A model generated the notes under the pieces. It was given only the letters and a program-made list of their open reading frames with translations. It did not search any database and was not told where the DNA came from. A stretch of DNA of 64,000 nucleotides. Origin: Candidatus Nanoarchaeia archaeon. Its GTDB lineage: Archaea > Nanobdellota > Nanobdellia > Woesearchaeales > JANQNE01. Below, piece by piece: positions 1 through 64,000 of this stretch; position 1 is the stretch's first letter; the number at the start of each line of letters is the position of its first letter. Location: positions 1 to 64,000 of the forward strand of contig JANQNE010000009.1 of NCBI GenBank assembly GCA_028279725.1, given 5' to 3'. The position numbers and the translations under genes were made by a program.

Positions 1-1095
1 TTCTGTGTCATTTGCATACATCCTCCAGACATAGCTTCCTGCAGCTAGATCACTATAGCTGTAATAATATTCATCGCTTATGTTCAAGACAGAATAATTT
101 GCCAATATTCCACTAAAGTTATGCTCTATCCATACTTCACTAATATTTCCGTTCTCTGTCCATGTTACATTGAACACATAGCTTGCTCCAGGACTGTATG
201 TCGCAGCTGCTGGATATGTCTTGTTTCCAGACCATGAAGGAGCCTGCGTATCTATGAAGTTTACAGTTAATGTAGGCTTATTTCCTCCTGACAGCCTATT
301 GAAGAAGTCAACATAATCATCAGCTCCTGGGGTTCCGTTTAATAACAATGAATCATAATCATTATCCATAAGCATGAACGTAGCTGAAGTATCCAGCACA
401 TTGTCATAATCTTGTGTCAGAGCTTCTGTAACATTGAATGTATAGAATTCAAGATCAGTCCAGTCCCTGTATCCTGTCGTAGAATTGGCAGATAGGTTCA
501 CATACTGCCCGTCAGTATAGTTCATGCTTGCTTCCGAGACTGCCGTATCGTTTGTGATCCTTGCCAACACTAGAGATGTATTTGCCTGATCCTGATCACC
601 TTCATCTACCTTTAATCTCAATGTCGCATTCAGGACACTAAATCCATCCGGTTTTATAGGCAATTCTAATCTTATAAATCCTCTACATTCAAGATAGCTT
701 GCAGAAGTTAAGTATCCAGCCCTTACTTTATTTGTTGATGTATCTCCCCCTTCACACGCATAATATGTTGCCTCGACAGGAGTCTGGACTACTGTAAAAG
801 TCTCAATATCACTGGCATTCATATTTCCAGCCGTATCATTTGCATAATACCTCCATCCGACATGTGTTCCGACCGCTGAATCTATATACTCAGTTGTCAC
901 TGCTGTATATCCTTTGCCAGACACAGGGACAAACGAGCTGTTCACCCAAACTCCTGAATCGTTTGTGCTGAATATATAGCCACCTATTCCATAACTATCG
1001 TTTATCGTGATATTGAACTTTACATTTGATTGTTGATAAGCATCTGCTGGGTACTGTGCAGGATTCGAGAATGTCGGATACCAGATATCCGGAAG
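1..1095 (-). repeat. Internal duplication X, second copy (cut by window edge)
   Basis: Codes for the module running from the GYIFSTNDSGVWVNSSF signature through ECRGFIRLELPIKP to YVWRMYANDTE. It matches the module at about 4320-5420, offset about 4.3 kb, clearly at protein level with many substitutions. Confidence 0.65.
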
Positions 1096-4000
1096 ATATA
1101 CACTGGCAGAGTAATTATTAGCTGAAAAGTTGTAGTTTCCTTCTGCATCATACGCAAGACAGTTCCACACAAACGCCATCTCATGAGGAACATTATACAC
1201 ATTAAACAAAGTAGAATTTGAAGTTCCACTTATCAAAGCTGACTGGTTCAGTTCCCAAACTCCAGAGATATTGTGATATAACGAAATGTTCTTTAATTCA
1301 ACATTATCTGTTACAGAACAATTAAATGTAAAGTTTCCTATCGGGCTTACATTTCCGTTCTCAGGACTAGCTAACGTAACATTCGGAGCTGTAACATCCT
1401 TGACAACAAATTGCATTGTATCAGTGACATTCAGATAACCTCCTGAATCATTTGCATATATCCTCCAGTTGACCACTGTTCCCTCGCTTAGCTGGGATAG
1501 GTTCCATCTTATCTCTGACTCTCCAGATGATTTTGTATCTTTTACAAAATACACATCACTCATCAATATATCTCCCAATCCTGTATTGGCATTAGAAGCA
1601 TCATCAAATCTTATCCTAAGTCCAACGATAGATTCCAGATCACAGGTTCCTGAAGATGGTATAGTATCTTCAATCTTTGCAAATGTGGTGTTATCTGTTA
1701 AGGTTATAGCACCCAGATTGCAGAGCTGAACCCCATCAGACAGATAGAACAATATTCTATGGAAGCTTGCAAGATCTGGTTTCACATATGCAACTACTCT
1801 GTCATATTCTGTCAGGTTTATAGTAGGGAAAGATGTAGCTATGATGAAATCATCATCTGTAGCATCTCCATAATCATAGCTCATGTTCAAGGAAGTCGTT
1901 ATATATCCAGTATTTGATTTCGACAAAATGACGCTCGTGCTTGCATCTGTACTGAACAAAGACCAATCTGCTGATGGATCTATTGCATCACTAACTTTAT
2001 ATCCAAATTCTAACATTGATGAATTAGCATAAGATCCAGTTTCATCACTCTCTATCCAGAAATTATTTAAGCTGGTGAAATCAGTCCAGTTTGCTGATAA
2101 TGTTATGATATCACTCTGCAACGGCTTTGTATCGCTCTGCTGCTGACCAGACCATCTCGGAGCATCGACATCATTCACAGTTACAAATAACGTGTCATAG
2201 CCTGAGGAGTAGTTCTGTGTTGTTGGATACAACGCAGTTATATTGAATACTCCTGCATCATCAAACGTGGTCAGATTATATAATGGAGACTGTCCTGAAT
2301 TCATCAAAGCTCCTTCATTATAAAGCTCGATATATCCTGTCGCTGGAGTCACCATAGTTGCATTGATATCAGTAGAGACATGCTGGTCTATCGTTATATT
2401 GCTGTCAGAATTGTTCAGCGTCAGATTGACAACAGATGCTGCCTTACCTATCGTATACAGCGAGCTGTTAGAACCAACACTCCAGTTCTGAGTCTGAGAG
2501 TTATTGCATACATACAGATAATCTCCTGCTGCCAAAGATATATTCTGGTCGATTTCAGAGCTTACATCTGTTCCATTTCTGTACAACACTGCAGAAGCTT
2601 CAGTGCTTGTACAGCTGCAGCTGACATTTAGCGGAATTCCATAAGTATTTGGGCTTGTAGGGTCAAATGTCAAAGAGCATGTCGATACCATCCTGTCAGT
2701 AACCTTCAATATATTTGATTCTGACGCAGAGCTATAGTTCTGGGTTCCTGACGTATTACACACATAATCGTGGTCTCCTATGCCTAAAGTCTGCACATCT
2801 GAGACAGCCCCTCCTACAGAGCTGCCTATAAATGTATCATTCCTATACAAGCTTACATTCACATTGCTGTTATCAGCATAACAGCTTACATTTGTCTGTG
2901 TTGAATTTATCACAGTCCAGCTAGGGACTGAATTCAGTGTCAGTATTGTAGTCGCTTTATCGATAGTAAAGGCCCAGGTATCTGTTGTATTCCATTCATT
3001 TATTGAATCATTAGCATATGATTTCCAATAATGTGTTCCTGCAGGCAATACTGAAGAATAATTATATACACTCCCTAATATGTTGTTCATTGTGTAGTTT
3101 GTCGGTGTTCCAGAATAATTGCTCTCAAACAACACAGAGGAAACTGAAACATCATCTATCCATGATATGTTGAAATAGCTCTGTGTAGATGGAGAATATG
3201 TCTGGACTATGTTTGTCTGGTTATCTGACCACTTAGGTAATTGATTCGTTATCGTGAATGACATCAGATCTGTTGAATTAAGATATCCGAATGTATCATT
3301 AGCATGTACTCTCCACGCAATTGGAGTTTCAGAAGGAAGTGAAGACAGGTTCCACCTTATTACTGATGTTATATTTTTTATGCCGTTCGTCAGATATACC
3401 TCATCGATCAGAACCTCTCCTGATCCTGCATAAGAGTTGGATATATCATCCACTCTGATCCTTATCTCAGTAATCGCTCCAAGATTACAGGTTCCTGTCA
3501 AAAGAGGGATTGCTCTCTCTACCTTGACAAAAGATGTTCCAGGAAGATTTACATTTATACCATTACATACATTGACTCCGTCACCCACAGTGATCCTTGT
3601 CCTGAACACTCCTGACTGGTTCGCTTTTGCATGATAGACTATAGTGCCATAATCATTGAAGTTAGTGGCAGGGATATAGGTATTTACAAGGAAATTATCG
3701 TTATCTGTGACATTTCCGAATACAAATGTTGCATTAAGGGATTGAGTAATAACTCCTGTCTCAGATATAGATATGTTTAAAGTTGTCTGGGCAGTCGTAC
3801 TGTAGATTCCCCAATCATCAAGATCAGTCATATCTTCTAGCTTCAAGCCTAGCGGAACTGGTGTGGAGTTTACGAACACTCCAGTACTGTTCTCTTCAAA
3901 CCAGTAGGAAGCTAATGCTGTATCATCTGTCCAGTAAGCTGAGAGGTTGATTATATAATTTTGCGGCGGAGTTGAAGTGCTCTGCTGCTGGTTAGACCAT

Positions 4001-7000
4001 CTCGGAGCATCGACATCATTTACAGTAACATATAATGTATCAGATGATGTTGTATAATTCCTGGTAGCTGGATACACAGCTGTTATCTCATAGCTTCCCA
4101 TATCATCAAATAAAGTAAGATTATACAATGGAGACTGTCCTGAGTTCATCAATGATCCGTTCCTGTATATCTCTATATATCCCGTCGCTGGAGTCACCAT
4201 AGTTGCATTGATATCAATAGAGACATGCTGGTCTATTGTGATATTGCTGTCAGAATTGTTCAGCTTCAGGTCAATCGTCGATGCTGCTTTTCCCACTGCA
4301 TAGGCAAATTGATCTGTAACATTGATATTTCCTTCTGTATCATTTGCATACATCCTCCATACATAGCTTCCTCCTGCAAGATCGCTGTAGTCATAATAAT
4401 ATTCTTCACTGCTGTTGGTCGAGACTGTTACATTCTGCAACACTCCTGTAAAGTTATGCTCTATCCATATAGTATCAAGCTCATGATTATCAGTCCAGCT
4501 CACATTGAACTGATAGCTTGCTCCTGGGCTGTATGTTGGAGCTGTAGGATATGAATTGCTGTTTGACCATGTTGGTGTTTCTGCATCCCTTAAGACTATA
4601 GTAAGGTTAGGAGGATTGGCTGAAGTCCTGTTATAGAACGCCACAAAATCATTTGAGCCAGAACTTGCTCCTCCAAGCAATGAATCATAATCATTGTCCA
4701 ATAATACAAATGTTGCTGAACTGTCTAGAAGATCATCATAATCCTGTATAATTGCTTCAGTAACATTGAAAGAATATACCTCATCATCAACCCAGTTCCT
4801 GGATCCTGTAGTATGGTTAGCTGATAGATCTGCATACTGCCCATCATCATATTCCATGCTCACCTCTGAAACTGCTGAATCATTCGTTATCCTTGCAAGC
4901 ACAAAATTAGAGCCTAAAAGATCCTGATCTCCTTCAAGAACTGTGAGGTTTAATATCGCAGAATCGACAACAAATCCTTGTGGCTTTATAGGTAGCTCTA
5001 ATCTTATGAAACCCCTGCATTCTAGATTGCTTGCTCCAAGTAGATATCCTGTTGTTATGTTTGCTGTTGATGTCGCTCCTCCTTCACAAGCATAATAAGA
5101 TGCAGTCTGAGGTGTTTCAGATACTAAGAATGTTTGGGTATCGCTCACATTCCAGTTTCCTTCTGTATCATTTGAATAATATCTCCATCCGACGACCTTT
5201 CCTGATGTTGTATCTATAGTCTCGGTGAAATTAGCTATCACACTGTTTCCGGAAGCTGTAATAAACGAGCTGTTCACCCACACACCTGAATCGTTTGTGC
5301 TGAATATATATCCGCTCACACCAGACAGGTCATAGATCGTTATGTTCAGCTCAACATCTGTCGATGTATAGACAGTTAAAGGATCCTGTATCGGATTTGA
5401 GAATGATGGAGCTACATTATCCTGCACATCGACGATAACATATTCTGTATTATTGACATTTCCGTCTGTATCGTCCGCTATTATCGTTATTGTATAAAGT
5501 CCTGCATCTGTCGTGTTTGCGAAGTTTCCAGAGTATATGTCTGTTGATGATTCAGTCAGTGTTATAAGTTCATTATATGTTGACCATGTAACATTAGCCA
5601 GTACAGCTGAAACACCGAACTTGTCTGTAACATTCACGCTTATCGAGATATTATCAGTCTGGTTAAAGGCAGTTCCGTTTGCAGGATCAATGTTGAACAC
5701 TGTCGGAGGAGTTACATCAGTCGCAGGACGGATAGCTAATGTTACAACAGTCCACTCACCAACTGTAGCGCTGTATGTGTTCTGCCATGCTGTCGGAGTC
5801 TCAAGTCCAGCAGTCGCTATCTGTCTTGTAGCTACTCCTTGTTGCCTATAATAACCTGCACCAGAATCACTAGCTGCAAAACTTCCCCTTAGGTCATAGT
5901 TTGTAGGTGCGATCCATGCAGAGATATCATCATGGGTTACATGTGCATAAAGGAATACCCAAGCTCCATTAGTTACAGTTGTGATAGGCTGGTTTGTAGG
6001 TGTCGGATCATTAGCTCCGGAATTCTTATGTGATGCTGCACTAAATACAACATCAAATGGTGTAACCTGATCTACATTCCTGAATGAATGGATCTGACAT
6101 TGTGTCGCATCATTGGTAGCAGCATTATGTGTAAATGTTGGAGTGACTTCTGAACCATTGTGCAGCTTCCAGAATATCGCTGTCGAACGATCCCTCCCAG
6201 TAGTATCTTCTGAAGCATAACCTAGGCTAGTCCATCCTCCTGCTGTATCCTCTGTCCATGTCGGCTGCGGATCAGTATTTCCCAGGTCCATATTACAAGT
6301 AGCTATCATCAGGTCCTCAGCTTTAGTGCCATTAGGTATCAGAGGAGATGCGCTCGCTACAACTGTACCGCCATCAGTACTATAGTTGACGAATATTATC
6401 GAAGGATCTATGATATGGTCAAACTCAACACTGTCTCCTAATATCTTCAGATCAAATGTATCTTGGCTCCCAGTTAAACCGCTAAGATAAGTCTTATAAT
6501 ACTGCTCTGTTGTTATATTGTCTATCGTAGCGATAAGATCTGATCTGTTCTCCTCATACACTTCGATAGTAGATGTCGAACTTGAACGAGCATATACAGT
6601 AATATCTTTGTCAGATGTAAGCTCTTTTTCAAAAGTGATCCTCACATAATCATCTACAGGTATCACAGGACTCCATACATCATCAAGATCTTTTGTCTCA
6701 TGATAGATATTTTCTATGAATGTCCTGTTCTCATCCAGATGCAGTGCATCTGTTATATTGATCACTTCTCCGAATCCAGGATCTAATGCATCTATTGTAA
6801 TATTGTATTCCTGTCCTGGCACAAGATCCATAACCTTTGCCCAATTTCCATAACATGCCTGTGTTGTAAAGTTCCAGTCCTTACATTTATACAATGAATC
6901 TCCTGTAGCAGTTATTGTTAAAGTTGCATTAGTAAAGTTCAGGCTTGTCGGGTCTATAGCATACACTTTCTCAAATGTATCGCCAGTCGGAGCAACTATC

Positions 7001-8628
7001 GTCTTATCTACATCCTCGACCCTTAGCTCAGGAGTCTCATTATCTTCAACAACTAAGCCCCTATACTTCATCTTCTTGATATGCATATCTTCAAGCTCAA
7101 CTTCCAGTTCACCAAATGCTTTCCTGAAATTCTTGAAGAATGCCTTTACTTTTCTTCCTCTTGAATCGACCAATCTTATCGGTCCTGTTGCATTATCTCC
7201 TTCGATAAACGCATCAACAACAATATAATTGCCTTTTGATCTCTTTGCTTTTATCGGCGTAACTGTCAGCTCGACTGTGTGTTCTCCATCACTCAATCCG
7301 CTTGCCAGCTCTTTCACAACCTTATATTGAGGATCCTTAGAATAAAGATTGATCAGTCTTGGCTTTCCGTTATCAACTCTGACTCTCAATATTCCAAAGT
7401 CATTCCTTGTCGCAAAATAACCATACAGCTCAGTTCCGTTGAACTTATAGATTATCTTGTCCCCTCTATCGCTTGCAAACACAGCTTTTCCTCTGCTGTA
7501 CTCTTCATTGCTTATCTCAACCCAGAATCCTTCTTTATAGACATTAGGATCTTCAGCTTCAGCAAGCACATTATAAGCTGAGACATTTGTCTCATTGAAC
7601 AGATCTTCAGTTATATTCAGTGTCTCATTCATCAAAGTTGCATTAGTGATATTAGCAACAGTCTCATTCAATTCAACAGTTGCATTTGTCAGATTTACTG
7701 TCTGATTCAGCTCAGCCGTAATATTATTGATATTCAGAGTGGCATTAATATCTGTAATATTAGTTATATTTCTTATTCCACTGCCGACAATCTCCTCAGT
7801 CAAGTTGATCTCTTCAGTCACATTAAGTTCTTCAGTTATATTCACATCACTTTCATTTATCTCAACCGACTCATTAAGCTCAACTGTCACATTAGTTATA
7901 TTCAAAGTCTCATTCACAGCTGTGATATTTGTTACATTCATAACAGTAACATTCAGTATAGTTTCATTTGTTATATTCAATGTCTCATTCACAGATGTAA
8001 TATTCACAGCAGTCTCATTCGTAACATTCAGAGTTTCATTTACATCAATCATATCATTGACTAACTCAGTTATATTTGCATCAAATATCTCTATTATCAG
8101 CTGATCCTCTACTTCGCTGATATTATTATACACAGTTGCATTATCTTCTAATATCCCCTCGATGATCTCATCAAGAACAGTTCCGTTTACTGTAATCCCT
8201 TCCTGAAGAGTGAAGTTGTTATAGATAGCAAGACCAAATGGCATGTTTTGCTGCTGCTCTGACACCATCATGAATCCAAAGATCATTATCATCAATGCAA
8301 TCACAAATACTCCTGCTTTGCTTACATTAAAGTGATTGAAATCAATCAGCTTGATCTTATTATCATGATGTTCTATGCTCCTCTCACAAATCTCAACTTC
8401 TTTGTTGATCTTATCAAAGAACTGTCTTTCAGTCTTTCCATCCAGTAATTTCAGCAGCTTTACATCATATTCTTCTTTAGTAAACTCACCGCCTTCATAT
8501 CTCTCTTTCAACATCTCTATATTTTCTATAGCATCTATCTTCTTCTTGTTGCAGAGCTCTATCTTTCTGTTTATTGCATCTATCCTGTCCTGCAGATTCT
8601 CTTTCCTCTTTTGCAGCTTTATGCTCAT
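1..8628 (-). CDS. Giant N-terminally anchored surface protein, partial (C-terminus beyond window)
   Basis: The frame is open from ATG 8628 to the window edge, giving at least 2,876 residues. The start overlaps the upstream gene's stop as ATGA, with GAGGTG ahead of it. Residues 1-105 are a charged, probably coiled-coil cytoplasmic head, about 112-131 is one membrane segment, and the rest should be outside the cell. Residues about 140-360 form a stalk extremely rich in N-X-T/S sequons. Then come concanavalin-like and Ig-like beta modules of the kind seen in large DPANN surface proteins, with repeated YANDTxG and APRWSxQQQ signatures and two classes of long internal duplication. Likely an adhesin or cell-envelope fibre; ligand unknown. 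It is probably co-regulated with the tandem HTH protein. No catalytic motif was seen. Confidence 0.85.
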   Translation of the reverse strand, partial: MSIKLQKRKENLQDRIDAINRKIELCNKKKIDAIENIEMLKERYEGGEFTKEEYDVKLLKLLDGKTERQFFDKINKEVEICERSIEHHDNKIKLIDFNHFNVSKAGVFVIALMIMIFGFMMVSEQQQNMPFGLAIYNNFTLQEGITVNGTVLDEIIEGILEDNATVYNNISEVEDQLIIEIFDANITELVNDMIDVNETLNVTNETAVNITSVNETLNITNETILNVTVMNVTNITAVNETLNITNVTVELNESVEINESDVNITEELNVTEEINLTEEIVGSGIRNITNITDINATLNINNITAELNQTVNLTNATVELNETVANITNATLMNETLNITEDLFNETNVSAYNVLAEAEDPNVYKEGFWVEISNEEYSRGKAVFASDRGDKIIYKFNGTELYGYFATRNDFGILRVRVDNGKPRLINLYSKDPQYKVVKELASGLSDGEHTVELTVTPIKAKRSKGNYIVVDAFIEGDNATGPIRLVDSRGRKVKAFFKNFRKAFGELEVELEDMHIKKMKYRGLVVEDNETPELRVEDVDKTIVAPTGDTFEKVYAIDPTSLNFTNATLTITATGDSLYKCKDWNFTTQACYGNWAKVMDLVPGQEYNITIDALDPGFGEVINITDALHLDENRTFIENIYHETKDLDDVWSPVIPVDDYVRITFEKELTSDKDITVYARSSSTSTIEVYEENRSDLIATIDNITTEQYYKTYLSGLTGSQDTFDLKILGDSVEFDHIIDPSIIFVNYSTDGGTVVASASPLIPNGTKAEDLMIATCNMDLGNTDPQPTWTEDTAGGWTSLGYASEDTTGRDRSTAIFWKLHNGSEVTPTFTHNAATNDATQCQIHSFRNVDQVTPFDVVFSAASHKNSGANDPTPTNQPITTVTNGAWVFLYAHVTHDDISAWIAPTNYDLRGSFAASDSGAGYYRQQGVATRQIATAGLETPTAWQNTYSATVGEWTVVTLAIRPATDVTPPTVFNIDPANGTAFNQTDNISISVNVTDKFGVSAVLANVTWSTYNELITLTESSTDIYSGNFANTTDAGLYTITIIADDTDGNVNNTEYVIVDVQDNVAPSFSNPIQDPLTVYTSTDVELNITIYDLSGVSGYIFSTNDSGVWVNSSFITASGNSVIANFTETIDTTSGKVVGWRYYSNDTEGNWNVSDTQTFLVSETPQTASYYACEGGATSTANITTGYLLGASNLECRGFIRLELPIKPQGFVVDSAILNLTVLEGDQDLLGSNFVLARITNDSAVSEVSMEYDDGQYADLSANHTTGSRNWVDDEVYSFNVTEAIIQDYDDLLDSSATFVLLDNDYDSLLGGASSGSNDFVAFYNRTSANPPNLTIVLRDAETPTWSNSNSYPTAPTYSPGASYQFNVSWTDNHELDTIWIEHNFTGVLQNVTVSTNSSEEYYYDYSDLAGGSYVWRMYANDTEGNINVTDQFAYAVGKAASTIDLKLNNSDSNITIDQHVSIDINATMVTPATGYIEIYRNGSLMNSGQSPLYNLTLFDDMGSYEITAVYPATRNYTTSSDTLYVTVNDVDAPRWSNQQQSTSTPPQNYIINLSAYWTDDTALASYWFEENSTGVFVNSTPVPLGLKLEDMTDLDDWGIYSTTAQTTLNISISETGVITQSLNATFVFGNVTDNDNFLVNTYIPATNFNDYGTIVYHAKANQSGVFRTRITVGDGVNVCNGINVNLPGTSFVKVERAIPLLTGTCNLGAITEIRIRVDDISNSYAGSGEVLIDEVYLTNGIKNITSVIRWNLSSLPSETPIAWRVHANDTFGYLNSTDLMSFTITNQLPKWSDNQTNIVQTYSPSTQSYFNISWIDDVSVSSVLFESNYSGTPTNYTMNNILGSVYNYSSVLPAGTHYWKSYANDSINEWNTTDTWAFTIDKATTILTLNSVPSWTVINSTQTNVSCYADNSNVNVSLYRNDTFIGSSVGGAVSDVQTLGIGDHDYVCNTSGTQNYSSASESNILKVTDRMVSTCSLTFDPTSPNTYGIPLNVSCSCTSTEASAVLYRNGTDVSSEIDQNISLAAGDYLYVCNNSQTQNWSVGSNSSLYTIGKAASVVNLTLNNSDSNITIDQHVSTDINATMVTPATGYIELYNEGALMNSGQSPLYNLTTFDDAGVFNITALYPTTQNYSSGYDTLFVTVNDVDAPRWSGQQQSDTKPLQSDIITLSANWTDFTSLNNFWIESDETGSYANSSMLEFGYKVSDAIDPSADWSLFSTDASTSVILSKSNTGYITTSLNMSYDYGDATDDDFIIATSFPTINLTEYDRVVAYVKPDLASFHRILFYLSDGVQLCNLGAITLTDNTTFAKIEDTIPSSGTCDLESIVGLRIRFDDASNANTGLGDILMSDVYFVKDTKSSGESEIRWNLSQLSEGTVVNWRIYANDSGGYLNVTDTMQFVVKDVTAPNVTLASPENGNVSPIGNFTFNCSVTDNVELKNISLYHNISGVWELNQSALISGTSNSTLFNVYNVPHEMAFVWNCLAYDAEGNYNFSANNYSASVYLPDIWYPTFSNPAQYPADAYQQSNVKFNITINDSYGIGGYIFSTNDSGVWVNSSFVPVSGKGYTAVTTEYIDSAVGTHVGWRYYANDTAGNMNASDIETFTVVQTPVEATYYACEGGDTSTNKVRAGYLTSASYLECRGFIRLELPIKPDGFSVLNATLRLKVDEGDQDQANTSLVLARITNDTAVSEASMNYTDGQYVNLSANSTTGYRDWTDLEFYTFNVTEALTQDYDNVLDTSATFMLMDNDYDSLLLNGTPGADDYVDFFNRLSGGNKPTLTVNFIDTQAPSWSGNKTYPAAATYSPGASYVFNVTWTENGNISEVWIEHNFSGILANYSVLNISDEYYYSYSDLAAGSYVWRMYANDTE
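1420..2465 (-). repeat. Internal duplication Y, second copy
   Basis: Module starting at a NNSDSNITIDQHVS signature and ending at a WRIYANDSGGYLNVTD signature. It matches about 3260-4310 at an offset of about 1.85 kb. Parts remain nearly identical in DNA, such as the stretch around 2335-2410 against 4185-4260. Confidence 0.65.
3260..4310 (-). repeat. Internal duplication Y, first copy
   Basis: First copy of the module found again at 1420-2465. Between the two Y copies lie Big/Ig-like units (about 2470-3260) with paired cysteines. Confidence 0.65.
4320..5420 (-). repeat. Internal duplication X, first copy
   Basis: First copy of the module found again at 1-1095. It includes a beta-sandwich-like stretch with the ECRGFIRLELPIKP signature that resembles carbohydrate-binding DNRLRE-type domains; that resemblance is by eye only. 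Confidence 0.65.
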
Positions 8629-9077
8629 GCAACACCTCTCTTCTTCCTTGCTCTGTTGTAGATTGTCCAGATCGTCCTTTCATTCCTGTTTGTCAAAACA
8701 CCTATCTCTCTATAGCTGAACTTAAGCTGCTCTTTCAGATATTCAACAACAGTTTCAAAAGAACTCAACGTTCTGTCAAACAGAACACTCAAAGGAACCT
8801 TAACAACAGAGATCTTAAGTTGCTGCTTAGGCTTCTCTTCCCTTTTCTTCTTCGCCCTATTATATACAGTCCAGATTGTTCTCTCATCCCTATTTGTAAG
8901 CTCCCCAATCTGATGATAATTATACTTCAGATCATCCTTTAGATACTCAACTAAGACTTCTAAGATGCTTAAACTCCTATCAGAAATCACAGAAACAGGT
9001 ATAAGGATTTTAGAGGCAGAGATTTCTCTATTTTTATCAATAGACGATTCTTTCTCCTCTTTTTCTCCCCTATTCAC
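8625..9077 (-). CDS. Small DNA-binding protein with two tandem helix-turn-helix units
   Basis: A 150-residue soluble protein made of two copies of one roughly 45-residue unit, at residues about 33-77 and 100-144. Each has the pattern VEYLK..LK..Y.xIGxLTNRxERTIWT.YNRAxKKR, which looks like a sigma-region-4 or TrfB-type HTH. The start is GTG at 9077, since no ATG lies before the first repeat; no strong ribosome site is seen, so the start is uncertain. Its stop overlaps the ATG of the giant surface protein by four bases, so the two are probably translated together. Three ACTTACATTGTAAGT-type palindromes lie just upstream. Inference: an autoregulating repressor or activator that also controls the surface protein. 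Confidence 0.75.
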   Translation of the reverse strand: MNRGEKEEKESSIDKNREISASKILIPVSVISDRSLSILEVLVEYLKDDLKYNYHQIGELTNRDERTIWTVYNRAKKKREEKPKQQLKISVVKVPLSVLFDRTLSSFETVVEYLKEQLKFSYREIGVLTNRNERTIWTIYNRARKKRGVA

Positions 9078-9167
9078 TTTTTATCGCTGTAAAAAGGCCT
9101 TTAACGCCAAAAAAGACCTTATTTTGTCTTTGCTTACGCCATAAGTCGGACTACTAGCCGTCTTTTT

Positions 9168-9182
9168 ACTTACATTGTAAGT
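9168..9182. promoter_or_regulatory. Operator-like palindrome 1
   Basis: ACTTACATTGTAAGT is a perfect 7-bp inverted repeat around one central base. It sits about where transcription from the TATA box at 9187-9196 should start toward the HTH gene. Confidence 0.6.
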
Positions 9183-9186
9183 TACA

Positions 9187-9196
9187 GATATTTAAA
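9187..9196 (-). promoter_or_regulatory. TATA box for HTH/giant surface protein operon
   Basis: Reads GTTTAAATA on the minus strand, a typical archaeal TATA box. It lies between palindromes 1 and 2, so a protein bound to these sites would overlap the pre-initiation complex. A second TTTAAATA lies near 9285-9293. Confidence 0.5.
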
Positions 9197-9209
9197 CTTT
9201 TCCATCAGT

Positions 9210-9224
9210 ACTTACATTGTAAGT
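9210..9224. promoter_or_regulatory. Operator-like palindrome 2
   Basis: Identical to palindrome 1 (ACTTACATTGTAAGT). Its centre is 42 bp from that of palindrome 1, about four helical turns. Confidence 0.6.
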
Positions 9225-9262
9225 GAAATATCTTAATAAAAATTATTAAGATCTGAAATAAT

Positions 9263-9277
9263 ACCTACATTGTAAGT
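9263..9277. promoter_or_regulatory. Operator-like palindrome 3
   Basis: ACCTACATTGTAAGT, one base away from the other two copies. Its centre is 53 bp from palindrome 2, about five helical turns, so all three sites face the same side of the DNA. Confidence 0.55.
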
Positions 9278-9317
9278 AAGAACTATTTAAATTTTACTCT
9301 TTAGAAATAAAAAATAG

Positions 9318-9434
9318 CGCCCCCAACCAGATTTGAACTGGTGACCTTGCGGTTACTTGCCATACCGCCGTTTGGTAAGTCCCGAACGTCAGTAAGGATA
9401 ACAGCCGCACGCTCCACCGCTAAGCTATGGGGGC
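9318..9434 (-). tRNA. tRNA-Asn (GTT) with anticodon-loop intron
   Basis: Acceptor GCCCCCA/TGGGGGC with G discriminator, D stem GCTT/GAGC, anticodon stem TGCGG/CCGCA and T arm ACCAG-TTCAAAT-CTGGT all pair. The anticodon loop reads CTGTTA, then a 45-base insert, then A: a canonical position-37/38 archaeal intron giving a 72-base mature tRNA. No CCA is encoded. A TATA-like element (TTTATAAG on minus, about 9460-9468) lies about 30 bases upstream, so it has its own promoter. Confidence 0.93.
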
Positions 9435-9482
9435 ATTAAAAATCAGTTTTCACTCCAATCTTATAAACTTTTTTAAAAATGG

Positions 9483-9587
9483 TGGGCCCGCGGAGACTTT
9501 CATGCCAAAGGCATGATCCTTCAACAATTTGAACTCCGGACCAATCGATTATCAGTCGATCACTCCACCAGACTAAGCTACGGGCCC
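9483..9587 (-). tRNA. tRNA-Ile (GAT) with T-loop intron
   Basis: Acceptor GGGCCCG/CGGGCCC, anticodon stem ATCGA/TCGAT with loop CTGATAA (GAT, Ile) and T stem CGGAG/CTCCG pair fully. The T loop starts TTCAAAT and is then interrupted by 31 bases that fold as CATGCC-TTT-GGCATG before the second T-stem strand. Removing it leaves a normal 74-base tRNA. The exact junction is ambiguous (loop TTCAAAT or TTCAAGT). The anticodon loop is uninterrupted. A TATA box (TTTTAAATA on minus, 9614-9622) lies about 30 bases upstream. Confidence 0.93.
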
Positions 9588-9640
9588 AGACTAGCTTTTG
9601 GATTTTTGGACAATATTTAAAAGTTTCTATAGGACCTGCA

Positions 9641-9733
9641 AGTATAACGCCAAGCGTAGTCCTCAGACAAAGATCAGAAAATACTAGAATCTGAAGCACA
9701 CCGACTAAATAATCAGACGAAGCGCGTTATACT
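9641..9733. repeat. Dispersed 93-bp element, copy A, with terminal inverted repeats
   Basis: Ends AGTATAACGC and GCGTTATACT are perfect 10-bp inverted repeats. Inner conserved blocks CCAAGCGTAGTCC and CAGACGAAGCG recur in copy B at 19752-19843. It lies upstream of the tRNA-Ile promoter. It could be a MITE-like element or a structured RNA; no ORF is inside. Confidence 0.5.
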
Positions 9734-9797
9734 ATTATGTCTACACTCCTCCATGCACCTATTTTATTACCATTTTAGAATACTAAAAAACAGAAAA

Positions 9798-9807
9798 GTT
9801 TTTAAAG
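9798..9807 (+). promoter_or_regulatory. TATA box for multi-Ig surface protein
   Basis: GTTTTTAAAG lies about 40 bases before ATG 9841. A ribosome site GGGGGT (about 9832-9837) sits directly ahead of the start. Confidence 0.4.
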
Positions 9808-9840
9808 AACAGGCTTCATCATTTCTATCGTGGGGGTTAT

Positions 9841-12800
9841 ATGAAAAAACATATCTTACTGATATTCTTATGCATATTATCTGTACAGATAGCACTCTCT
9901 GAAACCATTGAAGTTACAGTTGATGAGAACGAACTTCTTAATGTATCTCAGCAGATAATGATCTATGATCCTGATGGTGATCCGTTCACATTTGAATATC
10001 ATCCTCCATTAGACGATGAAGGATTATGGCAGACAGATTACAGTGATGCAGGAACATATTACACAAACATAACTGCTTCTGACGGAACCCTTGAGCTGGT
10101 CCAGGAGATAAAGATCATTGTCAAAAACATAAACAGAGATCCGATCATAGAAAGCATCTCACCTGAAGACAAAGATCTCACTATTAACGAACTTGAGATA
10201 ATAAACTTCAAAGTCATCGCAAAAGACCCGGAACAGGACAAGTTATACTATTCATGGAAGCTTGACAAAGAAGAGGTCTCAACAGACCCGGAATTCAGAT
10301 ACAAGACAGACTATTATTCAGAAGGGACCCACACGCTAAAACTGACAGTCTCTGATGGAGACCTGAAAAAGACAGAAGCATGGAATATAGAAGTTCTTAA
10401 CACAAACGCTCCTCCTAAGTTTGAAGAGATGGGGGATATAGAAGTAAAAGAGACAGAAACTGTAACAGTTGTTCCAAAAGCGATAGACATTGATGGAGAC
10501 AAGATATACTACAATATCTCAGAACCTGTAGGAAATGACGGCATCTGGACTCCTGATTATGATGATGAAGGAACATACACTATAGAGATAACTGCTTCTG
10601 ACACAAAACTAGAGACTACAAAAAAGATTGACATAATTGTAAAGAACAAAGACAGGATCCCTGTCATATCAACCTTTTCCCCAGAAGAAGAAAGGATAGA
10701 GATAGATGAGAATGAAAAGGTAGATTTTGAGATAAGGGCTATGGACCCTGACAAAGATGATCTAAAATATTCATGGAGAGTTGATAACAAAAAGATCGGT
10801 GACGAAAGGAAATTTACCTATAACTCCAACTATGAAGATGCAGGAACACATACTATCGAAGTTCTTGTCTCTGACGGAACTGTGTCAGTATCAAAAGAAT
10901 GGTTTGTGGCTGTAAAAGACATAAACAGAGCTCCAAAACTGGAAAGGTTTGAAGAGATAACTATTGATGAAAACCAGAACATAACAATCAATGCTACAGG
11001 ATCTGATCCTGACGGAGATGATGTAATTGTAACATTCTCAAATCCCGCTGAAAGGGATGGATTCTGGAAAACAGGTTTTGATGATGCAGGAACTCATTAT
11101 ATAACTGTAACGATCTCAGACGGAGATCTTTCTTCATTCGAGCTTGCAAAAGTTGTTGTCAATAATGTAGACAGGCCATTGGAATTCGACGAGATCCATC
11201 CGATAATAATCTATGAAGGAGAAACAGTTAAATTCAGCCCTTCTGCTTATGATCCTGACGGAGAAGAGATAACAATAACAGCTGAAAATCTTCCTAATGG
11301 ATCAGTATTTGAAGATAACATATTTACATGGACTCCTGGTTATGATACAGCAAAAAGAAACACAAACTGGTTTGGAAGGCTTATGAGAAAGCTGTTACTG
11401 TACAACCTGTTCTTCAAAGAAAGAGAAAAATTCAAGATCACATTCAAGGCAGAATCAGGAAACACGACAATATATGAAGACCTTAGTATTATAGTAAAGA
11501 ACAAAAACAGAGCTCCTGAACTTGAAGGAGTTGAAGATATAATAGCTAAAGAGACAGAAGTTGTCAAGCCAAACATAACTTATTTTGATCCGGATGGAGA
11601 TCACATAAAGATAAGGTTCAACGATCCTCTTAACAGCAACGGAGAATGGCTTACAGATTATGAAGATCACGGATTATATAATTCATCGATATCTGTATCT
11701 GATGGAGACCTTATAACAACTAAAAATCTCAGGATATCTGTGATAGACAAGAACAGGATCCCTATAATAAGCATAGAAGACAGCATAAAAGTAAAAGAAG
11801 GAGAGACCATAAGCCTTGAGCCAAAAGTGATAGATCTTGATGGAGACAATATAACTCTGTCATATTCAGGATGGATGGACTCAAACGAATACACGCCTCA
11901 TGAAAATGATTCAGGAGTCTACACTGTAACAGTTGAAGCTTCCGACGGAAAAGATACGACAACAAAAGATATAACCCTGTATATTGAAGATGTAAAAGAA
12001 AAGTCAGCACTATGGTTCTACATAAAATATATATTATTGGGGATAATCATACTTGCGATAATCATCGTGCTTCTGAACTTAAGAGAGATAAAGAGGCTTC
12101 CGGAAGATGAGAAGAAAAAAGAGAAAGAAGCCAAAGAAAAGCCATTAAAAGAAGCTAAAAAAGAGCTTAAGCTTGCAAAAAAAGAAGTTAAAGTTCAGAA
12201 AGAGCTCAAAGATATACCTTTCACACCAGCTCAGGAAGAGATCATAGAAAAAGCAGAAGAAGATGAATTTATATTCTCAGAATGGATAAGAAAGCCGGAA
12301 GTAAAAAAGATCCTTGGGATAGCCCTTATATTGCTTCTGGTAGCAGCGCTTATACTTGTTAACATGATATTGCTTAAGCCTAGCGGAGAAGTTAAGTTTG
12401 AAAAGATAGATCCCCAGGAGATCGCTGAGAACCAGACTATAGAGATTCCTTTCTATGCAAAGAACGCAGACAACTACTCTGTAGAAGACCTGCCGAAAGG
12501 ATCGACAATAGAAGGAAAAAAGATAATCTGGACTCCTGATTTCAACCAGAGCGGATCATATGTCACAAAAGTTTGCGCTTTCAACAATATCTCATCAGAA
12601 TGTATAAACATATCTATAGATGTCCAAAACACAAATAGGATTCCAAAGATACATAACATACATCCTAAGAAAAGGATAATGTTCTATGTAGATTCTCCTT
12701 TGACTTTCTATGTTAACGCGACAGACGCTGATAAAGAAGAGCTTGATTATGTATGGAAGATGAACGGATTCCTGGGAAGAGAGATCTACGCTGAAAATAT

Positions 12801-13221
12801 ATTAAAGATAACATACAGCTCACCAGGAAAGAAAGAACTGAAAGTCATTGTATCAGACAAAGAGTCCTCAACTGTACAGGAATGGATCATAGATGTCGTT
12901 GAACGTCCTCCTATGACAAGAAAGATAGAGAGGACAAAAGAATACACATTCTGGAGCATAGATTTCCCTGAAGAAGAAGGGACAGTATCTTTTACTATAA
13001 CTGATGAAGACTCGGGAGAAGTCATCCAGGTAGAAGGCGTCGACATAGAACCAAGCTTCAGGACATATGACATCGGAACAGAGATTACAGGAGATGCTAT
13101 AGAAATTGACAGGCAGGAAGAAAAAGAAGATACAAAAAAAGTAGTCACATTAGGAGAAGACACAGGGATAGAAGTGATATCCAAAAAGGATGACCAGGAC
13201 CTTGAATTTGTTCTAGAATAA
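9841..13221 (+). CDS. Multi-Ig/cadherin-like surface protein with a two-pass membrane hairpin
   Basis: 1,126 residues with an N-terminal signal peptide. Roughly eight repeats of about 85-90 residues follow, each with patterns such as DPDGD, DAGTHTI.V.VSDG and K..NR.P, typical of cadherin/PKD-like Ig folds in archaeal surface proteins. Two strong membrane segments lie near residues 725-745 and 825-845, and between them is a lysine/glutamate-rich coiled-coil stretch that should face the cytoplasm. More Ig-like units and an acidic tail follow. The hairpin leaves both long arms outside with a cytoplasmic loop between them, unusual for a simple adhesin. The acidic DPDGD motifs could bind Ca2+ (inference). 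Strong ribosome site GGGGGT. Confidence 0.85.
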   Translation: MKKHILLIFLCILSVQIALSETIEVTVDENELLNVSQQIMIYDPDGDPFTFEYHPPLDDEGLWQTDYSDAGTYYTNITASDGTLELVQEIKIIVKNINRDPIIESISPEDKDLTINELEIINFKVIAKDPEQDKLYYSWKLDKEEVSTDPEFRYKTDYYSEGTHTLKLTVSDGDLKKTEAWNIEVLNTNAPPKFEEMGDIEVKETETVTVVPKAIDIDGDKIYYNISEPVGNDGIWTPDYDDEGTYTIEITASDTKLETTKKIDIIVKNKDRIPVISTFSPEEERIEIDENEKVDFEIRAMDPDKDDLKYSWRVDNKKIGDERKFTYNSNYEDAGTHTIEVLVSDGTVSVSKEWFVAVKDINRAPKLERFEEITIDENQNITINATGSDPDGDDVIVTFSNPAERDGFWKTGFDDAGTHYITVTISDGDLSSFELAKVVVNNVDRPLEFDEIHPIIIYEGETVKFSPSAYDPDGEEITITAENLPNGSVFEDNIFTWTPGYDTAKRNTNWFGRLMRKLLLYNLFFKEREKFKITFKAESGNTTIYEDLSIIVKNKNRAPELEGVEDIIAKETEVVKPNITYFDPDGDHIKIRFNDPLNSNGEWLTDYEDHGLYNSSISVSDGDLITTKNLRISVIDKNRIPIISIEDSIKVKEGETISLEPKVIDLDGDNITLSYSGWMDSNEYTPHENDSGVYTVTVEASDGKDTTTKDITLYIEDVKEKSALWFYIKYILLGIIILAIIIVLLNLREIKRLPEDEKKKEKEAKEKPLKEAKKELKLAKKEVKVQKELKDIPFTPAQEEIIEKAEEDEFIFSEWIRKPEVKKILGIALILLLVAALILVNMILLKPSGEVKFEKIDPQEIAENQTIEIPFYAKNADNYSVEDLPKGSTIEGKKIIWTPDFNQSGSYVTKVCAFNNISSECINISIDVQNTNRIPKIHNIHPKKRIMFYVDSPLTFYVNATDADKEELDYVWKMNGFLGREIYAENILKITYSSPGKKELKVIVSDKESSTVQEWIIDVVERPPMTRKIERTKEYTFWSIDFPEEEGTVSFTITDEDSGEVIQVEGVDIEPSFRTYDIGTEITGDAIEIDRQEEKEDTKKVVTLGEDTGIEVISKKDDQDLEFVLE

Positions 13222-13278
13222 GCATTTTTTCGAAAAGTATTTAATATACAAGTCTAAAAAGCAATTTAGGTGGTAATT

Positions 13279-14136
13279 ATGAAAACAAAAATAGCTATAC
13301 TTACTTTATTGGCTGGAATCCTTATATTCAGCGGATGTACTATAAGCGATGCAAATCTTCAGCAGAAAATCATCGAAGCAAACACAAAACTGGACTATTA
13401 CACCATGGATATGGATATGGATATGGCAACTGAGACAGAATTCCTTGGCCAGAAGATGTCAATAGACACAAAGATGGAAGCTACAGGAAAGATAGACAGG
13501 CCGAACAAGATGATGGTGATGGTAAGCGAGACAACTACAGAGGCTAATGGTATGGAAAATGTCATGGATTCTGAAACATACATAATCGGAGATGAAGTCT
13601 ATACAAAAGTGATGGGATCTTGGATGAAGATGGAGATGCAGCAGGACATGTGGAACACACAGGACCAGATAGAGCAGACAACAGAGCTTATCAAAAGCGG
13701 AACACTTGAAAGGCTGAAAGACCAGACTCTTGATGGAAAGTCATATTATGTTGTAAAGATTGATCCTGACGTAAAAAAGCTGACTGAACTTGTCATGAAA
13801 CAGCAGCAGGATTCCCCTCTTATGAGAGAGATGGGTGAAAGCATAGCAGATATGATAAAGGAATATTCTGCAATAATCTGGGTAAACAAGAAGACTTTTA
13901 TCATAGAGAAGACAAGGACTGACATGAAGATGGAGATAACACCTGAAGATGTTGGAGCTGCAGAAGGAGCAAGCGGAGTCAGCATGGATTTTGTTGTAGA
14001 TGCAAGCATATACGCTGTAGGTAAAAAGCCTACAATCACAGTGCCTGAAGAAGCTCTTAATGCCATGGACATATCCGATTTCCAGCAGCAGATGCCTTCT
14101 CAGATGGAAGAGGACATAGTTGTAGAGTACAACTAA
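13279..14136 (+). CDS. Membrane-anchored lipoprotein, LolA/LppX-like
   Basis: 285 residues. ATG 13279 is preferred over the GTG nine bases upstream because AGGTGG is correctly spaced from it. The N-terminus is a lipoprotein signal ending in the lipobox FSGC, so the cysteine is likely lipidated outside the cell. The mature part begins with a helix, then alternates strands with methionine-rich MDMDMDM and KMEME blocks and a conserved-looking SYYVVKIDPD region. The layout resembles lipoprotein-carrier folds (LolA, LppX, DUF6612-like), but the match is by pattern only. It has its own TATA-like TATTTAATATA near 13236. Ligand unknown; a lipid or hydrophobic substrate is a guess. Confidence 0.7.
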   Translation: MKTKIAILTLLAGILIFSGCTISDANLQQKIIEANTKLDYYTMDMDMDMATETEFLGQKMSIDTKMEATGKIDRPNKMMVMVSETTTEANGMENVMDSETYIIGDEVYTKVMGSWMKMEMQQDMWNTQDQIEQTTELIKSGTLERLKDQTLDGKSYYVVKIDPDVKKLTELVMKQQQDSPLMREMGESIADMIKEYSAIIWVNKKTFIIEKTRTDMKMEITPEDVGAAEGASGVSMDFVVDASIYAVGKKPTITVPEEALNAMDISDFQQQMPSQMEEDIVVEYN

Positions 14137-14145
14137 TTTTATAAA
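14137..14145 (+). promoter_or_regulatory. TATA box for leaderless Hel308-like gene
   Basis: TTTTATAAA is centred about 28 bases before ATG 14169, the spacing expected for a leaderless archaeal transcript. It supports the short protein start. Confidence 0.55.
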
Positions 14146-14168
14146 CTTCTTCTTTTTTCTTTTCTTTT

Positions 14169-15731
14169 ATGGAAAAAAAGATCCCTGAGATCACCAATGA
14201 TCAGTCTATTAACCTAGCTTTACACACGATAAGCATAGACAAGCAGGCTCTTGTTTTCGCAAATACAAAACGTTCTGCTGAAAAGGCAGCTGAAGATATA
14301 GCAAAGAAGATAAAAGATACAAACAGTGATCTTTACGAGCTCTCGCAAAAAGCTCTCAAAGTTCTCCAAAGGCCTACAAAACAGTGTGAAAGATTAGCCA
14401 ATTGCCTGAAAAAAGGCATAGCTTTCCATCATGCCGGACTCACACAAAAACAGAAAGACCTCATAGAAGACAGCTTCAGGTCAGGACTGATCAAGATAAT
14501 CTGCTGCACTCCAACATTAGCAGCAGGAGTTGACCTCCCAGCTTTCAGGACTATACTTAAAGACCTAAGGCGTTACGGCGGAAGAGAAGGCCTTTCATGG
14601 ATCCCTGTTCTTGAATATCTTCAGATGGCTGGAAGAGCAGGACGTCCAAAATATGATTCATTCGGAGAAGCTATCGCTGTCGCAGCAAACAAATCCACCA
14701 AAGATGAGATCAAAAAGAAATACATAGAAGGTGAGCCAGAAGAGATCTACTCAAAACTTGCAGTTGAGCCAGCTTTAAGGACATATATCCTATCATTGAT
14801 CGCAACAAACTTTGTAAGCACTGAAAAAGAGATCAAAGAATTCTTCTCAAAGACATTCTGGGCATTCCAGTTCGGAGATATGGAAAAACTTGAGCAGATA
14901 ATCATGAAGATGCTTGGATTATTAGAGGAGTTTGAGTTCATAAGATCATCAGAGACAGAAGATTTTGTCTCTGCTGATGAGATGGGCAACAATAAATACA
15001 AGGCAACTATCTTGGGAAAAAGGGTCGCAGAGCTTTACATAGACCCATTGACAGCATTCTACTTGATAACATGCATAAGAAAAGCATCATCCCAAGGCAT
15101 CCAGGAATTCTCGTTCTTGCAGATGGTATCAAATACCATCGAGATGCGTCCTTTATTAAAAGTAAGAGTCGCAGAATCAGACGACATCCAGGAACAGGTC
15201 GCAATCTATGAAGAGTTCCTTTTATCTGACGAACCTTCTATCTATGAACCTGAATATGATGATTTTTTATCGTCGATAAAAACAGCCCTCATGTTCTTAG
15301 AGTGGATAAGTGAAAAAGATGAAGAATATTTGCTGGAAAAATATAATGTAAGGCCAGGAGAGATAAAAGTAAAGCTGGACAATGCAGACTGGCTGTTATA
15401 TGCCTCCTATGAACTTACAAGAATACTAAAGTTCCAGCCAATACTCAAAGAAATATCAAAATTAAGGTTCAGATTAAAATATGGAGTAAAAGAAGAGCTT
15501 CTTGCACTACTAAAACTAAAAAATATAGGAAGAGTCAGAGCAAGAAAACTCTTCAACAACAAGATAAAAGATGTCGCAGACATAAAAAAAGCAAAGATAA
15601 CAGCATTAGTCCAGATTCTTGGAAAAAATGTCGCTATAGACATAAAAAAACAGGTCGGCCAAAACATTGATAAAGAGAAAGTTCCTGAAAAGAGAAAAAA
15701 AGGCCAGATTAGCCTGGGTGATTTCGTATGA
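14169..15731 (+). CDS. Hel308-like protein lacking the first RecA domain
   Basis: 520 residues against about 700 for full Hel308. Present: RecA2 with FANTKRSAEKAA (residues 30-41), HHAGL (87-91), motif V CTPTLAAGVDLPA (113-125) and motif VI QMAGRAGRPKYD (152-163), then the winged-helix/ratchet region and a helix-hairpin-helix (KNIGRVRARKLF). Absent: the Walker A and DExH motifs of RecA1. The upstream gene ends only 32 bases before the start, so no room remains for the missing half. The last residues QISLGDFV resemble a PCNA-binding PIP box. A partner ATPase elsewhere, or a non-helicase role at stalled forks, is possible. It overlaps yjbQ by four bases. Confidence 0.85.
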   Translation: MEKKIPEITNDQSINLALHTISIDKQALVFANTKRSAEKAAEDIAKKIKDTNSDLYELSQKALKVLQRPTKQCERLANCLKKGIAFHHAGLTQKQKDLIEDSFRSGLIKIICCTPTLAAGVDLPAFRTILKDLRRYGGREGLSWIPVLEYLQMAGRAGRPKYDSFGEAIAVAANKSTKDEIKKKYIEGEPEEIYSKLAVEPALRTYILSLIATNFVSTEKEIKEFFSKTFWAFQFGDMEKLEQIIMKMLGLLEEFEFIRSSETEDFVSADEMGNNKYKATILGKRVAELYIDPLTAFYLITCIRKASSQGIQEFSFLQMVSNTIEMRPLLKVRVAESDDIQEQVAIYEEFLLSDEPSIYEPEYDDFLSSIKTALMFLEWISEKDEEYLLEKYNVRPGEIKVKLDNADWLLYASYELTRILKFQPILKEISKLRFRLKYGVKEELLALLKLKNIGRVRARKLFNNKIKDVADIKKAKITALVQILGKNVAIDIKKQVGQNIDKEKVPEKRKKGQISLGDFV

Positions 15732-16111
15732 TAAAAGAAATAAGTGTAAAAACAAATGAGCGGAATGAGTTCATAAACATAACTGATGAGATTGAAGCGC
15801 TAGTCAAAGACATAAAAGAAGGCACAGTTACAATATTCTGCCCGCACACGACAGCAGCTATAACCATAAACGAGAACGCAGATCCTGATGTCACAAGAGA
15901 TCTTAAGATGAAGTTCAACAAGATGGTTCCAGAAGGAGAAGGCTATGCTCATGCAGAAGGAAACTCAGACTCACATGTTAAATCATCGATGATAGGTCCT
16001 TCACTTACAGTAATAATCAAAGATGGCTCTCTCATACTCGGAACATGGCAGAGCATCTACTTCTGTGAGTTTGATGGTCCAAGATCAAGAAAAGTGATAA
16101 TCAAATACTAA
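15728..16111 (+). CDS. YjbQ/UPF0047 family protein
   Basis: 127 residues, the usual family length. The signature FCPHTTAAITINENADPDV, the HAEGNSDSH block and the final GTWQSIYFCEFDGPR are hallmarks of the UPF0047/YjbQ fold, a trimeric beta-rich protein with a metal or phosphate site. Some members complement thiamine-phosphate synthase, but the physiological role is unsettled. The ATG overlaps the helicase stop by four bases, so the two are co-translated. Confidence 0.92.
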   Translation: MIKEISVKTNERNEFINITDEIEALVKDIKEGTVTIFCPHTTAAITINENADPDVTRDLKMKFNKMVPEGEGYAHAEGNSDSHVKSSMIGPSLTVIIKDGSLILGTWQSIYFCEFDGPRSRKVIIKY

Positions 16112-16701
16112 TCATACATATAGCTTAATTTAGGAGCTTTTGTCCTTTGGAAATTGATAACCTCTAGATGGTCATTTATCCCTCTTTTCTCAAGCATATT
16201 CAAAAACCTTCTAAGAACTTCAGTTGTTGCTATAGTATCTCCCCTTGCCCTGTGCGCCTCTTCATTCTTTATCTCAAAATGCTCGCACAAAGCTCCTAAT
16301 TTTTTGCTTGAAAGATAAGGAACTAATCTCCTCGCAAGCTTACATGTACAAAGAACATCATTATCTATTGTCTTTTTCATATGTTTCATAGAACTATACT
16401 CTAAAAAATTAAGGTCAAACCATGCATTATGCGCTACAAAAGTATTCTTTCCTAGAAATTTCATAAATTTTGGAATAACTTCATCAATTAAAGGAGCATC
16501 CTTAACTAATTCATCAGTAATCCCTGTCAATCTGGTGATAAACTTCGGAATTGGAACTTCCGGATTAACCAAAGAGGTAAACTCCTTTGTTATCTTTCCC
16601 TTATAGAGCACAGCTCCTGAAATCTCAGTTATCTTATGCCTGTAAGGGCTCAGCCCAGTCGTCTCTATATCCACCACTGTAAATCTGTTATCTAACCCCA
16701 T
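16108..16701 (-). CDS. DEDDh 3'-5' exonuclease (DnaQ/RNase T superfamily)
   Basis: 197 residues. ExoI motif VVDIETTGL (catalytic D11 and E13), ExoII HNAWFDLNFLE and ExoIII HRARGDTIATTEVL (His and Asp) are all present, so it should be active on single-stranded DNA or RNA with two metal ions. It is a stand-alone exonuclease, not fused to a polymerase. Its 3' end overlaps the convergent yjbQ by four bases. It is last in the run SerRS - Orc1/Cdc6 - HD protein - exonuclease, which suggests a link to replication or repair. Confidence 0.9.
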   Translation of the reverse strand: MGLDNRFTVVDIETTGLSPYRHKITEISGAVLYKGKITKEFTSLVNPEVPIPKFITRLTGITDELVKDAPLIDEVIPKFMKFLGKNTFVAHNAWFDLNFLEYSSMKHMKKTIDNDVLCTCKLARRLVPYLSSKKLGALCEHFEIKNEEAHRARGDTIATTEVLRRFLNMLEKRGINDHLEVINFQRTKAPKLSYMYD

Positions 16702-16740
16702 GAAAAAAAGTAATAGAAAGTAGTTTATATTCTTTTTGTT

Positions 16741-17337
16741 TTACAACATTATCGATGAATCATAGGTTTTCAGGGACTTTATATAATCAGCGTAGGCTAA
16801 AATAGGTTGATTTTTACGAGAAGCAAGATAATCTGCATAATGAGTGATTTTCTGTTCTCTCGTTTTTGGAATCGTTTCAGGAATCTCAGACCACTCACCC
16901 ATATGAGAATCTATTAAATCAAAAATCATATTAGACATCTTAGGAAGATACTGAATTGCAATTCCTCCATAATATTCTCTCGGTAGATAAGCATGTCTAC
17001 GATAATGAGAATGGTCTTCTATGTCTTCAACGCCTGCCTTACAAGTATCATGTAGTATTAAAGCAGATATTATTATATCTCTTCTAAGATCAGTGATTGA
17101 GTTCTCCTCACATAATGCCTTGCCATATTTGACTGCTAATATAGTATGTCTCACAAGACCTCCTTTTCCTAAAGAAAGAGCAGGATGATACTTACCAGAA
17201 GAACTTGCAGCTATTCTCCAGAAATATTTAGGAGCAGCTAACAAACATCTGATGACAAAATTTCTCACCTTATCATTACCTATGAGCCTAAGGCAACTCT
17301 TCATCTCTTCAATTTCCCCATTATCAGCGTATTCCAT
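16741..17337 (-). CDS. HD-domain phosphohydrolase
   Basis: 198 residues. Metal-binding residues of the HD fold are visible: GGLVRHTILAV, the central LILHDTCKAG (the HD pair) and HAYLPREYYGG, followed by a DSHMGEWSE stretch. The best comparison by eye is the nucleotidyl phosphohydrolase/YhaM-like branch, but the substrate cannot be told. It lies 17 bases downstream of orc1/cdc6 in the same direction, so it is probably in that operon. Confidence 0.8.
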   Translation of the reverse strand: MEYADNGEIEEMKSCLRLIGNDKVRNFVIRCLLAAPKYFWRIAASSSGKYHPALSLGKGGLVRHTILAVKYGKALCEENSITDLRRDIIISALILHDTCKAGVEDIEDHSHYRRHAYLPREYYGGIAIQYLPKMSNMIFDLIDSHMGEWSEIPETIPKTREQKITHYADYLASRKNQPILAYADYIKSLKTYDSSIML

Positions 17338-17354
17338 TTTAAGAAAATTTGATC

Positions 17355-18425
17355 TTAAAACTCAGTCAGCTTTTTTTCCTGCTCTTTATATTCAATTATA
17401 GAAGTATTACCGCCAGCCCCAGTAACTTTCTTCACAGAAACAAACCTTCCTTCTTCCAGTGATTTTATCTTTCTCTGGAAGCTCTTATACACTCTCTTCC
17501 CGCCTTCCTCTTGATATTTCTTGAAAAGATCACCAATCTTCTGGCCTGAATTCTTCTTAACTATGTCTAGAACAAACTTTGTATCATCCTGAAGCTCATC
17601 AGGATTTTTGATATTAAACTCATCTAATTTCTTTGTAGCTGCCGCAACATCTACTAACTCTATCTTTTTGCTTGATCTTTCTTCAGCTGCATTGCCTGAT
17701 TCTCTTAAAAGATAAAGTCCGCACCTTATATCCTTATGTTCATATGTCTTTTCAGCAACTTTTGCAAATATCTCATCTGGCCAAACTCCGGGATAGAAAG
17801 CATATCCTAATCTTTCTTTCAGTATCCCTGTCGTCTCTGCTTTATTATATGGCAAAAACTCAAGCAGCTCAGCCATCAGCCTTGACTTAACCCTTTCATC
17901 AAGATTTGTTATCCAGCTTTTATAATTAGTGATAAGTATGATGCTCTTCCTGTACACTTCTTCAAGCAAAAAATACAGAAAATCATAATCCTGTAATTTA
18001 TCTACTTCATCAAAGACAAGCACAGCTGATTTCTCATTCAATAATTTCTTGATAACCTCAAAAAGCTCATCACTTTTCTTGTTATGCGTTAACCTATAAC
18101 CCAATATCTCACACAATTCTAAAGCGATCTGATAGCTTGTATTCTTATGCCAGCAGTTAACATATAAAACATAGATATCTTCAGTATGTTCTTCTATTTC
18201 ATTCACTACATGTTTGCATGCAACAGTCTTTCCCACACCAGGAGGCCCATGCACAAGAAGATTTCTTCCGCTTCTTCCGTTAAATAGCGGATTTATAGCA
18301 GCTGCAACAAGTCTTTGCTGCTGTTCTCTGTAAGGTATCACCTTTGGGATGAAACCATAATCTAGAGCTACCTCATTCTTGAATATACTTTCACCACTCC
18401 CCAACATATTATTGAAAAATCCCAT
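17355..18425 (-). CDS. Orc1/Cdc6 replication initiator
   Basis: 356 residues, a usual archaeal size. AAA+ Walker A GPPGVGKT (residues 60-67), Walker B VLVFDEVDKL (about 135-144), sensor 1 ILITNYKSW and arginine-finger region LDERVKSRL, and sensor 2 DIRCGLYLLR, then a C-terminal winged helix (about 275-356). Binds origins and loads MCM. It is followed after 17 bases by the HD gene and lies one base downstream of serS. No ORB-like origin repeat was recognised nearby. The N-terminus is short, with an unusual first 25 residues. Confidence 0.93.
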   Translation of the reverse strand: MGFFNNMLGSGESIFKNEVALDYGFIPKVIPYREQQQRLVAAAINPLFNGRSGRNLLVHGPPGVGKTVACKHVVNEIEEHTEDIYVLYVNCWHKNTSYQIALELCEILGYRLTHNKKSDELFEVIKKLLNEKSAVLVFDEVDKLQDYDFLYFLLEEVYRKSIILITNYKSWITNLDERVKSRLMAELLEFLPYNKAETTGILKERLGYAFYPGVWPDEIFAKVAEKTYEHKDIRCGLYLLRESGNAAEERSSKKIELVDVAAATKKLDEFNIKNPDELQDDTKFVLDIVKKNSGQKIGDLFKKYQEEGGKRVYKSFQRKIKSLEEGRFVSVKKVTGAGGNTSIIEYKEQEKKLTEF

Positions 18426-18426
18426 C

Positions 18427-19704
18427 TTACTTAGACTTAATCACTTTCTTTCCAGCCATATAAGGCTGAAGAACTTTCGGTATCTTCACACTTCCATCTT
18501 TCTGCTGAAAATTCTCAAGTATAGCAACTAATGCTCTTGAAGTTGCTATTGCTGTATTGTTCAATGTATGCACTAATTTCTTCTCTTTTCCTTCATTAAA
18601 CTTGATGTTCAGTCTTCTTGCCTGATAGTCTGTACAATTAGAACATGAACATGCTTCCTTATACTCTCCCTGCCTCGGCATCCATACTTCAAGATCAAAT
18701 TTCTTTGCTGCTATTATGCCAAGATCACCTGTACATATATTCACAACCCTGTAAGGCAGTTCTAATCCTTTAAACATCTCTTCTGAATTTTTTATAAGCT
18801 CTTCATGAAACTTCCATGAATCCTCTGGCTTGCAGTAGATAAACTGCTCTATCTTCCAGAACTGATGAACCCTAAACAATCCTTTTGTATCAACACCATG
18901 TGATCCTATCTCTTTCCTGAAACAAGGACTGTATCCCACATATTTGATCGGAAGATCTTTTTCATCTATAACTTCACCCATATGCAGAGCTGCAAGAGGA
19001 TGTTCAGCTGTAGCGATCATGTAAAGATCATCATCTTCTATCTTATACATAACATTCTCAAAATCAGAAAGATCCACACATCCTTCATACGCTTCCTTCT
19101 TAAGCATAAGTGGTGGAATGATAAAATTATATCCTTTCTTTGTCATAAAATCAACAGCATAATTCACCAAAGCCTGATTAAGCATAGCAAGGTCTCCTAT
19201 CATGTAATAGAACCCTGCACCGCTTACCTCAGCAGCTTTCTTAAAATCAGCAACACCCAGATTTTCAGCTAACTCCCCATGGCTTATAAGCTCAAAATCC
19301 TTTTTCTCGATCTTGCCGACTTTTCTTTCTTCAACATTCTCAGAATCATCTTTCCCATAAGGAACGCTTTCATGCATGATGTTAGGAAGTCTCATCAGTC
19401 CTGAAAATATCTCAGACTTAAGCTTGTTCTGCTTTTCTTCAATCTCTTTTATCTTCTCAGGAATCTCTTTTGCTTCCTTCATAATCTTAGAAGCATCTTT
19501 TCCTTCCTTCTTCAGTTTGCTTATATCTTTGCTGACTTCATTCCTTCTGTGTCTTAATTTTTCAGTTTCCTGAAGCAGTTTCCTGTATTCTTCATCCTTC
19601 TTCCTTACAGTATCTACTAACTTTATCTTCTCTTTATCCTTCCTTTTCTCAAGATCCTTCTTAAGGATCTCAGGATTCTCCCTTATTAGCTTTATATCCT
19701 GCAT
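18427..19704 (-). CDS. serS: Seryl-tRNA synthetase
   Basis: 425 residues from ATG 19704, preferred over the GTG at 19713 because GGTGG lies directly ahead. An N-terminal coiled-coil arm (residues about 25-105) grips the long variable arm of tRNA-Ser. The class II core shows motif 2 (PCFRKEIGSHGVDTKGLFRVHQ region) and motif 3 (NTAIATSRALVAILENFQ region). A CSCSNCTDYQARR stretch is typical of the common SerRS type rather than the rare methanogen type. First gene of the run leading into orc1/cdc6. Confidence 0.96.
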   Translation of the reverse strand: MQDIKLIRENPEILKKDLEKRKDKEKIKLVDTVRKKDEEYRKLLQETEKLRHRRNEVSKDISKLKKEGKDASKIMKEAKEIPEKIKEIEEKQNKLKSEIFSGLMRLPNIMHESVPYGKDDSENVEERKVGKIEKKDFELISHGELAENLGVADFKKAAEVSGAGFYYMIGDLAMLNQALVNYAVDFMTKKGYNFIIPPLMLKKEAYEGCVDLSDFENVMYKIEDDDLYMIATAEHPLAALHMGEVIDEKDLPIKYVGYSPCFRKEIGSHGVDTKGLFRVHQFWKIEQFIYCKPEDSWKFHEELIKNSEEMFKGLELPYRVVNICTGDLGIIAAKKFDLEVWMPRQGEYKEACSCSNCTDYQARRLNIKFNEGKEKKLVHTLNNTAIATSRALVAILENFQQKDGSVKIPKVLQPYMAGKKVIKSK

Positions 19705-19751
19705 ATCAACCACCGAAATCGAATGTAGTATTTAAAGTTTATTCTACAATA

Positions 19752-19843
19752 TGCATAGCACCAGGCGAAGTCCGCAAATAAACATCTGGACCAAATAAAT
19801 CTAAATAACATCAAAAACAGAAGCTGACGAAGCGTACTATGCT
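19752..19843. repeat. Dispersed 92-bp element, copy B
   Basis: Shares with 9641-9733 the blocks CCAGGCGAAGTCC and CTGACGAAGCG at the same spacing from each end. Ends GCATAG and CTATGC are inverted repeats, so the end stems differ in sequence between copies but keep pairing. It lies between the serS start and the end of the Lrp-like gene. Confidence 0.5.
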
Positions 19844-20417
19844 ACTCCACAAATATCCAGTCATCAAGCCATGTATCTTTTATTTTCCCTTTATCTGTAT
19901 TGAACCTTGGCAGATAATTGTGGTGCAGCCTTATGGGTATGTTTATCCTCATGGTTATCACTTCAGTTATAGCATCTTCTCCAAGATTCTTCTTAAGGTT
20001 TGGGATTATCTTTCCGTTAAAGCTTTCAACCAGCTCAGGCTCTGACTTAGCATCTACTATCGTCATCAGCGCTAACCTGCCGTCTTTCTCTCCTATAAAA
20101 CTTTCAGAGATATGCTCAGCACTGAACGCAAGAAGCTCCTTATCATTTTCAAGCTTGCTCAAAAAAACCTCTCTCGTCAGCCCGATCTTGAATTTTATTA
20201 TATATAGCTCCCTTGCCTTAAAAATATTGGTTCCCTCTTCCTGATGGTTCACAGATGTATAATACCTTATCAGGTCCTCTTCCTCAAGCTTTTTCCTCTT
20301 TCTGTTGACACTCATCACAGGAACTCCTGTCCTCTTTGATATCTGATTGTCGCTTATCCTGGGATTTCTTATCAACTCTCTTACGATTTTGAACTCTTGT
20401 TTATCAAATTTTATCAT
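19842..20417 (-). CDS. Lrp/AsnC-like transcription regulator
   Basis: 191 residues from ATG 20417, chosen over the GTG nine bases upstream because AGGTGG precedes it. The N-terminal winged HTH reads FKIVRELIRNPRISDNQISKRTGVPVMSVNRKRKKLEEEDLI, the AsnC-type pattern. The C-terminal 120 residues are alpha/beta and could be a ligand-binding or oligomerisation domain, but are not a clear RAM domain. It is divergent from the two plus-strand genes at 20508-21547. A TATCTG...CAGATA inverted repeat in the promoter gap may be its operator. Target and ligand unknown. Confidence 0.8.
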   Translation of the reverse strand: MIKFDKQEFKIVRELIRNPRISDNQISKRTGVPVMSVNRKRKKLEEEDLIRYYTSVNHQEEGTNIFKARELYIIKFKIGLTREVFLSKLENDKELLAFSAEHISESFIGEKDGRLALMTIVDAKSEPELVESFNGKIIPNLKKNLGEDAITEVITMRINIPIRLHHNYLPRFNTDKGKIKDTWLDDWIFVE

Positions 20418-20427
20418 AAAAACCACC

Positions 20428-20451
20428 TATCTGTTACATTTATACCAGATA
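20428..20451. promoter_or_regulatory. Operator-like inverted repeat in divergent promoter
   Basis: TATCTG and CAGATA flank a 12-base AT-rich spacer that contains a TATA-like ATTTATA, just upstream of the Lrp-like gene. A second TATA element CTATATAAA (about 20462-20470) faces the opposite genes. Confidence 0.4.
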
Positions 20452-20507
20452 AACATGAAAAACTATATAAATGTTACTATCTTAAAAACTATGGGAATGA
20501 GAATTCT

Positions 20508-20678
20508 GTGAAGTTGGGGGAACAGGTAAGACAAATGCTTAGACAACTAGACCCGAAAAAAAAGATATTTCAGCTAGAATCTGATATTTTCTTTAACATA
20601 GATGCAGATATAATCAGAAAGCATAGGAAGAGTCTCTATTATAACAGAAGGAATAGTGACTACAAATGGATCAACTAG
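20508..20678 (+). CDS. Small hypothetical protein
   Basis: 56 residues if started at GTG 20508, which fits a TATA box at 20462-20470. An upstream start at 20397 would run back through the promoter and the Lrp-like gene's own start, so it is less likely. The product is basic, begins with a GEQVRQMLRQLDPKKK helix and ends KSLYYNRRNSDYKWIN. No family recognised. It overlaps the next gene by 13 bases, so the pair is probably co-translated. Confidence 0.5.
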   Translation: MKLGEQVRQMLRQLDPKKKIFQLESDIFFNIDADIIRKHRKSLYYNRRNSDYKWIN

Positions 20679-21547
20679 AAGAGAAGACTAAAACATTATT
20701 TGAAGATTATTTTGCATCTGCAAGGGAAAATTCTTTAGCTTTTGGTATTTCAGCATCCAAATTATGTTCTAAACTTGAAAAATTTAACAGGAGTGTCCCT
20801 GAAAGCAGATTGGAAAATCTTATCCATATCGATTTCAAGAGAGATGAAAAAGATACAACACCAGATGAGCTTACTCTAAACAAGACATCTTCCTATGAAG
20901 GTATCGAGATATCCATGAACAGGAAATATAATGCAGGCTATTCATTAGCAGCTATTGGAGGTTTGATAAAAGAAGGAGACTATTATGTCACCATATCATC
21001 AAGCGAGATAGCAAGAAACGATCATTCAGGGATATACGATCTTTCCATAAATATAAGAAACAACAAGACAGGAAAGATTGTTAATGTAGATGAAAAATAC
21101 GCTATGAAAAACAGGCTGATGAACGGCAGGCTTGTAGGAAAATTCCTCAGCGATCTTAAAGACTATCTTCATCTCTCTCCTGAGATAGATGAAGAAGAGA
21201 TAAGGGCTATGATACAGGAAGATGAACGCTGCTGTGATGTTTATTTCGCAGACACCAGTAAAAGAGAGATTATCGATAACGAATTTGCTCTTGTTCCGGA
21301 AAACAGCGGCTTCAAGATATGGTATGGTAAAGGCCTGCCATGGGAAAGAGAGATCTATTACCCGGATTCCTTTAATATGATAACAGGAAAAGATGCAAAA
21401 ACATTTGAAGGGTTGTATGAAGAGGATGTCTATAACATACTCTACCACAAAGGAGATATCCAGAACAAATTAGATATCTGCATGATAATATTCGAGAACA
21501 AGAAGAAACTAGAACAGATATATCCTGTCAGCAAAGTTACAGTATGA
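20666..21547 (+). CDS. Hypothetical protein of 293 residues
   Basis: Soluble mixed alpha/beta protein with no signal or membrane segment and no recognised motif. It has an N-terminal helical part (residues 1-60), a strand-rich middle with GYSLAAIGGLIKEGDYYVTIS, and a final acidic portion. It starts inside the end of the small upstream gene and is divergent from the Lrp-like regulator, which may control it. Its 3' end overlaps the convergent PIN-ATPase-KH gene by 11 bases. No function can be assigned. Confidence 0.75.
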   Translation: MDQLEEKTKTLFEDYFASARENSLAFGISASKLCSKLEKFNRSVPESRLENLIHIDFKRDEKDTTPDELTLNKTSSYEGIEISMNRKYNAGYSLAAIGGLIKEGDYYVTISSSEIARNDHSGIYDLSINIRNNKTGKIVNVDEKYAMKNRLMNGRLVGKFLSDLKDYLHLSPEIDEEEIRAMIQEDERCCDVYFADTSKREIIDNEFALVPENSGFKIWYGKGLPWEREIYYPDSFNMITGKDAKTFEGLYEEDVYNILYHKGDIQNKLDICMIIFENKKKLEQIYPVSKVTV

Positions 21548-23366
21548 TCTTTATATCTTGTTTTGTGTTAAGCGCTTCTGCCAGGTACTTCCCCATCTGG
21601 CTGGACTTATGCACTTTTATATTTCCGCTCTTTCCTGCTTTTGCAGTCATAAGATACTCATCATTCACATAAACATCAACATCTTTGTTCTTCATCTTAG
21701 CTCCCAGATATATGACAACAGCCTTCTTTGTTATCTCAGCATCATACTTTACCTGCTCCCCATCTACTTGCTTTTTCACACTGTCATCAGATCCTTTTTC
21801 CTGCACATCAATGTGTATACCTAAAGCTTCCTCTATCTTCTCTATATTTTTTCCCTGCTTTCCGATTATCCTAGCGACATCTCTTGGAGGAACTTTAACG
21901 ACACAGCTGTTATTAGAAGTTATCTTAACATCAACATCATCTGAATATCTTCCAAACTCTCTCTTTATTGAATCCGCAGCCAGCTTATCAGCTCCTGATT
22001 CCTCTTTCTTCTCGCTTACTGGCACAACAACAGTCTGCTCTCCGTAAGAATATATCTCATAGATCAGTTTCCCGGATTCAAAGTCCATCACAGTCACAAC
22101 AGGTCTTGCAAGATCAGCTTCAGTCATTCCGCTAGGCACTTTCACAGTCATCTCTAAGCTCAAAACTTTTCCTATTGCTCCGTTCTTGATAAAGACAACA
22201 GTATCGACTATCTGAGGTATTACACCCATCTCAACCCTTCCTAAAAATCTCTGTATAGCATCTATAGGATTTGTCGCATGCACTATTCCAACCATACCGA
22301 CACCAGCTAACCTCATGTCTGCAAACAGCTTAAAGTCATCAGTATTTCTCATCTCATCAAAGATAGTATAATCAGGTCTTGATAATAACAATATATCATG
22401 TATCTCCTGTGCATCCCCATGCGATATTGCATACTGAGTTATATTCTCAGGCAATAACAGGTCTCTTGGAGCTTCAACAGTCTTGACAGTCTTCTCTCTC
22501 ATAGAATAGAAAACACCCAATGCCTGAGCAAAAGTGCTTTTTCCCATTCCAGGGCTTCCTGCAACAAGTATTCCTTCTGCCTGCTCTGCAACTCTCATAA
22601 AAAGTTTCTCAGACATATCATAATCATCAATGTTAAGCTGCTTTACAGGCCTCACTGCAGTTATCTCCCATCCGTCTGCAAAAGGAGGCTTGCATATGAC
22701 AATCCTGTATCTTCCTAACTGTATAATTGTAGACCCAGGCCTTTCAATCTCAATAAATCCATCTCTTCTCATCTTCGCTTCCTCGATGATCTCTCTTCCG
22801 ATCGCCTGTATCTCATCCTGTGTTATAGCTTTCTTCCTTAACTCGACAAACTGCCACTCTCCAGGTCTTCCTTTCTTTGCATAAGGTGTAGTCTCCTCCC
22901 TAAGATGCACGCTCATCGTAGTTTCATCAAAAAAATCTTCCAGCTTTATCTTCTTAGCCTTAACTTCCTGTTTTACAAATATTAACTTGATACCTTTTGC
23001 TTCAGCAACCTTTGCCTGTACTTTGTCAGCTGTTATCAGTGTAGCGTCCTCAGCCCAGGCAAGCTCTCTTATCATAGAGTCTATCTCACCAAGACCAGCA
23101 TGCTTTATCTCGACAGCTCTTGGTTTCTCTCCAGCAAACCTTATCTGCAATGCTCCTTCATCAGAAAGCTCCTTAAGCTTCTTTATCTCATCAAGGCCCA
23201 TATAGCCTATAGATTTGTTCTCATTAGCCTGATGCTCAAGCTCTGCAACCACAGCCTCATGTATTATAACTTCACCTAATTTGATCTCTTTCTTCTCTAT
23301 CTTTTCAGAAACAACCCCTTCTATAATAACAGAAGTATCTGGTATTAATTTCTCTATCCGTTCCAT
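21537..23366 (-). CDS. PIN-ATPase-KH protein (COG1855 type)
   Basis: 609 residues in the standard archaeal order: PIN nuclease domain (about 1-145, opening IPDTSVIIEG), then a VirB11/PilT-like ATPase with Walker A GSPGMGKST (about 268-276), a DYTIFDEMR Walker B region and an RPVVTVMDFESG segment. Near residues 490-525 is a KH domain with IIGKQGKNIEKIE. The combination suggests an ATP-driven RNA-binding nuclease in RNA processing or decay; the target is unknown. The strong conservation suggests a housekeeping role. It lies 19 bases after the transglutaminase gene. Confidence 0.93.
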   Translation of the reverse strand: MERIEKLIPDTSVIIEGVVSEKIEKKEIKLGEVIIHEAVVAELEHQANENKSIGYMGLDEIKKLKELSDEGALQIRFAGEKPRAVEIKHAGLGEIDSMIRELAWAEDATLITADKVQAKVAEAKGIKLIFVKQEVKAKKIKLEDFFDETTMSVHLREETTPYAKKGRPGEWQFVELRKKAITQDEIQAIGREIIEEAKMRRDGFIEIERPGSTIIQLGRYRIVICKPPFADGWEITAVRPVKQLNIDDYDMSEKLFMRVAEQAEGILVAGSPGMGKSTFAQALGVFYSMREKTVKTVEAPRDLLLPENITQYAISHGDAQEIHDILLLSRPDYTIFDEMRNTDDFKLFADMRLAGVGMVGIVHATNPIDAIQRFLGRVEMGVIPQIVDTVVFIKNGAIGKVLSLEMTVKVPSGMTEADLARPVVTVMDFESGKLIYEIYSYGEQTVVVPVSEKKEESGADKLAADSIKREFGRYSDDVDVKITSNNSCVVKVPPRDVARIIGKQGKNIEKIEEALGIHIDVQEKGSDDSVKKQVDGEQVKYDAEITKKAVVIYLGAKMKNKDVDVYVNDEYLMTAKAGKSGNIKVHKSSQMGKYLAEALNTKQDIKIIL

Positions 23367-23385
23367 AATGCTCTAGAATGCTTGT

Positions 23386-25395
23386 TCATTTAAATATTTT
23401 ACTGAATACTCTTCTAAAGAAAAACTCAACATCATTCATCCAAAGCTTGACCTTGTCGAAGAACTTTGTTGCAATGACTTCTATCACAAAATCTTCATCA
23501 ACACTGTATCTGTTGTTCCTCTCATCCTCATACACTATCTTGACATTAAGATCATTCTCTCCTCCGCCAAGCATATCAGCATTCAGATTGACGACAAACT
23601 CTTCGCTGTTGTTAAGCTCATCTATCATCCATTCCTGAGGTATCCCGTTATGTGAAACACTGACGACAATATCCTTCGGATTTGAGAAAGAAAGCTTATC
23701 TATTATAAAACTTACAGAAAACTCCTGTCCGTATTCAACATTGTGAGGATGCTCAAGCTCATCTATCTTTATCAAAGGCTCATCCAGCACTTTATATTTC
23801 AGATATGCTGCTTTTGATATGTCCTTGTTCTTTGCAGTTACAGCAAGTTCCCTGTTCCCTACTTCTTCAGGTTTCTTTGTAAATGTTAACGCTTTCTCCT
23901 GAGAGATTCCAAGATCTATCTTCTGGCAGTCATCAGAAACACACACATTAAGATCATCCATAAGGACATTTCCTTTATTAGTTACAGCACAAAGCACAGT
24001 TATCTCTTCTTCCATATAATAATCTTCACCACTGTCCAGAACACAGCTAAGATCTACTTCTCTTGAATAGGTTTTCTTCTCTTCTTCGCTTATAAGGTCC
24101 AGAGCATCATCAATCTCATCCCTGTCATAGAATTTATCTTTTACACTTGAGCTGAACTCAGCCTCTCCTGAATTATTTCTTGGAGTATAAGCTTTTATAG
24201 GAAAAGTATAGATAAAGCCAGGATCAAAATCACCATCAAGCTTTATTATCCAGTGCAGTTTCTTCTTTTCATAAGGCTTCAGCAAAACCTGTTTCCTCTC
24301 ATCGCCTATCACTTTTATCTCATCAACCTTAGCCAGTGCAAACTCCTCAGCAACATAATAATCCTTCAGATTCTTAACCTCTACTTCAACAAGATTATAG
24401 CTTCCGAACCCCACATTATCTTTCAATATATCTACATCTGCATCAACTACATTTCCATAATGCCCTTTTTTGTCAAGAAGCTCTACTTTGATATCAAGCT
24501 CGCTCGCATCAAGATCTATGTTTCTTCCTCTCCATTCATAATGTGTTGCACTCTCATCAGAATCCAATGCTTCCTTAAGCACTATATGTGTTGCATCAAC
24601 ATACCCAAACTCTCCGTAAGTTATGTCAAAAGCAACCCAGCCATAACCAGGAAAATAGACTTCAGTCCATGCATGAGGTCCCCAGTCATTCATGTCATTC
24701 CAGTTTGTATATGCCATTCCGCTGATATACCTTGCTGGAATCCCCAAGCTTCTTGCCATCGCAACAAATAAGCTTGTTATCTCATCACAGACACCATACC
24801 TGTTCTTCAGTACCCAACTTGATTTCTGGCTTACTTCAGCAGTAAGAGTGTTAAGGCTGTACTCAACATTGCTCTTTATCCAGTTAACCAGTTCAAAAAC
24901 AACAACATAAAGATCATCCTGTCCTGAAGCTATCTCAGACGCCATCTTTATTATCTCAGGATCATCTGCATCTATATTTTCTGTAGATTTAGTATATTTT
25001 TCATAATCTTCATCTAGATCTTGTATGGGGAATTTTATCTTTCCTTTTACTTTCTTAAGATTTACATTATTCTTAAGTTCAGCTTCCATCAAAAAATTGT
25101 ATTCTCCAAGCCCGCTGTCATACCACTTATAGATAACTTCATTCCCCACACTGTCCGGTTCAGGATCATATCTCACATCAAGAACATCCTGGTTCTCTCT
25201 GTCTGAAGGAACAAAAGAAAGGTTTACAGAAGCATACGACACCTTATGTCCTGCTCCTGTCTTGTCTATATCAAAAGTTGATGATATTGTCAGCCTGCTC
25301 TTGACTTCTTCAACATCATAGATAAGATCCTCGTTCAAAGCAAAAGAACTAGCTGCAAATAATATACATATCAAAAAAAGAATTGCTTTTCTCAT
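23386..25395 (-). CDS. Secreted transglutaminase-like protein
   Basis: 669 residues with a signal peptide (MRKAILFLICILF..). A transglutaminase-like core near residues 175-270 has a catalytic Cys in NRYGVCDEI, a His in WGPHAWTEVYFPGYGW and an Asp in AFDITYGE. The rest is beta-rich, probably Ig-like, with two paired cysteines near residues 445-490. No C-terminal membrane anchor is evident. In archaea such proteins are thought to act as extracellular proteases or cross-linkers; the activity here is inferred. It starts one base after the upstream small gene. Confidence 0.85.
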   Translation of the reverse strand: MRKAILFLICILFAASSFALNEDLIYDVEEVKSRLTISSTFDIDKTGAGHKVSYASVNLSFVPSDRENQDVLDVRYDPEPDSVGNEVIYKWYDSGLGEYNFLMEAELKNNVNLKKVKGKIKFPIQDLDEDYEKYTKSTENIDADDPEIIKMASEIASGQDDLYVVVFELVNWIKSNVEYSLNTLTAEVSQKSSWVLKNRYGVCDEITSLFVAMARSLGIPARYISGMAYTNWNDMNDWGPHAWTEVYFPGYGWVAFDITYGEFGYVDATHIVLKEALDSDESATHYEWRGRNIDLDASELDIKVELLDKKGHYGNVVDADVDILKDNVGFGSYNLVEVEVKNLKDYYVAEEFALAKVDEIKVIGDERKQVLLKPYEKKKLHWIIKLDGDFDPGFIYTFPIKAYTPRNNSGEAEFSSSVKDKFYDRDEIDDALDLISEEEKKTYSREVDLSCVLDSGEDYYMEEEITVLCAVTNKGNVLMDDLNVCVSDDCQKIDLGISQEKALTFTKKPEEVGNRELAVTAKNKDISKAAYLKYKVLDEPLIKIDELEHPHNVEYGQEFSVSFIIDKLSFSNPKDIVVSVSHNGIPQEWMIDELNNSEEFVVNLNADMLGGGENDLNVKIVYEDERNNRYSVDEDFVIEVIATKFFDKVKLWMNDVEFFFRRVFSKIFK

Positions 25396-25396
25396 A

Positions 25397-25585
25397 TTAA
25401 GACATCGATTTTAAGATCAATAACGACACTGCTCCAAACAACAACCCTGTAACAAATTCCATTATCCTCTCTTTCATAAGGATATGGTTCTTCTCCCTCT
25501 TGCTCTGTCTTTCAGCCATATGGTGCTTATGCCTTGGTGGATTATCCACAAAAACATGATCAGGCTTTTTTGGTATTTTTACCAT
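25397..25585 (-). CDS. Small single-pass membrane protein
   Basis: 62 residues: a basic, histidine-rich cytoplasmic N-terminus (PPRHKHHMAERQSKREK) and a C-terminal membrane segment FVTGLLFGAVSLLILKS. A TATA-like CTATATTTTA lies close upstream, so it may be leaderless. It directly precedes the transglutaminase gene with a one-base gap. No family recognised. Confidence 0.7.
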   Translation of the reverse strand: MVKIPKKPDHVFVDNPPRHKHHMAERQSKREKNHILMKERIMEFVTGLLFGAVSLLILKSMS

Positions 25586-25634
25586 CCTGGATAAAATATA
25601 GGGTCTTTAGTTTATAAAGTTTACCCTTAAGAAA

Positions 25635-26963
25635 TCAGCCCTCAAACTTCTTGAAAGCTAATACAGTATTATGGCCGTAAAATCCGAAAGAATTGGATAA
25701 TGCAACTCTAACATCTTTATCTCTTGCATTCCTCATTGAATAGTCAAGATCACATTTTCTCATCTCGATCTCCCCAGGTGTAAGTTTTTCCTCATCTCTG
25801 GGATCCAGATAAGGATTAATGTCAGGATTCTCAAGATTCTTTGTTGGATGTACAGCTCCATCCTCTATTGTCTTGACTGTAACAACTGCCTCTAATCCGC
25901 CTGCAGCTCCTAATGTATGCCCGATCATAGACTTGGTTGAGTTAAGAGAAACGTTGTAAGCACCTTCTCCTAATGCTTTCTTGATAGCTAAAGTCTCAGT
26001 AGGATCATTCAGCTGTGTAGAAGTTCCATGAGTATTGATATAATCAACCTGATCAGAATTTATATTTGCTCTTTTCAAAGCATCAGTCATCGCTTTAGAT
26101 GCATACACCCCATCCAGTCTTGGAGCTGTCATCCCATCAGGATTTCCGTCGCATGTTCTTCCATAACCTATTAATTCAGCACGTATCTTTGCTCCTCTTT
26201 TTTTAGCATGTTCAAGCTCCTCCAGTACAAGAACTCCAGAACCTTCTCCGATGACAAAACCGCTCCTGTCTTTATCAAAAGGCCTTGACACAGCAGCTGG
26301 GTCTCCGTTTCTTCTTGAAAGTGCCTTTGCATTTCCAAAACCAGAATAAGTTAGTGAAGCTGCTGACTCTTCCGTTCCCCCACAAAGCATTATCTCAACA
26401 TCACCCATCATGATATCTTTATACCCTTCAATTATACTTGACGCTCCTGAAGAGCATGCAGATGAAACTACAGCTCCCTCTGTTCCATGAAGATGAAGAT
26501 GCTTCGCAATATTCCCTGAAGCAGCATCCTGTATTGTCATCGGAACTACAAAAGGGCTGACCTTGCTCATGCTAAATCTCTGCATCCTTTCTTTCTGCTT
26601 CTCAACTTCTTTTAGTCCGCAAAAGCCCACACCCATCAGCACTCCAGTCCTTTCTCTTGTCTCGTCTGGTCTATAATCTAATATGCCAGAATCTTCAACA
26701 GCCTGGCATGCTGCATCTAAAGCATACTGCGAAAAAGGGCTCATCCTACTTGGAGCTTTTTTTTCAATGCCACACTTTCCTGCATTAAACTTATAATCTT
26801 TGAACAAGGATCCTATCTTAACATCATAATCACTAAGCCAGGGACATATATCTGTAACATCACTTATAGAAGTCTCTCCATTAAGTAGATTATTCCAAAG
26901 CTCATCAACACTCTTTCCCAATGGTGTTGCAGCTCCCAATCCGGTTATTACGACTCTTCTCAT
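25635..26963 (-). CDS. fabF: Beta-ketoacyl-ACP synthase II-like enzyme (FabF family)
   Basis: 442 residues, slightly longer than bacterial FabF. Catalytic Cys170 lies in SSACSSGA, the first His in NTHGTSTQLNDPTE and the second in SMIGHTLGAAGG, so the Cys-His-His triad is intact. A GEGSGVLVLEELEHAKKRGA block is also typical. The family condenses malonyl-ACP with acyl-ACP in fatty-acid or polyketide synthesis. No acyl carrier protein, FabG or FabD gene is nearby, which makes it an orphan here. Its presence in an archaeon suggests transfer from bacteria. It is followed by the tRNA-Ser gene upstream on the same strand. Confidence 0.93.
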   Translation of the reverse strand: MRRVVITGLGAATPLGKSVDELWNNLLNGETSISDVTDICPWLSDYDVKIGSLFKDYKFNAGKCGIEKKAPSRMSPFSQYALDAACQAVEDSGILDYRPDETRERTGVLMGVGFCGLKEVEKQKERMQRFSMSKVSPFVVPMTIQDAASGNIAKHLHLHGTEGAVVSSACSSGASSIIEGYKDIMMGDVEIMLCGGTEESAASLTYSGFGNAKALSRRNGDPAAVSRPFDKDRSGFVIGEGSGVLVLEELEHAKKRGAKIRAELIGYGRTCDGNPDGMTAPRLDGVYASKAMTDALKRANINSDQVDYINTHGTSTQLNDPTETLAIKKALGEGAYNVSLNSTKSMIGHTLGAAGGLEAVVTVKTIEDGAVHPTKNLENPDINPYLDPRDEEKLTPGEIEMRKCDLDYSMRNARDKDVRVALSNSFGFYGHNTVLAFKKFEG

Positions 26964-27008
26964 TTTTAATCAAATCTATCAGAACTCTTTTTTTAGATTA
27001 AAAAAATA

Positions 27009-27159
27009 CGCCCAGACAGGGACTTTCAAGTGCAAGCTTGAAACTCGCACAATTTGAACCCTGATGACCCGAAGGTCACTAGATATTTGGTATTGTAAGT
27101 TTCATATCCACTTACAGTAGATAGCAATCTAGCGCAATACCAGATTATGCGATCTGGGC
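27009..27159 (-). tRNA. tRNA-Ser (GCT) with two introns
   Basis: Acceptor GCCCAGA/TCTGGGC with G discriminator, anticodon stem CTAGA/TCTAG, long variable arm TGACC-TTCG-GGTCA and T stem CAGGG/CCCTG all pair. Anticodon loop TTGCTA (GCT, Ser) is followed by a 37-base intron with a TGTAAGT/ACTTACA hairpin before A38. The T loop TTCAAAT is followed by a second, 30-base intron with stem GTGCGAG/CTTGCAC. Removing both leaves an 84-base class II tRNA. The T-loop intron shares its ends with that of tRNA-Ile. TATA box (CTTTTTAAAG on minus) at 27184-27193. Confidence 0.93.
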
Positions 27160-27214
27160 ATAGTGCTAAAGTGTTATATTATTCTTTAAAAAGTTTTCCT
27201 ATATTTACACAATA

Positions 27215-27222
27215 TTTATAAA
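27215..27222 (+). promoter_or_regulatory. TATA box of initiator tRNA-Met
   Basis: TTTATAAA centred 28 bases before the tRNA 5' end. Confidence 0.6.
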
Positions 27223-27246
27223 TAGCCTAAAATTAACCACATTTAC

Positions 27247-27321
27247 AGCGGGGTAGGGCAGTCAGGAGTGCCCGTCGGGCTCATAACCCGAAGGTCGGTA
27301 GTTCAAATCTACCCCCCGCTA
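27247..27321 (+). tRNA. Initiator tRNA-Met (CAT)
   Basis: Acceptor AGCGGGG/CCCCGCT starts with the A1-U72 pair of archaeal initiators. The anticodon stem TCGGG/CCCGA has the three consecutive G-C pairs that mark initiator tRNA; loop CTCATAA. D stem GGGC/GCCC and T arm GGTAG-TTCAAAT-CTACC are regular. 75 bases, no intron and no encoded CCA. Confidence 0.95.
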
Positions 27322-27349
27322 CTCTTTTATTATGTTGGGGATGTTTTCT

Positions 27350-27979
27350 ATGGGAAAAAACAATTACAAAGCTGTTCTTTTTGATATGGACGGAACTCTT
27401 ATACATACTACTGATGAATATATAGAAAAAACATTTGACAAGACCTTAAAGAGATTCAATCTAAAAGCTGATAAAGAACTTATCAGAAAGATGTGGTTTG
27501 ATGACAAAAGGAACGAGATAGTAAAGAACGAGCTCAACATGGAGCCAAAAAAGTTCTGGGACTCATTCACAGAAGATATTGACCTTGAATATAAGAAAGA
27601 GCATACAAGACACTATGGTGAAGAAGACATAAAAACACTGGAAGAGCTGAAGAATAGGAATATAAAGACAGCACTGATAACAAATGCAGCTCAGAATCTT
27701 TTAGACTTTGAAATCGCATTCATAGGAAAACACTTCTTTGATAATATCCTGAGAAATCATCATGCTGTAACAAACAAGGCAGAACTCATAAAGCTTTGCC
27801 TTGCTGAATTCAGGCTGGAAAGCAAAGATGTTATCTTTGTAGGAAACAGCGACGGAGATATCAGATCATGCGAAGAAGCAGGAGTTGACTGCGCAATCAT
27901 AGACAGGAAAGAATACCCTGCAAAACTAAAGTCAAAATACAGGTTTGATGATCTCAAAGAACTTCTTTCTCTGTTCTAG
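27350..27979 (+). CDS. HAD-superfamily phosphatase
   Basis: 209 residues from ATG 27350, chosen because GGGGATG is well placed ahead; ATG 27332 is possible. HAD motif I is LFDMDGTLIHT, motif II TALITNAAQ, and motif IV VGNSDGDIRSCEEAG follows a Lys. A helical cap lies between motifs I and II, as in PGP/beta-phosphoglucomutase-type enzymes. The substrate is probably a small phosphorylated metabolite. It follows the initiator tRNA directly. Confidence 0.88.
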   Translation: MGKNNYKAVLFDMDGTLIHTTDEYIEKTFDKTLKRFNLKADKELIRKMWFDDKRNEIVKNELNMEPKKFWDSFTEDIDLEYKKEHTRHYGEEDIKTLEELKNRNIKTALITNAAQNLLDFEIAFIGKHFFDNILRNHHAVTNKAELIKLCLAEFRLESKDVIFVGNSDGDIRSCEEAGVDCAIIDRKEYPAKLKSKYRFDDLKELLSLF

Positions 27980-28017
27980 CAAAACTTTAAAAAGAACAGA
28001 TGCAATATTACACTAAA

Positions 28018-28668
28018 ATGATAGTTTGTGGTATTGATGAAGCTGGAAGAGGTCCTGTAATAGGCCCTATTGTCATGGCTGGCGTAACTATAGATGAAAA
28101 AGATGAAGAGCAGCTTGTAAAACTGGGTGTAAAAGACTCAAAACTTCTTACACCAGAAAAAAGAGAAGAGCTTTTCAGCAAGATCATCGCAATTGTTAAA
28201 GATTTCAAGATAGAAATCTCTCCACCATCAAAAATCGATGCTGCACTAAACGACCCGGACCTAAACCTAAACTGGCTTGAAGCATTAGAATCAGCAAAGA
28301 TAATTAACCAATTAAATCCAGACAAAGCTATCCTTGACTGCCCAAGCAATAATGTTGAAGCATACACAACTTATGTAAAAAAGAAATTAAAATCAAGATG
28401 CAAATTAGTCTGCGAACACAAGGCAGATGAAAAGTATCCTGTCTGTTCTGCTGCATCAATTCTCGCAAAAGTGACAAGAGACAAGGAGATCCAAAAGATC
28501 AGAGACAAAGTAGGAGAAAATATAGGATCAGGATATCCTTCTGATCCAACGACAAAAGAGTTCTTGGCAAAGAACTACAGCAAACATCCTGAGATATTCA
28601 GGAAAACATGGGCTTCATACAAAAAATTTGTCTCAGATAAAGGACAAAAGACCCTAAAAAACTTCTGA
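28018..28668 (+). CDS. rnhB: Ribonuclease HII
   Basis: 216 residues from ATG 28018 (an in-frame ATG at 28000 also exists). Catalytic acidic residues are visible: Asp and Glu of CGIDEAGRGPVIGP, Asp in KAILDCPSNN and Asp in EHKADEKYPVCSAASILAKV. It cuts RNA in RNA-DNA hybrids and at single misincorporated ribonucleotides. It is placed between a HAD gene and smc. A TTTAAAAAG TATA-like element lies 25-35 bases upstream. Confidence 0.95.
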   Translation: MIVCGIDEAGRGPVIGPIVMAGVTIDEKDEEQLVKLGVKDSKLLTPEKREELFSKIIAIVKDFKIEISPPSKIDAALNDPDLNLNWLEALESAKIINQLNPDKAILDCPSNNVEAYTTYVKKKLKSRCKLVCEHKADEKYPVCSAASILAKVTRDKEIQKIRDKVGENIGSGYPSDPTTKEFLAKNYSKHPEIFRKTWASYKKFVSDKGQKTLKNF

Positions 28669-28746
28669 TTAGCCTCTATATTTTCCAAAAGATATATAAA
28701 TGAACGAATCAATAGTAGTGATAGCTACAGTGAGGGCTCTTAAAGA

Positions 28747-31700
28747 ATGACTAAGATAAATAAGATGGTTATGCAGGGTTTCAAGTCTTTTGCTAAGAGG
28801 ACAGAGCTTCTGTTTGGTGGAGACTTTAACTGCGTTCTTGGTCCGAATGGCTCTGGAAAAAGTAATGTACTTGACGCATTATGTTTTGTTCTTGGTAGAA
28901 GTTCGTCCAAAGCACTGAGAGCTGAAAAATCATCAAATCTTATCTACAATGGCGGAAAATCAAAAAAACCTTCAAAAGAAGGCGAGGTTTCTATCTTTTT
29001 TGATAACGAAAAGAACACATTTCCTACTGAAGACAGGGAAGTAAAAGTAAGCAGGATTGTAAGGCAGAACGGACAGTCCATATACAAGATAAATGATAGG
29101 AAAAGCACAAGACAGGAGATCCTTGATCTTTTATCTGTCGCAAGGATCAACCCAGAAGGATTCAACATAATCATGCAGGGAGATATCGTAAGATTTACAG
29201 AGATGCCTGCAACAGAAAGAAGAGTCCTTATCGAAGAGATCTCTGGAATATCCATTTACGAAGAAAAAAAGAACAAAGCTTTAAGAGAATTAGAAAGAGT
29301 TGGTGAAAAGCTGAAAGAAGCTGAAGTTGTTCTAAGAGAGCGTAACTCATACTTAAGCGATCTTAAGAAAGAGCGTGATCAGGCTATAAAACACAAAGAG
29401 CTGAGCGGAAAAGTAAAAGAGAACAAAGCTACATATCTTCACCTTAAGATAGAAAAAAGGCAGAAGATAAAAGATGAATTTGAAGATAAGATAGGTGAAG
29501 AGAAAAAGAAACTGGATGAGATAGACGCAAAGATCAAAGAGATAAAGGCAGAAAACGAAGAGAAAAAAGCAAAGATTGATGAGATATCAAAAGAGATCGA
29601 AGAAAAAGGGGAAAAAGCTCAGGTTGAACTTCACAAGCAGATAGAATCCATAAAAGTTGAATTAGCCACTAACAAAACTAAGATAGAGTCATTCAAGAAC
29701 GAGATCAACAGGGTGAAGCAGAGAGAGATCGAATTAAAAAATGATCTTGAAGAGCAGGAAAAGCAGATCAACGAACTAAAACAGAAAAAATCAGCTCTTC
29801 AGAAAGAGAATAAAGAAATTGTTGACGAAAAAAATTCTATCGAAGGAGAGATCAACAAGTTCAAGAAAAAGCACAGTATCGACGATGTAAGCGGTGTAGA
29901 GAAAGAGATCGATGAACTGGACAAAGAGATAGAAGAGAAAGAGAAAGAGATGTCAGAGATAAGGGAAAAGCAGCAGAATTACTTAAGAGAAAAAGACCGT
30001 GTAGAGATCCAGATCCAGAGCATGGATGAAAAGATAGGAAAAGTGCTGGAAGTTGAAAAAGAGAATGAGGATCAGATCAAGGATCTTAAGAACAAAAAAC
30101 AGCTTTTCAAGAAAACTACTTTAGAACTGAATGAATGCCTTGCAAATGATTCTGCATATGCTGCCAAACTGGTAGAAGCAAGACAGAAGCTGGTTTCAGC
30201 AAACGAAAAGCTTGCTATGCTTAATGCTAAAAATCTGAGTATCCAGGAAAATGTTTCAGGAAGTATTGCTATTCAAAAAATTCTGGAACAAAAAAATAAG
30301 ATAAAAGGCATCTACGGAACTGTATCTGATCTTGGAAAGGTTTCTAAAAAATATTCACTTGCTTTGGAGATTGCTGCAGGAAACAGGATAAAAAGTATCG
30401 TAGTAGAGAATGATAAGGTTGCAGCAGACTGTATAAAATATCTGAAAAAAGGAAAGCTTGGAGTTGCAACATTCCTGCCGTTAAATAAATTAAAAGGGAA
30501 TGCCATTGATCCTGCTGTAAAAAAACTTTTAAGCAGTCAGGGTGTGCACGGATTAGCTATTGACTTGGTTGACTTTGAGCCAAAATTCAAGAAAGTATTC
30601 CAGCATGTATTCTCAAATACTATCGTAGTTGATGATGTTGATACAGCAAGAAGGATTGGTGTCGGAGCTACAAGGATGACAACTATCGACGGAGATATTG
30701 TAGAAGTTTCAGGAGCTATGCAGGGTGGCTTTAGGCAGAGAAAGAAAGAAGGATTAGGATTCCAGGAAAAAGAGGTTGTCAAAGACATAAGCGAATATGA
30801 AGAAGCTGTCGCAACACTGCAGAACAATATATCCTCATTAGAAGAGAAAAGAGCATCCAATGAAGCAAGGATAGCTGAATTAAGAGAGCTTAAAGCTAAC
30901 ACAGAAGGAGAGATAATCAAGACTGAAAAAACACTTCATCTTGAGACAGGTGATCTTGATGCATCAAAGAACCAAAAAGGAGTTCTCGGAACAGAACTTA
31001 AGGATATTGATGAAAAATTAGACAAGATTACAGATGATGTAACAGAAAAGAACAGAGAGCTGGCTCAGATAAAGATCAAGAAACAGGGATTGAAGTCAAA
31101 GATAAGCAAGCTAAGAAATCCAACATTAGTCGCTCAGCTAAACGCTTTCGAAGAGAAAAATGATCAGCTTAGAGAAAGGATAATCCAGCTTGATTCAGAG
31201 ATAAAAAGTATGGATATACAGATAAATATGGTTCTCCCTGAGCAGGAAAAGATAAAGTCCATCCTTGACGCTAACGATAAAGAGATCGGAAAGTTCAACA
31301 CTATGATCGAGAACTTACAGACAACGATAAAAGAGAAGACACAGGAGCTGAAAGATAAAGAAGAAAAAGAAAAAGAGTTCTATTCAAAGTTCAAGAAGCT
31401 TTTCAACGAAAGGACTGCTATAAACAACGACATCCAGAAGAACGAGAGCAAGATAGAGTCTATGAGAGAAGTAAGCAGAAGCGCAGAGATCAAGATAAAT
31501 ACCCAGTCATTGGAAAATGCAAAAGTCTCTGCAGAACTGGCAGGATTAAAAGAAGAGTTCCAGCAGTATGAAGGTGTTCCTCTGAATAAGCAGAAAGATG
31601 AAGAAGCTCTTAAGAAAGAGATCAACAGGTTCGAGTTATTGGTTGAGCAGATGGGAACAGTAAACATGAGAGCTCTTGAGATATATGAGGCTGTAGAAAA

Positions 31701-32241
31701 AGAATATCAGGCATTACTGGAGAAAAAAGAAAAGCTTATGTCAGAAAAAGAAGATGTCCATGAGATGATCAACGAGATTGAAGGAAAAAAGAAAGATCTT
31801 TTCATGAACTGTCTTTCAACTGTAGAGGAAAATTTCAAGAGGATATTCTCAGACATATCAAAGAAAGGAGAAGCTTCACTTCACTTAGAAGATGAAGAGA
31901 ATCCTTTCGAAGGCGGCTTGTTGATAAAAGTAAGATTAGCAGGAACTAAGTTCTTGGATATAAGGTCATTGTCAGGCGGAGAAAAGACCATGACAGCACT
32001 GTCATTTATCTTCGCTATTCAGGAGCACGAACCGCATTCATTCTATGTTCTTGATGAGGTAGATGCTGCATTAGACAAGCACAATTCAGAAAAGCTCGCT
32101 AAACTTATCAGAAGCTACGCAGACAAAGCACAGTACATAGTAATCTCACACAACGACGGCATAATCTCAGAAGCAGACAACCTTTACGGAGTTTCTATGA
32201 ACGAGTTCGGAATGACTTCTGTAACTAGTCTGAAGATTTAA
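28747..32241 (+). CDS. smc: Chromosome segregation ATPase SMC
   Basis: 1,164 residues, full length. Walker A GPNGSGKSN (residues 32-40), a long coiled coil to about residue 500, hinge domain at about 510-690 (IKGIYGTVSDLG ... GAMQGGFRQRKKEG), a returning coiled coil, then the ABC signature LSGGEKTMTALSF and Walker B FYVLDEVDAALD. It forms the loop-extruding SMC ring. No ScpA/ScpB gene is adjacent. TATA box ATATATAAA near 28689 and a GAGGG site before the start. Confidence 0.97.
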   Translation: MTKINKMVMQGFKSFAKRTELLFGGDFNCVLGPNGSGKSNVLDALCFVLGRSSSKALRAEKSSNLIYNGGKSKKPSKEGEVSIFFDNEKNTFPTEDREVKVSRIVRQNGQSIYKINDRKSTRQEILDLLSVARINPEGFNIIMQGDIVRFTEMPATERRVLIEEISGISIYEEKKNKALRELERVGEKLKEAEVVLRERNSYLSDLKKERDQAIKHKELSGKVKENKATYLHLKIEKRQKIKDEFEDKIGEEKKKLDEIDAKIKEIKAENEEKKAKIDEISKEIEEKGEKAQVELHKQIESIKVELATNKTKIESFKNEINRVKQREIELKNDLEEQEKQINELKQKKSALQKENKEIVDEKNSIEGEINKFKKKHSIDDVSGVEKEIDELDKEIEEKEKEMSEIREKQQNYLREKDRVEIQIQSMDEKIGKVLEVEKENEDQIKDLKNKKQLFKKTTLELNECLANDSAYAAKLVEARQKLVSANEKLAMLNAKNLSIQENVSGSIAIQKILEQKNKIKGIYGTVSDLGKVSKKYSLALEIAAGNRIKSIVVENDKVAADCIKYLKKGKLGVATFLPLNKLKGNAIDPAVKKLLSSQGVHGLAIDLVDFEPKFKKVFQHVFSNTIVVDDVDTARRIGVGATRMTTIDGDIVEVSGAMQGGFRQRKKEGLGFQEKEVVKDISEYEEAVATLQNNISSLEEKRASNEARIAELRELKANTEGEIIKTEKTLHLETGDLDASKNQKGVLGTELKDIDEKLDKITDDVTEKNRELAQIKIKKQGLKSKISKLRNPTLVAQLNAFEEKNDQLRERIIQLDSEIKSMDIQINMVLPEQEKIKSILDANDKEIGKFNTMIENLQTTIKEKTQELKDKEEKEKEFYSKFKKLFNERTAINNDIQKNESKIESMREVSRSAEIKINTQSLENAKVSAELAGLKEEFQQYEGVPLNKQKDEEALKKEINRFELLVEQMGTVNMRALEIYEAVEKEYQALLEKKEKLMSEKEDVHEMINEIEGKKKDLFMNCLSTVEENFKRIFSDISKKGEASLHLEDEENPFEGGLLIKVRLAGTKFLDIRSLSGGEKTMTALSFIFAIQEHEPHSFYVLDEVDAALDKHNSEKLAKLIRSYADKAQYIVISHNDGIISEADNLYGVSMNEFGMTSVTSLKI

Positions 32242-32251
32242 TTTGATTGTG

Positions 32252-32313
32252 GCATTCCGAACATAGTGAGGGATCCCACCATTTTGATCAAACTTTTTTG
32301 AAAAGTTTGATTT
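32252..32313. repeat. Dispersed 62-bp repeat, copy 1, with terminator-like hairpin
   Basis: Roughly 80% identical to 50299-50360; shared core GCATTCCGAAC..AGTGAGGGAT. It includes a perfect 8-bp hairpin AAACTTTT-TTG-AAAAGTTT between the convergent smc and glycosyltransferase genes, which could end transcription on both sides. Confidence 0.55.
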
Positions 32314-33463
32314 AAAACACATTAAGAACTTCATCTATCTCTTTAACAGTTTCATCCCAGCTGTAATGCACTTCTATCGTATCTCTTGCATTCTCACCGA
32401 TCTTTCCCCTTAGCTCAACATTATCAAGAAGTAATTCTAATTTCTTCCTAAGCATATAGGAATTTCTTGTTGGAAAAAACAGCCCATTATGCTTGTTGAC
32501 GACATAATCTGGGATTGAACCGACTTTTGTAACAATGACAGGCAGGCCGCAGCTCATCGCTTCCATCGTAGCTAAACTGCTTGTCTCAGTTATCGATGGA
32601 AGAACAAAAACATCCATAGCCTGCAGATAAGGAACAACATTATCCACAGACCCTGTCATTATTATATCTTTTTTCTTGCCGAACATATCCTTATATTTAT
32701 CAATTCCATCTCCAACAACAAGCAATTTAACGTTCTTATATCTGTACTTCAGCTGAATAAAAGCCCTGTACAAAGTGACAAGATCTTTCTCTCTTCCTAA
32801 TCTTCCGCAAAATCCGATAACAACATTGCTGTGGTCTATCCCTATCTTCTCCTTAGCCTCATCTTTGCTTTTTGGAGGCTTAAACTTATCAGAATTTATC
32901 CCCATCTGCACTATCTTCTTTGGAGTCTTTATCTTTGCATCATCCAGAACTTTTACTATCTGCTTGGAAGGAACTAGCAAAAGATCACATTTCTTGTAGC
33001 AATGTTTTGTAAAAGCTTTAGCTAACACCTCAACCACAAACTTCACAGGATCTATCTGTGAAAAGCCCTCAGAAGCAAGCTCCCATTCTATAGAATGATT
33101 ATAGGCTATCACAGCTTTCTTCATCTTCTTTGCATATCTTATCGCCAAAGCTCCGATAGGCCCTATAGTCTGCACAAAAACAACATCAGCTGCTTTCACA
33201 GCTTTCTTGATTCTTCCTGGCTCTAGTTTTGCAGGAGGAAAATCCGCAACCTTGAATTTATGAGTCTTTATCCAGTGCATCTTGACACCAGGATGTACTT
33301 TCTCATGGCCTTTATGAGCAGGAGCTATAACGCTGATATCATATTTATCTTTCAATCTGGGGATTATCTCAGCAAGGAATCTCGCGATACCGTCCCATCT
33401 CGGCAGAAAGCAGTCTGTCGCTATCAGCACCTTTACCTTATCTTGTAAAACTTCTCTCCCCAT
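32312..33463 (-). CDS. GT4-family glycosyltransferase
   Basis: 383 residues, GT-B fold. N-terminal TDCFLPRWDGIARFLAEI and C-terminal GFCGRLGREKDL and PSITETSSLATMEAMSCGLPVI, including the EX7E motif, mark the GT4 (GPGTF) family of retaining transferases. The annotated ATG overlaps the PIG-L gene by 31 bases; a GTG just before LIATD would shorten the overlap. The pairing with a PIG-L deacetylase suggests successive transfer and deacetylation of an N-acetylhexosamine on a lipid or small acceptor (inference). Confidence 0.9.
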   Translation of the reverse strand: MGREVLQDKVKVLIATDCFLPRWDGIARFLAEIIPRLKDKYDISVIAPAHKGHEKVHPGVKMHWIKTHKFKVADFPPAKLEPGRIKKAVKAADVVFVQTIGPIGALAIRYAKKMKKAVIAYNHSIEWELASEGFSQIDPVKFVVEVLAKAFTKHCYKKCDLLLVPSKQIVKVLDDAKIKTPKKIVQMGINSDKFKPPKSKDEAKEKIGIDHSNVVIGFCGRLGREKDLVTLYRAFIQLKYRYKNVKLLVVGDGIDKYKDMFGKKKDIIMTGSVDNVVPYLQAMDVFVLPSITETSSLATMEAMSCGLPVIVTKVGSIPDYVVNKHNGLFFPTRNSYMLRKKLELLLDNVELRGKIGENARDTIEVHYSWDETVKEIDEVLNVF

Positions 33464-34092
33464 TTATGATTTCCCTCAAATCCATGCTTAAATCCTCTAA
33501 GATATACCACAGGCAAAAGCTGGACTAATGCAACTTTCTGGCTCTTAAATTCTTTTAAAGCTCTCATCTTTGTCCTGAACGTAGTGCTTATATCGACTAT
33601 CATCTTAGGAAGATTTCTTTTCCTTAAGTTAGTTATATTCCATATGTTGAAAGTATATGCATCTCCCTTGTAGTCTATCTCACTCATTATCTTGTTCATG
33701 ATATTATATACAGTCTTATGGTCTTTGTAGAGTATATCATCAAAACTGTGAGTAAATATCTTTGAAGGCTTGTATTTTTTTATCAGCCTTTTGATCATCA
33801 TCGTTGTCCTTGGCCTCTTGATCTCAGTAGCCAAAGCTCCGTCTTTCAGAGCTAAAAATATTGTCTTCTTTGTTCCGACTATTTTTCCTGCTCTTCTGGA
33901 TTCTTTCACCCTTGTCTTCACAGTAAATCTCTTCTTCATCCAGGGATGGCTCGCTTCTCCATAGGAAAATATGACTGCAATAACCTCTTTCCCTTCTTTA
34001 GAATACTTAGCAATAGTTCCCCCCATACCTAATATCTCATCATCAGGATGAGCGCAGAACAGCATTACAGTTTCTTTAGCTTTTTTTGCCAT
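33433..34092 (-). CDS. PIG-L/LmbE-type N-acetylglucosamine deacetylase
   Basis: 219 residues. Zn-binding motif FCAHPDDEILGMGG near the N-terminus and KIFTHSFDDILYKDHKTVYNIM later supply the His/Asp ligands. The family removes acetyl from GlcNAc on inositol, thiols or lipids. It overlaps the downstream GT4 gene, so it is co-transcribed with it. Substrate unknown. No signal peptide, so cytoplasmic. Confidence 0.9.
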   Translation of the reverse strand: MAKKAKETVMLFCAHPDDEILGMGGTIAKYSKEGKEVIAVIFSYGEASHPWMKKRFTVKTRVKESRRAGKIVGTKKTIFLALKDGALATEIKRPRTTMMIKRLIKKYKPSKIFTHSFDDILYKDHKTVYNIMNKIMSEIDYKGDAYTFNIWNITNLRKRNLPKMIVDISTTFRTKMRALKEFKSQKVALVQLLPVVYLRGFKHGFEGNHKWGEKFYKIR

Positions 34093-34139
34093 ATTTATAA
34101 AGAGTCATCCTTTATTTATAAGGTTTTTGTTGGGAAAGA

Positions 34140-34147
34140 TTTATAAA
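34140..34147 (+). promoter_or_regulatory. TATA box of tRNA-Gly
   Basis: TTTATAAA centred about 29 bases before the tRNA 5' end. Confidence 0.6.
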
Positions 34148-34172
34148 AGAAAACCTTCCTCCTCATGTATAC

Positions 34173-34244
34173 GCGCCGGTGGTCTAATGGCTATGACTGT
34201 GGCCTTCCAAGCCATATATCTGGGTTCAAATCCCAGCCGGCGCA
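34173..34244 (+). tRNA. tRNA-Gly (TCC)
   Basis: Acceptor GCGCCGG/CCGGCGC, anticodon stem TGGC/GCCA with loop CTTCCAA (TCC) and T arm CTGGG-TTCAAAT-CCCAG. 72 bases, no intron, no encoded CCA. The next gene's GGGGGTG ribosome site begins only 16 bases downstream, so a shared transcript is possible. Confidence 0.93.
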
Positions 34245-34274
34245 TATTTTAATCTCAAAGGGGGTGTACTAAAC

Positions 34275-34682
34275 ATGGCAATTGATTTCTTGGTGAATTG
34301 GGTAGCAGTTCTTGTTACAGCTGCAATAGGATTTGTTATAGGATTTATCTGGTATGGGTTTTTGTTCATGAAACCTTGGGCAAAAGCAGTAGGCCTAGAT
34401 CCAAAAGGAAAAGATCCTGCTCCAGTCAGAAATATGCTTATCGGTTTTATCATTACCATAATTAGTGTATATGTTTTGGCATTGTTCATAACAAACACAG
34501 GATCCAACACACCATTAGGTGGTATGCTGATAGCTGCAATAATCTGGCTAGGCTGCTCATTGACAGCCGGCATTGGAAGGGTCATCTGGGAGAAAAAACC
34601 TATGAGTCTTTTCTGGATAAATATTCCTTACGAGCTGATGAACATGCTTATTGTTGGAGCTATACTTGGAGCATGGCTGTAA
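34275..34682 (+). CDS. DUF1761 membrane protein
   Basis: 135 residues with about four membrane segments. The opening VAVLVTAAIGFVIGFIWYG and the MKPWAKAVG that follows match the DUF1761 pattern (GxxWYgxxFgkxW). Function of the family is unknown. Strong ribosome site GGGGGTG ahead of ATG. Two small membrane-protein genes follow at once. Confidence 0.8.
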   Translation: MAIDFLVNWVAVLVTAAIGFVIGFIWYGFLFMKPWAKAVGLDPKGKDPAPVRNMLIGFIITIISVYVLALFITNTGSNTPLGGMLIAAIIWLGCSLTAGIGRVIWEKKPMSLFWINIPYELMNMLIVGAILGAWL

Positions 34683-34683
34683 G

Positions 34684-34848
34684 ATGGGAAAAAACCATGG
34701 ATATGTGATGGTCGGTGCAGGATTCTTTCTTATACTGATCAATGCCATCAGATATCTTACAGGAAACAAAGAATTTTCTTCTATTTTTATAATTGGGATA
34801 GTTTTTGTCGCTGTAGGTATGAGCCGGGTAAGAAAAGATGAAAAATAA
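34684..34848 (+). CDS. Small two-pass membrane protein, paralogue 1
   Basis: 54 residues from ATG 34684, two bases after the DUF1761 stop. Two membrane segments (VMVGAGFFLILINAI and SIFIIGIVFVAVGMS) and a basic tail. Same layout as the next gene. No known family. Confidence 0.65.
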   Translation: MGKNHGYVMVGAGFFLILINAIRYLTGNKEFSSIFIIGIVFVAVGMSRVRKDEK

Positions 34849-35005
34849 CAATACAGGAAATTATATCCTGATCATAATTGGACTCATCCTCATACTTATA
34901 GATGCGATAGACTGTCAGTTCTATGGCAATGACTTATTTCCTATATGGATGATTGGTCTTGCTCTTTTTATTGTAGGTATGATAACTATGAGAAATAAAG
35001 AATAA
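34838..35005 (+). CDS. Small two-pass membrane protein, paralogue 2
   Basis: 55 residues, starting inside the last codons of the previous gene (11-base overlap). Segments NYILIIIGLILILIDAI and IWMIGLALFIVGMITM align with those of the upstream gene, so the two look like a tandem duplication. Function unknown. Confidence 0.65.
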   Translation: MKNNNTGNYILIIIGLILILIDAIDCQFYGNDLFPIWMIGLALFIVGMITMRNKE

Positions 35006-35075
35006 GCACAGGACACTGGACATTCTCAGGTAAGATATTTAAACAACTGGATAATCTCAGAATCAGGTGATAATC

Positions 35076-35552
35076 ATGGAACATAAGGTAATCGAAAAAG
35101 AAGAATTTTTAGTTGTTGGTATGCCTATAAAGATCTCACTGAAAGACCCAGACTACAAGAAAAAGATAAAAGGCTCTTGGGAAAGATTCATGCCAAGAGT
35201 AGCAGAGATAAAGAACAGAAAAAACGAATTATTCTACGGAACATGCAATATCTCAGAAGGTATTGAAGGAGATGAATGCTCTTTTGAAAGTATCGCTGGC
35301 GTTGAAGTTAGCTCAGCTGAAGATATTCCAGAAGGCATGAAAGCGCAGAAAGTTCCTGCTGCAAAATATTTCGTCGTAACACATAAAGGGAAGATAGAAG
35401 ATATCGGAAATACTTATTATGCAATAGAACAGGAGATGAAAAAACTGAACCTAAAAGAGGATAAGGATAAGATCTTCTTTGAATTATATGATGAAAGATT
35501 TAAGCCTGACTCTGACGATTCAGAAGTTGATATCTATTCCGCTTTGGAATAG
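35076..35552 (+). CDS. GyrI-like effector-binding domain protein
   Basis: 158 residues from ATG 35076 (AGGTG seven bases upstream; the GTG at 35067 is rejected). Pattern MEHKVIEKEEFLVVGMPIKIS ... FYGTCNISEGIEGDECSFESIAGVEVS ... IPEGMKAQKVPAAKYFVVTHKGKIEDIGNTY is that of the AraC-effector-binding/GyrI superfamily, here without an HTH. Stand-alone members bind small hydrophobic molecules or hydrolyse cyclopropanes. Substrate unknown. Confidence 0.82.
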   Translation: MEHKVIEKEEFLVVGMPIKISLKDPDYKKKIKGSWERFMPRVAEIKNRKNELFYGTCNISEGIEGDECSFESIAGVEVSSAEDIPEGMKAQKVPAAKYFVVTHKGKIEDIGNTYYAIEQEMKKLNLKEDKDKIFFELYDERFKPDSDDSEVDIYSALE

Positions 35553-35556
35553 ATAT

Positions 35557-35775
35557 CTATGCTCCCAAAAACTTTAGTGCTTCAAACACTAAAAAAGCAG
35601 GCCATACAAGAGCTTTGACAACTCCCCATACGCCATTCCAGAATCCTATCGATGTTGACACATAATATACTGCAGCTCCGACAAATCCCAAAAAGTAGCC
35701 GCATCCACCTTTACAGGAATCTGTAAAAGATGTGCAGCATTTTGCATCCTTCTTTGTCATTTTTTTCTTAGCCAT
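35557..35775 (-). CDS. Small cysteine-containing membrane protein
   Basis: 72 residues: a basic start MAKKKMTKKDAK, CC and CKGGCG cysteines, then about two hydrophobic stretches (GYFLGFVGAAVYYV and ALVWPAFLVFEALKFLG). A TxxCC...CxxxC arrangement could bind metal, but this is not established. It follows the flavodoxin gene by two bases, so it is in the same operon. No family recognised. Confidence 0.65.
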   Translation of the reverse strand: MAKKKMTKKDAKCCTSFTDSCKGGCGYFLGFVGAAVYYVSTSIGFWNGVWGVVKALVWPAFLVFEALKFLGA

Positions 35776-35777
35776 TT

Positions 35778-36233
35778 TTACACCTCTAATTTTTTGATAA
35801 ATTCTTTTAGATCTTCTTCATATTTTCCTGCTTTAATGTCTTTATCGAGAAACTCCGCCGATAATATCGGCTTCTTTATCATTGAGACCTGATCAATGCT
35901 CTTTCCAGGACCTCCCCCATGTGTCAGAAAAAACACCAGCTTTTTTATCTTATCTTTGTTATTTTCCAGATAATTTCTTATTTGAGGGATGAGGTTCCAT
36001 GCCCACACAGGCCCTCCTAAGATAACCAGATCATATTTTGCCGGGTCCTTTGAAAATGTGATTTTAGAAGGTTTTTTTCTCATAGCTTGCCAGCTAGCCC
36101 TGACTAAACCCAACATCCCTACTTTTTTACTGTCTTTGATTTCATCCATATCTGCACCAGTCTCTTTTGCAATCTCCTGGGCTATCTTTCTTGTATTACC
36201 CGTCTTTGAATAATAGACAACTAGTGTTTTCAT
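35778..36233 (-). CDS. Flavodoxin-like protein
   Basis: 151 residues. FMN phosphate-binding loop YYSKTGNTRKIA at the N-terminus and GGPVWAWNLIPQIRNYL fit the flavodoxin fold. The last third (FFLTHGGGPGKS) matches the FMN-binding family with a modified 90s loop. Electron carrier or quinone reductase in the cytoplasm; partner unknown. Its start overlaps the stop of the DUF3795 gene by four bases. Confidence 0.88.
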   Translation of the reverse strand: MKTLVVYYSKTGNTRKIAQEIAKETGADMDEIKDSKKVGMLGLVRASWQAMRKKPSKITFSKDPAKYDLVILGGPVWAWNLIPQIRNYLENNKDKIKKLVFFLTHGGGPGKSIDQVSMIKKPILSAEFLDKDIKAGKYEEDLKEFIKKLEV

Positions 36234-36616
36234 CTTCCCATCTCGTAATATTTTTTATTATGTACACAAAATATCTTATTCCCTTTCATCCATCTCTTCT
36301 TCTCGCTTTCTATGAATTTTCTGATTCCTTTCTTTTTAATATTTTCTAAATTCTCCCTCATGCTCATACCATATTTTGTCTTATATCTTTTATCTAAAGT
36401 CTTAAGCCTTCCGCAGGGATAAGAATCACATTTAGGTGAACAAAACTTCCAGTTTTTCTCTTTGATAACACTGCAGTTTTTTATTGAACATTTCCTGAAA
36501 TAATCTGAACTTGGCTTTCCCTGAAGATTACACCCAGGACATTTATTCTTCTCCCTAAGATAAGCAACACAGATAGAACAGTTCATCCCGCATGGAGCTA
36601 TTAGTTTAGATTTCAT
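36230..36616 (-). CDS. DUF3795 cysteine-rich protein
   Basis: 128 residues. The pattern APCGMNCSICVAYLREKNKCPGC ... CSIKNCSVIKEKNWKFCSPKCDSYPCGRLKTLDKRYKTKYG is the DUF3795 signature: many cysteines likely holding zinc or an Fe-S cluster. Function unknown. The four-base overlap with flavodoxin suggests a redox or metal link (inference). Confidence 0.85.
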   Translation of the reverse strand: MKSKLIAPCGMNCSICVAYLREKNKCPGCNLQGKPSSDYFRKCSIKNCSVIKEKNWKFCSPKCDSYPCGRLKTLDKRYKTKYGMSMRENLENIKKKGIRKFIESEKKRWMKGNKIFCVHNKKYYEMGR

Positions 36617-36654
36617 TATACTTATCTAGAACATAATTTCAGACTATATAAATC

Positions 36655-39051
36655 TTAAGAATTTGATTCTTCAGGCTTAGGCTCTTCTGCTGGTGGTTCA
36701 GGTTCCGGCTCAGGTTTTGGCTCTGGTTCTGGGGCAGGTTCTTCTTCTTTTGGTGGCTCTGGTTCCGGCTCTGGCTCTATTGGCATAGGTTCTGGTTCAG
36801 GCATAGGAACAGGATCACTTGGAGGCAGATCAGGTATATCTGGCTCATCATGGCCTAAACATACACACCTGTCATCAACACAATCTGTCTTCTGATCACC
36901 GCATTCCTGTTCACAGCCATCTTTACATTCACTCACTTTATCTTCATAATAGCATTTGCATTCATTATCAACACAATCAGTCCTTGATGCTCCAGGACAT
37001 TTAGCTTCACAATCTCCGCATCCTCCTCCGTCTGGGAAACATTTTCCATACTGGCAGCTGTATCCTTGCTGACAGTCTACTGCACCACATCCATCATTAG
37101 GATCAGATGTGCATCTGCAATTTCCATTTTCACATATATGAAGCTCATCATCATCACAATCTTCTTTTCTATCTCCTGTTGGATCATCATATTTACGCCT
37201 TCTGTCATCTTCCCATTCATCTTCTTCTTTCTCTCTCTGTATCTCATGACATTTATCCCAATCTCCTCTTCCAGATCCATCTAGCCCAGCCTTGATACAT
37301 TCATCAGGAGCTTCTTTCTTAAACCTCAATACATTGCATTTTTTCCAGTCATCTCTTCTCTCTCCGGTTATTCCGGCTTTCACACAGTCAGGATTATCTG
37401 TCTTAAATCTTATAATATCACATTTTCTCCAGTCATCTCTTCCGCTTCCATCTAGACCAGATTCAAGGCATTCTTCTGGAGCTTCCATCTTGAATCTCAG
37501 AGCATTGCATTTCTTCCAGTCATCACGATGTTCTCCTGTAATGCCAGCTTCAACACATTCTGGATTATCTAATTTGAATCTTATCTTATCACATTCTTTC
37601 CAGTCATTCTTTCCTTCTCCGGTCAATCCAGCTTCAAAACATTCTTCTGGAGCTTCAAGCTTGAACCTGATCTTTTCACATTCTCTCCAGTCATTCTTTC
37701 CTTTGCCAGTAAGACCAGCTTCAAGGCATTCTTCTGGAGCATTAAGCTTAAATTCTATAACACCGCACTTCTTCCATGCATCTCTGTCTCCTCCTTCAAT
37801 TCCAGCTTCAAGGCATTCTTCTGGAGCCTCTGCTTCAAATCTTATTATCTCGCATTTCTTCCAGTCATCCCTTCCAGATCCATCTAATCCTGCTTCGATG
37901 CATTCTTCAGGAGCATCCAGCTTAAACATCAGTCTTTCACATTCTCTATGGTCAGTAAGTCCTGCTTCGATGCATTCTTCAGGAGCTTCTTTTTCAAACA
38001 TTATCTTTTCACATGCTTTCTTTGCCTCTCTTTCGTCTTTAGGATCTATCTCTCCGCTTTCTAATGCTTCAAGGCATTCTTCTGGAGCATGTATCTTGAA
38101 CATGACTTTCATACATTCATCTTTGCTTGTTGCTCCAGCTTCAACACATTCTCTTGGAATATGAAGATCAAGCATATCTTCCCCAAACTTCCTTTCAACA
38201 TCCTCCATAACATCCTGCAGATAATCTGGCAATAAATCTATAGGGTCTTCGATATCATCCATCTCCTCACATGCTTCTTCATCTCCTTTTTCACATTTAG
38301 CTGCTAAAGGAGCGATCTCATTGCATTTCTCAGCAAAAGCTTCATGTTCTATCTTGTTGCATTCGCATTCGCTCGGATTTCTGAAACATTTTGACATGAT
38401 CTTAAAGAATTCCCTTGCTTCCTTTTCCTGCTCCTTTGTCAGCTCATCATCAAGATCTCTCTGCCATCTTGGAGCTTCATCATCAGTCTTGCACACCCTT
38501 CCATATTGCACAGGATCAAGATCAGCCAATTTCCTGCATAGGTCTTTTATCTGTGTTGCTATCTGTGCAGCCAAAGCGATCTTATCCTGCTGTTCTTCCT
38601 GTTCTTCTACAATATCTCTTACCTCATCCCACTCTTCACCTTCAATATCCTCTTCTATCTCTTCAAAAACCTCTTTTACTGCTTTTGAACTTTCTCTTGC
38701 TCTTTTCTCAATATCAGGGCTTACTTCCTGCTCAAGTATCTCTCCATACTCTTTTGCTTTCTGGAAAGCTCTTTTAGCTTCCTTTACTTTCCCTTCCTTG
38801 ATCATCTGCTTTGCTTCTACTATCTTTTCTTCTTTTGCCTTAAGAGCTTTCTCAGGATCATCACCCACAAATATTTTCTCTATAAATTCATCAATAAAAT
38901 ACAGAGCACTGTCCGGTGTAAGTCCAGCATCCTCTTGTATCTCAACTTCACCTATATCAGAATAAACTTCTTCTTCATTTATCTCCTGCGCAGCAGCTGT
39001 AGAAATAACTATTAATAGTATTGTCAGAATTAAGACAATTTTTTTGCTCAT
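36655..39051 (-). CDS. Secreted protein with eleven two-cysteine repeats
   Basis: 798 residues. Signal peptide (MSKKIVLILTILLIVIST), then a DUF5667-like helical region (TPDSALYFIDEFIEKIF, residues about 42-130). Near residues 297-610 are eleven copies of a roughly 29-residue unit APEECxEAGxxGxGxxDWxxCxxIRFKxx, each with two cysteines. A cysteine-rich section with three to four knottin-like units follows (about 630-730), and finally a PEPEPEP tail. No membrane anchor, so it is probably released or bound by the tail. The repeats should form disulphide-stapled helical hairpins outside the cell. The likely role is structural or adhesive. Confidence 0.82.
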   Translation of the reverse strand: MSKKIVLILTILLIVISTAAAQEINEEEVYSDIGEVEIQEDAGLTPDSALYFIDEFIEKIFVGDDPEKALKAKEEKIVEAKQMIKEGKVKEAKRAFQKAKEYGEILEQEVSPDIEKRARESSKAVKEVFEEIEEDIEGEEWDEVRDIVEEQEEQQDKIALAAQIATQIKDLCRKLADLDPVQYGRVCKTDDEAPRWQRDLDDELTKEQEKEAREFFKIMSKCFRNPSECECNKIEHEAFAEKCNEIAPLAAKCEKGDEEACEEMDDIEDPIDLLPDYLQDVMEDVERKFGEDMLDLHIPRECVEAGATSKDECMKVMFKIHAPEECLEALESGEIDPKDEREAKKACEKIMFEKEAPEECIEAGLTDHRECERLMFKLDAPEECIEAGLDGSGRDDWKKCEIIRFEAEAPEECLEAGIEGGDRDAWKKCGVIEFKLNAPEECLEAGLTGKGKNDWRECEKIRFKLEAPEECFEAGLTGEGKNDWKECDKIRFKLDNPECVEAGITGEHRDDWKKCNALRFKMEAPEECLESGLDGSGRDDWRKCDIIRFKTDNPDCVKAGITGERRDDWKKCNVLRFKKEAPDECIKAGLDGSGRGDWDKCHEIQREKEEDEWEDDRRRKYDDPTGDRKEDCDDDELHICENGNCRCTSDPNDGCGAVDCQQGYSCQYGKCFPDGGGCGDCEAKCPGASRTDCVDNECKCYYEDKVSECKDGCEQECGDQKTDCVDDRCVCLGHDEPDIPDLPPSDPVPMPEPEPMPIEPEPEPEPPKEEEPAPEPEPKPEPEPEPPAEEPKPEESNS
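37225..38170 (-). repeat. Eleven tandem ~87-bp coding repeats
   Basis: Each encodes the APEECxEAG unit of the host protein. Copies differ mostly at GxGxxDW and at APEEC (two copies read NPxC), so the array is old but probably still recombining. The plus-strand open frames over this region are shadows of the low-complexity code. Confidence 0.8.
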
Positions 39052-39102
39052 AATTTAAACTCAATAGTAAGAATGTATTTAAATCTTTCTTATTATCTCT
39101 TC

Positions 39103-39759
39103 TTAGATAATAGAACTTCCAGCAAGCATAGCCTCCCCTATAATACCCTGGAAAAACATCAGCAAAGCAGCTGATCCCATCATTACAGCATACACTAGCT
39201 TATCCCAATCTAAAACTTTAAGTCCATCAAACATAGGAAAAGGAAGAAGATTAAACAATGCAATCCAGCTGTTTATCAGTAATCCATAATAAGCTATAAC
39301 TCTTACTAAAGGATCAGGAAATATCAGCATAACAACTAAAAATAAGAATGCCGCAGCAATACTCATCATAGGCCCTGCAGCAGCAATCTTACCGTTCTGC
39401 TTTCTGCTAACATGCCCTGATATAAGCACAGCTCCTGGAGCTGCAAATATAACACCAGTAAAAGATACTATAACAGCCAAGATCAGCATCTGATTATTAG
39501 CTCTGAACTCAGCAAAGCACTTATACTTCTGCGCAACAACCTTATGCCCCACCTCATGCAGGATAAATCCTATACCCACAGTAGCTGCTGCTAATATAAA
39601 ATTAAAAAGAAATGCAGGAGTAAAGATAAGCGCAAAAGATCTTGTCATTGCTATTGCAAAAGCTAAACTTATCGCAAACCATGCTCTGAAAAGATGCTCT
39701 AGCTCAACATTAGAAAACTGAAAACTTCCTATCTTGTACAGTTTCTTGTAGAATATCAT
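39103..39759 (-). CDS. Site-2 protease (peptidase M50)
   Basis: 218 residues with about six membrane segments. Zinc site HEVGH at residues 68-72 and the third ligand in NLLPFPMFDGLKVLDW, the NxxPxPxxDG motif. An intramembrane metalloprotease that cleaves membrane regulators; no obvious substrate is adjacent. Its start overlaps the DHH gene by four bases, so the two are co-translated. Confidence 0.92.
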   Translation of the reverse strand: MIFYKKLYKIGSFQFSNVELEHLFRAWFAISLAFAIAMTRSFALIFTPAFLFNFILAAATVGIGFILHEVGHKVVAQKYKCFAEFRANNQMLILAVIVSFTGVIFAAPGAVLISGHVSRKQNGKIAAAGPMMSIAAAFLFLVVMLIFPDPLVRVIAYYGLLINSWIALFNLLPFPMFDGLKVLDWDKLVYAVMMGSAALLMFFQGIIGEAMLAGSSII

Positions 39760-40787
39760 ATTAGTTTTCTTAGATTATCGACAAACTGGTTGAAATCATC
39801 GATCTTTATGCAAGCTCCGCAAGCATGCTCATGTCCGCCGCCATAACCATCTATATCATGCAGAGCTTTCTCCAAAATCGGAGGAAGTATTAGATCAGGT
39901 CCTGTTCTCAAACTGCACTTCATCTCTCCTCCTTTCTCCCTGCATATCAGGATGACTTTGTTTGGATATTTGAAAAGTATCTCATTTGCAAGCTCTTTTG
40001 TAAAGCTGTTCTCTCTTCCCTTATAATAATATAATATCAGCTTGTCTTTTGTTACAGATTTCAGAGCCTCTTTCAGAAGATCATCATAATCCTTCTCTAT
40101 CTGCTTAGCTCTTCTTAATATAAACTTTCCCTGAGGGGTGCTTCCTTCCAGTATCTCATAAGGAGTCTCTATCCTTGTTAATACCTTGATGCACTTCATC
40201 ACATCTTCTGTCTTTCCTTTCAGGATAAAAGAAAATATCTTGATAAGCTCTCCTAATTTTGTAGAAAATAATGCTTTATCCGGCTTAGTTATATTCTTAG
40301 GCAGTAATTTTGGATATCTTTCGCTGAATTCCTTTGACAGAGGAGGCAAAAACCAATCTCCAACTATTCCGCACACAGCAACCCATAGGTCTTTTTCAAC
40401 TATCCTGTAGCAGATATAAGATGCAGGTATATTATCCTTAGAATCAGCAACCCTTGGATTGAAATACTTGACATTATCTCTTTCTAAAGGCTGATGATGG
40501 TCTATCCATATCACAGGAACTTTCATCGCATCTAAGAAATCCTGATTCACCAAAGCTAAGTCTAAAATAAATATCTTGTCAGGCCCATATTCTTCAACTT
40601 TCCTGATAAAACTTGCATCTACTTTTGGACTGCTCTTTATGCAGATTCCTTTTCCTTCCTTGATATGCCTATAGAGCAATAAAAAAGAACATAATCCGTC
40701 CGGATCATCATGAAAAAAGAACAAAGGCTTCTTGCAATGATCTAATTCATCTCTCAGCTGTTTGTATTGTTTATCTGTTAATGCCAT
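39756..40787 (-). CDS. DHH/DHHA1 phosphoesterase
   Basis: 343 residues from ATG 40787 (GGTGA just upstream; the TTG at 40799 is rejected). Motifs FFHDDPDGLCS, KIFILDLAL, VIWIDHHQP and a C-terminal DHHA1 end GYGGGHEHACGACI. Belongs to the RecJ/NrnA-like archaeal branch acting on oligonucleotides or single-stranded nucleic acid with Mn2+. Substrate not determined. Overlaps the site-2 protease gene. Confidence 0.9.
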   Translation of the reverse strand: MALTDKQYKQLRDELDHCKKPLFFFHDDPDGLCSFLLLYRHIKEGKGICIKSSPKVDASFIRKVEEYGPDKIFILDLALVNQDFLDAMKVPVIWIDHHQPLERDNVKYFNPRVADSKDNIPASYICYRIVEKDLWVAVCGIVGDWFLPPLSKEFSERYPKLLPKNITKPDKALFSTKLGELIKIFSFILKGKTEDVMKCIKVLTRIETPYEILEGSTPQGKFILRRAKQIEKDYDDLLKEALKSVTKDKLILYYYKGRENSFTKELANEILFKYPNKVILICREKGGEMKCSLRTGPDLILPPILEKALHDIDGYGGGHEHACGACIKIDDFNQFVDNLRKLI

Positions 40788-40902
40788 TGATATCACCAAT
40801 AAAAAAAATCCTAATATCTCTAGTTGGGTTGGCTGTAGACTATATAAATTTATCTCTTATACCACCTAAAAGCTTATAATTCATGGATACACCCTTTATA
40901 GC

Positions 40903-42138
40903 ATGAATATACCTTGTGTGAAATGTAAGGGGGTAGACATGTTATGCGGACGGTCCTTCTGCCCTATATACGCAAAAGCTGAAAGCTTATTTAAAGTAGA
41001 GAAAAATCTGGAAAAGCAGGATTTCTTTGGTGCATCACCAGCTCCATTTGTAGGAAGATTCGGCTATCCTGATGTGAATGTAGGCATATTATCTCCGCCA
41101 GACACAAAAGAAGATGTCTGGCTTCATGACGCTCCGCAATTCTGGGCAGACAACAGCTTTTCAATAAAACAGGTCATTGACTTAAGAAGTTCTTTGGTAA
41201 ATTCAAGATTCAGGTCTAACATAAAAGATCAAAACAAGATGTTAGACATAAGCCAGGAAGTTGGTATGGCCTCTAAGCCAGTTGATGTTGAGATCAACCT
41301 AGAAAAAAAGCCAACTTTCAGGTTAAACAATGACGCTTACTTAGCTCCAACAGGACCAAATGCAAAATTAAAGAAAGCAACTATTACAGAAAATCCAAAG
41401 ATACACAGAAAAGTTGACAAAGCTGTCTCAGACACTGATCTAAAATCCACTAATGCTGTCCTTGATCTATATGATTCTGGTTTTGATGAAAATTTCCTGA
41501 GCAAACTGCTTTCAGTAGGAACTTTAGGATTAAAAAATAACAGAAAGCTTGTTCCTACAAGATGGTCTATAACTGCAACTGATGATATGATCTCAAAAGA
41601 TATCCTTAAAGAGATAAAAAACTACAACGAAACTGATTTCCAGGCATTCTTCGGATCATATCTTGGAAATTATTATCTTGTCATGCTATTCCCAGAACCA
41701 TGGTCATTTGAACTTTTCGAAACTTATCTGCCAAAAGCATCTTTCAACATCTCAGATGAGATTCAATACACCACAGATCATGAACCATACAGAGGAAGAA
41801 CATCTTATGCAGAGAACTGTGGTGGAGGATACTATGCTTCAAGGCTTCCTGTATTAGAGAAATTAAAAAATCTCAAAAGACAGGCTTCAGTCTTAGTCAT
41901 CCGTATGATCACAGGAGAATACGCAGTTCCTCTCGGAGTATGGGTCTGCAGGGAAGCTACAAGAAAATCATTATCTTCTAAACCAATCACATTCAGCGAT
42001 AAAAATCTGATGTTAAAATACGCAAAAAGTTTAATTCAAAAGAAATTCGGATACGACATAAGCCCTATCCTTGAAAAAAGTGTTCTGTTAAAAGAGATGA
42101 AAAATCAAAGTAAGCTCAGTCATTTTTTCTCGGGTTAG
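40903..42138 (+). CDS. nreA: NreA DNA-repair protein
   Basis: 411 residues, the archaeal NreA family (COG1602). An N-terminal zinc-finger-like CVKCKGVDMLCGRSFCPIYAK is followed by the conserved ASPAPFVGRFGYPDVNVGILSPP block and a GGGYYASRLPVLEKL segment. The C-terminus QSKLSHFFSG is a textbook PCNA-interacting PIP box (QxxLxxFF). In Haloferax, NreA acts in repair with PCNA. The last 23 bases overlap a convergent gene. Confidence 0.95.
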   Translation: MNIPCVKCKGVDMLCGRSFCPIYAKAESLFKVEKNLEKQDFFGASPAPFVGRFGYPDVNVGILSPPDTKEDVWLHDAPQFWADNSFSIKQVIDLRSSLVNSRFRSNIKDQNKMLDISQEVGMASKPVDVEINLEKKPTFRLNNDAYLAPTGPNAKLKKATITENPKIHRKVDKAVSDTDLKSTNAVLDLYDSGFDENFLSKLLSVGTLGLKNNRKLVPTRWSITATDDMISKDILKEIKNYNETDFQAFFGSYLGNYYLVMLFPEPWSFELFETYLPKASFNISDEIQYTTDHEPYRGRTSYAENCGGGYYASRLPVLEKLKNLKRQASVLVIRMITGEYAVPLGVWVCREATRKSLSSKPITFSDKNLMLKYAKSLIQKKFGYDISPILEKSVLLKEMKNQSKLSHFFSG

Positions 42139-42559
42139 GGATAGGTCTGAATTCTCCCCAATCATAGATTGTCTTGCCCAGCTTTGAAACTGCAGTTATC
42201 TCTTTATCTTTTTCCTTCAGGATCCTGTCAACAACCTTAAACTTAAGCTTCACTTTCTCTCTGAATTTATTGGCTTTCTCATGAGAATATCCAAGTTTCT
42301 CTCCTTTCTTTTCCATCTTATCAAGTATATCCTTCGATACACTCAACGCTCTGCTAAGGCTCCATTTATTAAAAAAACCGATCTTAAAATTTTTTCCTTC
42401 AACTATACCTGCAGCCTTTTGTTCTGGATTCTTCATAGCTTTCTGAAATCTTTCATATGCTGATTTGATAAGATTTACCTTTGTCTCCATCTCAAATATC
42501 CTTCTGCATATACTCTTCATTGTTGTCTCCCATCCCTTTTTCATATCTTCCAATGCCAT
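42116..42559 (-). CDS. Hypothetical helical protein after alaS
   Basis: 147 residues, almost all helical and strongly basic (KKGWETTMKSICRRIFEMETK ... SHEKANKFREKVKLKFK). No signal peptide or known motif. It starts two bases after the AlaRS stop, so it is probably in the same operon. A role near tRNA or RNA is possible but only from context and charge. Confidence 0.65.
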   Translation of the reverse strand: MALEDMKKGWETTMKSICRRIFEMETKVNLIKSAYERFQKAMKNPEQKAAGIVEGKNFKIGFFNKWSLSRALSVSKDILDKMEKKGEKLGYSHEKANKFREKVKLKFKVVDRILKEKDKEITAVSKLGKTIYDWGEFRPIPNPRKND

Positions 42560-42560
42560 T

Positions 42561-44333
42561 TTATTCCTCCAGAACAGCTTTTATCCTTCTTATGCCAGCA
42601 GCTGAACTTTCCTCTTTCTTGATCTTGAAATGTCCTAACTCCTTCGTATTTTTCACATGCGGACCCATGCATATCTCCATTGAATAACCTTTAACAGAAT
42701 ACACAGAAACTTTTGGGGGATACTTAGCTCCAAACTCAGCCTGTGCTCCTTTCTTTATAGCATCATCAGGACTCATCTCTTCTTTTTTGATCTCAAGACC
42801 TTCATCAATAACTCTGTTAATCTCATCCTCAACAGCTTTCTTCTCTTCATTAGTCAATTTCCTGTCAAAATTAAAATCAAATCTTAATCTCTCAGTTGTT
42901 ATATTGCTTCCTCTCTGTTTTATATCAGGAGATATCACTTTCCTCAAAGCTTCATTCAAAAGATGTGTTGCAGTATGTAATTTAGTTGTTATCTCAGAAG
43001 CTTCACTTAATCCTCCTTTAAACTTCTGCTCCGCACCCTTTCTAGATAATGCCTGGTGCTTTTCATATTCTTTATTGAAACCTTTAACATCTACCTTTAG
43101 TTTCTTCTCTTCAGCTAACTCTTCTATCATCTCGATAGGAAACCCATAGCTCTGATAAAGTAAAAATGCTTCCTGAGAAGACATATCTTTTCCTCTTTTA
43201 GCTATCTTCTCAAATTCCTTTAATCCTTTATCTAAAGTTTTCTGAAACTTATTCTCTTCTCTTTTAAGTTCAGTAAATATAAAATCCTGTTTCTTCTTCA
43301 ATATCGGATAATCTTTCTCATATATCTTTATCACAACTTTAGATATTTCGACAGTAAGATCTACACTAGAAAGCTCAACACCCAATAATCTAAGATGTCT
43401 TAAACTCCTTCTGATATATCTCCTCAATATATACCCTTGATCCAGATTACTTGGAGGAACTCCTCTTTCATCTCCAAGAATAAATGTTGCAGCTTTCATA
43501 TGATCTGCAATAACTCTGAAAGATTTTGAATTAAGATCATTGACCTTCTGCTTAGATATCTCTTCTATCTTTTTTATTATAGGCTCAAACACCTCTATCT
43601 CAAATATATTCTTCTTCCCTTGCAAAACCATAGCAACTCTTTCAGTTCCTAATCCAGTATCAACATTCTTCTGCTCTAAAGGCTCAAACTTTCCCGGCCC
43701 TGTTTTATTATACTGCATAAAAACATCATTCCATATCTCAACCCATCTTTTATCGCTAGGATCAAACTTTTTAGGAGGCTTTTCATCACTCACCCAATAG
43801 AACATCTCAGTATCTGGTCCGCAAGGTCCAGTCTCTCCTGCAGGCCCCCACCAGTTATCTTCTTTTCCTAAGAAAGCTATCCTTTCTTCAGGAACTCCTA
43901 ATTCTTTCCAAACTGCAGCAGCTTCTTCATCTTTAGGAGCATCTTTATCTCCCTTAAAGCATGTAACAGCTAATCTATCTAAAGGAAGATTCAGCCATTT
44001 ATCTCCAGTCAAAAATTCAAAGCTCCATTCTATTGCTTCTTTCTTAAAATAATCTCCCAAACTCCAGTTCCCAAGCATCTCAAAAAAAGTAGTATGTGTT
44101 TCATCCCCAACTTCGTCGATATCCTGTGTCCTTAAACACTTCTGAACATCAGCTAATCTCTTTCCCAAAGGATGCTTCTGCCCCATCAAAAAAGGAACCA
44201 AAGGATGCATTCCAGCTGTAGTAAACAGAACAGTTGGATCATGCTCAGGTATCAGAGGAGCAGATTCTATTATCTTATGTTTCTTTGATTCAAAAAACTT
44301 CAGATATTTTTTCTTAAGGTCTGTTGCCTTCAT
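42561..44333 (-). CDS. alaS: Alanyl-tRNA synthetase, short form without C-Ala domain
   Basis: 590 residues against about 870-900 in most archaea. The class II aminoacylation domain (motif 2 region FFEMLGNWSLGDYF), tRNA-recognition helices and editing domain are present; the editing zinc site reads HTATHLLN and CMGPH. The protein ends with SSAAGIRRIKAVLEE, where the coiled coil and C-terminal C-Ala/DHHA1 domain would follow. The next gene begins two bases later and is unrelated. It may act as a monomer, or C-Ala may be encoded elsewhere. Overlaps coaE by four bases. Confidence 0.93.
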   Translation of the reverse strand: MKATDLKKKYLKFFESKKHKIIESAPLIPEHDPTVLFTTAGMHPLVPFLMGQKHPLGKRLADVQKCLRTQDIDEVGDETHTTFFEMLGNWSLGDYFKKEAIEWSFEFLTGDKWLNLPLDRLAVTCFKGDKDAPKDEEAAAVWKELGVPEERIAFLGKEDNWWGPAGETGPCGPDTEMFYWVSDEKPPKKFDPSDKRWVEIWNDVFMQYNKTGPGKFEPLEQKNVDTGLGTERVAMVLQGKKNIFEIEVFEPIIKKIEEISKQKVNDLNSKSFRVIADHMKAATFILGDERGVPPSNLDQGYILRRYIRRSLRHLRLLGVELSSVDLTVEISKVVIKIYEKDYPILKKKQDFIFTELKREENKFQKTLDKGLKEFEKIAKRGKDMSSQEAFLLYQSYGFPIEMIEELAEEKKLKVDVKGFNKEYEKHQALSRKGAEQKFKGGLSEASEITTKLHTATHLLNEALRKVISPDIKQRGSNITTERLRFDFNFDRKLTNEEKKAVEDEINRVIDEGLEIKKEEMSPDDAIKKGAQAEFGAKYPPKVSVYSVKGYSMEICMGPHVKNTKELGHFKIKKEESSAAGIRRIKAVLEE

Positions 44334-44869
44334 TTTATCCTGTTTAATATTGAGTTAACCTGATTTTGTGTATATCTTAACGAAAGATTGTTATTAACCT
44401 TAAAGCTTGCCCTTCTGCTCTGCTTCTGTGTCTTTATTATCCTCAATATCTCATCTTTTTTATATTTTTTTGCTAATCTCCTGCATATCTTAACAACATC
44501 AGTATCCACAACTATCTTCTTGTCAGCTATCTTTCCTATTCCTAACTTATCATAAAGAGCAACATCGATAACCTTTAACCCATCTCCTTTAGCCTGTCTT
44601 TTTATCTCAGCTCTTATCGAAGGATGAGTTATCTTGTTCAATTTATTTAGTTTTCTTTCATCACTAAATACTATCTTCCTTAATTTATTCCTGTTGACTC
44701 TTCCAGAAGTTAAGACATCTCCAAAAGCTTTCACTATCTCAGCTTTCTTTTCATTAAGGACTTTCCATCCTATTCTGTCAGCATCTATTACAGAAGCTCC
44801 TTTATCCTTAAACATACCAGAAACAGTTGTTTTTCCGGATCCTAATATTCCTGTTATTGCTATTATCAT
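44330..44869 (-). CDS. coaE: Dephospho-CoA kinase, bacterial CoaE type
   Basis: 179 residues. Walker A GILGSGKTT (residues 7-15), SVIDADRIGWKVL (CoA-site Asp), ITHPSIRAEI and a basic lid segment IKTQKQSRR are all CoaE hallmarks. Last step of CoA synthesis. Most archaea use an unrelated GTP-dependent enzyme, so the bacterial type suggests gene transfer or DPANN specialisation. Overlaps alaS by four bases. Confidence 0.88.
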   Translation of the reverse strand: MIIAITGILGSGKTTVSGMFKDKGASVIDADRIGWKVLNEKKAEIVKAFGDVLTSGRVNRNKLRKIVFSDERKLNKLNKITHPSIRAEIKRQAKGDGLKVIDVALYDKLGIGKIADKKIVVDTDVVKICRRLAKKYKKDEILRIIKTQKQSRRASFKVNNNLSLRYTQNQVNSILNRIK

Positions 44870-45100
44870 ATACTCAGAACTATTTTACTCTTCTTTATAA
44901 ATCTTTAGAATATTACTAAGAACATAGCTAACATAAATATCTTCATTATCAGAAGGTTCAGAGAATAGTCCTTCTTCTCATTTTTAGCCTTTGATATCTT
45001 TGCGAAGTTTTTGTTGTATTGTATCATTTTTGAAAGATGATATCATGACATTAGTCATGATATTTCCAAAAATTTGGAATGAATTTTTGATAAAAAGGAA
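44870..45100. other. Gene-free stretch with two perfect hairpins
   Basis: AT-rich and without a convincing gene. It contains two adjacent perfect hairpins: ATATCATGAC/GTCATGATAT at 45040-45063 and TTCCAAA/TTTGGAA at 45064-45079, directly beside the terminator-like hairpin at 45101-45122. Confidence 0.5.
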
Positions 45101-45122
45101 GGTGAGGTTATCATACCTCACC
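45101..45122 (-). terminator. Terminator-like hairpin
   Basis: On the minus strand GGTGAGG, an 8-base loop and CCTCACC are followed by TTCCTTTTTATC: a 7-bp G/C-rich stem and a U-run. It probably ends the transcript that starts near 45468. Confidence 0.5.
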
Positions 45123-45288
45123 AAAAGTTATAGGCGTTAAGCAACGATAGCCCTGTTGCCTTGCCTGTCACCTCTTTTTCCCATGTGTCCTTTGGTGTGT
45201 TTTCTCTACATCTAATGAATATGATAAGGCTCTCCGGGAGATTGTGTGTGAGGGGTGGTTAGAATCAGGCCAGAGAGCCCAGCGAATA
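45123..45288 (-). ncRNA. Candidate structured RNA downstream of small gene
   Basis: Lies between the 55-residue gene and the terminator-like hairpin. A 10-bp stem (GGCTCTCTGG with CCGGAGAGCC on minus, 45228-45237 and 45270-45279) closes a 32-base loop. A possible 15-codon ORF MGKRGDRQGNRAIVA (45137-45184) is preceded by AGGACAC. No SRP or RNase P core was found. It could be a small RNA, a 3' UTR, or the relic of a longer gene, because the frame of the upstream ORF re-opens further down. Confidence 0.35.
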
Positions 45289-45456
45289 TCAATAGGTCAT
45301 GATCAGTTGGTCTTCAACCTCCCATTCCCTTAGGTTTCTTTTGTCCAAGACATGCCTGACTTGCTGCGCTACTAAATCATCTGTCAAAAAACTATCTTGC
45401 AGATAGAGAAATTTAGTATCAAACACCAATCTTTTCATTTTGTCTTTGAACTTCAT
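45289..45456 (-). CDS. Small protein of 55 residues with its own promoter and operator
   Basis: MKFKDKMKRLVFDTK... ends DQLIMTY. Soluble and helical, with basic N-terminal and acidic C-terminal halves; no family recognised. Supported by AGGTG eight bases before ATG, a TATA box TTTATATA at 45490-45497 and a 7-bp inverted repeat at the expected start of transcription. GC content and codon use are less AT-biased than in the neighbours. It is isolated in an 800-base gap. Confidence 0.5.
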   Translation of the reverse strand: MKFKDKMKRLVFDTKFLYLQDSFLTDDLVAQQVRHVLDKRNLREWEVEDQLIMTY

Positions 45457-45467
45457 CTAAACACCTA

Positions 45468-45488
45468 TTGTATACTAAAGATATACAA
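45468..45488. promoter_or_regulatory. Operator-like inverted repeat at small-gene start site
   Basis: TTGTATA and TATACAA are perfect inverted repeats with a 7-base spacer. They lie between the TATA box (45490-45497, minus) and the ATG at 45456, where a repressor would block initiation. A further CGTATAC half-site occurs near 45509-45515. Confidence 0.5.
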
Positions 45489-45489
45489 G

Positions 45490-45497
45490 TATATAAA
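45490..45497 (-). promoter_or_regulatory. TATA box of small gene
   Basis: TTTATATA on the minus strand, about 35 bases before ATG 45456. Confidence 0.5.
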
Positions 45498-45674
45498 TGT
45501 TACTATTTCGTATACTGGTGTACTTTTCTGTTCACAGCAATTTTAGCACTACAGAGTCTGAAACACCAAAAAACAGCAAAATTCCCAAAATATTGTAAAT
45601 AATTAATGTATATTTAATTACAATATAGAAATAAAAGAAAACTTCAAAAAATTCAACATCTAAAAAACCAGGAA

Positions 45675-47561
45675 TTAGCCAAAAAACTCTTCGATCTTCT
45701 TCTTATAATTCCGTTCTATTACAACACCTTCATCTCTTGAAAAGCTTTTGAAATAATTCGGCCAGATAAACCTCTCATCTAAGAAAACTACAACACCTCT
45801 GTCTGTCTCGCTTCTTATACACCTTCCAGCCGACTGCAAACACTTGTTCATCGCAGGAGTTATATACCCATAATCCCATCCTTTCTGAAACTTCTTATCA
45901 TAATAAGTTATCAACTCTTTAGTTTCTAGATCAGGTTTTGACAAAGGCAATCCGACAATAACAACTCCTTTAAGCAGATCACCTGGAAGATCAACACCTT
46001 CACCAAAACTTCCTGCAGCAACCCCTAACAGCACTGCCCCTGAATCTTTATAACCCTTGAAGTTCTCCAGTAATTCCATCTTATCTTCCTTGCTTAATCC
46101 GCTTCTTTCCAAAAAAGTTGTTTTCTTGCACATCGTAGAAAAATACCTATTAACAGTATCTCTTAAAAAATAACTTGGAAAAAACACAGCGCTGTTTCCT
46201 GGAATAGTATTGCATATCTCTGCAGTGATCTCTGCTATCCTTTTGAACTGATCTTCACTTCTCTTTGTAAACTTAGTTGTTGTTTCAGGAACAACTAACA
46301 TCAATCTATTATCTTTTGAAAATATACTTTTGTATTCTCTTAATATAGTATCCTCTGGCATTCCCAGAAGATCCTTATACATTTCTGTAGGCGTCAATGT
46401 TCCACTCATAACTATTGAACTATATAATTGTTCAAACAAAGGCTTTGTAACGATAGAAGGATCTAAACATCTGTAACTAAGAGTTAACATCTCTCCTTTT
46501 TTAGTCTCAGTAAAACTGAATATCCTTGCATAACCCTCATCCTCTCCCTGCCACTCTTCTAAAAAATTAGCTATCGCTCCGATGCTGCTCTGCTTCTGCT
46601 TCTCCCTTATCTCATCTCCTATAAATTCCATATCAGATATCAGTTCCTCATAATCTCTAACATTATTTACTTTATCAAAAAAATCTTTTTTATCTGCAAG
46701 CATCTCGTTTCCTTCCTGAAGGTTCCTCCTATAGTCATTTAGTATATTCCCCAATTCCTCTAACACAAAAAGGATATCATCCTTCTCATACTTCTTCGCT
46801 TCGCTTATAGCTCTCTTTATCACAAAATTACTTATCCTCTGAGTCATAAGATCTCTGACCCTTATCCCAAGGTTATGCCCTTCATCGACAATAACTATGC
46901 TTTTCTCCATTATCTTCTGCGTCTTATTAAAGAACAAATCTCTTATCTTTGGTTCAAATATATAATAATAATCTGCAACCACAACCTTTGCTTTATTCGC
47001 AATAAGTGTGCTTATCTCATACGGGCAAAGCTTATGCTCCTCACACATCTCTATAACTTCTTCATTATGATGAGGTCCTGACTTCTGCAGTTTTTCAACA
47101 ACAAACTTTGCTTTAGTGCTAACTTTATTCGACTTTGTCTTAACATTAGAATAAAACTCGCACTTTCCCTCTTCCTTTTGCTTTCTGCAATACTCAGCAA
47201 ACTCATTAGAATACAACGTCTGCACACCGGGAACCAGACACATCCATTTCTTTCCTATTATATCCGCAACATCAAAGTTTATATTATGCTTTTCCTTTAT
47301 CTCTTTCAATGTATCGATAACTATCTTATGCTGCGTATGCCTGGAAGTCAAAAAAAATACAGTCATATCATTCTTTATAGCATAACTAAGAGCAACAGGC
47401 AAAGTAGCAGCAGTCTTCCCTAACCCAGTTGGTGCATGCATCACTATATTCTTCCCGTTATTGATCACCCTGTCTACTTCTATGATCATCGCATCCTGGG
47501 TCTTCCTTGCTCCAGAATGAGGAAACAGCAGCTCCTTCAATCTATCTTCTTCTAGCATCAT
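45675..47561 (-). CDS. XPD/Rad3-family (DinG-like) DNA helicase
   Basis: 628 residues, the usual archaeal XPD length. Walker A MHAPTGLGKTA (residues 42-51), a cysteine cluster for the 4Fe-4S domain (KWMCLVPG, YCRKQKEEGKCEF, MCEEHKLCPYE), box II VDEGHNL, SGTLTPTEMYKDLLG, motif V GVAAGSFGEGVDLPGDLLKG and motif VI QSAGRCIRSETDRG. A 5'-3' DNA helicase for repair. Box II has DEGH instead of DEAH, which is tolerated in the family. Confidence 0.94.
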   Translation of the reverse strand: MMLEEDRLKELLFPHSGARKTQDAMIIEVDRVINNGKNIVMHAPTGLGKTAATLPVALSYAIKNDMTVFFLTSRHTQHKIVIDTLKEIKEKHNINFDVADIIGKKWMCLVPGVQTLYSNEFAEYCRKQKEEGKCEFYSNVKTKSNKVSTKAKFVVEKLQKSGPHHNEEVIEMCEEHKLCPYEISTLIANKAKVVVADYYYIFEPKIRDLFFNKTQKIMEKSIVIVDEGHNLGIRVRDLMTQRISNFVIKRAISEAKKYEKDDILFVLEELGNILNDYRRNLQEGNEMLADKKDFFDKVNNVRDYEELISDMEFIGDEIREKQKQSSIGAIANFLEEWQGEDEGYARIFSFTETKKGEMLTLSYRCLDPSIVTKPLFEQLYSSIVMSGTLTPTEMYKDLLGMPEDTILREYKSIFSKDNRLMLVVPETTTKFTKRSEDQFKRIAEITAEICNTIPGNSAVFFPSYFLRDTVNRYFSTMCKKTTFLERSGLSKEDKMELLENFKGYKDSGAVLLGVAAGSFGEGVDLPGDLLKGVVIVGLPLSKPDLETKELITYYDKKFQKGWDYGYITPAMNKCLQSAGRCIRSETDRGVVVFLDERFIWPNYFKSFSRDEGVVIERNYKKKIEEFFG

Positions 47562-47631
47562 ATTTCACTTAATGCTGTCATTAATAAATCTATGGATTAA
47601 ATTTAAATACTACCAAGCAAAGATCATCTTT

Positions 47632-47913
47632 ATGAAAAGAGGTGGCATAGTTCTTAGAGCATCTGTAGTGTTTGGGGCATTCATAATAATCCTTGATGTG
47701 CTTTTCATAATCATGCACAAGGTCTTCAGCACCTTGATGGGAGAGGGCAGTTTTTTATCAATACTGTTCTTCTTCCTTTCATTGTCACTGCTCTGGCCTT
47801 ATCTAATAGCTTTGGCAACAAAAGATGTAATCCTGATACTCTTCGGTATATTCCTTCAGATATTCTACTTCATGTCATTGGGTTATTTTTTCTCAAAGAT
47901 AGAAAGAAAGTAG
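47632..47913 (+). CDS. Small three-pass membrane protein
   Basis: 93 residues from ATG 47632, favoured because a TATA-like ATTTAAATAC lies about 28 bases upstream (leaderless); a longer start at 47572 would run back over the promoter. Three hydrophobic segments, opening KRGGIVLRASVVFGAF. No family recognised. Confidence 0.65.
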   Translation: MKRGGIVLRASVVFGAFIIILDVLFIIMHKVFSTLMGEGSFLSILFFFLSLSLLWPYLIALATKDVILILFGIFLQIFYFMSLGYFFSKIERK

Positions 47914-48384
47914 CTAATCTTCTTCTTTATCCTTCTTATACATCTTTTTCTGGAGCTCTTCATAGCTCTTCTTTTCAGAATCAGAAGCCTTTTTCTTCAG
48001 CTCTTCTAATAGCTTATCTCTAAAACCGCCAGGAGCATCTATGTCTTGCTGATATCCTCTTTTTTTCAGGTTTATCTGGTCAACTTCAAGATATCCTTTT
48101 GCAAGATCTCTTTCGTGTTCGCTCAGCCCAACTTTTTCTTCAAATTTTTGTTCCTTTTCCTCTGTCTCATCTTCTGATTCATATAATTTTGATTCACTTT
48201 CCCCTTCTTTCTCTGTTTCGTATTCTTTCTTTTCTTTCTCTTTTGTCACATACTCTATCTCTTCTTCAGGTATGCTTGTTGGCTCCTCAACTTTTTCTAT
48301 CTCTTCTTCTTTTTCTTCTATAGCTTCTTCTATCTCTTCTTCAAGATCTCCTTCTTCTACAGGTTCTTCTTTTTTTCTTTTCAT
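47914..48384 (-). CDS. Acidic Glu/Lys-rich protein
   Basis: 156 residues, of which the first 100 are almost only Glu, Lys and Ser (predicted disordered or a single charged helix). The C-terminal 55 residues (GLSEHERDLAKGYLEVDQINLKKRGY...) look folded. No known family. Its stop touches the convergent membrane-protein gene. The low-complexity code gives open frames on the opposite strand. Confidence 0.6.
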   Translation of the reverse strand: MKRKKEEPVEEGDLEEEIEEAIEEKEEEIEKVEEPTSIPEEEIEYVTKEKEKKEYETEKEGESESKLYESEDETEEKEQKFEEKVGLSEHERDLAKGYLEVDQINLKKRGYQQDIDAPGGFRDKLLEELKKKASDSEKKSYEELQKKMYKKDKEED

Positions 48385-48463
48385 TTTACCAGATAAGCTT
48401 ATTTTTATCAGAAAAGAATTTAAATCTTTCTGCGTTTTTGTTTTCTCGACGACAAGATTATAG

Positions 48464-48509
48464 AAACATTTAAATACTAGAACATATATATTACAAAGTA
48501 TAAATGTTT
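48464..48509. promoter_or_regulatory. Divergent promoter with long inverted repeat
   Basis: AAACATTTAAATACT (48464-48478) is repeated in inverted form as AGTATAAATGTTT (48497-48509); each arm contains a TATA box. Likely the site of the winged-HTH product encoded directly downstream. Confidence 0.4.
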
Positions 48510-48553
48510 AAATATGTATTTTAATCACTAATTAACACTTGAGGGGGTAAAAT

Positions 48554-48826
48554 ATGGAAAATTTAAAAGAGATTTTCAGTGTTTTTTTCAGGGAAAAGCC
48601 TGCTATGATGCTGGTTAACCTAAAAAATTCAAAAGGAGCTATATATGCATCCTCATTAGCAAAGCAGGTTGACTGCACTTATTCTCATGTTGTAAAGATT
48701 CTGCAGGAGATGCAGGAATCAGGACTCGTTAACTTTGACAAACAGGGAAGATTGAAACTTCTGACACTAACAAAGAAAGGAAATGATGTCGCAGAACATA
48801 TAGAGTCTATAAAAAATTCTTTATGA
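48554..48826 (+). CDS. MarR/PadR-like winged-helix regulator
   Basis: 90 residues. Winged HTH with a recognition region AKQVDCTYSHVVKILQEMQESGLVN and wing FDKQGRLKLLTLTKKG, near the minimal length for a wHTH dimer. Strong ribosome site GAGGGGGT. The stop overlaps the next gene's ATG by four bases, so it is co-translated. It sits right behind an inverted-repeat promoter and probably regulates itself and its neighbour. Confidence 0.82.
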   Translation: MENLKEIFSVFFREKPAMMLVNLKNSKGAIYASSLAKQVDCTYSHVVKILQEMQESGLVNFDKQGRLKLLTLTKKGNDVAEHIESIKNSL

Positions 48827-49419
48827 TATTGCTTTATAATAAAAATTATTCTAAAAAAGACGATCTGATAGGATTATTCAGGAAGATTAAGAGAAAATTT
48901 AATCCTAAAAAAGTCCTTTATCCTGGATCTTACATACATATAACTCCTTCCTTTATTTTTCCGGATGTTACTTATGTTGATTCCCTAAAAAAGATAGATA
49001 AGTTTTTTGAAAGTGAAGATGTTAAGAAACTTATAAAGAAAAATAAAGAATACAGAAAAAAAGAAAGGTTCAAGTTCTACAATCAAGATTATTCTAGAAA
49101 GCTTCCGGAAAGATTAGGATCATTCGATCTCGTAATATCCTTATTTGGAGGATTTATAGGTCAGGCAGTAAAGAGATATCTGAAGAAAGGCGGTATCTTA
49201 GTCTGTAATGATTCTCATGGTGATGCCTCTATGGCCAACCTGGATAAGGATTATAAGCTGATCGCTGTATACAGTTCTGATGATATCTCAGAAAAAAACA
49301 TTAACGAATACTTTATGCCTAAAAAAGATATCAGGATTACAAAAAAACTCTTAAAAAAGACGATGAAAGGTATAAAGTATACCAGATCACCTTTTGTTTA
49401 TATCTTCAGAAAAAAATAG
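48823..49419 (+). CDS. Methyltransferase-like protein (possible)
   Basis: 198 residues. VLYPGSYIHITPSFIFPDVTYVD and FDLVISLFGGFIGQAVKRYLKKGGILVCND look like motifs I, IV and post-IV of a Rossmann-type SAM methyltransferase, but motif I lacks the usual GxGxG, so binding is uncertain. Basic, lysine-rich linker. Translationally coupled to the wHTH gene, a regulator-enzyme pair. Confidence 0.55.
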   Translation: MILLYNKNYSKKDDLIGLFRKIKRKFNPKKVLYPGSYIHITPSFIFPDVTYVDSLKKIDKFFESEDVKKLIKKNKEYRKKERFKFYNQDYSRKLPERLGSFDLVISLFGGFIGQAVKRYLKKGGILVCNDSHGDASMANLDKDYKLIAVYSSDDISEKNINEYFMPKKDIRITKKLLKKTMKGIKYTRSPFVYIFRKK

Positions 49420-49421
49420 GA

Positions 49422-49676
49422 TCATTCTTCCAACTCACAACTATCTCTTTTGTAATAAGTACATTTAGCAGCACAGCTTCCAGGATAAGCACATCCATCT
49501 AGAGTGCATGCATCTTCATCATCACAGTTATCATTAGAATAGCATTCTACAACACATGTCTCTGCAGTAACATCCCCTGTTATCTGCCCCCTTAGTCCGC
49601 TTATCACAAATGCAGCTACTAAGATAAATACCAAGAAATATATCACAGCCATCGTTGGTTTATGTCTGTCATCCAT
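49422..49676 (-). CDS. Small anchored cysteine-rich extracellular protein
   Basis: 84 residues: an N-terminal signal anchor (AVIYFLVFILVAAFVISGL), then about 45 residues with ten cysteines in the order CVVECYSNDNCDDEDACTLDGC...CAAKC, resembling EGF/knottin-like units also seen in the repeat protein at 36655-39051. Probably disulphide-rich and outside the cell. No partner is known. Confidence 0.7.
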   Translation of the reverse strand: MDDRHKPTMAVIYFLVFILVAAFVISGLRGQITGDVTAETCVVECYSNDNCDDEDACTLDGCAYPGSCAAKCTYYKRDSCELEE

Positions 49677-49712
49677 AATAAGAAAAATAAAAAAAGAAGT
49701 ATATAAAACTTT

Positions 49713-50168
49713 TTATCCTACAAGAAGCTTTATCTTCTCAGGATCAAACTTCCATCCTTCTTCAAGCTTTCCGTTCTGCTTGTAATAAAGGACTAACCTT
49801 TTGATCTTGCTCTCTGTAAGCTGAAGTCCTCTCTTTGCAGTCATGTCCTTATGGTTAGCTTCAAGATGTTTCTTGATCAGTATTGATCTCTTGATAAGAT
49901 TCATAAGATCCTCTGGGATATCTTTGGCCAGTTTTTTCTCTTCTAAAAACTTAAGCAGACTTTTTCCGATAACTGCTTTTACATCAGGTATTCCGTAAGC
50001 ATCTCTAAGATGCAGTCCTATCTGGCTTTGGCTCTGCTCTTCCTTAGCCATCTTTGTGATCAGCATCTCTATCTCTTTCTTTGTATACCTGGCCCATGCA
50101 GGCTTTGTCTTCTTTACAGGTTTTGTACTTCCTGCCTTGCCTTTTGCTCTTGAATGCATTCTTGCCAT
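49713..50168 (-). CDS. rps15: Ribosomal protein uS15
   Basis: 151 residues, the archaeal/eukaryal length (bacterial S15 is about 89). N-terminal extension MARMHSRAKGKAGSTKP, then S15 core QSQIGLHLRDAYGIPDVKAV and LKKHLEANHKDMTAKRGLQLTESKIKRLVLYYK-like helices. Binds 16S rRNA in the small subunit. It has no ribosomal neighbours here. Confidence 0.97.
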   Translation of the reverse strand: MARMHSRAKGKAGSTKPVKKTKPAWARYTKKEIEMLITKMAKEEQSQSQIGLHLRDAYGIPDVKAVIGKSLLKFLEEKKLAKDIPEDLMNLIKRSILIKKHLEANHKDMTAKRGLQLTESKIKRLVLYYKQNGKLEEGWKFDPEKIKLLVG

Positions 50169-50298
50169 TTATTTCAACTCCATTTTAAGGAAATATAGAA
50201 CATCTACATCTCCAGTATAACCAAGCTTCCACCGGGTTATCTCTCAATTTTATACTTAGAATCAAGAAGTCGTATTTAAAGCTTGTTGTTTTCTGGTA

Positions 50299-50360
50299 GC
50301 ATTCCGAACGCAGTGAGGGATTCCACAATTTTGGCCAAACTTTTTTAAAAAGCTTATTTA
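50299..50360. repeat. Dispersed 62-bp repeat, copy 2
   Basis: Matches 32252-32313 (core GCATTCCGAACGCAGTGAGGGAT). The hairpin half is less perfect (AAACTTTTTTAAAAAGCTT). It lies between the divergent uS15 and Nudix genes, so it is not a plain terminator here. Confidence 0.5.
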
Positions 50361-50445
50361 CTCTAAATATGGTAGGTTGTTTAGTAAACTTTATAAATAA
50401 TAATACCTAAAAAGGTTAAAAAGAGTTCTATTTGGAGAGATAAAT

Positions 50446-50862
50446 ATGGGTTTAGTTAAAATAGTCGGAGCATTTGTAGAGAATGATAAAAATGAAATTT
50501 TATTAGTTCAGGAAGCCAAACATAATTTAGAAAGAGTTTGGAAAATTCCTACTGGTCATTTAAAATCAAATGAAAATACTTATTCTGGAATCATTAGAGA
50601 AGTCAAAGAAGAAACAGGCTATGATATACAAGTTATAGAGCAAATTGATCATTATTCTCATCCAGGATTTTCTGGTGACATATTAGAACGATTCGACTTT
50701 TATACAAAACTTATGGGCGGTAATCCTAAACCAAAAGAAGGAGAAATTTTAGAAATGAAATGGGTTGATTTTGATTTTTTATTTGATTTTGCTAGAGAAC
50801 TTCCAGAAAATCACGTCTATCATAAACAAATTTTAAATTTCTTAGATTATCGGACTAAATAA
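50446..50862 (+). CDS. Nudix hydrolase
   Basis: 138 residues. The Nudix box is complete: G37, then REVKEETGYD at 51-60 with the catalytic REUxEExGU. The substrate is a nucleoside diphosphate derivative, not further defined. The DNA is more AT-rich and uses ATT for Ile and TTT/AAA more than its neighbours, which suggests recent arrival. It lies beside the dispersed repeat at 50299-50360. Confidence 0.92.
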   Translation: MGLVKIVGAFVENDKNEILLVQEAKHNLERVWKIPTGHLKSNENTYSGIIREVKEETGYDIQVIEQIDHYSHPGFSGDILERFDFYTKLMGGNPKPKEGEILEMKWVDFDFLFDFARELPENHVYHKQILNFLDYRTK

Positions 50863-51001
50863 TATATTTCTAAATAAACTGAGGATTTTTTGATCCTCAA
50901 ATAACAAATCATATAACCATCTAGGTCTTAGTAAAACAAAAGATAAAGAAGCAGATTAAATGCTTTTACATGGCATTAAAATCTTTCAAAAAACTTGAAG
51001 G

Positions 51002-52327
51002 TCATCCTTTTTTATAAGGGATATTAAATGTAAACTGAGTATAATTGTCACCTTCAACATTAACTTTTCCGCCCAAAAGCCTTACACTATTCTTTATTAT
51101 TGAAGTTCCCAGCCCAGATCCTTTAGTCTTTGATTTCTTTGCTTCAGTTGTCCTGAAAAAAGGCTTGAATATATGCTCTCTTTCATCCTCTGGAATGCTA
51201 ACACCTGTATTCCTTACATAGAAATTATCTCCATCTAATCCGATCTCCACACTGTTCCCTTCAGGAGTATACTTTACTGCGTTCTCTATAAGATTTGTAT
51301 ACAATCTTCTTATTAAACTCTCATTTGCTTCAACTATTATATTCCCAGGTACGTTATTTTCCACTTTCAGTTCTTTTTTTGATGCCTGAGGCTCTAGACT
51401 TCCCACGATCTCATCTACAATATAAGAAACATCAACTGCTTTCCTTCCTTTTTCATAAGAGCTCGCTGATTCAAGCTCGAAGAAATCCATTATATCACTT
51501 ACAATACTAGTTGCATAATCAGCATTTCTTGCTATCCTCTTTACCGAATCTTCCTGCTGCTGTATACAACCATATATCTGTTCCATAGCAGCTTCCTGAT
51601 CTACAACATTTTTCTCAAGAGCTGACTTTTGCTCTTCATTCAATCCTTGAGCTACACTTAATATTCCTTTCATAGAATCAACAGATTGCTGCAAAGAACT
51701 GTAAGCTTTTCTCATGTCTTCACCAGTCATATCTAAAAGTATCTCTGTAAATCCTTTAACGACATTCATTGGACTTCTGATATCATGCGAGAATGTAGGC
51801 AAAGATCTTTTCAACTCATCATTCATCTTGATAACCTTTCTGTGCTGTAATCCGCCATACACAGCACCTGCCATCCTTTCTGCATAAGCATGAAGTATAT
51901 GGAAAAAATTATGATTGGGTATAGGCTTATTATCTTTTATAACAAGTTCTCCCCTATACTTTCCCTCCGCAACTAAAGGTATTGTAACTTGTTTATTATC
52001 AGTTCCAGGAACATAAGAAGGTTTCATAACTTGTTCTGAAAATTCATGAGTTAATTCAAATTCCTTAGGAGTATAGAATCCGTCTTTATTATATCCTCTA
52101 ATAGGATCAAGCACATCTTTGCTGCTCTTATGCCTAAAAACTTCAGCTGATTCAAAACCAAAACCATCAACTATCCCCCTTAGAGACATCTCTATAGCTT
52201 CATAAACATCCATGGTGTGTGATATCTGGATGCTTACTTTATTTGACAATAGAGATTTATTTAGAAGCGTCCTTAATTCATCTATACCCATCTTATCGAT
52301 TCCATTGATTAAGCTATCTAGTGGCAT
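51002..52327 (-). CDS. Soluble sensor histidine kinase
   Basis: 441 residues without membrane segments. N-terminal GAF-like region (about 30-165), H box FSHDIRSPMN with His181, an unusually long helical insert with Gln/Glu-rich heptads before the ATPase, N box NLIENAVKYTPEGN and G box KGSGLGTSIIKNSV. Autophosphorylates on His in response to an unknown cytoplasmic signal. No response regulator is adjacent, so it is an orphan. Two-component genes in this lineage are usually of bacterial origin. Confidence 0.92.
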   Translation of the reverse strand: MPLDSLINGIDKMGIDELRTLLNKSLLSNKVSIQISHTMDVYEAIEMSLRGIVDGFGFESAEVFRHKSSKDVLDPIRGYNKDGFYTPKEFELTHEFSEQVMKPSYVPGTDNKQVTIPLVAEGKYRGELVIKDNKPIPNHNFFHILHAYAERMAGAVYGGLQHRKVIKMNDELKRSLPTFSHDIRSPMNVVKGFTEILLDMTGEDMRKAYSSLQQSVDSMKGILSVAQGLNEEQKSALEKNVVDQEAAMEQIYGCIQQQEDSVKRIARNADYATSIVSDIMDFFELESASSYEKGRKAVDVSYIVDEIVGSLEPQASKKELKVENNVPGNIIVEANESLIRRLYTNLIENAVKYTPEGNSVEIGLDGDNFYVRNTGVSIPEDEREHIFKPFFRTTEAKKSKTKGSGLGTSIIKNSVRLLGGKVNVEGDNYTQFTFNIPYKKG

Positions 52328-52506
52328 TTTTCACCTGTATAAATTTTAGATTGAGACTTTTTACTGTCTACAGATTAGTTAGTCGGCAAGCATTTATAAA
52401 TCTTTTGTTTTTACACTACTACATAGTAACAAAAGTATATATAAATTTTTCTTTTACTATATAATCAATCCTTAAATTTATAAACACACAGAAAACCTTA
52501 TACTTC

Positions 52507-53466
52507 ATGAAAAAGATCGGCAAAGTAAACATAGAAAACCCATTAGTACTTGCACCCATGGCAGCAATAAACTGTCCTGCATTCAGATTATTATGCAAGC
52601 AGCATGGTGCAGCTCTGATCTATTCTCCAATGATACACTGCAATAGCTTAGTCAACTTATACAATTCTGATAAAGAAAAATGCCTAAACACGCTGATAGA
52701 TTTTGAAGAAACAGAAAAACCATTCACAGCACAGATCGTTGGCTCAGATCCAAAATACCTGGGAGAAGCTGCAAATATATTATCTGAATATGCAGACATA
52801 TTAGACATAAACTTCGGTTGTCCTGATGGAGATATCTTAGCGACAAAAGCAGGAGCATTTTTTGTAAAGCATCCTGAACAGATGGATAAAGTTCTTAACA
52901 CAGTATTGGATAACACAAACCTGCCTGTAACTGCAAAAATCAGGACAGGCTGGGATGAAAAATCAATAAACGCTTTGGAAGTTTCAAAAAAATTAGAAGA
53001 TTTTGGATTATCAGCGATAGCTATCCACGGAAGGACAAGAAAACAAGGCTATTCTGGAAAAGCAAACTGGGATATAATAAAAGAAGTAAAAGAAAAAGTA
53101 AACATTCCAGTCATAGGAAATGGAGACATATTCAAACCAGGCTCAGCAAAAGCCATGATAGATCAGACCAACTGCGATTTTGTCATGATCGGAAGAGCAG
53201 CTATCGGAAATCCTTTTATCTTCTCAAGAACTAAATACTTATTGAAACACGGAAACAACTGTCCAGAACCAACAAAAGAAGATGTAATAAAATCTTTCTT
53301 TGATTTTGTAGAATTATTTAACAAACAAAAAAGACACAAATTCACAGAACTGAGAGATCATGCGATGTGGTTTGTAAAAGGACTTGAAAAAGCAAAATCT
53401 CTAAAAAACAATATAATCAAACAGAAAGATGAAGAATCCTTATTGAAATTTATGAGATCTATTTAA
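52507..53466 (+). CDS. dus: tRNA-dihydrouridine synthase
   Basis: 319 residues. FMN-TIM barrel with LVLAPMAAINCPAFR at the start, catalytic Cys105 in NFGCPDGDILATKAGAF, AIHGRTRKQGYSGKANW and VIGNGDIF, and MIGRAAIGNP near the end. Reduces uridines in the D loop of tRNA. Leaderless: a TTTATAAA box (about 52478-52485) lies 25 bases before ATG. It overlaps the convergent wHTH gene by 8 bases. Confidence 0.95.
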   Translation: MKKIGKVNIENPLVLAPMAAINCPAFRLLCKQHGAALIYSPMIHCNSLVNLYNSDKEKCLNTLIDFEETEKPFTAQIVGSDPKYLGEAANILSEYADILDINFGCPDGDILATKAGAFFVKHPEQMDKVLNTVLDNTNLPVTAKIRTGWDEKSINALEVSKKLEDFGLSAIAIHGRTRKQGYSGKANWDIIKEVKEKVNIPVIGNGDIFKPGSAKAMIDQTNCDFVMIGRAAIGNPFIFSRTKYLLKHGNNCPEPTKEDVIKSFFDFVELFNKQKRHKFTELRDHAMWFVKGLEKAKSLKNNIIKQKDEESLLKFMRSI

Positions 53467-53827
53467 ACCTCGTCTGCAATTTCTTTGTCTTACTTATTAT
53501 CTTCTTTGGAATCATCTCTTTTGCAATATCCAAAAAAGGCTTTATCTCTTCCTTAACTTCTTTATAGAATTTCTTTCCTTTCGCAGTTATCTTTATGTCC
53601 TGGTTGTCATACTCGATAAACTTCTTCTTCTCTAAGAACTCCAGATTTCTGTACAAAGCTCTTTCTCCTTTCTGTATAAGCTTTATCTTCTTTACAAAAT
53701 TTATAAAGACATATTTTGGAAGAACAACAGCCATTCCCTTAGGAACATTCTTTACAGCTATCTCATTATATTTTCCCAAAGCATACATCACGATCTTATG
53801 CTTGATATTGATCTTAGCTCTCGGCAT
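53459..53827 (-). CDS. Winged-helix protein
   Basis: 122 residues. FVKKIKLIQKGERALYRNLEFLEKKKFIEYDNQDIKITAKGKKFYKEV is the helix-turn-helix plus wing of an archaeal wHTH; the N-terminal 45 residues are basic. It ends in a strongly basic KKIISKTKKLQTRFK tail. Possibly DNA- or RNA-binding; the target is unknown. Convergent with dus. Confidence 0.65.
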   Translation of the reverse strand: MPRAKINIKHKIVMYALGKYNEIAVKNVPKGMAVVLPKYVFINFVKKIKLIQKGERALYRNLEFLEKKKFIEYDNQDIKITAKGKKFYKEVKEEIKPFLDIAKEMIPKKIISKTKKLQTRFK

Positions 53828-53860
53828 ATTAACCTCTTTTATGCTATCTATAGATTGTAT

Positions 53861-54538
53861 TTATTTAAATCTATCTACAACATCAACCAATTCTTCAATC
53901 CTTTTTATAGAATAGTCAGACTTTGTCTTTTTGCCTTTTCCTGTAAAACCATATTCAGCAAAGCATGTGTTTATCCCAAGCTGCTTCGCTCCCTTCATAT
54001 CTCTTGAAGGCATATCACCCACCATTATACATTGTTCAGGATCAAGTTTTAATGCATTCAGTGCAGCCTTGAACGGAAGCTTAGATGGCTTTGTCCTTCC
54101 TGTATCTTCTAAAGCAACTACAACATCAAAGAAATCATCTATCCTCATCGCTGATAACCTTAGCCATGCTTTAAGTTTTGGAGCATCAGTTACTATAGCC
54201 AGCTTCAATCTTTTCTCTTTTAACTTTATCAAAGTAGTTTTTGTTCCTGGAAATGGTGTGAGCACTGCACTCCTTGCAGTCCTGTAAGCATTTATCGCAT
54301 AAGCTAATTTTCTGTGGTCAACAGTTCCTGTAACCTTCTTCAGAAAATGCTGGAATATCAAAGGATCCTCCATCGATCTCTCATCATATATCTTATAGAT
54401 CTCTTCCATAGCTTTTTTCTTTGGCAGCTTTAGCCCAGCATCGATCATAGCATCAACTGCCTGTTCGCAAGAGACCCGTTTAAATCTCATAAAATCTATA
54501 AGGGTATTGTCAAGATCAAAGATAACAGCTTTTATCAT
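53861..54538 (-). CDS. HAD-superfamily hydrolase
   Basis: 225 residues. Motif I AVIFDLDNTLIDF, motif II LAIVTDAPK, Lys near TKPSKLPFKAAL and motif IV MVGDMPSRDMKGAKQLGI. A large C1 cap lies between motifs I and II, as in subclass I phosphatases such as 2-haloacid dehalogenase-like and PGP types. Substrate unknown. A second HAD enzyme is at 27350. Confidence 0.9.
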   Translation of the reverse strand: MIKAVIFDLDNTLIDFMRFKRVSCEQAVDAMIDAGLKLPKKKAMEEIYKIYDERSMEDPLIFQHFLKKVTGTVDHRKLAYAINAYRTARSAVLTPFPGTKTTLIKLKEKRLKLAIVTDAPKLKAWLRLSAMRIDDFFDVVVALEDTGRTKPSKLPFKAALNALKLDPEQCIMVGDMPSRDMKGAKQLGINTCFAEYGFTGKGKKTKSDYSIKRIEELVDVVDRFK

Positions 54539-54633
54539 ATTTCAGCTAAAACAAAGCATTTATTTAAATCTTTGTTTATTTATTTACAATATAGAAATAA
54601 ACTAACAAAATCACTTCTTTTAAGTAGCAACAT

Positions 54634-55254
54634 ATGGAAAAATTTATAAAGGATTGGCACATTAGAGCTTATAAGATGGGATTAGAAGATATTGTAGGTG
54701 GAGTTGCAGATATTGCAGGCGGAGCTATAGAGACAGTTGGATCTACAATTGGTGGTATGACTGGCACGGATGGATTGTGGACAGGAATTGGAGCTGGTCT
54801 CGGTCTTCTTATAGGTGCTATAGGTTATTATAAGCAGCACAGAAGAAATCTTACAAAGAATTATTATGGAAGTGAATTTGTAGAAAAACAGGATAAAGAA
54901 AAAGTAAGCAGCTGGCCTATGGTCGTTCTTGGAGGACTTGGCTATGGTGTCTTATACAACACAGCTACAGAATTGGCTGGAGGTGCTGCAATGGAATATT
55001 CTAATTCAGTGGGAGTTGGTATAGCAGCCAGCCTGGCAGCAAAAGCATGTTTTTATAAAACATACAGATGGAGGTTAGCAGAAAACTATCTTGGTAGCGT
55101 TTCAACAGAAGGTGTAAAAAGCAGGAACATCGTATCTAACTTCATAGGGCATTTAGGCTATAACATCCTATATCTTGCAGTTGTTGCATCTTCTACATTA
55201 GCAGGAGGAGCCGCAGGCACATTTCTTCCAGAAGCTATAAAAAAGGTTAGTTAA
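54634..55254 (+). CDS. Glycine-zipper membrane protein
   Basis: 206 residues. Two or three hydrophobic, glycine-rich segments (GLWTGIGAGLGLLIGAIGYY, MVVLGGLGYGVLYN and VASSTLAGGAAGTF) and two copies of a RRNLTKNYYGSEF/RWRLAENYLGSVS motif, so the protein has an internal repeat. Glycine zippers pack tightly and can form channels or scaffolds. It ends two bases before the next gene. No family recognised. Confidence 0.65.
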   Translation: MEKFIKDWHIRAYKMGLEDIVGGVADIAGGAIETVGSTIGGMTGTDGLWTGIGAGLGLLIGAIGYYKQHRRNLTKNYYGSEFVEKQDKEKVSSWPMVVLGGLGYGVLYNTATELAGGAAMEYSNSVGVGIAASLAAKACFYKTYRWRLAENYLGSVSTEGVKSRNIVSNFIGHLGYNILYLAVVASSTLAGGAAGTFLPEAIKKVS

Positions 55255-55255
55255 A

Positions 55256-55744
55256 ATGACACTAGACTTAGATTTGATGAAAGAACAAGCTCTTGAACTG
55301 AGCAGATACTATTTCAAAGGATTTAAAGCAAGGCTTACTCATATCCAGACATGCGCTTCTATGTATCTGAATTTCACAGATAAAGATCCAGATGCAGATG
55401 TAAAAGAACTTGTTGATGAATCTTATGGTTGCCTTAGACAGATGCAGGAGTCTTACAAAAGCATACCTTTTGAAGATCTTGCTGATAGAACAGAATTCCG
55501 TCCTCTATTTACGATAGATCTCCTTCTGCCCGAACTAAAAGAAAGTATGGATGATATCTTCGTAAGAAAGAATAAAAGAGATACTGTAGATCTAGAGACT
55601 GATATCACAAGTATAAGGAGTATGGGTAAGACGTACTCTGATTCAATAAATTCATTGCTCGAAAATATAAGAGCATATGAAAAAGATTTCACTATTGGAT
55701 TTACTGATTACGATAATAGAACCTGGAATCTTAAAGAGGTTTGA
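55256..55744 (+). CDS. Hypothetical four-helix-like cytoplasmic protein
   Basis: 162 residues, mostly helical and acidic, no membrane segment. KARLTHIQTCASMYL near the start and the regular spacing of hydrophobics suggest a helical bundle. It is adjacent to the glycine-zipper membrane gene with a one-base gap, so they probably form one complex or pathway. No family recognised. Confidence 0.6.
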   Translation: MTLDLDLMKEQALELSRYYFKGFKARLTHIQTCASMYLNFTDKDPDADVKELVDESYGCLRQMQESYKSIPFEDLADRTEFRPLFTIDLLLPELKESMDDIFVRKNKRDTVDLETDITSIRSMGKTYSDSINSLLENIRAYEKDFTIGFTDYDNRTWNLKEV

Positions 55745-55789
55745 TGATTACAAAAAAGATATATGCTCCTTGGAGCTAATATGAACTGA

Positions 55790-56020
55790 TCATCCACTCC
55801 AATACTTCTTCATAACAACTATCCAGCACACTACAAATATCCCTAAAAACCATCCCCAGTGTGTATCCATGACCCACTTAGCAAATGCAGGTATAACTGA
55901 AACCAAGAACAGCACAAATGTCGTAACTCCTAATTTGAAGAAAAACAGATCCAAGTTATTAAAATTCTTCATACTCCCACCTAAAAATTTTTGCTCTTTC
56001 AGTACATTCTTTTTTGCCAT
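55790..56020 (-). CDS. Small membrane protein
   Basis: 76 residues with two hydrophobic segments (LGVTTFVLFLVSVIPAFA and WGWFLGIFVVCWIVVM) after a polar start with lysines and MKNFNNLDLFFFK. It begins five bases after the FecR-domain gene, so it is probably in the same transcript. No family recognised. Confidence 0.6.
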   Translation of the reverse strand: MAKKNVLKEQKFLGGSMKNFNNLDLFFFKLGVTTFVLFLVSVIPAFAKWVMDTHWGWFLGIFVVCWIVVMKKYWSG

Positions 56021-56025
56021 TTAGT

Positions 56026-57855
56026 TCACCTCTTTTTCCTTATCTTATCTATGACAGGAGGAAGCAACACAACTCCGATCAAAGCTATAAGCCAGCCCAT
56101 GAGTGTAGTTTCTGGAAGCTGCACATCTCCTTTCATAGGTATCATAAATATCATCCCAAAAAATATAGTACATATAGCAACAAACCACAACATCATCCTC
56201 AGAAACACAGATAATACTGGATGTTTGTTTTCAGAAGCAAGCCTTCCTTTCCAGTCAACTTCTGTCTTGCACTTAGGGCAGTTTCTGTTTCCTGTCATGC
56301 TCTGCTTAAATCCCTTAGGCCTGCTGAAAAAAGGAAGATGCGCTTTGCACTTAGGGCACGTCCTTTTTACCAGCTTAACCATGAATATGATAAAATATAC
56401 TATCAAAAATAATGGCAGAGCAAAGAATACCGCCAAAACATAAACAACAATCCAAGTTGGACTTTTCTGTTCCCACCATTCTTCCATAGGTTCTGAGGCA
56501 GCGACCTGACCAGAAGTATCTAGTGTTTTGTTCTCTGTTATCACTTCACTCTCTCCTGTCTCAAGATCTATGACCAATACACTTCCTTCTAACACAGTAA
56601 GAGTTGTGCTGCCATCAATAACTTCAACAGCAAACTCAGTAGACATATGAGTTATCAGAAGGTCCTTTGTCATGACCCATTCATAAGTAGGTTTTGAAGT
56701 TTCTAATCTCTCTGTTTTTTTCTTCGACCATAAGCTTCCGTCTGCAAGATATACTATAGGGCTTTTAAAACATTCATAACCTTTTATAGGAACAGGAACA
56801 CTAGGATCAAGAGGGTTTGGAACACCTGCAAGGTCTGCGATACATGAGCTTAGTACAGCCTTACCATGTTCTTTCGCATCATCATAAACAGCTCTCCAGA
56901 ATTCTTTCTCACCAACTACTTCATGCCTGAATGAGCTTTGGTCTGGAGCCCATGGTGCTTCTTTCGGAGGGACTATTCTTCTGTCAGGCACAGGATCAAA
57001 AGGAAGTCCAACAAACTCTACTGTCGTATTCTTGCCAAGCCTTACTACGCTTTCCCCAGTTGCTATCTCTAACTGTTCTTCAGTATGGATCACATCTCCA
57101 TCAATTAACTCATCAAGGGTGGTATCGATCTCCAAGACTTCCTTTCCTCTTAGCATCTTAGCCTGCCCCCTGCTTAACTTTAATTTCTTGAATTCGATCC
57201 TTGATCCTTCTATAAGCTCAAGCTTCAGCTTTTTTTCTTCCTCTTGTCTTGCTTTTTCTTCTTCCTGGGCTATCTTTATCTTTGCTTCTCTCGCATCTCT
57301 TCTGCATTCATAATATTCTTCCCAAAAAGGCATAAAAATCTCAAGGCAGTTTTCATATATATCTACATAAGGTGATAAATAAGAGCATGAATCATCTAAA
57401 CTCATAGGCAGATAACATCCAAGATCTTCCCCTCTTTCAGCTTCTGTCTCAGCTGCAGCAAGCTCTGATATCAGGTCTTTAGCATCTTCAAGCAACTTCT
57501 TAGCTTTAGCATCTGCTTCCTCTCTTGCCTTCTCTTCAGCAGCTCTTTCTGCTTCTTCTTCTGCTAATATTGCTGCTTCCTCTGCTTCCCAGTCTATCTG
57601 CACTGTATCATCTTCATCACTGCCGCATTTCGCTTTGCAAGGATCAGTACATTTGCTCCATAATCTTTCTGTGCAGTCATTCCTGCACGGAGTCCTTGCC
57701 TTCCAGTCTTCCAGTGCATTGCATGCATCACTGCATTCTTTTCTCTGAGCAGCACAGTCATCTTCACATGCCTGAGTGCATGCGCTTGCACTCACTATAC
57801 TGATAGAAGTAAGAACAACAAACACAGATACCAGAACTAACAATAACCTCTTCAT
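56026..57855 (-). CDS. FecR-domain protein with extracellular Cys-rich head and zinc-ribbon tail
   Basis: 609 residues from ATG 57855, chosen because a TATA box (TTTAAATA on minus, near 57875) leaves a leaderless start; the longer start at 57894 would include the promoter. Signal peptide, nine cysteines in the first 60 mature residues (CTQACEDDCAAQRKECSDAC...), an Ala/Glu coiled coil, then FecR-like beta region (LDELIDGDVIHTEEQLEIATGESVVRLG). A membrane segment follows, then an intracellular zinc ribbon (CPKCKAH...CPKCK) and two more membrane segments. It may sense an outside signal and relay it inside. Confidence 0.7.
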   Translation of the reverse strand: MKRLLLVLVSVFVVLTSISIVSASACTQACEDDCAAQRKECSDACNALEDWKARTPCRNDCTERLWSKCTDPCKAKCGSDEDDTVQIDWEAEEAAILAEEEAERAAEEKAREEADAKAKKLLEDAKDLISELAAAETEAERGEDLGCYLPMSLDDSCSYLSPYVDIYENCLEIFMPFWEEYYECRRDAREAKIKIAQEEEKARQEEEKKLKLELIEGSRIEFKKLKLSRGQAKMLRGKEVLEIDTTLDELIDGDVIHTEEQLEIATGESVVRLGKNTTVEFVGLPFDPVPDRRIVPPKEAPWAPDQSSFRHEVVGEKEFWRAVYDDAKEHGKAVLSSCIADLAGVPNPLDPSVPVPIKGYECFKSPIVYLADGSLWSKKKTERLETSKPTYEWVMTKDLLITHMSTEFAVEVIDGSTTLTVLEGSVLVIDLETGESEVITENKTLDTSGQVAASEPMEEWWEQKSPTWIVVYVLAVFFALPLFLIVYFIIFMVKLVKRTCPKCKAHLPFFSRPKGFKQSMTGNRNCPKCKTEVDWKGRLASENKHPVLSVFLRMMLWFVAICTIFFGMIFMIPMKGDVQLPETTLMGWLIALIGVVLLPPVIDKIRKKR

Positions 57856-57940
57856 ATGATTATCAATGGGATTGTTATATTTAAACTTTCCCAAAATTTA
57901 TAAATAAAAGCCCTATCAGTTAGATAAAGAGGTGTTTATC

Positions 57941-58141
57941 ATGAAAAAAGAAAAAAAAGAATGTTGTGAATCAAATCCTTTTGTTGCTATCACTTCAGTT
58001 TCAGGAGGGATAATCCTGACAATAATCATCATGTTCCTTATCTTTGCAAGAACACAGATGGCAGCAGTTGTTCCCTCAGTTACCTGGGCATTAGTCACAT
58101 TAGGCTGTGTAATGGGATTGTTCTCAGCTATAAAAAAATAA
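57941..58141 (+). CDS. Small two-pass membrane protein
   Basis: 66 residues from ATG 57941 with GAGGTG ahead (a GTG nine bases upstream is rejected). A KKEKKECCESN cytoplasmic tip is followed by two hydrophobic helices. No family recognised. Followed by a hairpin-rich gap. Confidence 0.65.
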   Translation: MKKEKKECCESNPFVAITSVSGGIILTIIIMFLIFARTQMAAVVPSVTWALVTLGCVMGLFSAIKK

Positions 58142-58146
58142 TCAAG

Positions 58147-58215
58147 GAATTGCGAGCGATGATATAATTCGGATGGTCCCGGTTGAGCTTTGGGGAGTTA
58201 CGCCCCCCGCAATTC
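58147..58215 (+). ncRNA. Candidate structured RNA element
   Basis: 69 bases closed by a perfect 8-bp stem GAATTGCG/CGCAATTC, with an inner GGGG-AGTTAC-GCCCC hairpin and an AGC-GATGA...TGA-GCU arrangement that resembles a kink-turn. It lies directly before ATG 58224 and could be a riboswitch-like leader or a small RNA. Known riboswitch cores (fluoride, TPP, SAM) were not seen. Confidence 0.35.
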
Positions 58216-58223
58216 ATTCTAAC

Positions 58224-58457
58224 ATGAAAAAACTCTGGTTCAAAAGGAAGAGATATGGATGGGGCTGGACACCTTGTTCTATTGAAGGATGGACTGTAAC
58301 TTTAGTCCTTATCCTTTCTGTTATCTCCATATCTATGAAGTATTTTGAAAAGAACATGAAAGCATGGTTCAGTTATCTGTTTCTTCTTATAGTTATATTC
58401 ATCATTATTGCCTATAAGACTGGAGAAAAGCCAAAGTTCCAGTGGGGTGGAGTATGA
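58224..58457 (+). CDS. Small membrane protein of the GWGWxP family
   Basis: 77 residues from ATG 58224, chosen because the protein then begins at the conserved MKKLWFKRKRYGWGWTPCSIEGW box. That box occurs in many small bacterial and DPANN membrane proteins of unknown role. Two hydrophobic helices follow. An in-frame ATG at 58173 lies inside the candidate RNA and would add an unlikely 17-residue lead. The stop overlaps msrA by four bases. Confidence 0.7.
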   Translation: MKKLWFKRKRYGWGWTPCSIEGWTVTLVLILSVISISMKYFEKNMKAWFSYLFLLIVIFIIIAYKTGEKPKFQWGGV

Positions 58458-58963
58458 AAGCTACTTTCGCAGGCGGATGCTTCTGGTGCATAGAAGCTGC
58501 TTTTGATAAGGTCAAAGGTGTTAGTTCTGTAACCTCTGGCTATACTGGAGGGACTAAAGCAGATCCTTCTTACTTAGAAGTTTCTTCCGGAAAAACTGGC
58601 CATCTTGAAGCAGTACAGTTAGAATATGATCCAAAAGTTGTCTCTTATTCTGAATTGCTTGACATCTTCTGGCATAACATCGATCCAACAGATGAAAAAG
58701 GCCAGTTCAACGACAAAGGATATCAATACAAGACAGCAATATTCTGCCATAATGAAAAACAGCTTAGAGAAGCACAAAAGTCAAAAGAAGAATTAGTAAA
58801 AAAGTTCGGAAAAGTAGCGACAGAAATTCATACAGCATCAGCATTCTACAGGGCAGAAGAACACCATCAAAAATACCACAAAAAATGCCCGATAAGGTAT
58901 AATCTTTACAAACTAGCTTCAAACAGGAACAGACGTCTTAAGGATGTTTGGAATTCTTCCTGA
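58454..58963 (+). CDS. msrA: Peptide methionine sulfoxide reductase A
   Basis: 169 residues from ATG 58454 (GGTGGAGT ahead; the GTG at 58442 is rejected). Catalytic Cys9 in AGGCFWC, then YSELLDIFWHNIDPT and the CPIRYNLY tail with a further Cys as in MsrA. Reduces methionine-S-sulfoxide using thioredoxin. The ATGA overlap with the upstream membrane gene suggests co-translation. Its 3' end overlaps a convergent gene by 26 bases. Confidence 0.95.
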   Translation: MKATFAGGCFWCIEAAFDKVKGVSSVTSGYTGGTKADPSYLEVSSGKTGHLEAVQLEYDPKVVSYSELLDIFWHNIDPTDEKGQFNDKGYQYKTAIFCHNEKQLREAQKSKEELVKKFGKVATEIHTASAFYRAEEHHQKYHKKCPIRYNLYKLASNRNRRLKDVWNSS

Positions 58964-59147
58964 ACAAAGGTATAGATGCTATAGCGATAAGTATAAGATA
59001 CACATACCACCTTGCTTCAGAAGCATCATTGTATAATCTCTGCCAGTTTGTAACAGCTAGCAATGTAACTAGCATAGTGATTATTATGATACTCTGCCTT
59101 TGAAGCACAGTCATCTTTATCTTTCTTTGAAATCTTTCTTTTATCAT
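58938..59147 (-). CDS. Small membrane protein
   Basis: 69 residues from ATG 59147, chosen because it overlaps the stop of the upstream gene by four bases; a start at 59171 would be deeper in that gene. Two hydrophobic helices (IIIITMLVTLLAV and WYVYLILIAIASIPLF) after a basic N-terminus. No family recognised. Confidence 0.6.
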   Translation of the reverse strand: MIKERFQRKIKMTVLQRQSIIIITMLVTLLAVTNWQRLYNDASEARWYVYLILIAIASIPLFRKNSKHP

Positions 59148-59512
59148 ATAAAACTCATCCAGAACAGCCACGCTCCCAGTATTATCAGGAAAAAAGCGCT
59201 CACAAACTGCTTTTTCTTGAACCTTTGCGCTTCTTTATGTATTTTTTCAGGAAATCCTACTTTCATTATTCCTTTGATCACTGTCGACCACCCTAATAAT
59301 GTAATAACAACTTTCCAGCTCAGCTCCCACACATTATGCAATATTACAGTAACTAACCCCATTAGTAATGTTATGTATCCTGTAGATATGACAAAAGCTT
59401 TGTCATCAGTCATCTCAATTGTCTTTCCCAGCTGTCTTGTTATTATAAATAATAACCCAAATATCACAAAAAAACTTCCCCAAAGCCTTGCAAAAAATAT
59501 TGTATATTCCAT
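59144..59512 (-). CDS. Four-pass membrane protein
   Basis: 122 residues with four hydrophobic helices. A RLWGSFFVIFGLLFIITRQLG start and a GFPEKIHKEAQRFKKKQ loop are of a type found in small inner-membrane proteins in many candidate-phylum bacteria. Function unknown. It follows the antiporter gene by one base and overlaps the next gene. Confidence 0.7.
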   Translation of the reverse strand: MEYTIFFARLWGSFFVIFGLLFIITRQLGKTIEMTDDKAFVISTGYITLLMGLVTVILHNVWELSWKVVITLLGWSTVIKGIMKVGFPEKIHKEAQRFKKKQFVSAFFLIILGAWLFWMSFI

Positions 59513-59513
59513 T

Positions 59514-60722
59514 TTATTCCTCCAGAAGATGCTTGCTTAGATGCTTCGCCCTCATCTTCAATGCAAACGGAACTATCAAAGTTGTTATAAACGCAACCAA
59601 CACCAGTATAGTCAGGTGATTTGTAGTCAATATCCCAAGTTCTAATCCTACTGCAGCCAGGATCAGTTCAACAGTCCCTCTTTCATTCATCCCTACTCCC
59701 AATGTTATAGAATCTTTCAGTTTTGATCCTGTAAAATATGCTCCAGCACCTGCTCCTATTAGTTTTCCCAGGAAAGCTGCAAAAAATATCGCTATGAACA
59801 GCATCATATCTGTAGATAATGCTGCAAGATTCACCTTAAATGCAACAGAGACTATGAATAAAGGTCCTAAAAATCCTGCTGTTATAGCCTCAAACCTGCT
59901 TTTTAATTTAGAAAATAATCTTGGCCCTGCTATCTCCTCTCTTACCATAAGTCCTGCTAAGTAGGCTCCTATTATGAAGTGTATCTTCATCATCTCTGCA
60001 AAAAAAGCAAAGAATAATCCGACTATTATAGCAAAAGTGAATCCCCTTGCTGTCTTCTGATGCATAAATTTCGTTATAGTTGGATAGAACTTATATCCAA
60101 TAACTATTGACAGTACAAAAAACAAAGTAGCTTCAACTAATGTAAACATGCCCTGGCCTAATGTAAACTGTCCTGTTATCACAGCTTTTATCGCAACAGC
60201 CAGTATTACAAAAGAGAGCATATTATCTATCATAGCTGATCCCATCACCTTATAGCCGAATCTTGTCCCCAGCAGTTTAAGGTCAGACAATATCCTTACT
60301 TTTGTCACCATAGAAGTTCCGGATATAGCAGCTCCGATAAATATTCCCTGTAACCAGTTCCCCCCTAGATAGATCACAGTGAATAACCCCAATAAGAAAG
60401 GTAATATAGTTCCAAATATACCTATAGCAAAAGACTTTCTGCTTGTCTTCAATAATTTCTTTGGGTCTGTCTGTAACCCAGCATAGAACATCAGGAAAAA
60501 CATCCCTAGCTTAGCTAAAAGATCTAATCCCTCTGATGGTTGTATCATGTTAAACACAGCAGGCCCTATCAGCAATCCTGCCAATAACTCTCCCAATACT
60601 GCCGGTAGCTTTATCCTTTCAAACAGCTCTCCGACTAACCAGACTACAACTAATAAAAACAAGATATTCATCATAGGCAGGTTCAGAACTCTTACAAAAT
60701 TCTCCATAAACTGCTCAAACAT
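59514..60722 (-). CDS. CPA2-type monovalent cation:proton antiporter
   Basis: 402 residues with about 12 membrane helices. Opening LVVVWLVGELFERIKLPAVLGELLAGLLIGP, GTSMVTKVRILSDL and GVGMNERGTVELILAAVGLELG are hallmarks of the KefB/NhaS3-like CPA2 family. The family exchanges K+ or Na+ for H+; no RCK/TrkA regulatory domain is present. Ribosome site GAGGT ahead of ATG 60722. First of a three-gene run of membrane proteins. Confidence 0.93.
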   Translation of the reverse strand: MFEQFMENFVRVLNLPMMNILFLLVVVWLVGELFERIKLPAVLGELLAGLLIGPAVFNMIQPSEGLDLLAKLGMFFLMFYAGLQTDPKKLLKTSRKSFAIGIFGTILPFLLGLFTVIYLGGNWLQGIFIGAAISGTSMVTKVRILSDLKLLGTRFGYKVMGSAMIDNMLSFVILAVAIKAVITGQFTLGQGMFTLVEATLFFVLSIVIGYKFYPTITKFMHQKTARGFTFAIIVGLFFAFFAEMMKIHFIIGAYLAGLMVREEIAGPRLFSKLKSRFEAITAGFLGPLFIVSVAFKVNLAALSTDMMLFIAIFFAAFLGKLIGAGAGAYFTGSKLKDSITLGVGMNERGTVELILAAVGLELGILTTNHLTILVLVAFITTLIVPFALKMRAKHLSKHLLEE

Positions 60723-60795
60723 ATTATGACCTCTTTTTAGCTGGAATTATTGTTTTAGAGTTTATAAATATTGCTTTTAGTTTTCTCTTTTTTTT

Positions 60796-61425
60796 ATGGT
60801 GAAAAAAGATTTTTTAGGATACCATCTTATTTTAGTTATGATGAAAAAAGCCCAGTTGATTGAAGATTATATTACAGCATATTGGTGGATCATGCTTATA
60901 GTGATAATAGCTGTTGCATCCTTTATCTCCTACAGTGTCTTTTTTGTAAACGGGCATCTGCCAGAGAAATGTAATCTTCTTAGGGACTTTTCATGCTCTG
61001 AGATCAGCGGTGAAAATGGTTCTGTATCTTTTATAGTAAGAAACGATGGTGAATTTGATGTGAACAATGTTAATATTGGTATAACTGGATTTGTTACAGC
61101 TTCTTGTCATGGAAATTCAAGCATGGCACGTAGAGCCCAGAACTTATACACCTGCAGAGGAAATTTCTCCAAAGGTGGGTTTGAAGGAGACATAATGATA
61201 AATTACACAAACACAAACACGCATATTGAACATATTAAGAGAGGTAGCTTAGCAGTCAATATAAAAGACGCGCCTGGTCAGGATGGTCTCTCTCTCAAGA
61301 CAATATTCCCTTCTATAGACAAAAGACCAAATATACTCTTAGAGACATCGATATATTCTGTGATAATACTTATTATTTTCTTAGCATATATATCATTACG
61401 CGGATCAAAAGAAAATCCAAATTAA
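60796..61425 (+). CDS. Pilin-like secreted protein with class III signal
   Basis: 209 residues if started at 60796, favoured by a TATA box about 32 bases upstream; ATG 60841 gives a shorter, more pilin-like product. MKKA-QLIEDYITAYWWIMLIVII is a class III signal (charged tip, cleavage before Q, then a hydrophobic helix). The extracellular body has four cysteines and Asn-Gly-rich loops, with another hydrophobic helix at the end (SVIILIIFLAYI), unusual for a pilin. Possibly a minor pilin or an anchored surface protein. Confidence 0.65.
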   Translation: MVKKDFLGYHLILVMMKKAQLIEDYITAYWWIMLIVIIAVASFISYSVFFVNGHLPEKCNLLRDFSCSEISGENGSVSFIVRNDGEFDVNNVNIGITGFVTASCHGNSSMARRAQNLYTCRGNFSKGGFEGDIMINYTNTNTHIEHIKRGSLAVNIKDAPGQDGLSLKTIFPSIDKRPNILLETSIYSVIILIIFLAYISLRGSKENPN

Positions 61426-61426
61426 C

Positions 61427-62005
61427 TCAGCTGTTAACTTTCTGTGAAGTGCTGAATATATCCTTGTCTCCTTTTTTTGCTTTCTCAACTATGTTTTTTA
61501 TCCTTTTAGCTCTTGTCTCTTTTCTTTTTCCTCTGAGTATCAGCCTATAAATCAGTTTTTTTGTAGAAGGAGGATATTTTTCAAAATTAGCCATAGCTCT
61601 TTTGCCCAAAGCTCTTCTTAATTCTTCAGGCATTGAAGGATTCTTTGATATTCCTGCATCATGTGTCGGTTTCTTTAATCCTTCTTTGTAATACTTCATT
61701 CCTGCAGGCATCATCTTTTTCTTTTTTACCAACTCCTTAGCATATCTTAAGGTATTATCGCTCCATCTGCTGTTCTTGTTCCTTTTTGTAAATGTTCTTA
61801 TGTACTTATCTTCATCCAACCTCTTTATCGTTGTATCTATCCAGCCAAAGCATATCGCTTCTTCTATCATCTCTCTATGTGTCGGAAAAGATCTTCCTGT
61901 ATGTTTCTTATGGATTATTACAGCTACTTTACTCTCTTTTTCATGATTCTTTCTCAGCCAATCCCTAAATTCCTTGCGGCTAAATACTTCAATTGTCTTC
62001 ATCAT
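61427..62005 (-). CDS. YdeI/OmpD-associated-family protein
   Basis: 192 residues. MIEEAICFGWIDTTIKRLDEDKYIRTFTKRNKNSRWSDNTLRYAKELVKK is the family's signature block, and MPEELRRALGK.A.ANFEKYPPSTKKLIYRLI is the helical C-terminal part. Linked in some bacteria to antibiotic tolerance and toxin-related stress; the biochemistry is unknown. Its end lies one base from the pilin-like gene's end (convergent). Confidence 0.85.
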   Translation of the reverse strand: MMKTIEVFSRKEFRDWLRKNHEKESKVAVIIHKKHTGRSFPTHREMIEEAICFGWIDTTIKRLDEDKYIRTFTKRNKNSRWSDNTLRYAKELVKKKKMMPAGMKYYKEGLKKPTHDAGISKNPSMPEELRRALGKRAMANFEKYPPSTKKLIYRLILRGKRKETRAKRIKNIVEKAKKGDKDIFSTSQKVNS

Positions 62006-62038
62006 ACATCACATTTCATGATTTATATATTTAAAGAA

Positions 62039-63967
62039 CTAACGCTTTTTTCCGTAGATAAATATCTCTTCCTTAAGCAGTCTCTTTTTCTTGTGATAGC
62101 TGACATCAAGCTTTTCCTTAGAGAATATCTTCTCTATCTCTTTCTTATCTTCAATGATCAGAGCATTTGGTGTAACATTGATCACACTGTGCTTGATATA
62201 GAAACAGAATCTTCCGTTCTTCTTCAGTACTTTTTTCAGCTGTTTCAGGAATTTAGGCATATCTTTCACATACCCCAAAGAATTTGAAGAGAAGAACACA
62301 TCTACATTCTTTATCTTCTTAGGAAGCTTCCATGATTTTTCATACTTGACTTCAACTTTTCCTTTATGCTGCTTTGGAACTCTCTCCTTAAAGACTTTTA
62401 TCTCTTCCTTTGACTTGTCTATAGCATATATCTTCTTGAATGGAAGCTCTCTTTTGATTATCTTCTTTGTAAACCCACCTATACCGCAGTCATAATCAAC
62501 TATTATTGAGTTCTTTTCTGTCTGACCCACTAATTTCATTATATACTTGAACAAAGGTCTTGGCATGGGTATCATATGATAATGATGTGATAACCAGGCC
62601 ATGAAACTCTTCCTCAGGTTTACATATTTAGGATCATAAAACAGCTCTATAGCAAAATATGCAGGTAATCCAAATAATATCAGTGAAGCAGATATCCTCA
62701 GCATATCAAATGCATGATGTGTCTCTTTTAAGAACATAGTCAACAAAAATCCCATGAAGAAGATGGTAAAGAAAGGTCCTATCTTTCCCAAAGGTACTTT
62801 AAATGGCCTTGGAAGATTTGGTTTCTTAAATCTCAATATAACAACACTCAACAATACAGCAGAATATAATATCAGTATCAAAGGAATCAGCAGATGCAGT
62901 AAAGTTTCATATGATCCTGCCCCTATCATAACTAAAATAGATATCACCAACACCTGGAATATGATCGAAACATAAGGACTCTTATGTTTTGGATGTATTC
63001 TTGCAAACTGCACAAAGAACAGCTTATCTTCAGCTAATGCCATCAATAATCTAGGAGCAGTTACGATCCAGCTTGCTACAGCTCCTATAATCGAGGTAAA
63101 CACTAAGATTGTAAATATCAGCATTCCTGCTGTTCCAAAATATACTCCCCCTAAGTCTCTTAATGGTGCTGCAGATTCTGCAAATGTCTCCCATGGAATA
63201 ACTCCCATAGCAGTCAGTGATAATAGAAGAGCAAAGATACCTATGACTATAGTTCCGTATATCAAAGCTTTTGGCATAACTTTAGATGGATTCTTTGTCT
63301 CTGCTGACAAAAATATTGCACTCTCCCACCCGAAAAACGTCTCTGCAATAAAAAATATCGCCAACAGCATATTCATCGCAGGAAAGACAAAGAATGGTGT
63401 GAAATTTGATATGCTGAAATTAAAGAATCCAGGGATTATTATTGCTGTAACTGTTGCAATTGTTAACAGTGCAAATCCTACAAGCATATATGTGCTTGAC
63501 TGCATCCCTCTGTATGCGATAAAATTAAACAATAATACTAGCACAATAGCGATCGGAACATAGAAGTTAGAGTATTGGGTAGGGATTGCATACTGCAACG
63601 CTCCTAATAATAACATTGATATCGTAACACTTCCTGCTATAGATGTTGTCCATCCTATCACAAAAGACCAGAATCTTCCATAGCTTTGTTTTGCAAACTC
63701 ATAAACTCCTCCCGCTTTTGGAAACATAGCTGTCAATTCTGAAAAACACATCGCTATATATACTGCAATAAGTGATAAGATTCCCCATGATATCAGTGAT
63801 GCAGGTCCAGCATGTTCTGCTCCTGCTGCTGTAAGAAACCATATACCTGTTCCCATTATTGAATTGATAGTGACTAATAATATAACCTTAAAGCTCAATA
63901 CACCTTTCATCTCTTTTTCATGAGGCTGAACTTTTCTTATCTCTGTCTTCTTCAGATGCTTTCTCAT
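62039..63967 (-). CDS. Amino-acid permease fused to a SAM methyltransferase
   Basis: 642 residues from ATG 63967. The frame stays open to the window edge, so the true start may lie outside. Residues about 25-430 are an APC-family permease: SIMGTGIWFLTAAGAEHAGPASLISW, AETFFGWESAIFLSAETKNPSKVMPKAL and APRLLMALAEDKLFF. After a helical linker a cytoplasmic methyltransferase follows (about 470-642), with motif I IVDYDCGIGGFT, acidic KKIYAIDKSKEE and motif IV VDVFFSSNSLGYV. The fusion has no stop or restart between halves. It may couple uptake of an amino acid to its methylation. Confidence 0.88.
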   Translation of the reverse strand: MRKHLKKTEIRKVQPHEKEMKGVLSFKVILLVTINSIMGTGIWFLTAAGAEHAGPASLISWGILSLIAVYIAMCFSELTAMFPKAGGVYEFAKQSYGRFWSFVIGWTTSIAGSVTISMLLLGALQYAIPTQYSNFYVPIAIVLVLLFNFIAYRGMQSSTYMLVGFALLTIATVTAIIIPGFFNFSISNFTPFFVFPAMNMLLAIFFIAETFFGWESAIFLSAETKNPSKVMPKALIYGTIVIGIFALLLSLTAMGVIPWETFAESAAPLRDLGGVYFGTAGMLIFTILVFTSIIGAVASWIVTAPRLLMALAEDKLFFVQFARIHPKHKSPYVSIIFQVLVISILVMIGAGSYETLLHLLIPLILILYSAVLLSVVILRFKKPNLPRPFKVPLGKIGPFFTIFFMGFLLTMFLKETHHAFDMLRISASLILFGLPAYFAIELFYDPKYVNLRKSFMAWLSHHYHMIPMPRPLFKYIMKLVGQTEKNSIIVDYDCGIGGFTKKIIKRELPFKKIYAIDKSKEEIKVFKERVPKQHKGKVEVKYEKSWKLPKKIKNVDVFFSSNSLGYVKDMPKFLKQLKKVLKKNGRFCFYIKHSVINVTPNALIIEDKKEIEKIFSKEKLDVSYHKKKRLLKEEIFIYGKKR

Positions 63968-64000
63968 CCTCAAAAACCTAGGAGCCCTTGCGATAAATCT

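Follow-up and report, generated by a model that had tools for sequence, protein, structure and literature searches.

The tRNA-Ser(GCT) gene of the window (the whole stretch of DNA analysed here, 64,000 nucleotides) contains two introns. The second of them, in the T loop, is very probably a bulge-helix-bulge (BHB) intron at position 59/60 which is cut by the single splicing endonuclease (EndA) of this archaeon, with rejoining of the exons, and which is portable between tRNAs. The parts of this locus and of the tRNA-Ile(GAT) locus in the same window are given below. R1 is a covariance model built from nine T arms carrying 59/60 inserts, R2 a larger one built from 110 sequences; the slash in a bulge marks the cut.

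27010..27159, minus strand: tRNA-Ser(GCT) gene, three exons and two introns; once spliced, folded by ARAGORN as tRNA-Ser(gct)
27122..27159, minus strand: exon 1, positions 1-37
27085..27121, minus strand: intron 1, canonical, at 37/38, 37 nt; given by ARAGORN as i(39,37) once the T-loop intron is removed
27053..27084, minus strand: exon 2, position 38 to A59, with the variable arm, the 5' T stem (27059-27063) and TTCAAA (27053-27058)
27055..27058, minus strand: 5' half of the predicted BHB centre, TTCA, exon positions 54-57, pairing with 27025-27028; position 57 covaries across relatives
27023..27052, minus strand: T-loop intron (intron 2) of 30 nt, at 59/60, matched by R1 and R2
27025..27028, minus strand: 3' half of the predicted BHB centre, TGAA, intronic, followed by the bulge AG/T
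27010..27022, minus strand: exon 3, with T60, the 3' T stem and the 3' acceptor strand
27009, minus strand: discriminator G73 of tRNA-Ser(GCT)
9484..9587, minus strand: tRNA-Ile(GAT) gene with a single intron, at 59/60; cut short by ARAGORN, 26.7 bits and thus below the cut-off with Rfam
9497..9527, minus strand: tRNA-Ile T-loop intron, 31 nt; 59.1 bits with R1 (E 4.6e-12, Ile being in the R1 training set)

The unspliced tRNA-Ser(GCT) gene was detected neither by ARAGORN nor by Rfam. Removal of both introns in silico yields an 83-nt product which, together with G73, makes a complete tRNA-Ser(gct): the ARAGORN fold shows acceptor, D, anticodon, variable and T arms, and the acceptor stem has seven of seven pairs. 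The 37-base intron at 37/38 and the 30-base T-loop intron that had been proposed in a preliminary description of this DNA are thus borne out, since splicing them leaves a textbook tRNA-Ser. The T-loop intron, ttgtgcgagtttcaagcttgcacttgaaag, scores 53.2 bits with R1 (E 1.7e-10; Ser is among the R1 training sequences) and 49.5 bits with R2. A group I intron reading was set aside at a length of about 30 nt.

The preliminary description had also placed a BHB site in the T loop, with a central helix of five pairs, TTCAA:TTGAA. This is the minimum-energy fold for Ser. However, cutting in this register leaves an 8-base loop, and the tRNA-Ile intron is unable to form the fifth pair; the register was therefore rejected. 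A 7-base T loop results from a register with a 4-bp centre, TTCA:TGAA, flanked by the bulges AA/T and AG/T, i. e. the arrangement of 3-nt bulge, 4-bp helix and 3-nt bulge known for archaeal BHB motifs. If each bulge is cut between its second and third base, the standard loop TTCAAAT results. Hence the BHB site itself is upheld by in silico splicing and by the covariation described below, whereas its register had to be changed. What had been read as a common start of the Ser and Ile introns, TTCAAAT, is actually the exon T loop at standard positions 54-60. The 10-mer TTCAAATTGT occurs twice in the window, in the Ser and in the Ile T loop, but by itself this is weak evidence, as two or more matches were also obtained in 10 of 100 shuffles. 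The start that the two introns seemed to have in common is exonic, and their common end TGAA follows from complementarity to it; such shared ends reflect constraint and not demonstrated kinship.

Introns of this kind are found well beyond the window. In the same order, R1 gave matches in 104 of 193 genomes at E <=0.01, the weakest matches being counted without individual vetting. R2 gave matches in a second order (29 of 103 genomes at 1e-4) and in a sample of the phylum (82 of 371 genomes at 1e-5); among the matches listed, all of the latter belong to the same class. Flanking sequence was retrieved for well over 100 matches, and only loci whose T and acceptor stems were both intact were retained. 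With three or more of the four central pairs formed, 142 introns from 78 genomes satisfied these demands, and most tRNA isotypes are represented among them; the search of the genome and its relatives suggested earlier was thus productive on both levels, with at least seven tRNAs affected in this genome. Seven pattern matches (L031, L032, L033, L034, L037, L038, L039) were discarded as chance, being without a T stem. ARAGORN recognized 3 of the 142 candidates unspliced and 127 after removal of the 59/60 intron, so that excision restores a canonical tRNA for Ser and for the great majority. When the excision was shifted by 8 nt or more, recognition fell to at most 20, while shifts from -4 to +2 nt were tolerated. 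Recognition therefore establishes an intron in the T loop, and its exact cut rests on the BHB geometry.

The central helix is supported by the sequences of the relatives. All four central pairs (TTCA:TGAA type) are present in 132 of 143 candidates; because TGAAAGT ends had gone into the training of the model by which most loci were chosen, conservation of the bulge is inflated. The bases at exon position 57 and intron position -6 are A:T in 120 cases, G:C in 11, G:T in 4 and other combinations in 7 (n=142), and C at -6 is strongly associated with G57 (Fisher p 9e-12). This covariation supports the predicted helix. In alignment A3, 93.2% of the cells are paired compared with 73.7% after shuffling, double changes number 275 compared with 81, and sliding the partner by one column lowers pairing to 66% or less; A3 was fitted to the model, and cleaner evidence comes from the Fisher test, whose sequences were not fitted. 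In the intron helix beside the bulge, pairs are formed in 80-95 of 128 introns (50-61 in shuffles). The minimum-energy fold contains the central helix in 82 of 142 cases, but not for Ile and Arg of this genome. Nearest-neighbour energies assign little stability to such short helices flanked by bulges.

The genome contains one EndA gene, which encodes both Pfam domains in 180 aa from a TTG start. Over its length the protein is similar to that of M. jannaschii (1a79, E 6.6e-34) and to chain 3iey_A (E 1.7e-34); the catalytic chain of 3iey was assigned to Nanoarchaeum equitans via its NEQ-labelled partner chain. A Tyr, a His and a Lys visible in the sequence are candidates for the catalytic residues of this enzyme family. 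A second EndA subunit was not found in the genome, which is 95.8% complete, so that such a gene could be missing from the assembly; 169 of 174 same-order genomes with a match have exactly one EndA copy. A single gene for a catalytic subunit of about 180 aa without a second subunit is what an alpha4 enzyme calls for, and EndA is likely to be a homotetramer like that of M. jannaschii. According to a review, relaxed BHB introns are efficiently removed only by (alpha-beta)2 and epsilon2 enzymes (PMC6379350). The strict BHB motif predicted here fits a single-subunit EndA.

For cleavage, enzyme stoichiometry, ligation and the spread of the introns we infer the following course. In the precursor the T stem would form and exon UUCA (54-57) would pair with intron UGAA, with the 3-nt bulges AA/U and AG/U on either side. 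The single EndA, probably as a homotetramer, would cleave the two bulges; joining the exons again into the 7-base T loop UUCAAAU would fall to a ligase, presumably RtcB. EndA would remove the 37/38 intron too. Almost every tRNA has UUC(A/G) at 54-57, and hence an intron ending in (C/U)GAA-AG should be spliceable in almost any T loop; 59/60 introns may in this way be able to move between tRNA genes.

At least seven tRNAs of this genome carry a 59/60 intron: Ser, Ile, probably Arg(GCG), Ala, Asp, Pro and Val. This inventory was compiled by searches (R1, R2 and direct reading) and is a lower bound, as a few tRNAs may be missing from it. The three strong R1 matches in the genome, Ile, Ser and the probable Arg(GCG) at C6:91774, were all in the training set; R2 and direct reading supplied the other four. 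Besides the two loci in the window these are:

G000:C6:91774-91821: intron of the probable tRNA-Arg(GCG), with a core related to that of Ile; R1 match (Arg in the R1 training set)
G000:C8:103243 (contig C8; L050 1440-1760), minus strand: tRNA-Ala(TGC), directly downstream of the 16S rRNA 3' end, with 37/38 and 59/60 introns
Contig C7: tRNA-Asp(GTC) with a 59/60 intron
Contig C2: tRNA-Pro with a 59/60 intron
Contig C8: tRNA-Val(TAC) with a 59/60 intron, its central helix with one mismatch

The tRNA at C6 is probably, with some uncertainty, an Arg tRNA with anticodon GCG, as judged from a canonical 37/38 cut and from G73; the labels first given to it, Asp and, by ARAGORN, Cys, were dropped for this anticodon. 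Clustering of the 59/60 introns on a single contig was rejected because of the copies on three other contigs, C2, C7 and C8.

The preliminary description regarded the shared ends of the Ser and Ile introns as the mark of one intron family that had spread among tRNAs. A possible, though rather unlikely, alternative to any spread is convergence: introns of independent origin would all have the ending (C/T)GAA, which pairing with TTC(A/G) requires. The T loop would then account for the shared ends, and in line with this only 36 of 142 introns start with TTG. The cores of the introns, trimmed by one base at the start and six at the end, were compared by local alignment in 6903 pairs. Most pairs are unrelated; with a score of 4, the cores of Ser and Ile are at background (shuffle mean 4.7). 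For this pair membership in one family is thus not supported, the common end being dictated by pairing to the exon. The nearest core to that of the Ser intron belongs to a tRNA-Thr intron of another genome (G011; score 14).

Other pairs speak against convergence. The Ile and Arg-GCG introns of this genome have related cores (score 14) with GAAGGATCA..CCTTTGG in common, 16 core bases in all; the alignment of introns proposed earlier therefore fails for the pair it was based on and succeeds for this one. A score of at least 12 was reached by 67 of the 6903 pairs, compared with 1 in a reversed-partner control that preserves composition and hairpins. Pairs from the same genome number 8, whereas 0.8 are expected under permutation of the genome labels (maximum 6 in 1000). 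Related cores that lie in different tRNAs and score at least 12 amount to 53 between genomes (1 reversed) and 7 within genomes (0 reversed), where a few pairs of "different isotype" may be mislabelled, since the labels are from ARAGORN and some are doubtful. In genome G092, adjacent tRNA-Val and tRNA-Gly genes with differing stems have near-identical introns. Similar introns in different isotypes, as expected of transposed introns, are thus present both here and among the 78 genomes. These comparisons support spread of introns between different tRNAs in general, though the Ser/Ile pair is not an instance of it.

A more tentative extension, which we regard as rather doubtful, is that T-loop introns form a mobile family throughout the clade, which would insert at 59/60, for example by reverse splicing and then recombination, into a nearly universal T-loop target, would be served by a single-gene EndA and would include a subgroup with a TTCAA hairpin. 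The T-loop-like motif TTCAA lies inside several 59/60 intron cores (e. g. L056, L066, L082, L086). It was found internally in 18 of 142 introns compared with 3.8 in shuffles, but as this is only 1.8 times the count of the reversed motif, we make no functional claim for it.

Two further readings are far less probable. The 59/60 introns could stem from circularly permuted tRNA genes, whose halves in Thermofilum pendens and a red alga are likewise joined at 59/60 (PMC3218864); however, all genes seen here have the normal order, and the intron cores resemble short hairpins rather than leader/trailer sequence, so that we give this origin very little credence. Least probable of all is retention of the insert in an extended T arm or a decayed gene copy, for although T stem and intron helix form one stable rod in seven of seven cases in this genome, retention would wreck the T loop of the tRNA-Ala beside the 16S rRNA and of a tRNA-Ser(GCT) for which no second gene was found in the search-based inventory, the exon stems are intact, and the covariation of exon 57 with intron -6 points to selection for splicing.

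Both the 59/60 site and the spread of introns from tRNA to tRNA are already published for other archaea. Position 59/60 is among the known non-canonical sites, and non-canonical BHB introns are reported to be abundant in Crenarchaeota and Nanoarchaeota, where they have been described together with alpha2beta2 enzymes (PMC4090602). The introns studied here are like these in position, BHB motif and coexistence with a 37/38 intron, but occur with a single EndA gene and a strict BHB. The Thermoproteales, for which transposition of tRNA introns has been described (Fujishima et al. 2010), are, as far as summarized in PMC4033280 and PMC4090602, similar in that like introns occur in different tRNAs of one lineage; here the site is the T loop, the clade is another one and most pairs have diverged. 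In Asgard archaea, 92-95% of the tRNA genes are interrupted (PMC11291895), and many introns are likewise non-canonical, some being missed by standard gene finders, in a lineage different from that of this genome. Circularly permuted tRNAs have the same T-loop junction (PMC3218864), unlike the genes here in their order.

A literature search, which had most subscription journals outside its scope, returned no report on tRNA introns of DPANN/Woesearchaeota. The intron models of tRNAscan-SE 2.0 cover Crenarchaeota, Euryarchaeota and Thaumarchaeota (PMC8450103). In the archaeal class studied here, which to judge from gene content and the size of the order probably belongs to DPANN, near Woesearchaeales, 59/60 introns are unusually abundant. 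ARAGORN misses nearly all tRNAs that carry them, and Rfam often does so as well, so that genomes of the class may be scored as tRNA-deficient. The results further suggest that a single-gene EndA is apparently able to handle introns outside the anticodon loop, given a strict BHB, which bears on the debate over enzyme type versus intron position. At the T-loop site nearly all tRNAs share one exon half of the splice motif, which makes the portability of introns between them amenable to testing.

Some tRNAs of relatives (L061, L063, L071, L098) have an apparent extra insert in the D loop, which would bring the number of introns to up to three per gene. The 37/38 intron of tRNA-Ser(GCT) (27085-27121) resembles those of relatives (L091, L115) in the pattern GAAAC.TAC.ATA.C, a conservation that seemingly exceeds the needs of splicing alone. 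The tRNA-Ser gene is adjoined by a beta-ketoacyl synthase gene (25635-26963, minus strand), whose closest matches in a genome scan are bacterial, at about 42% identity, which suggests gene transfer.
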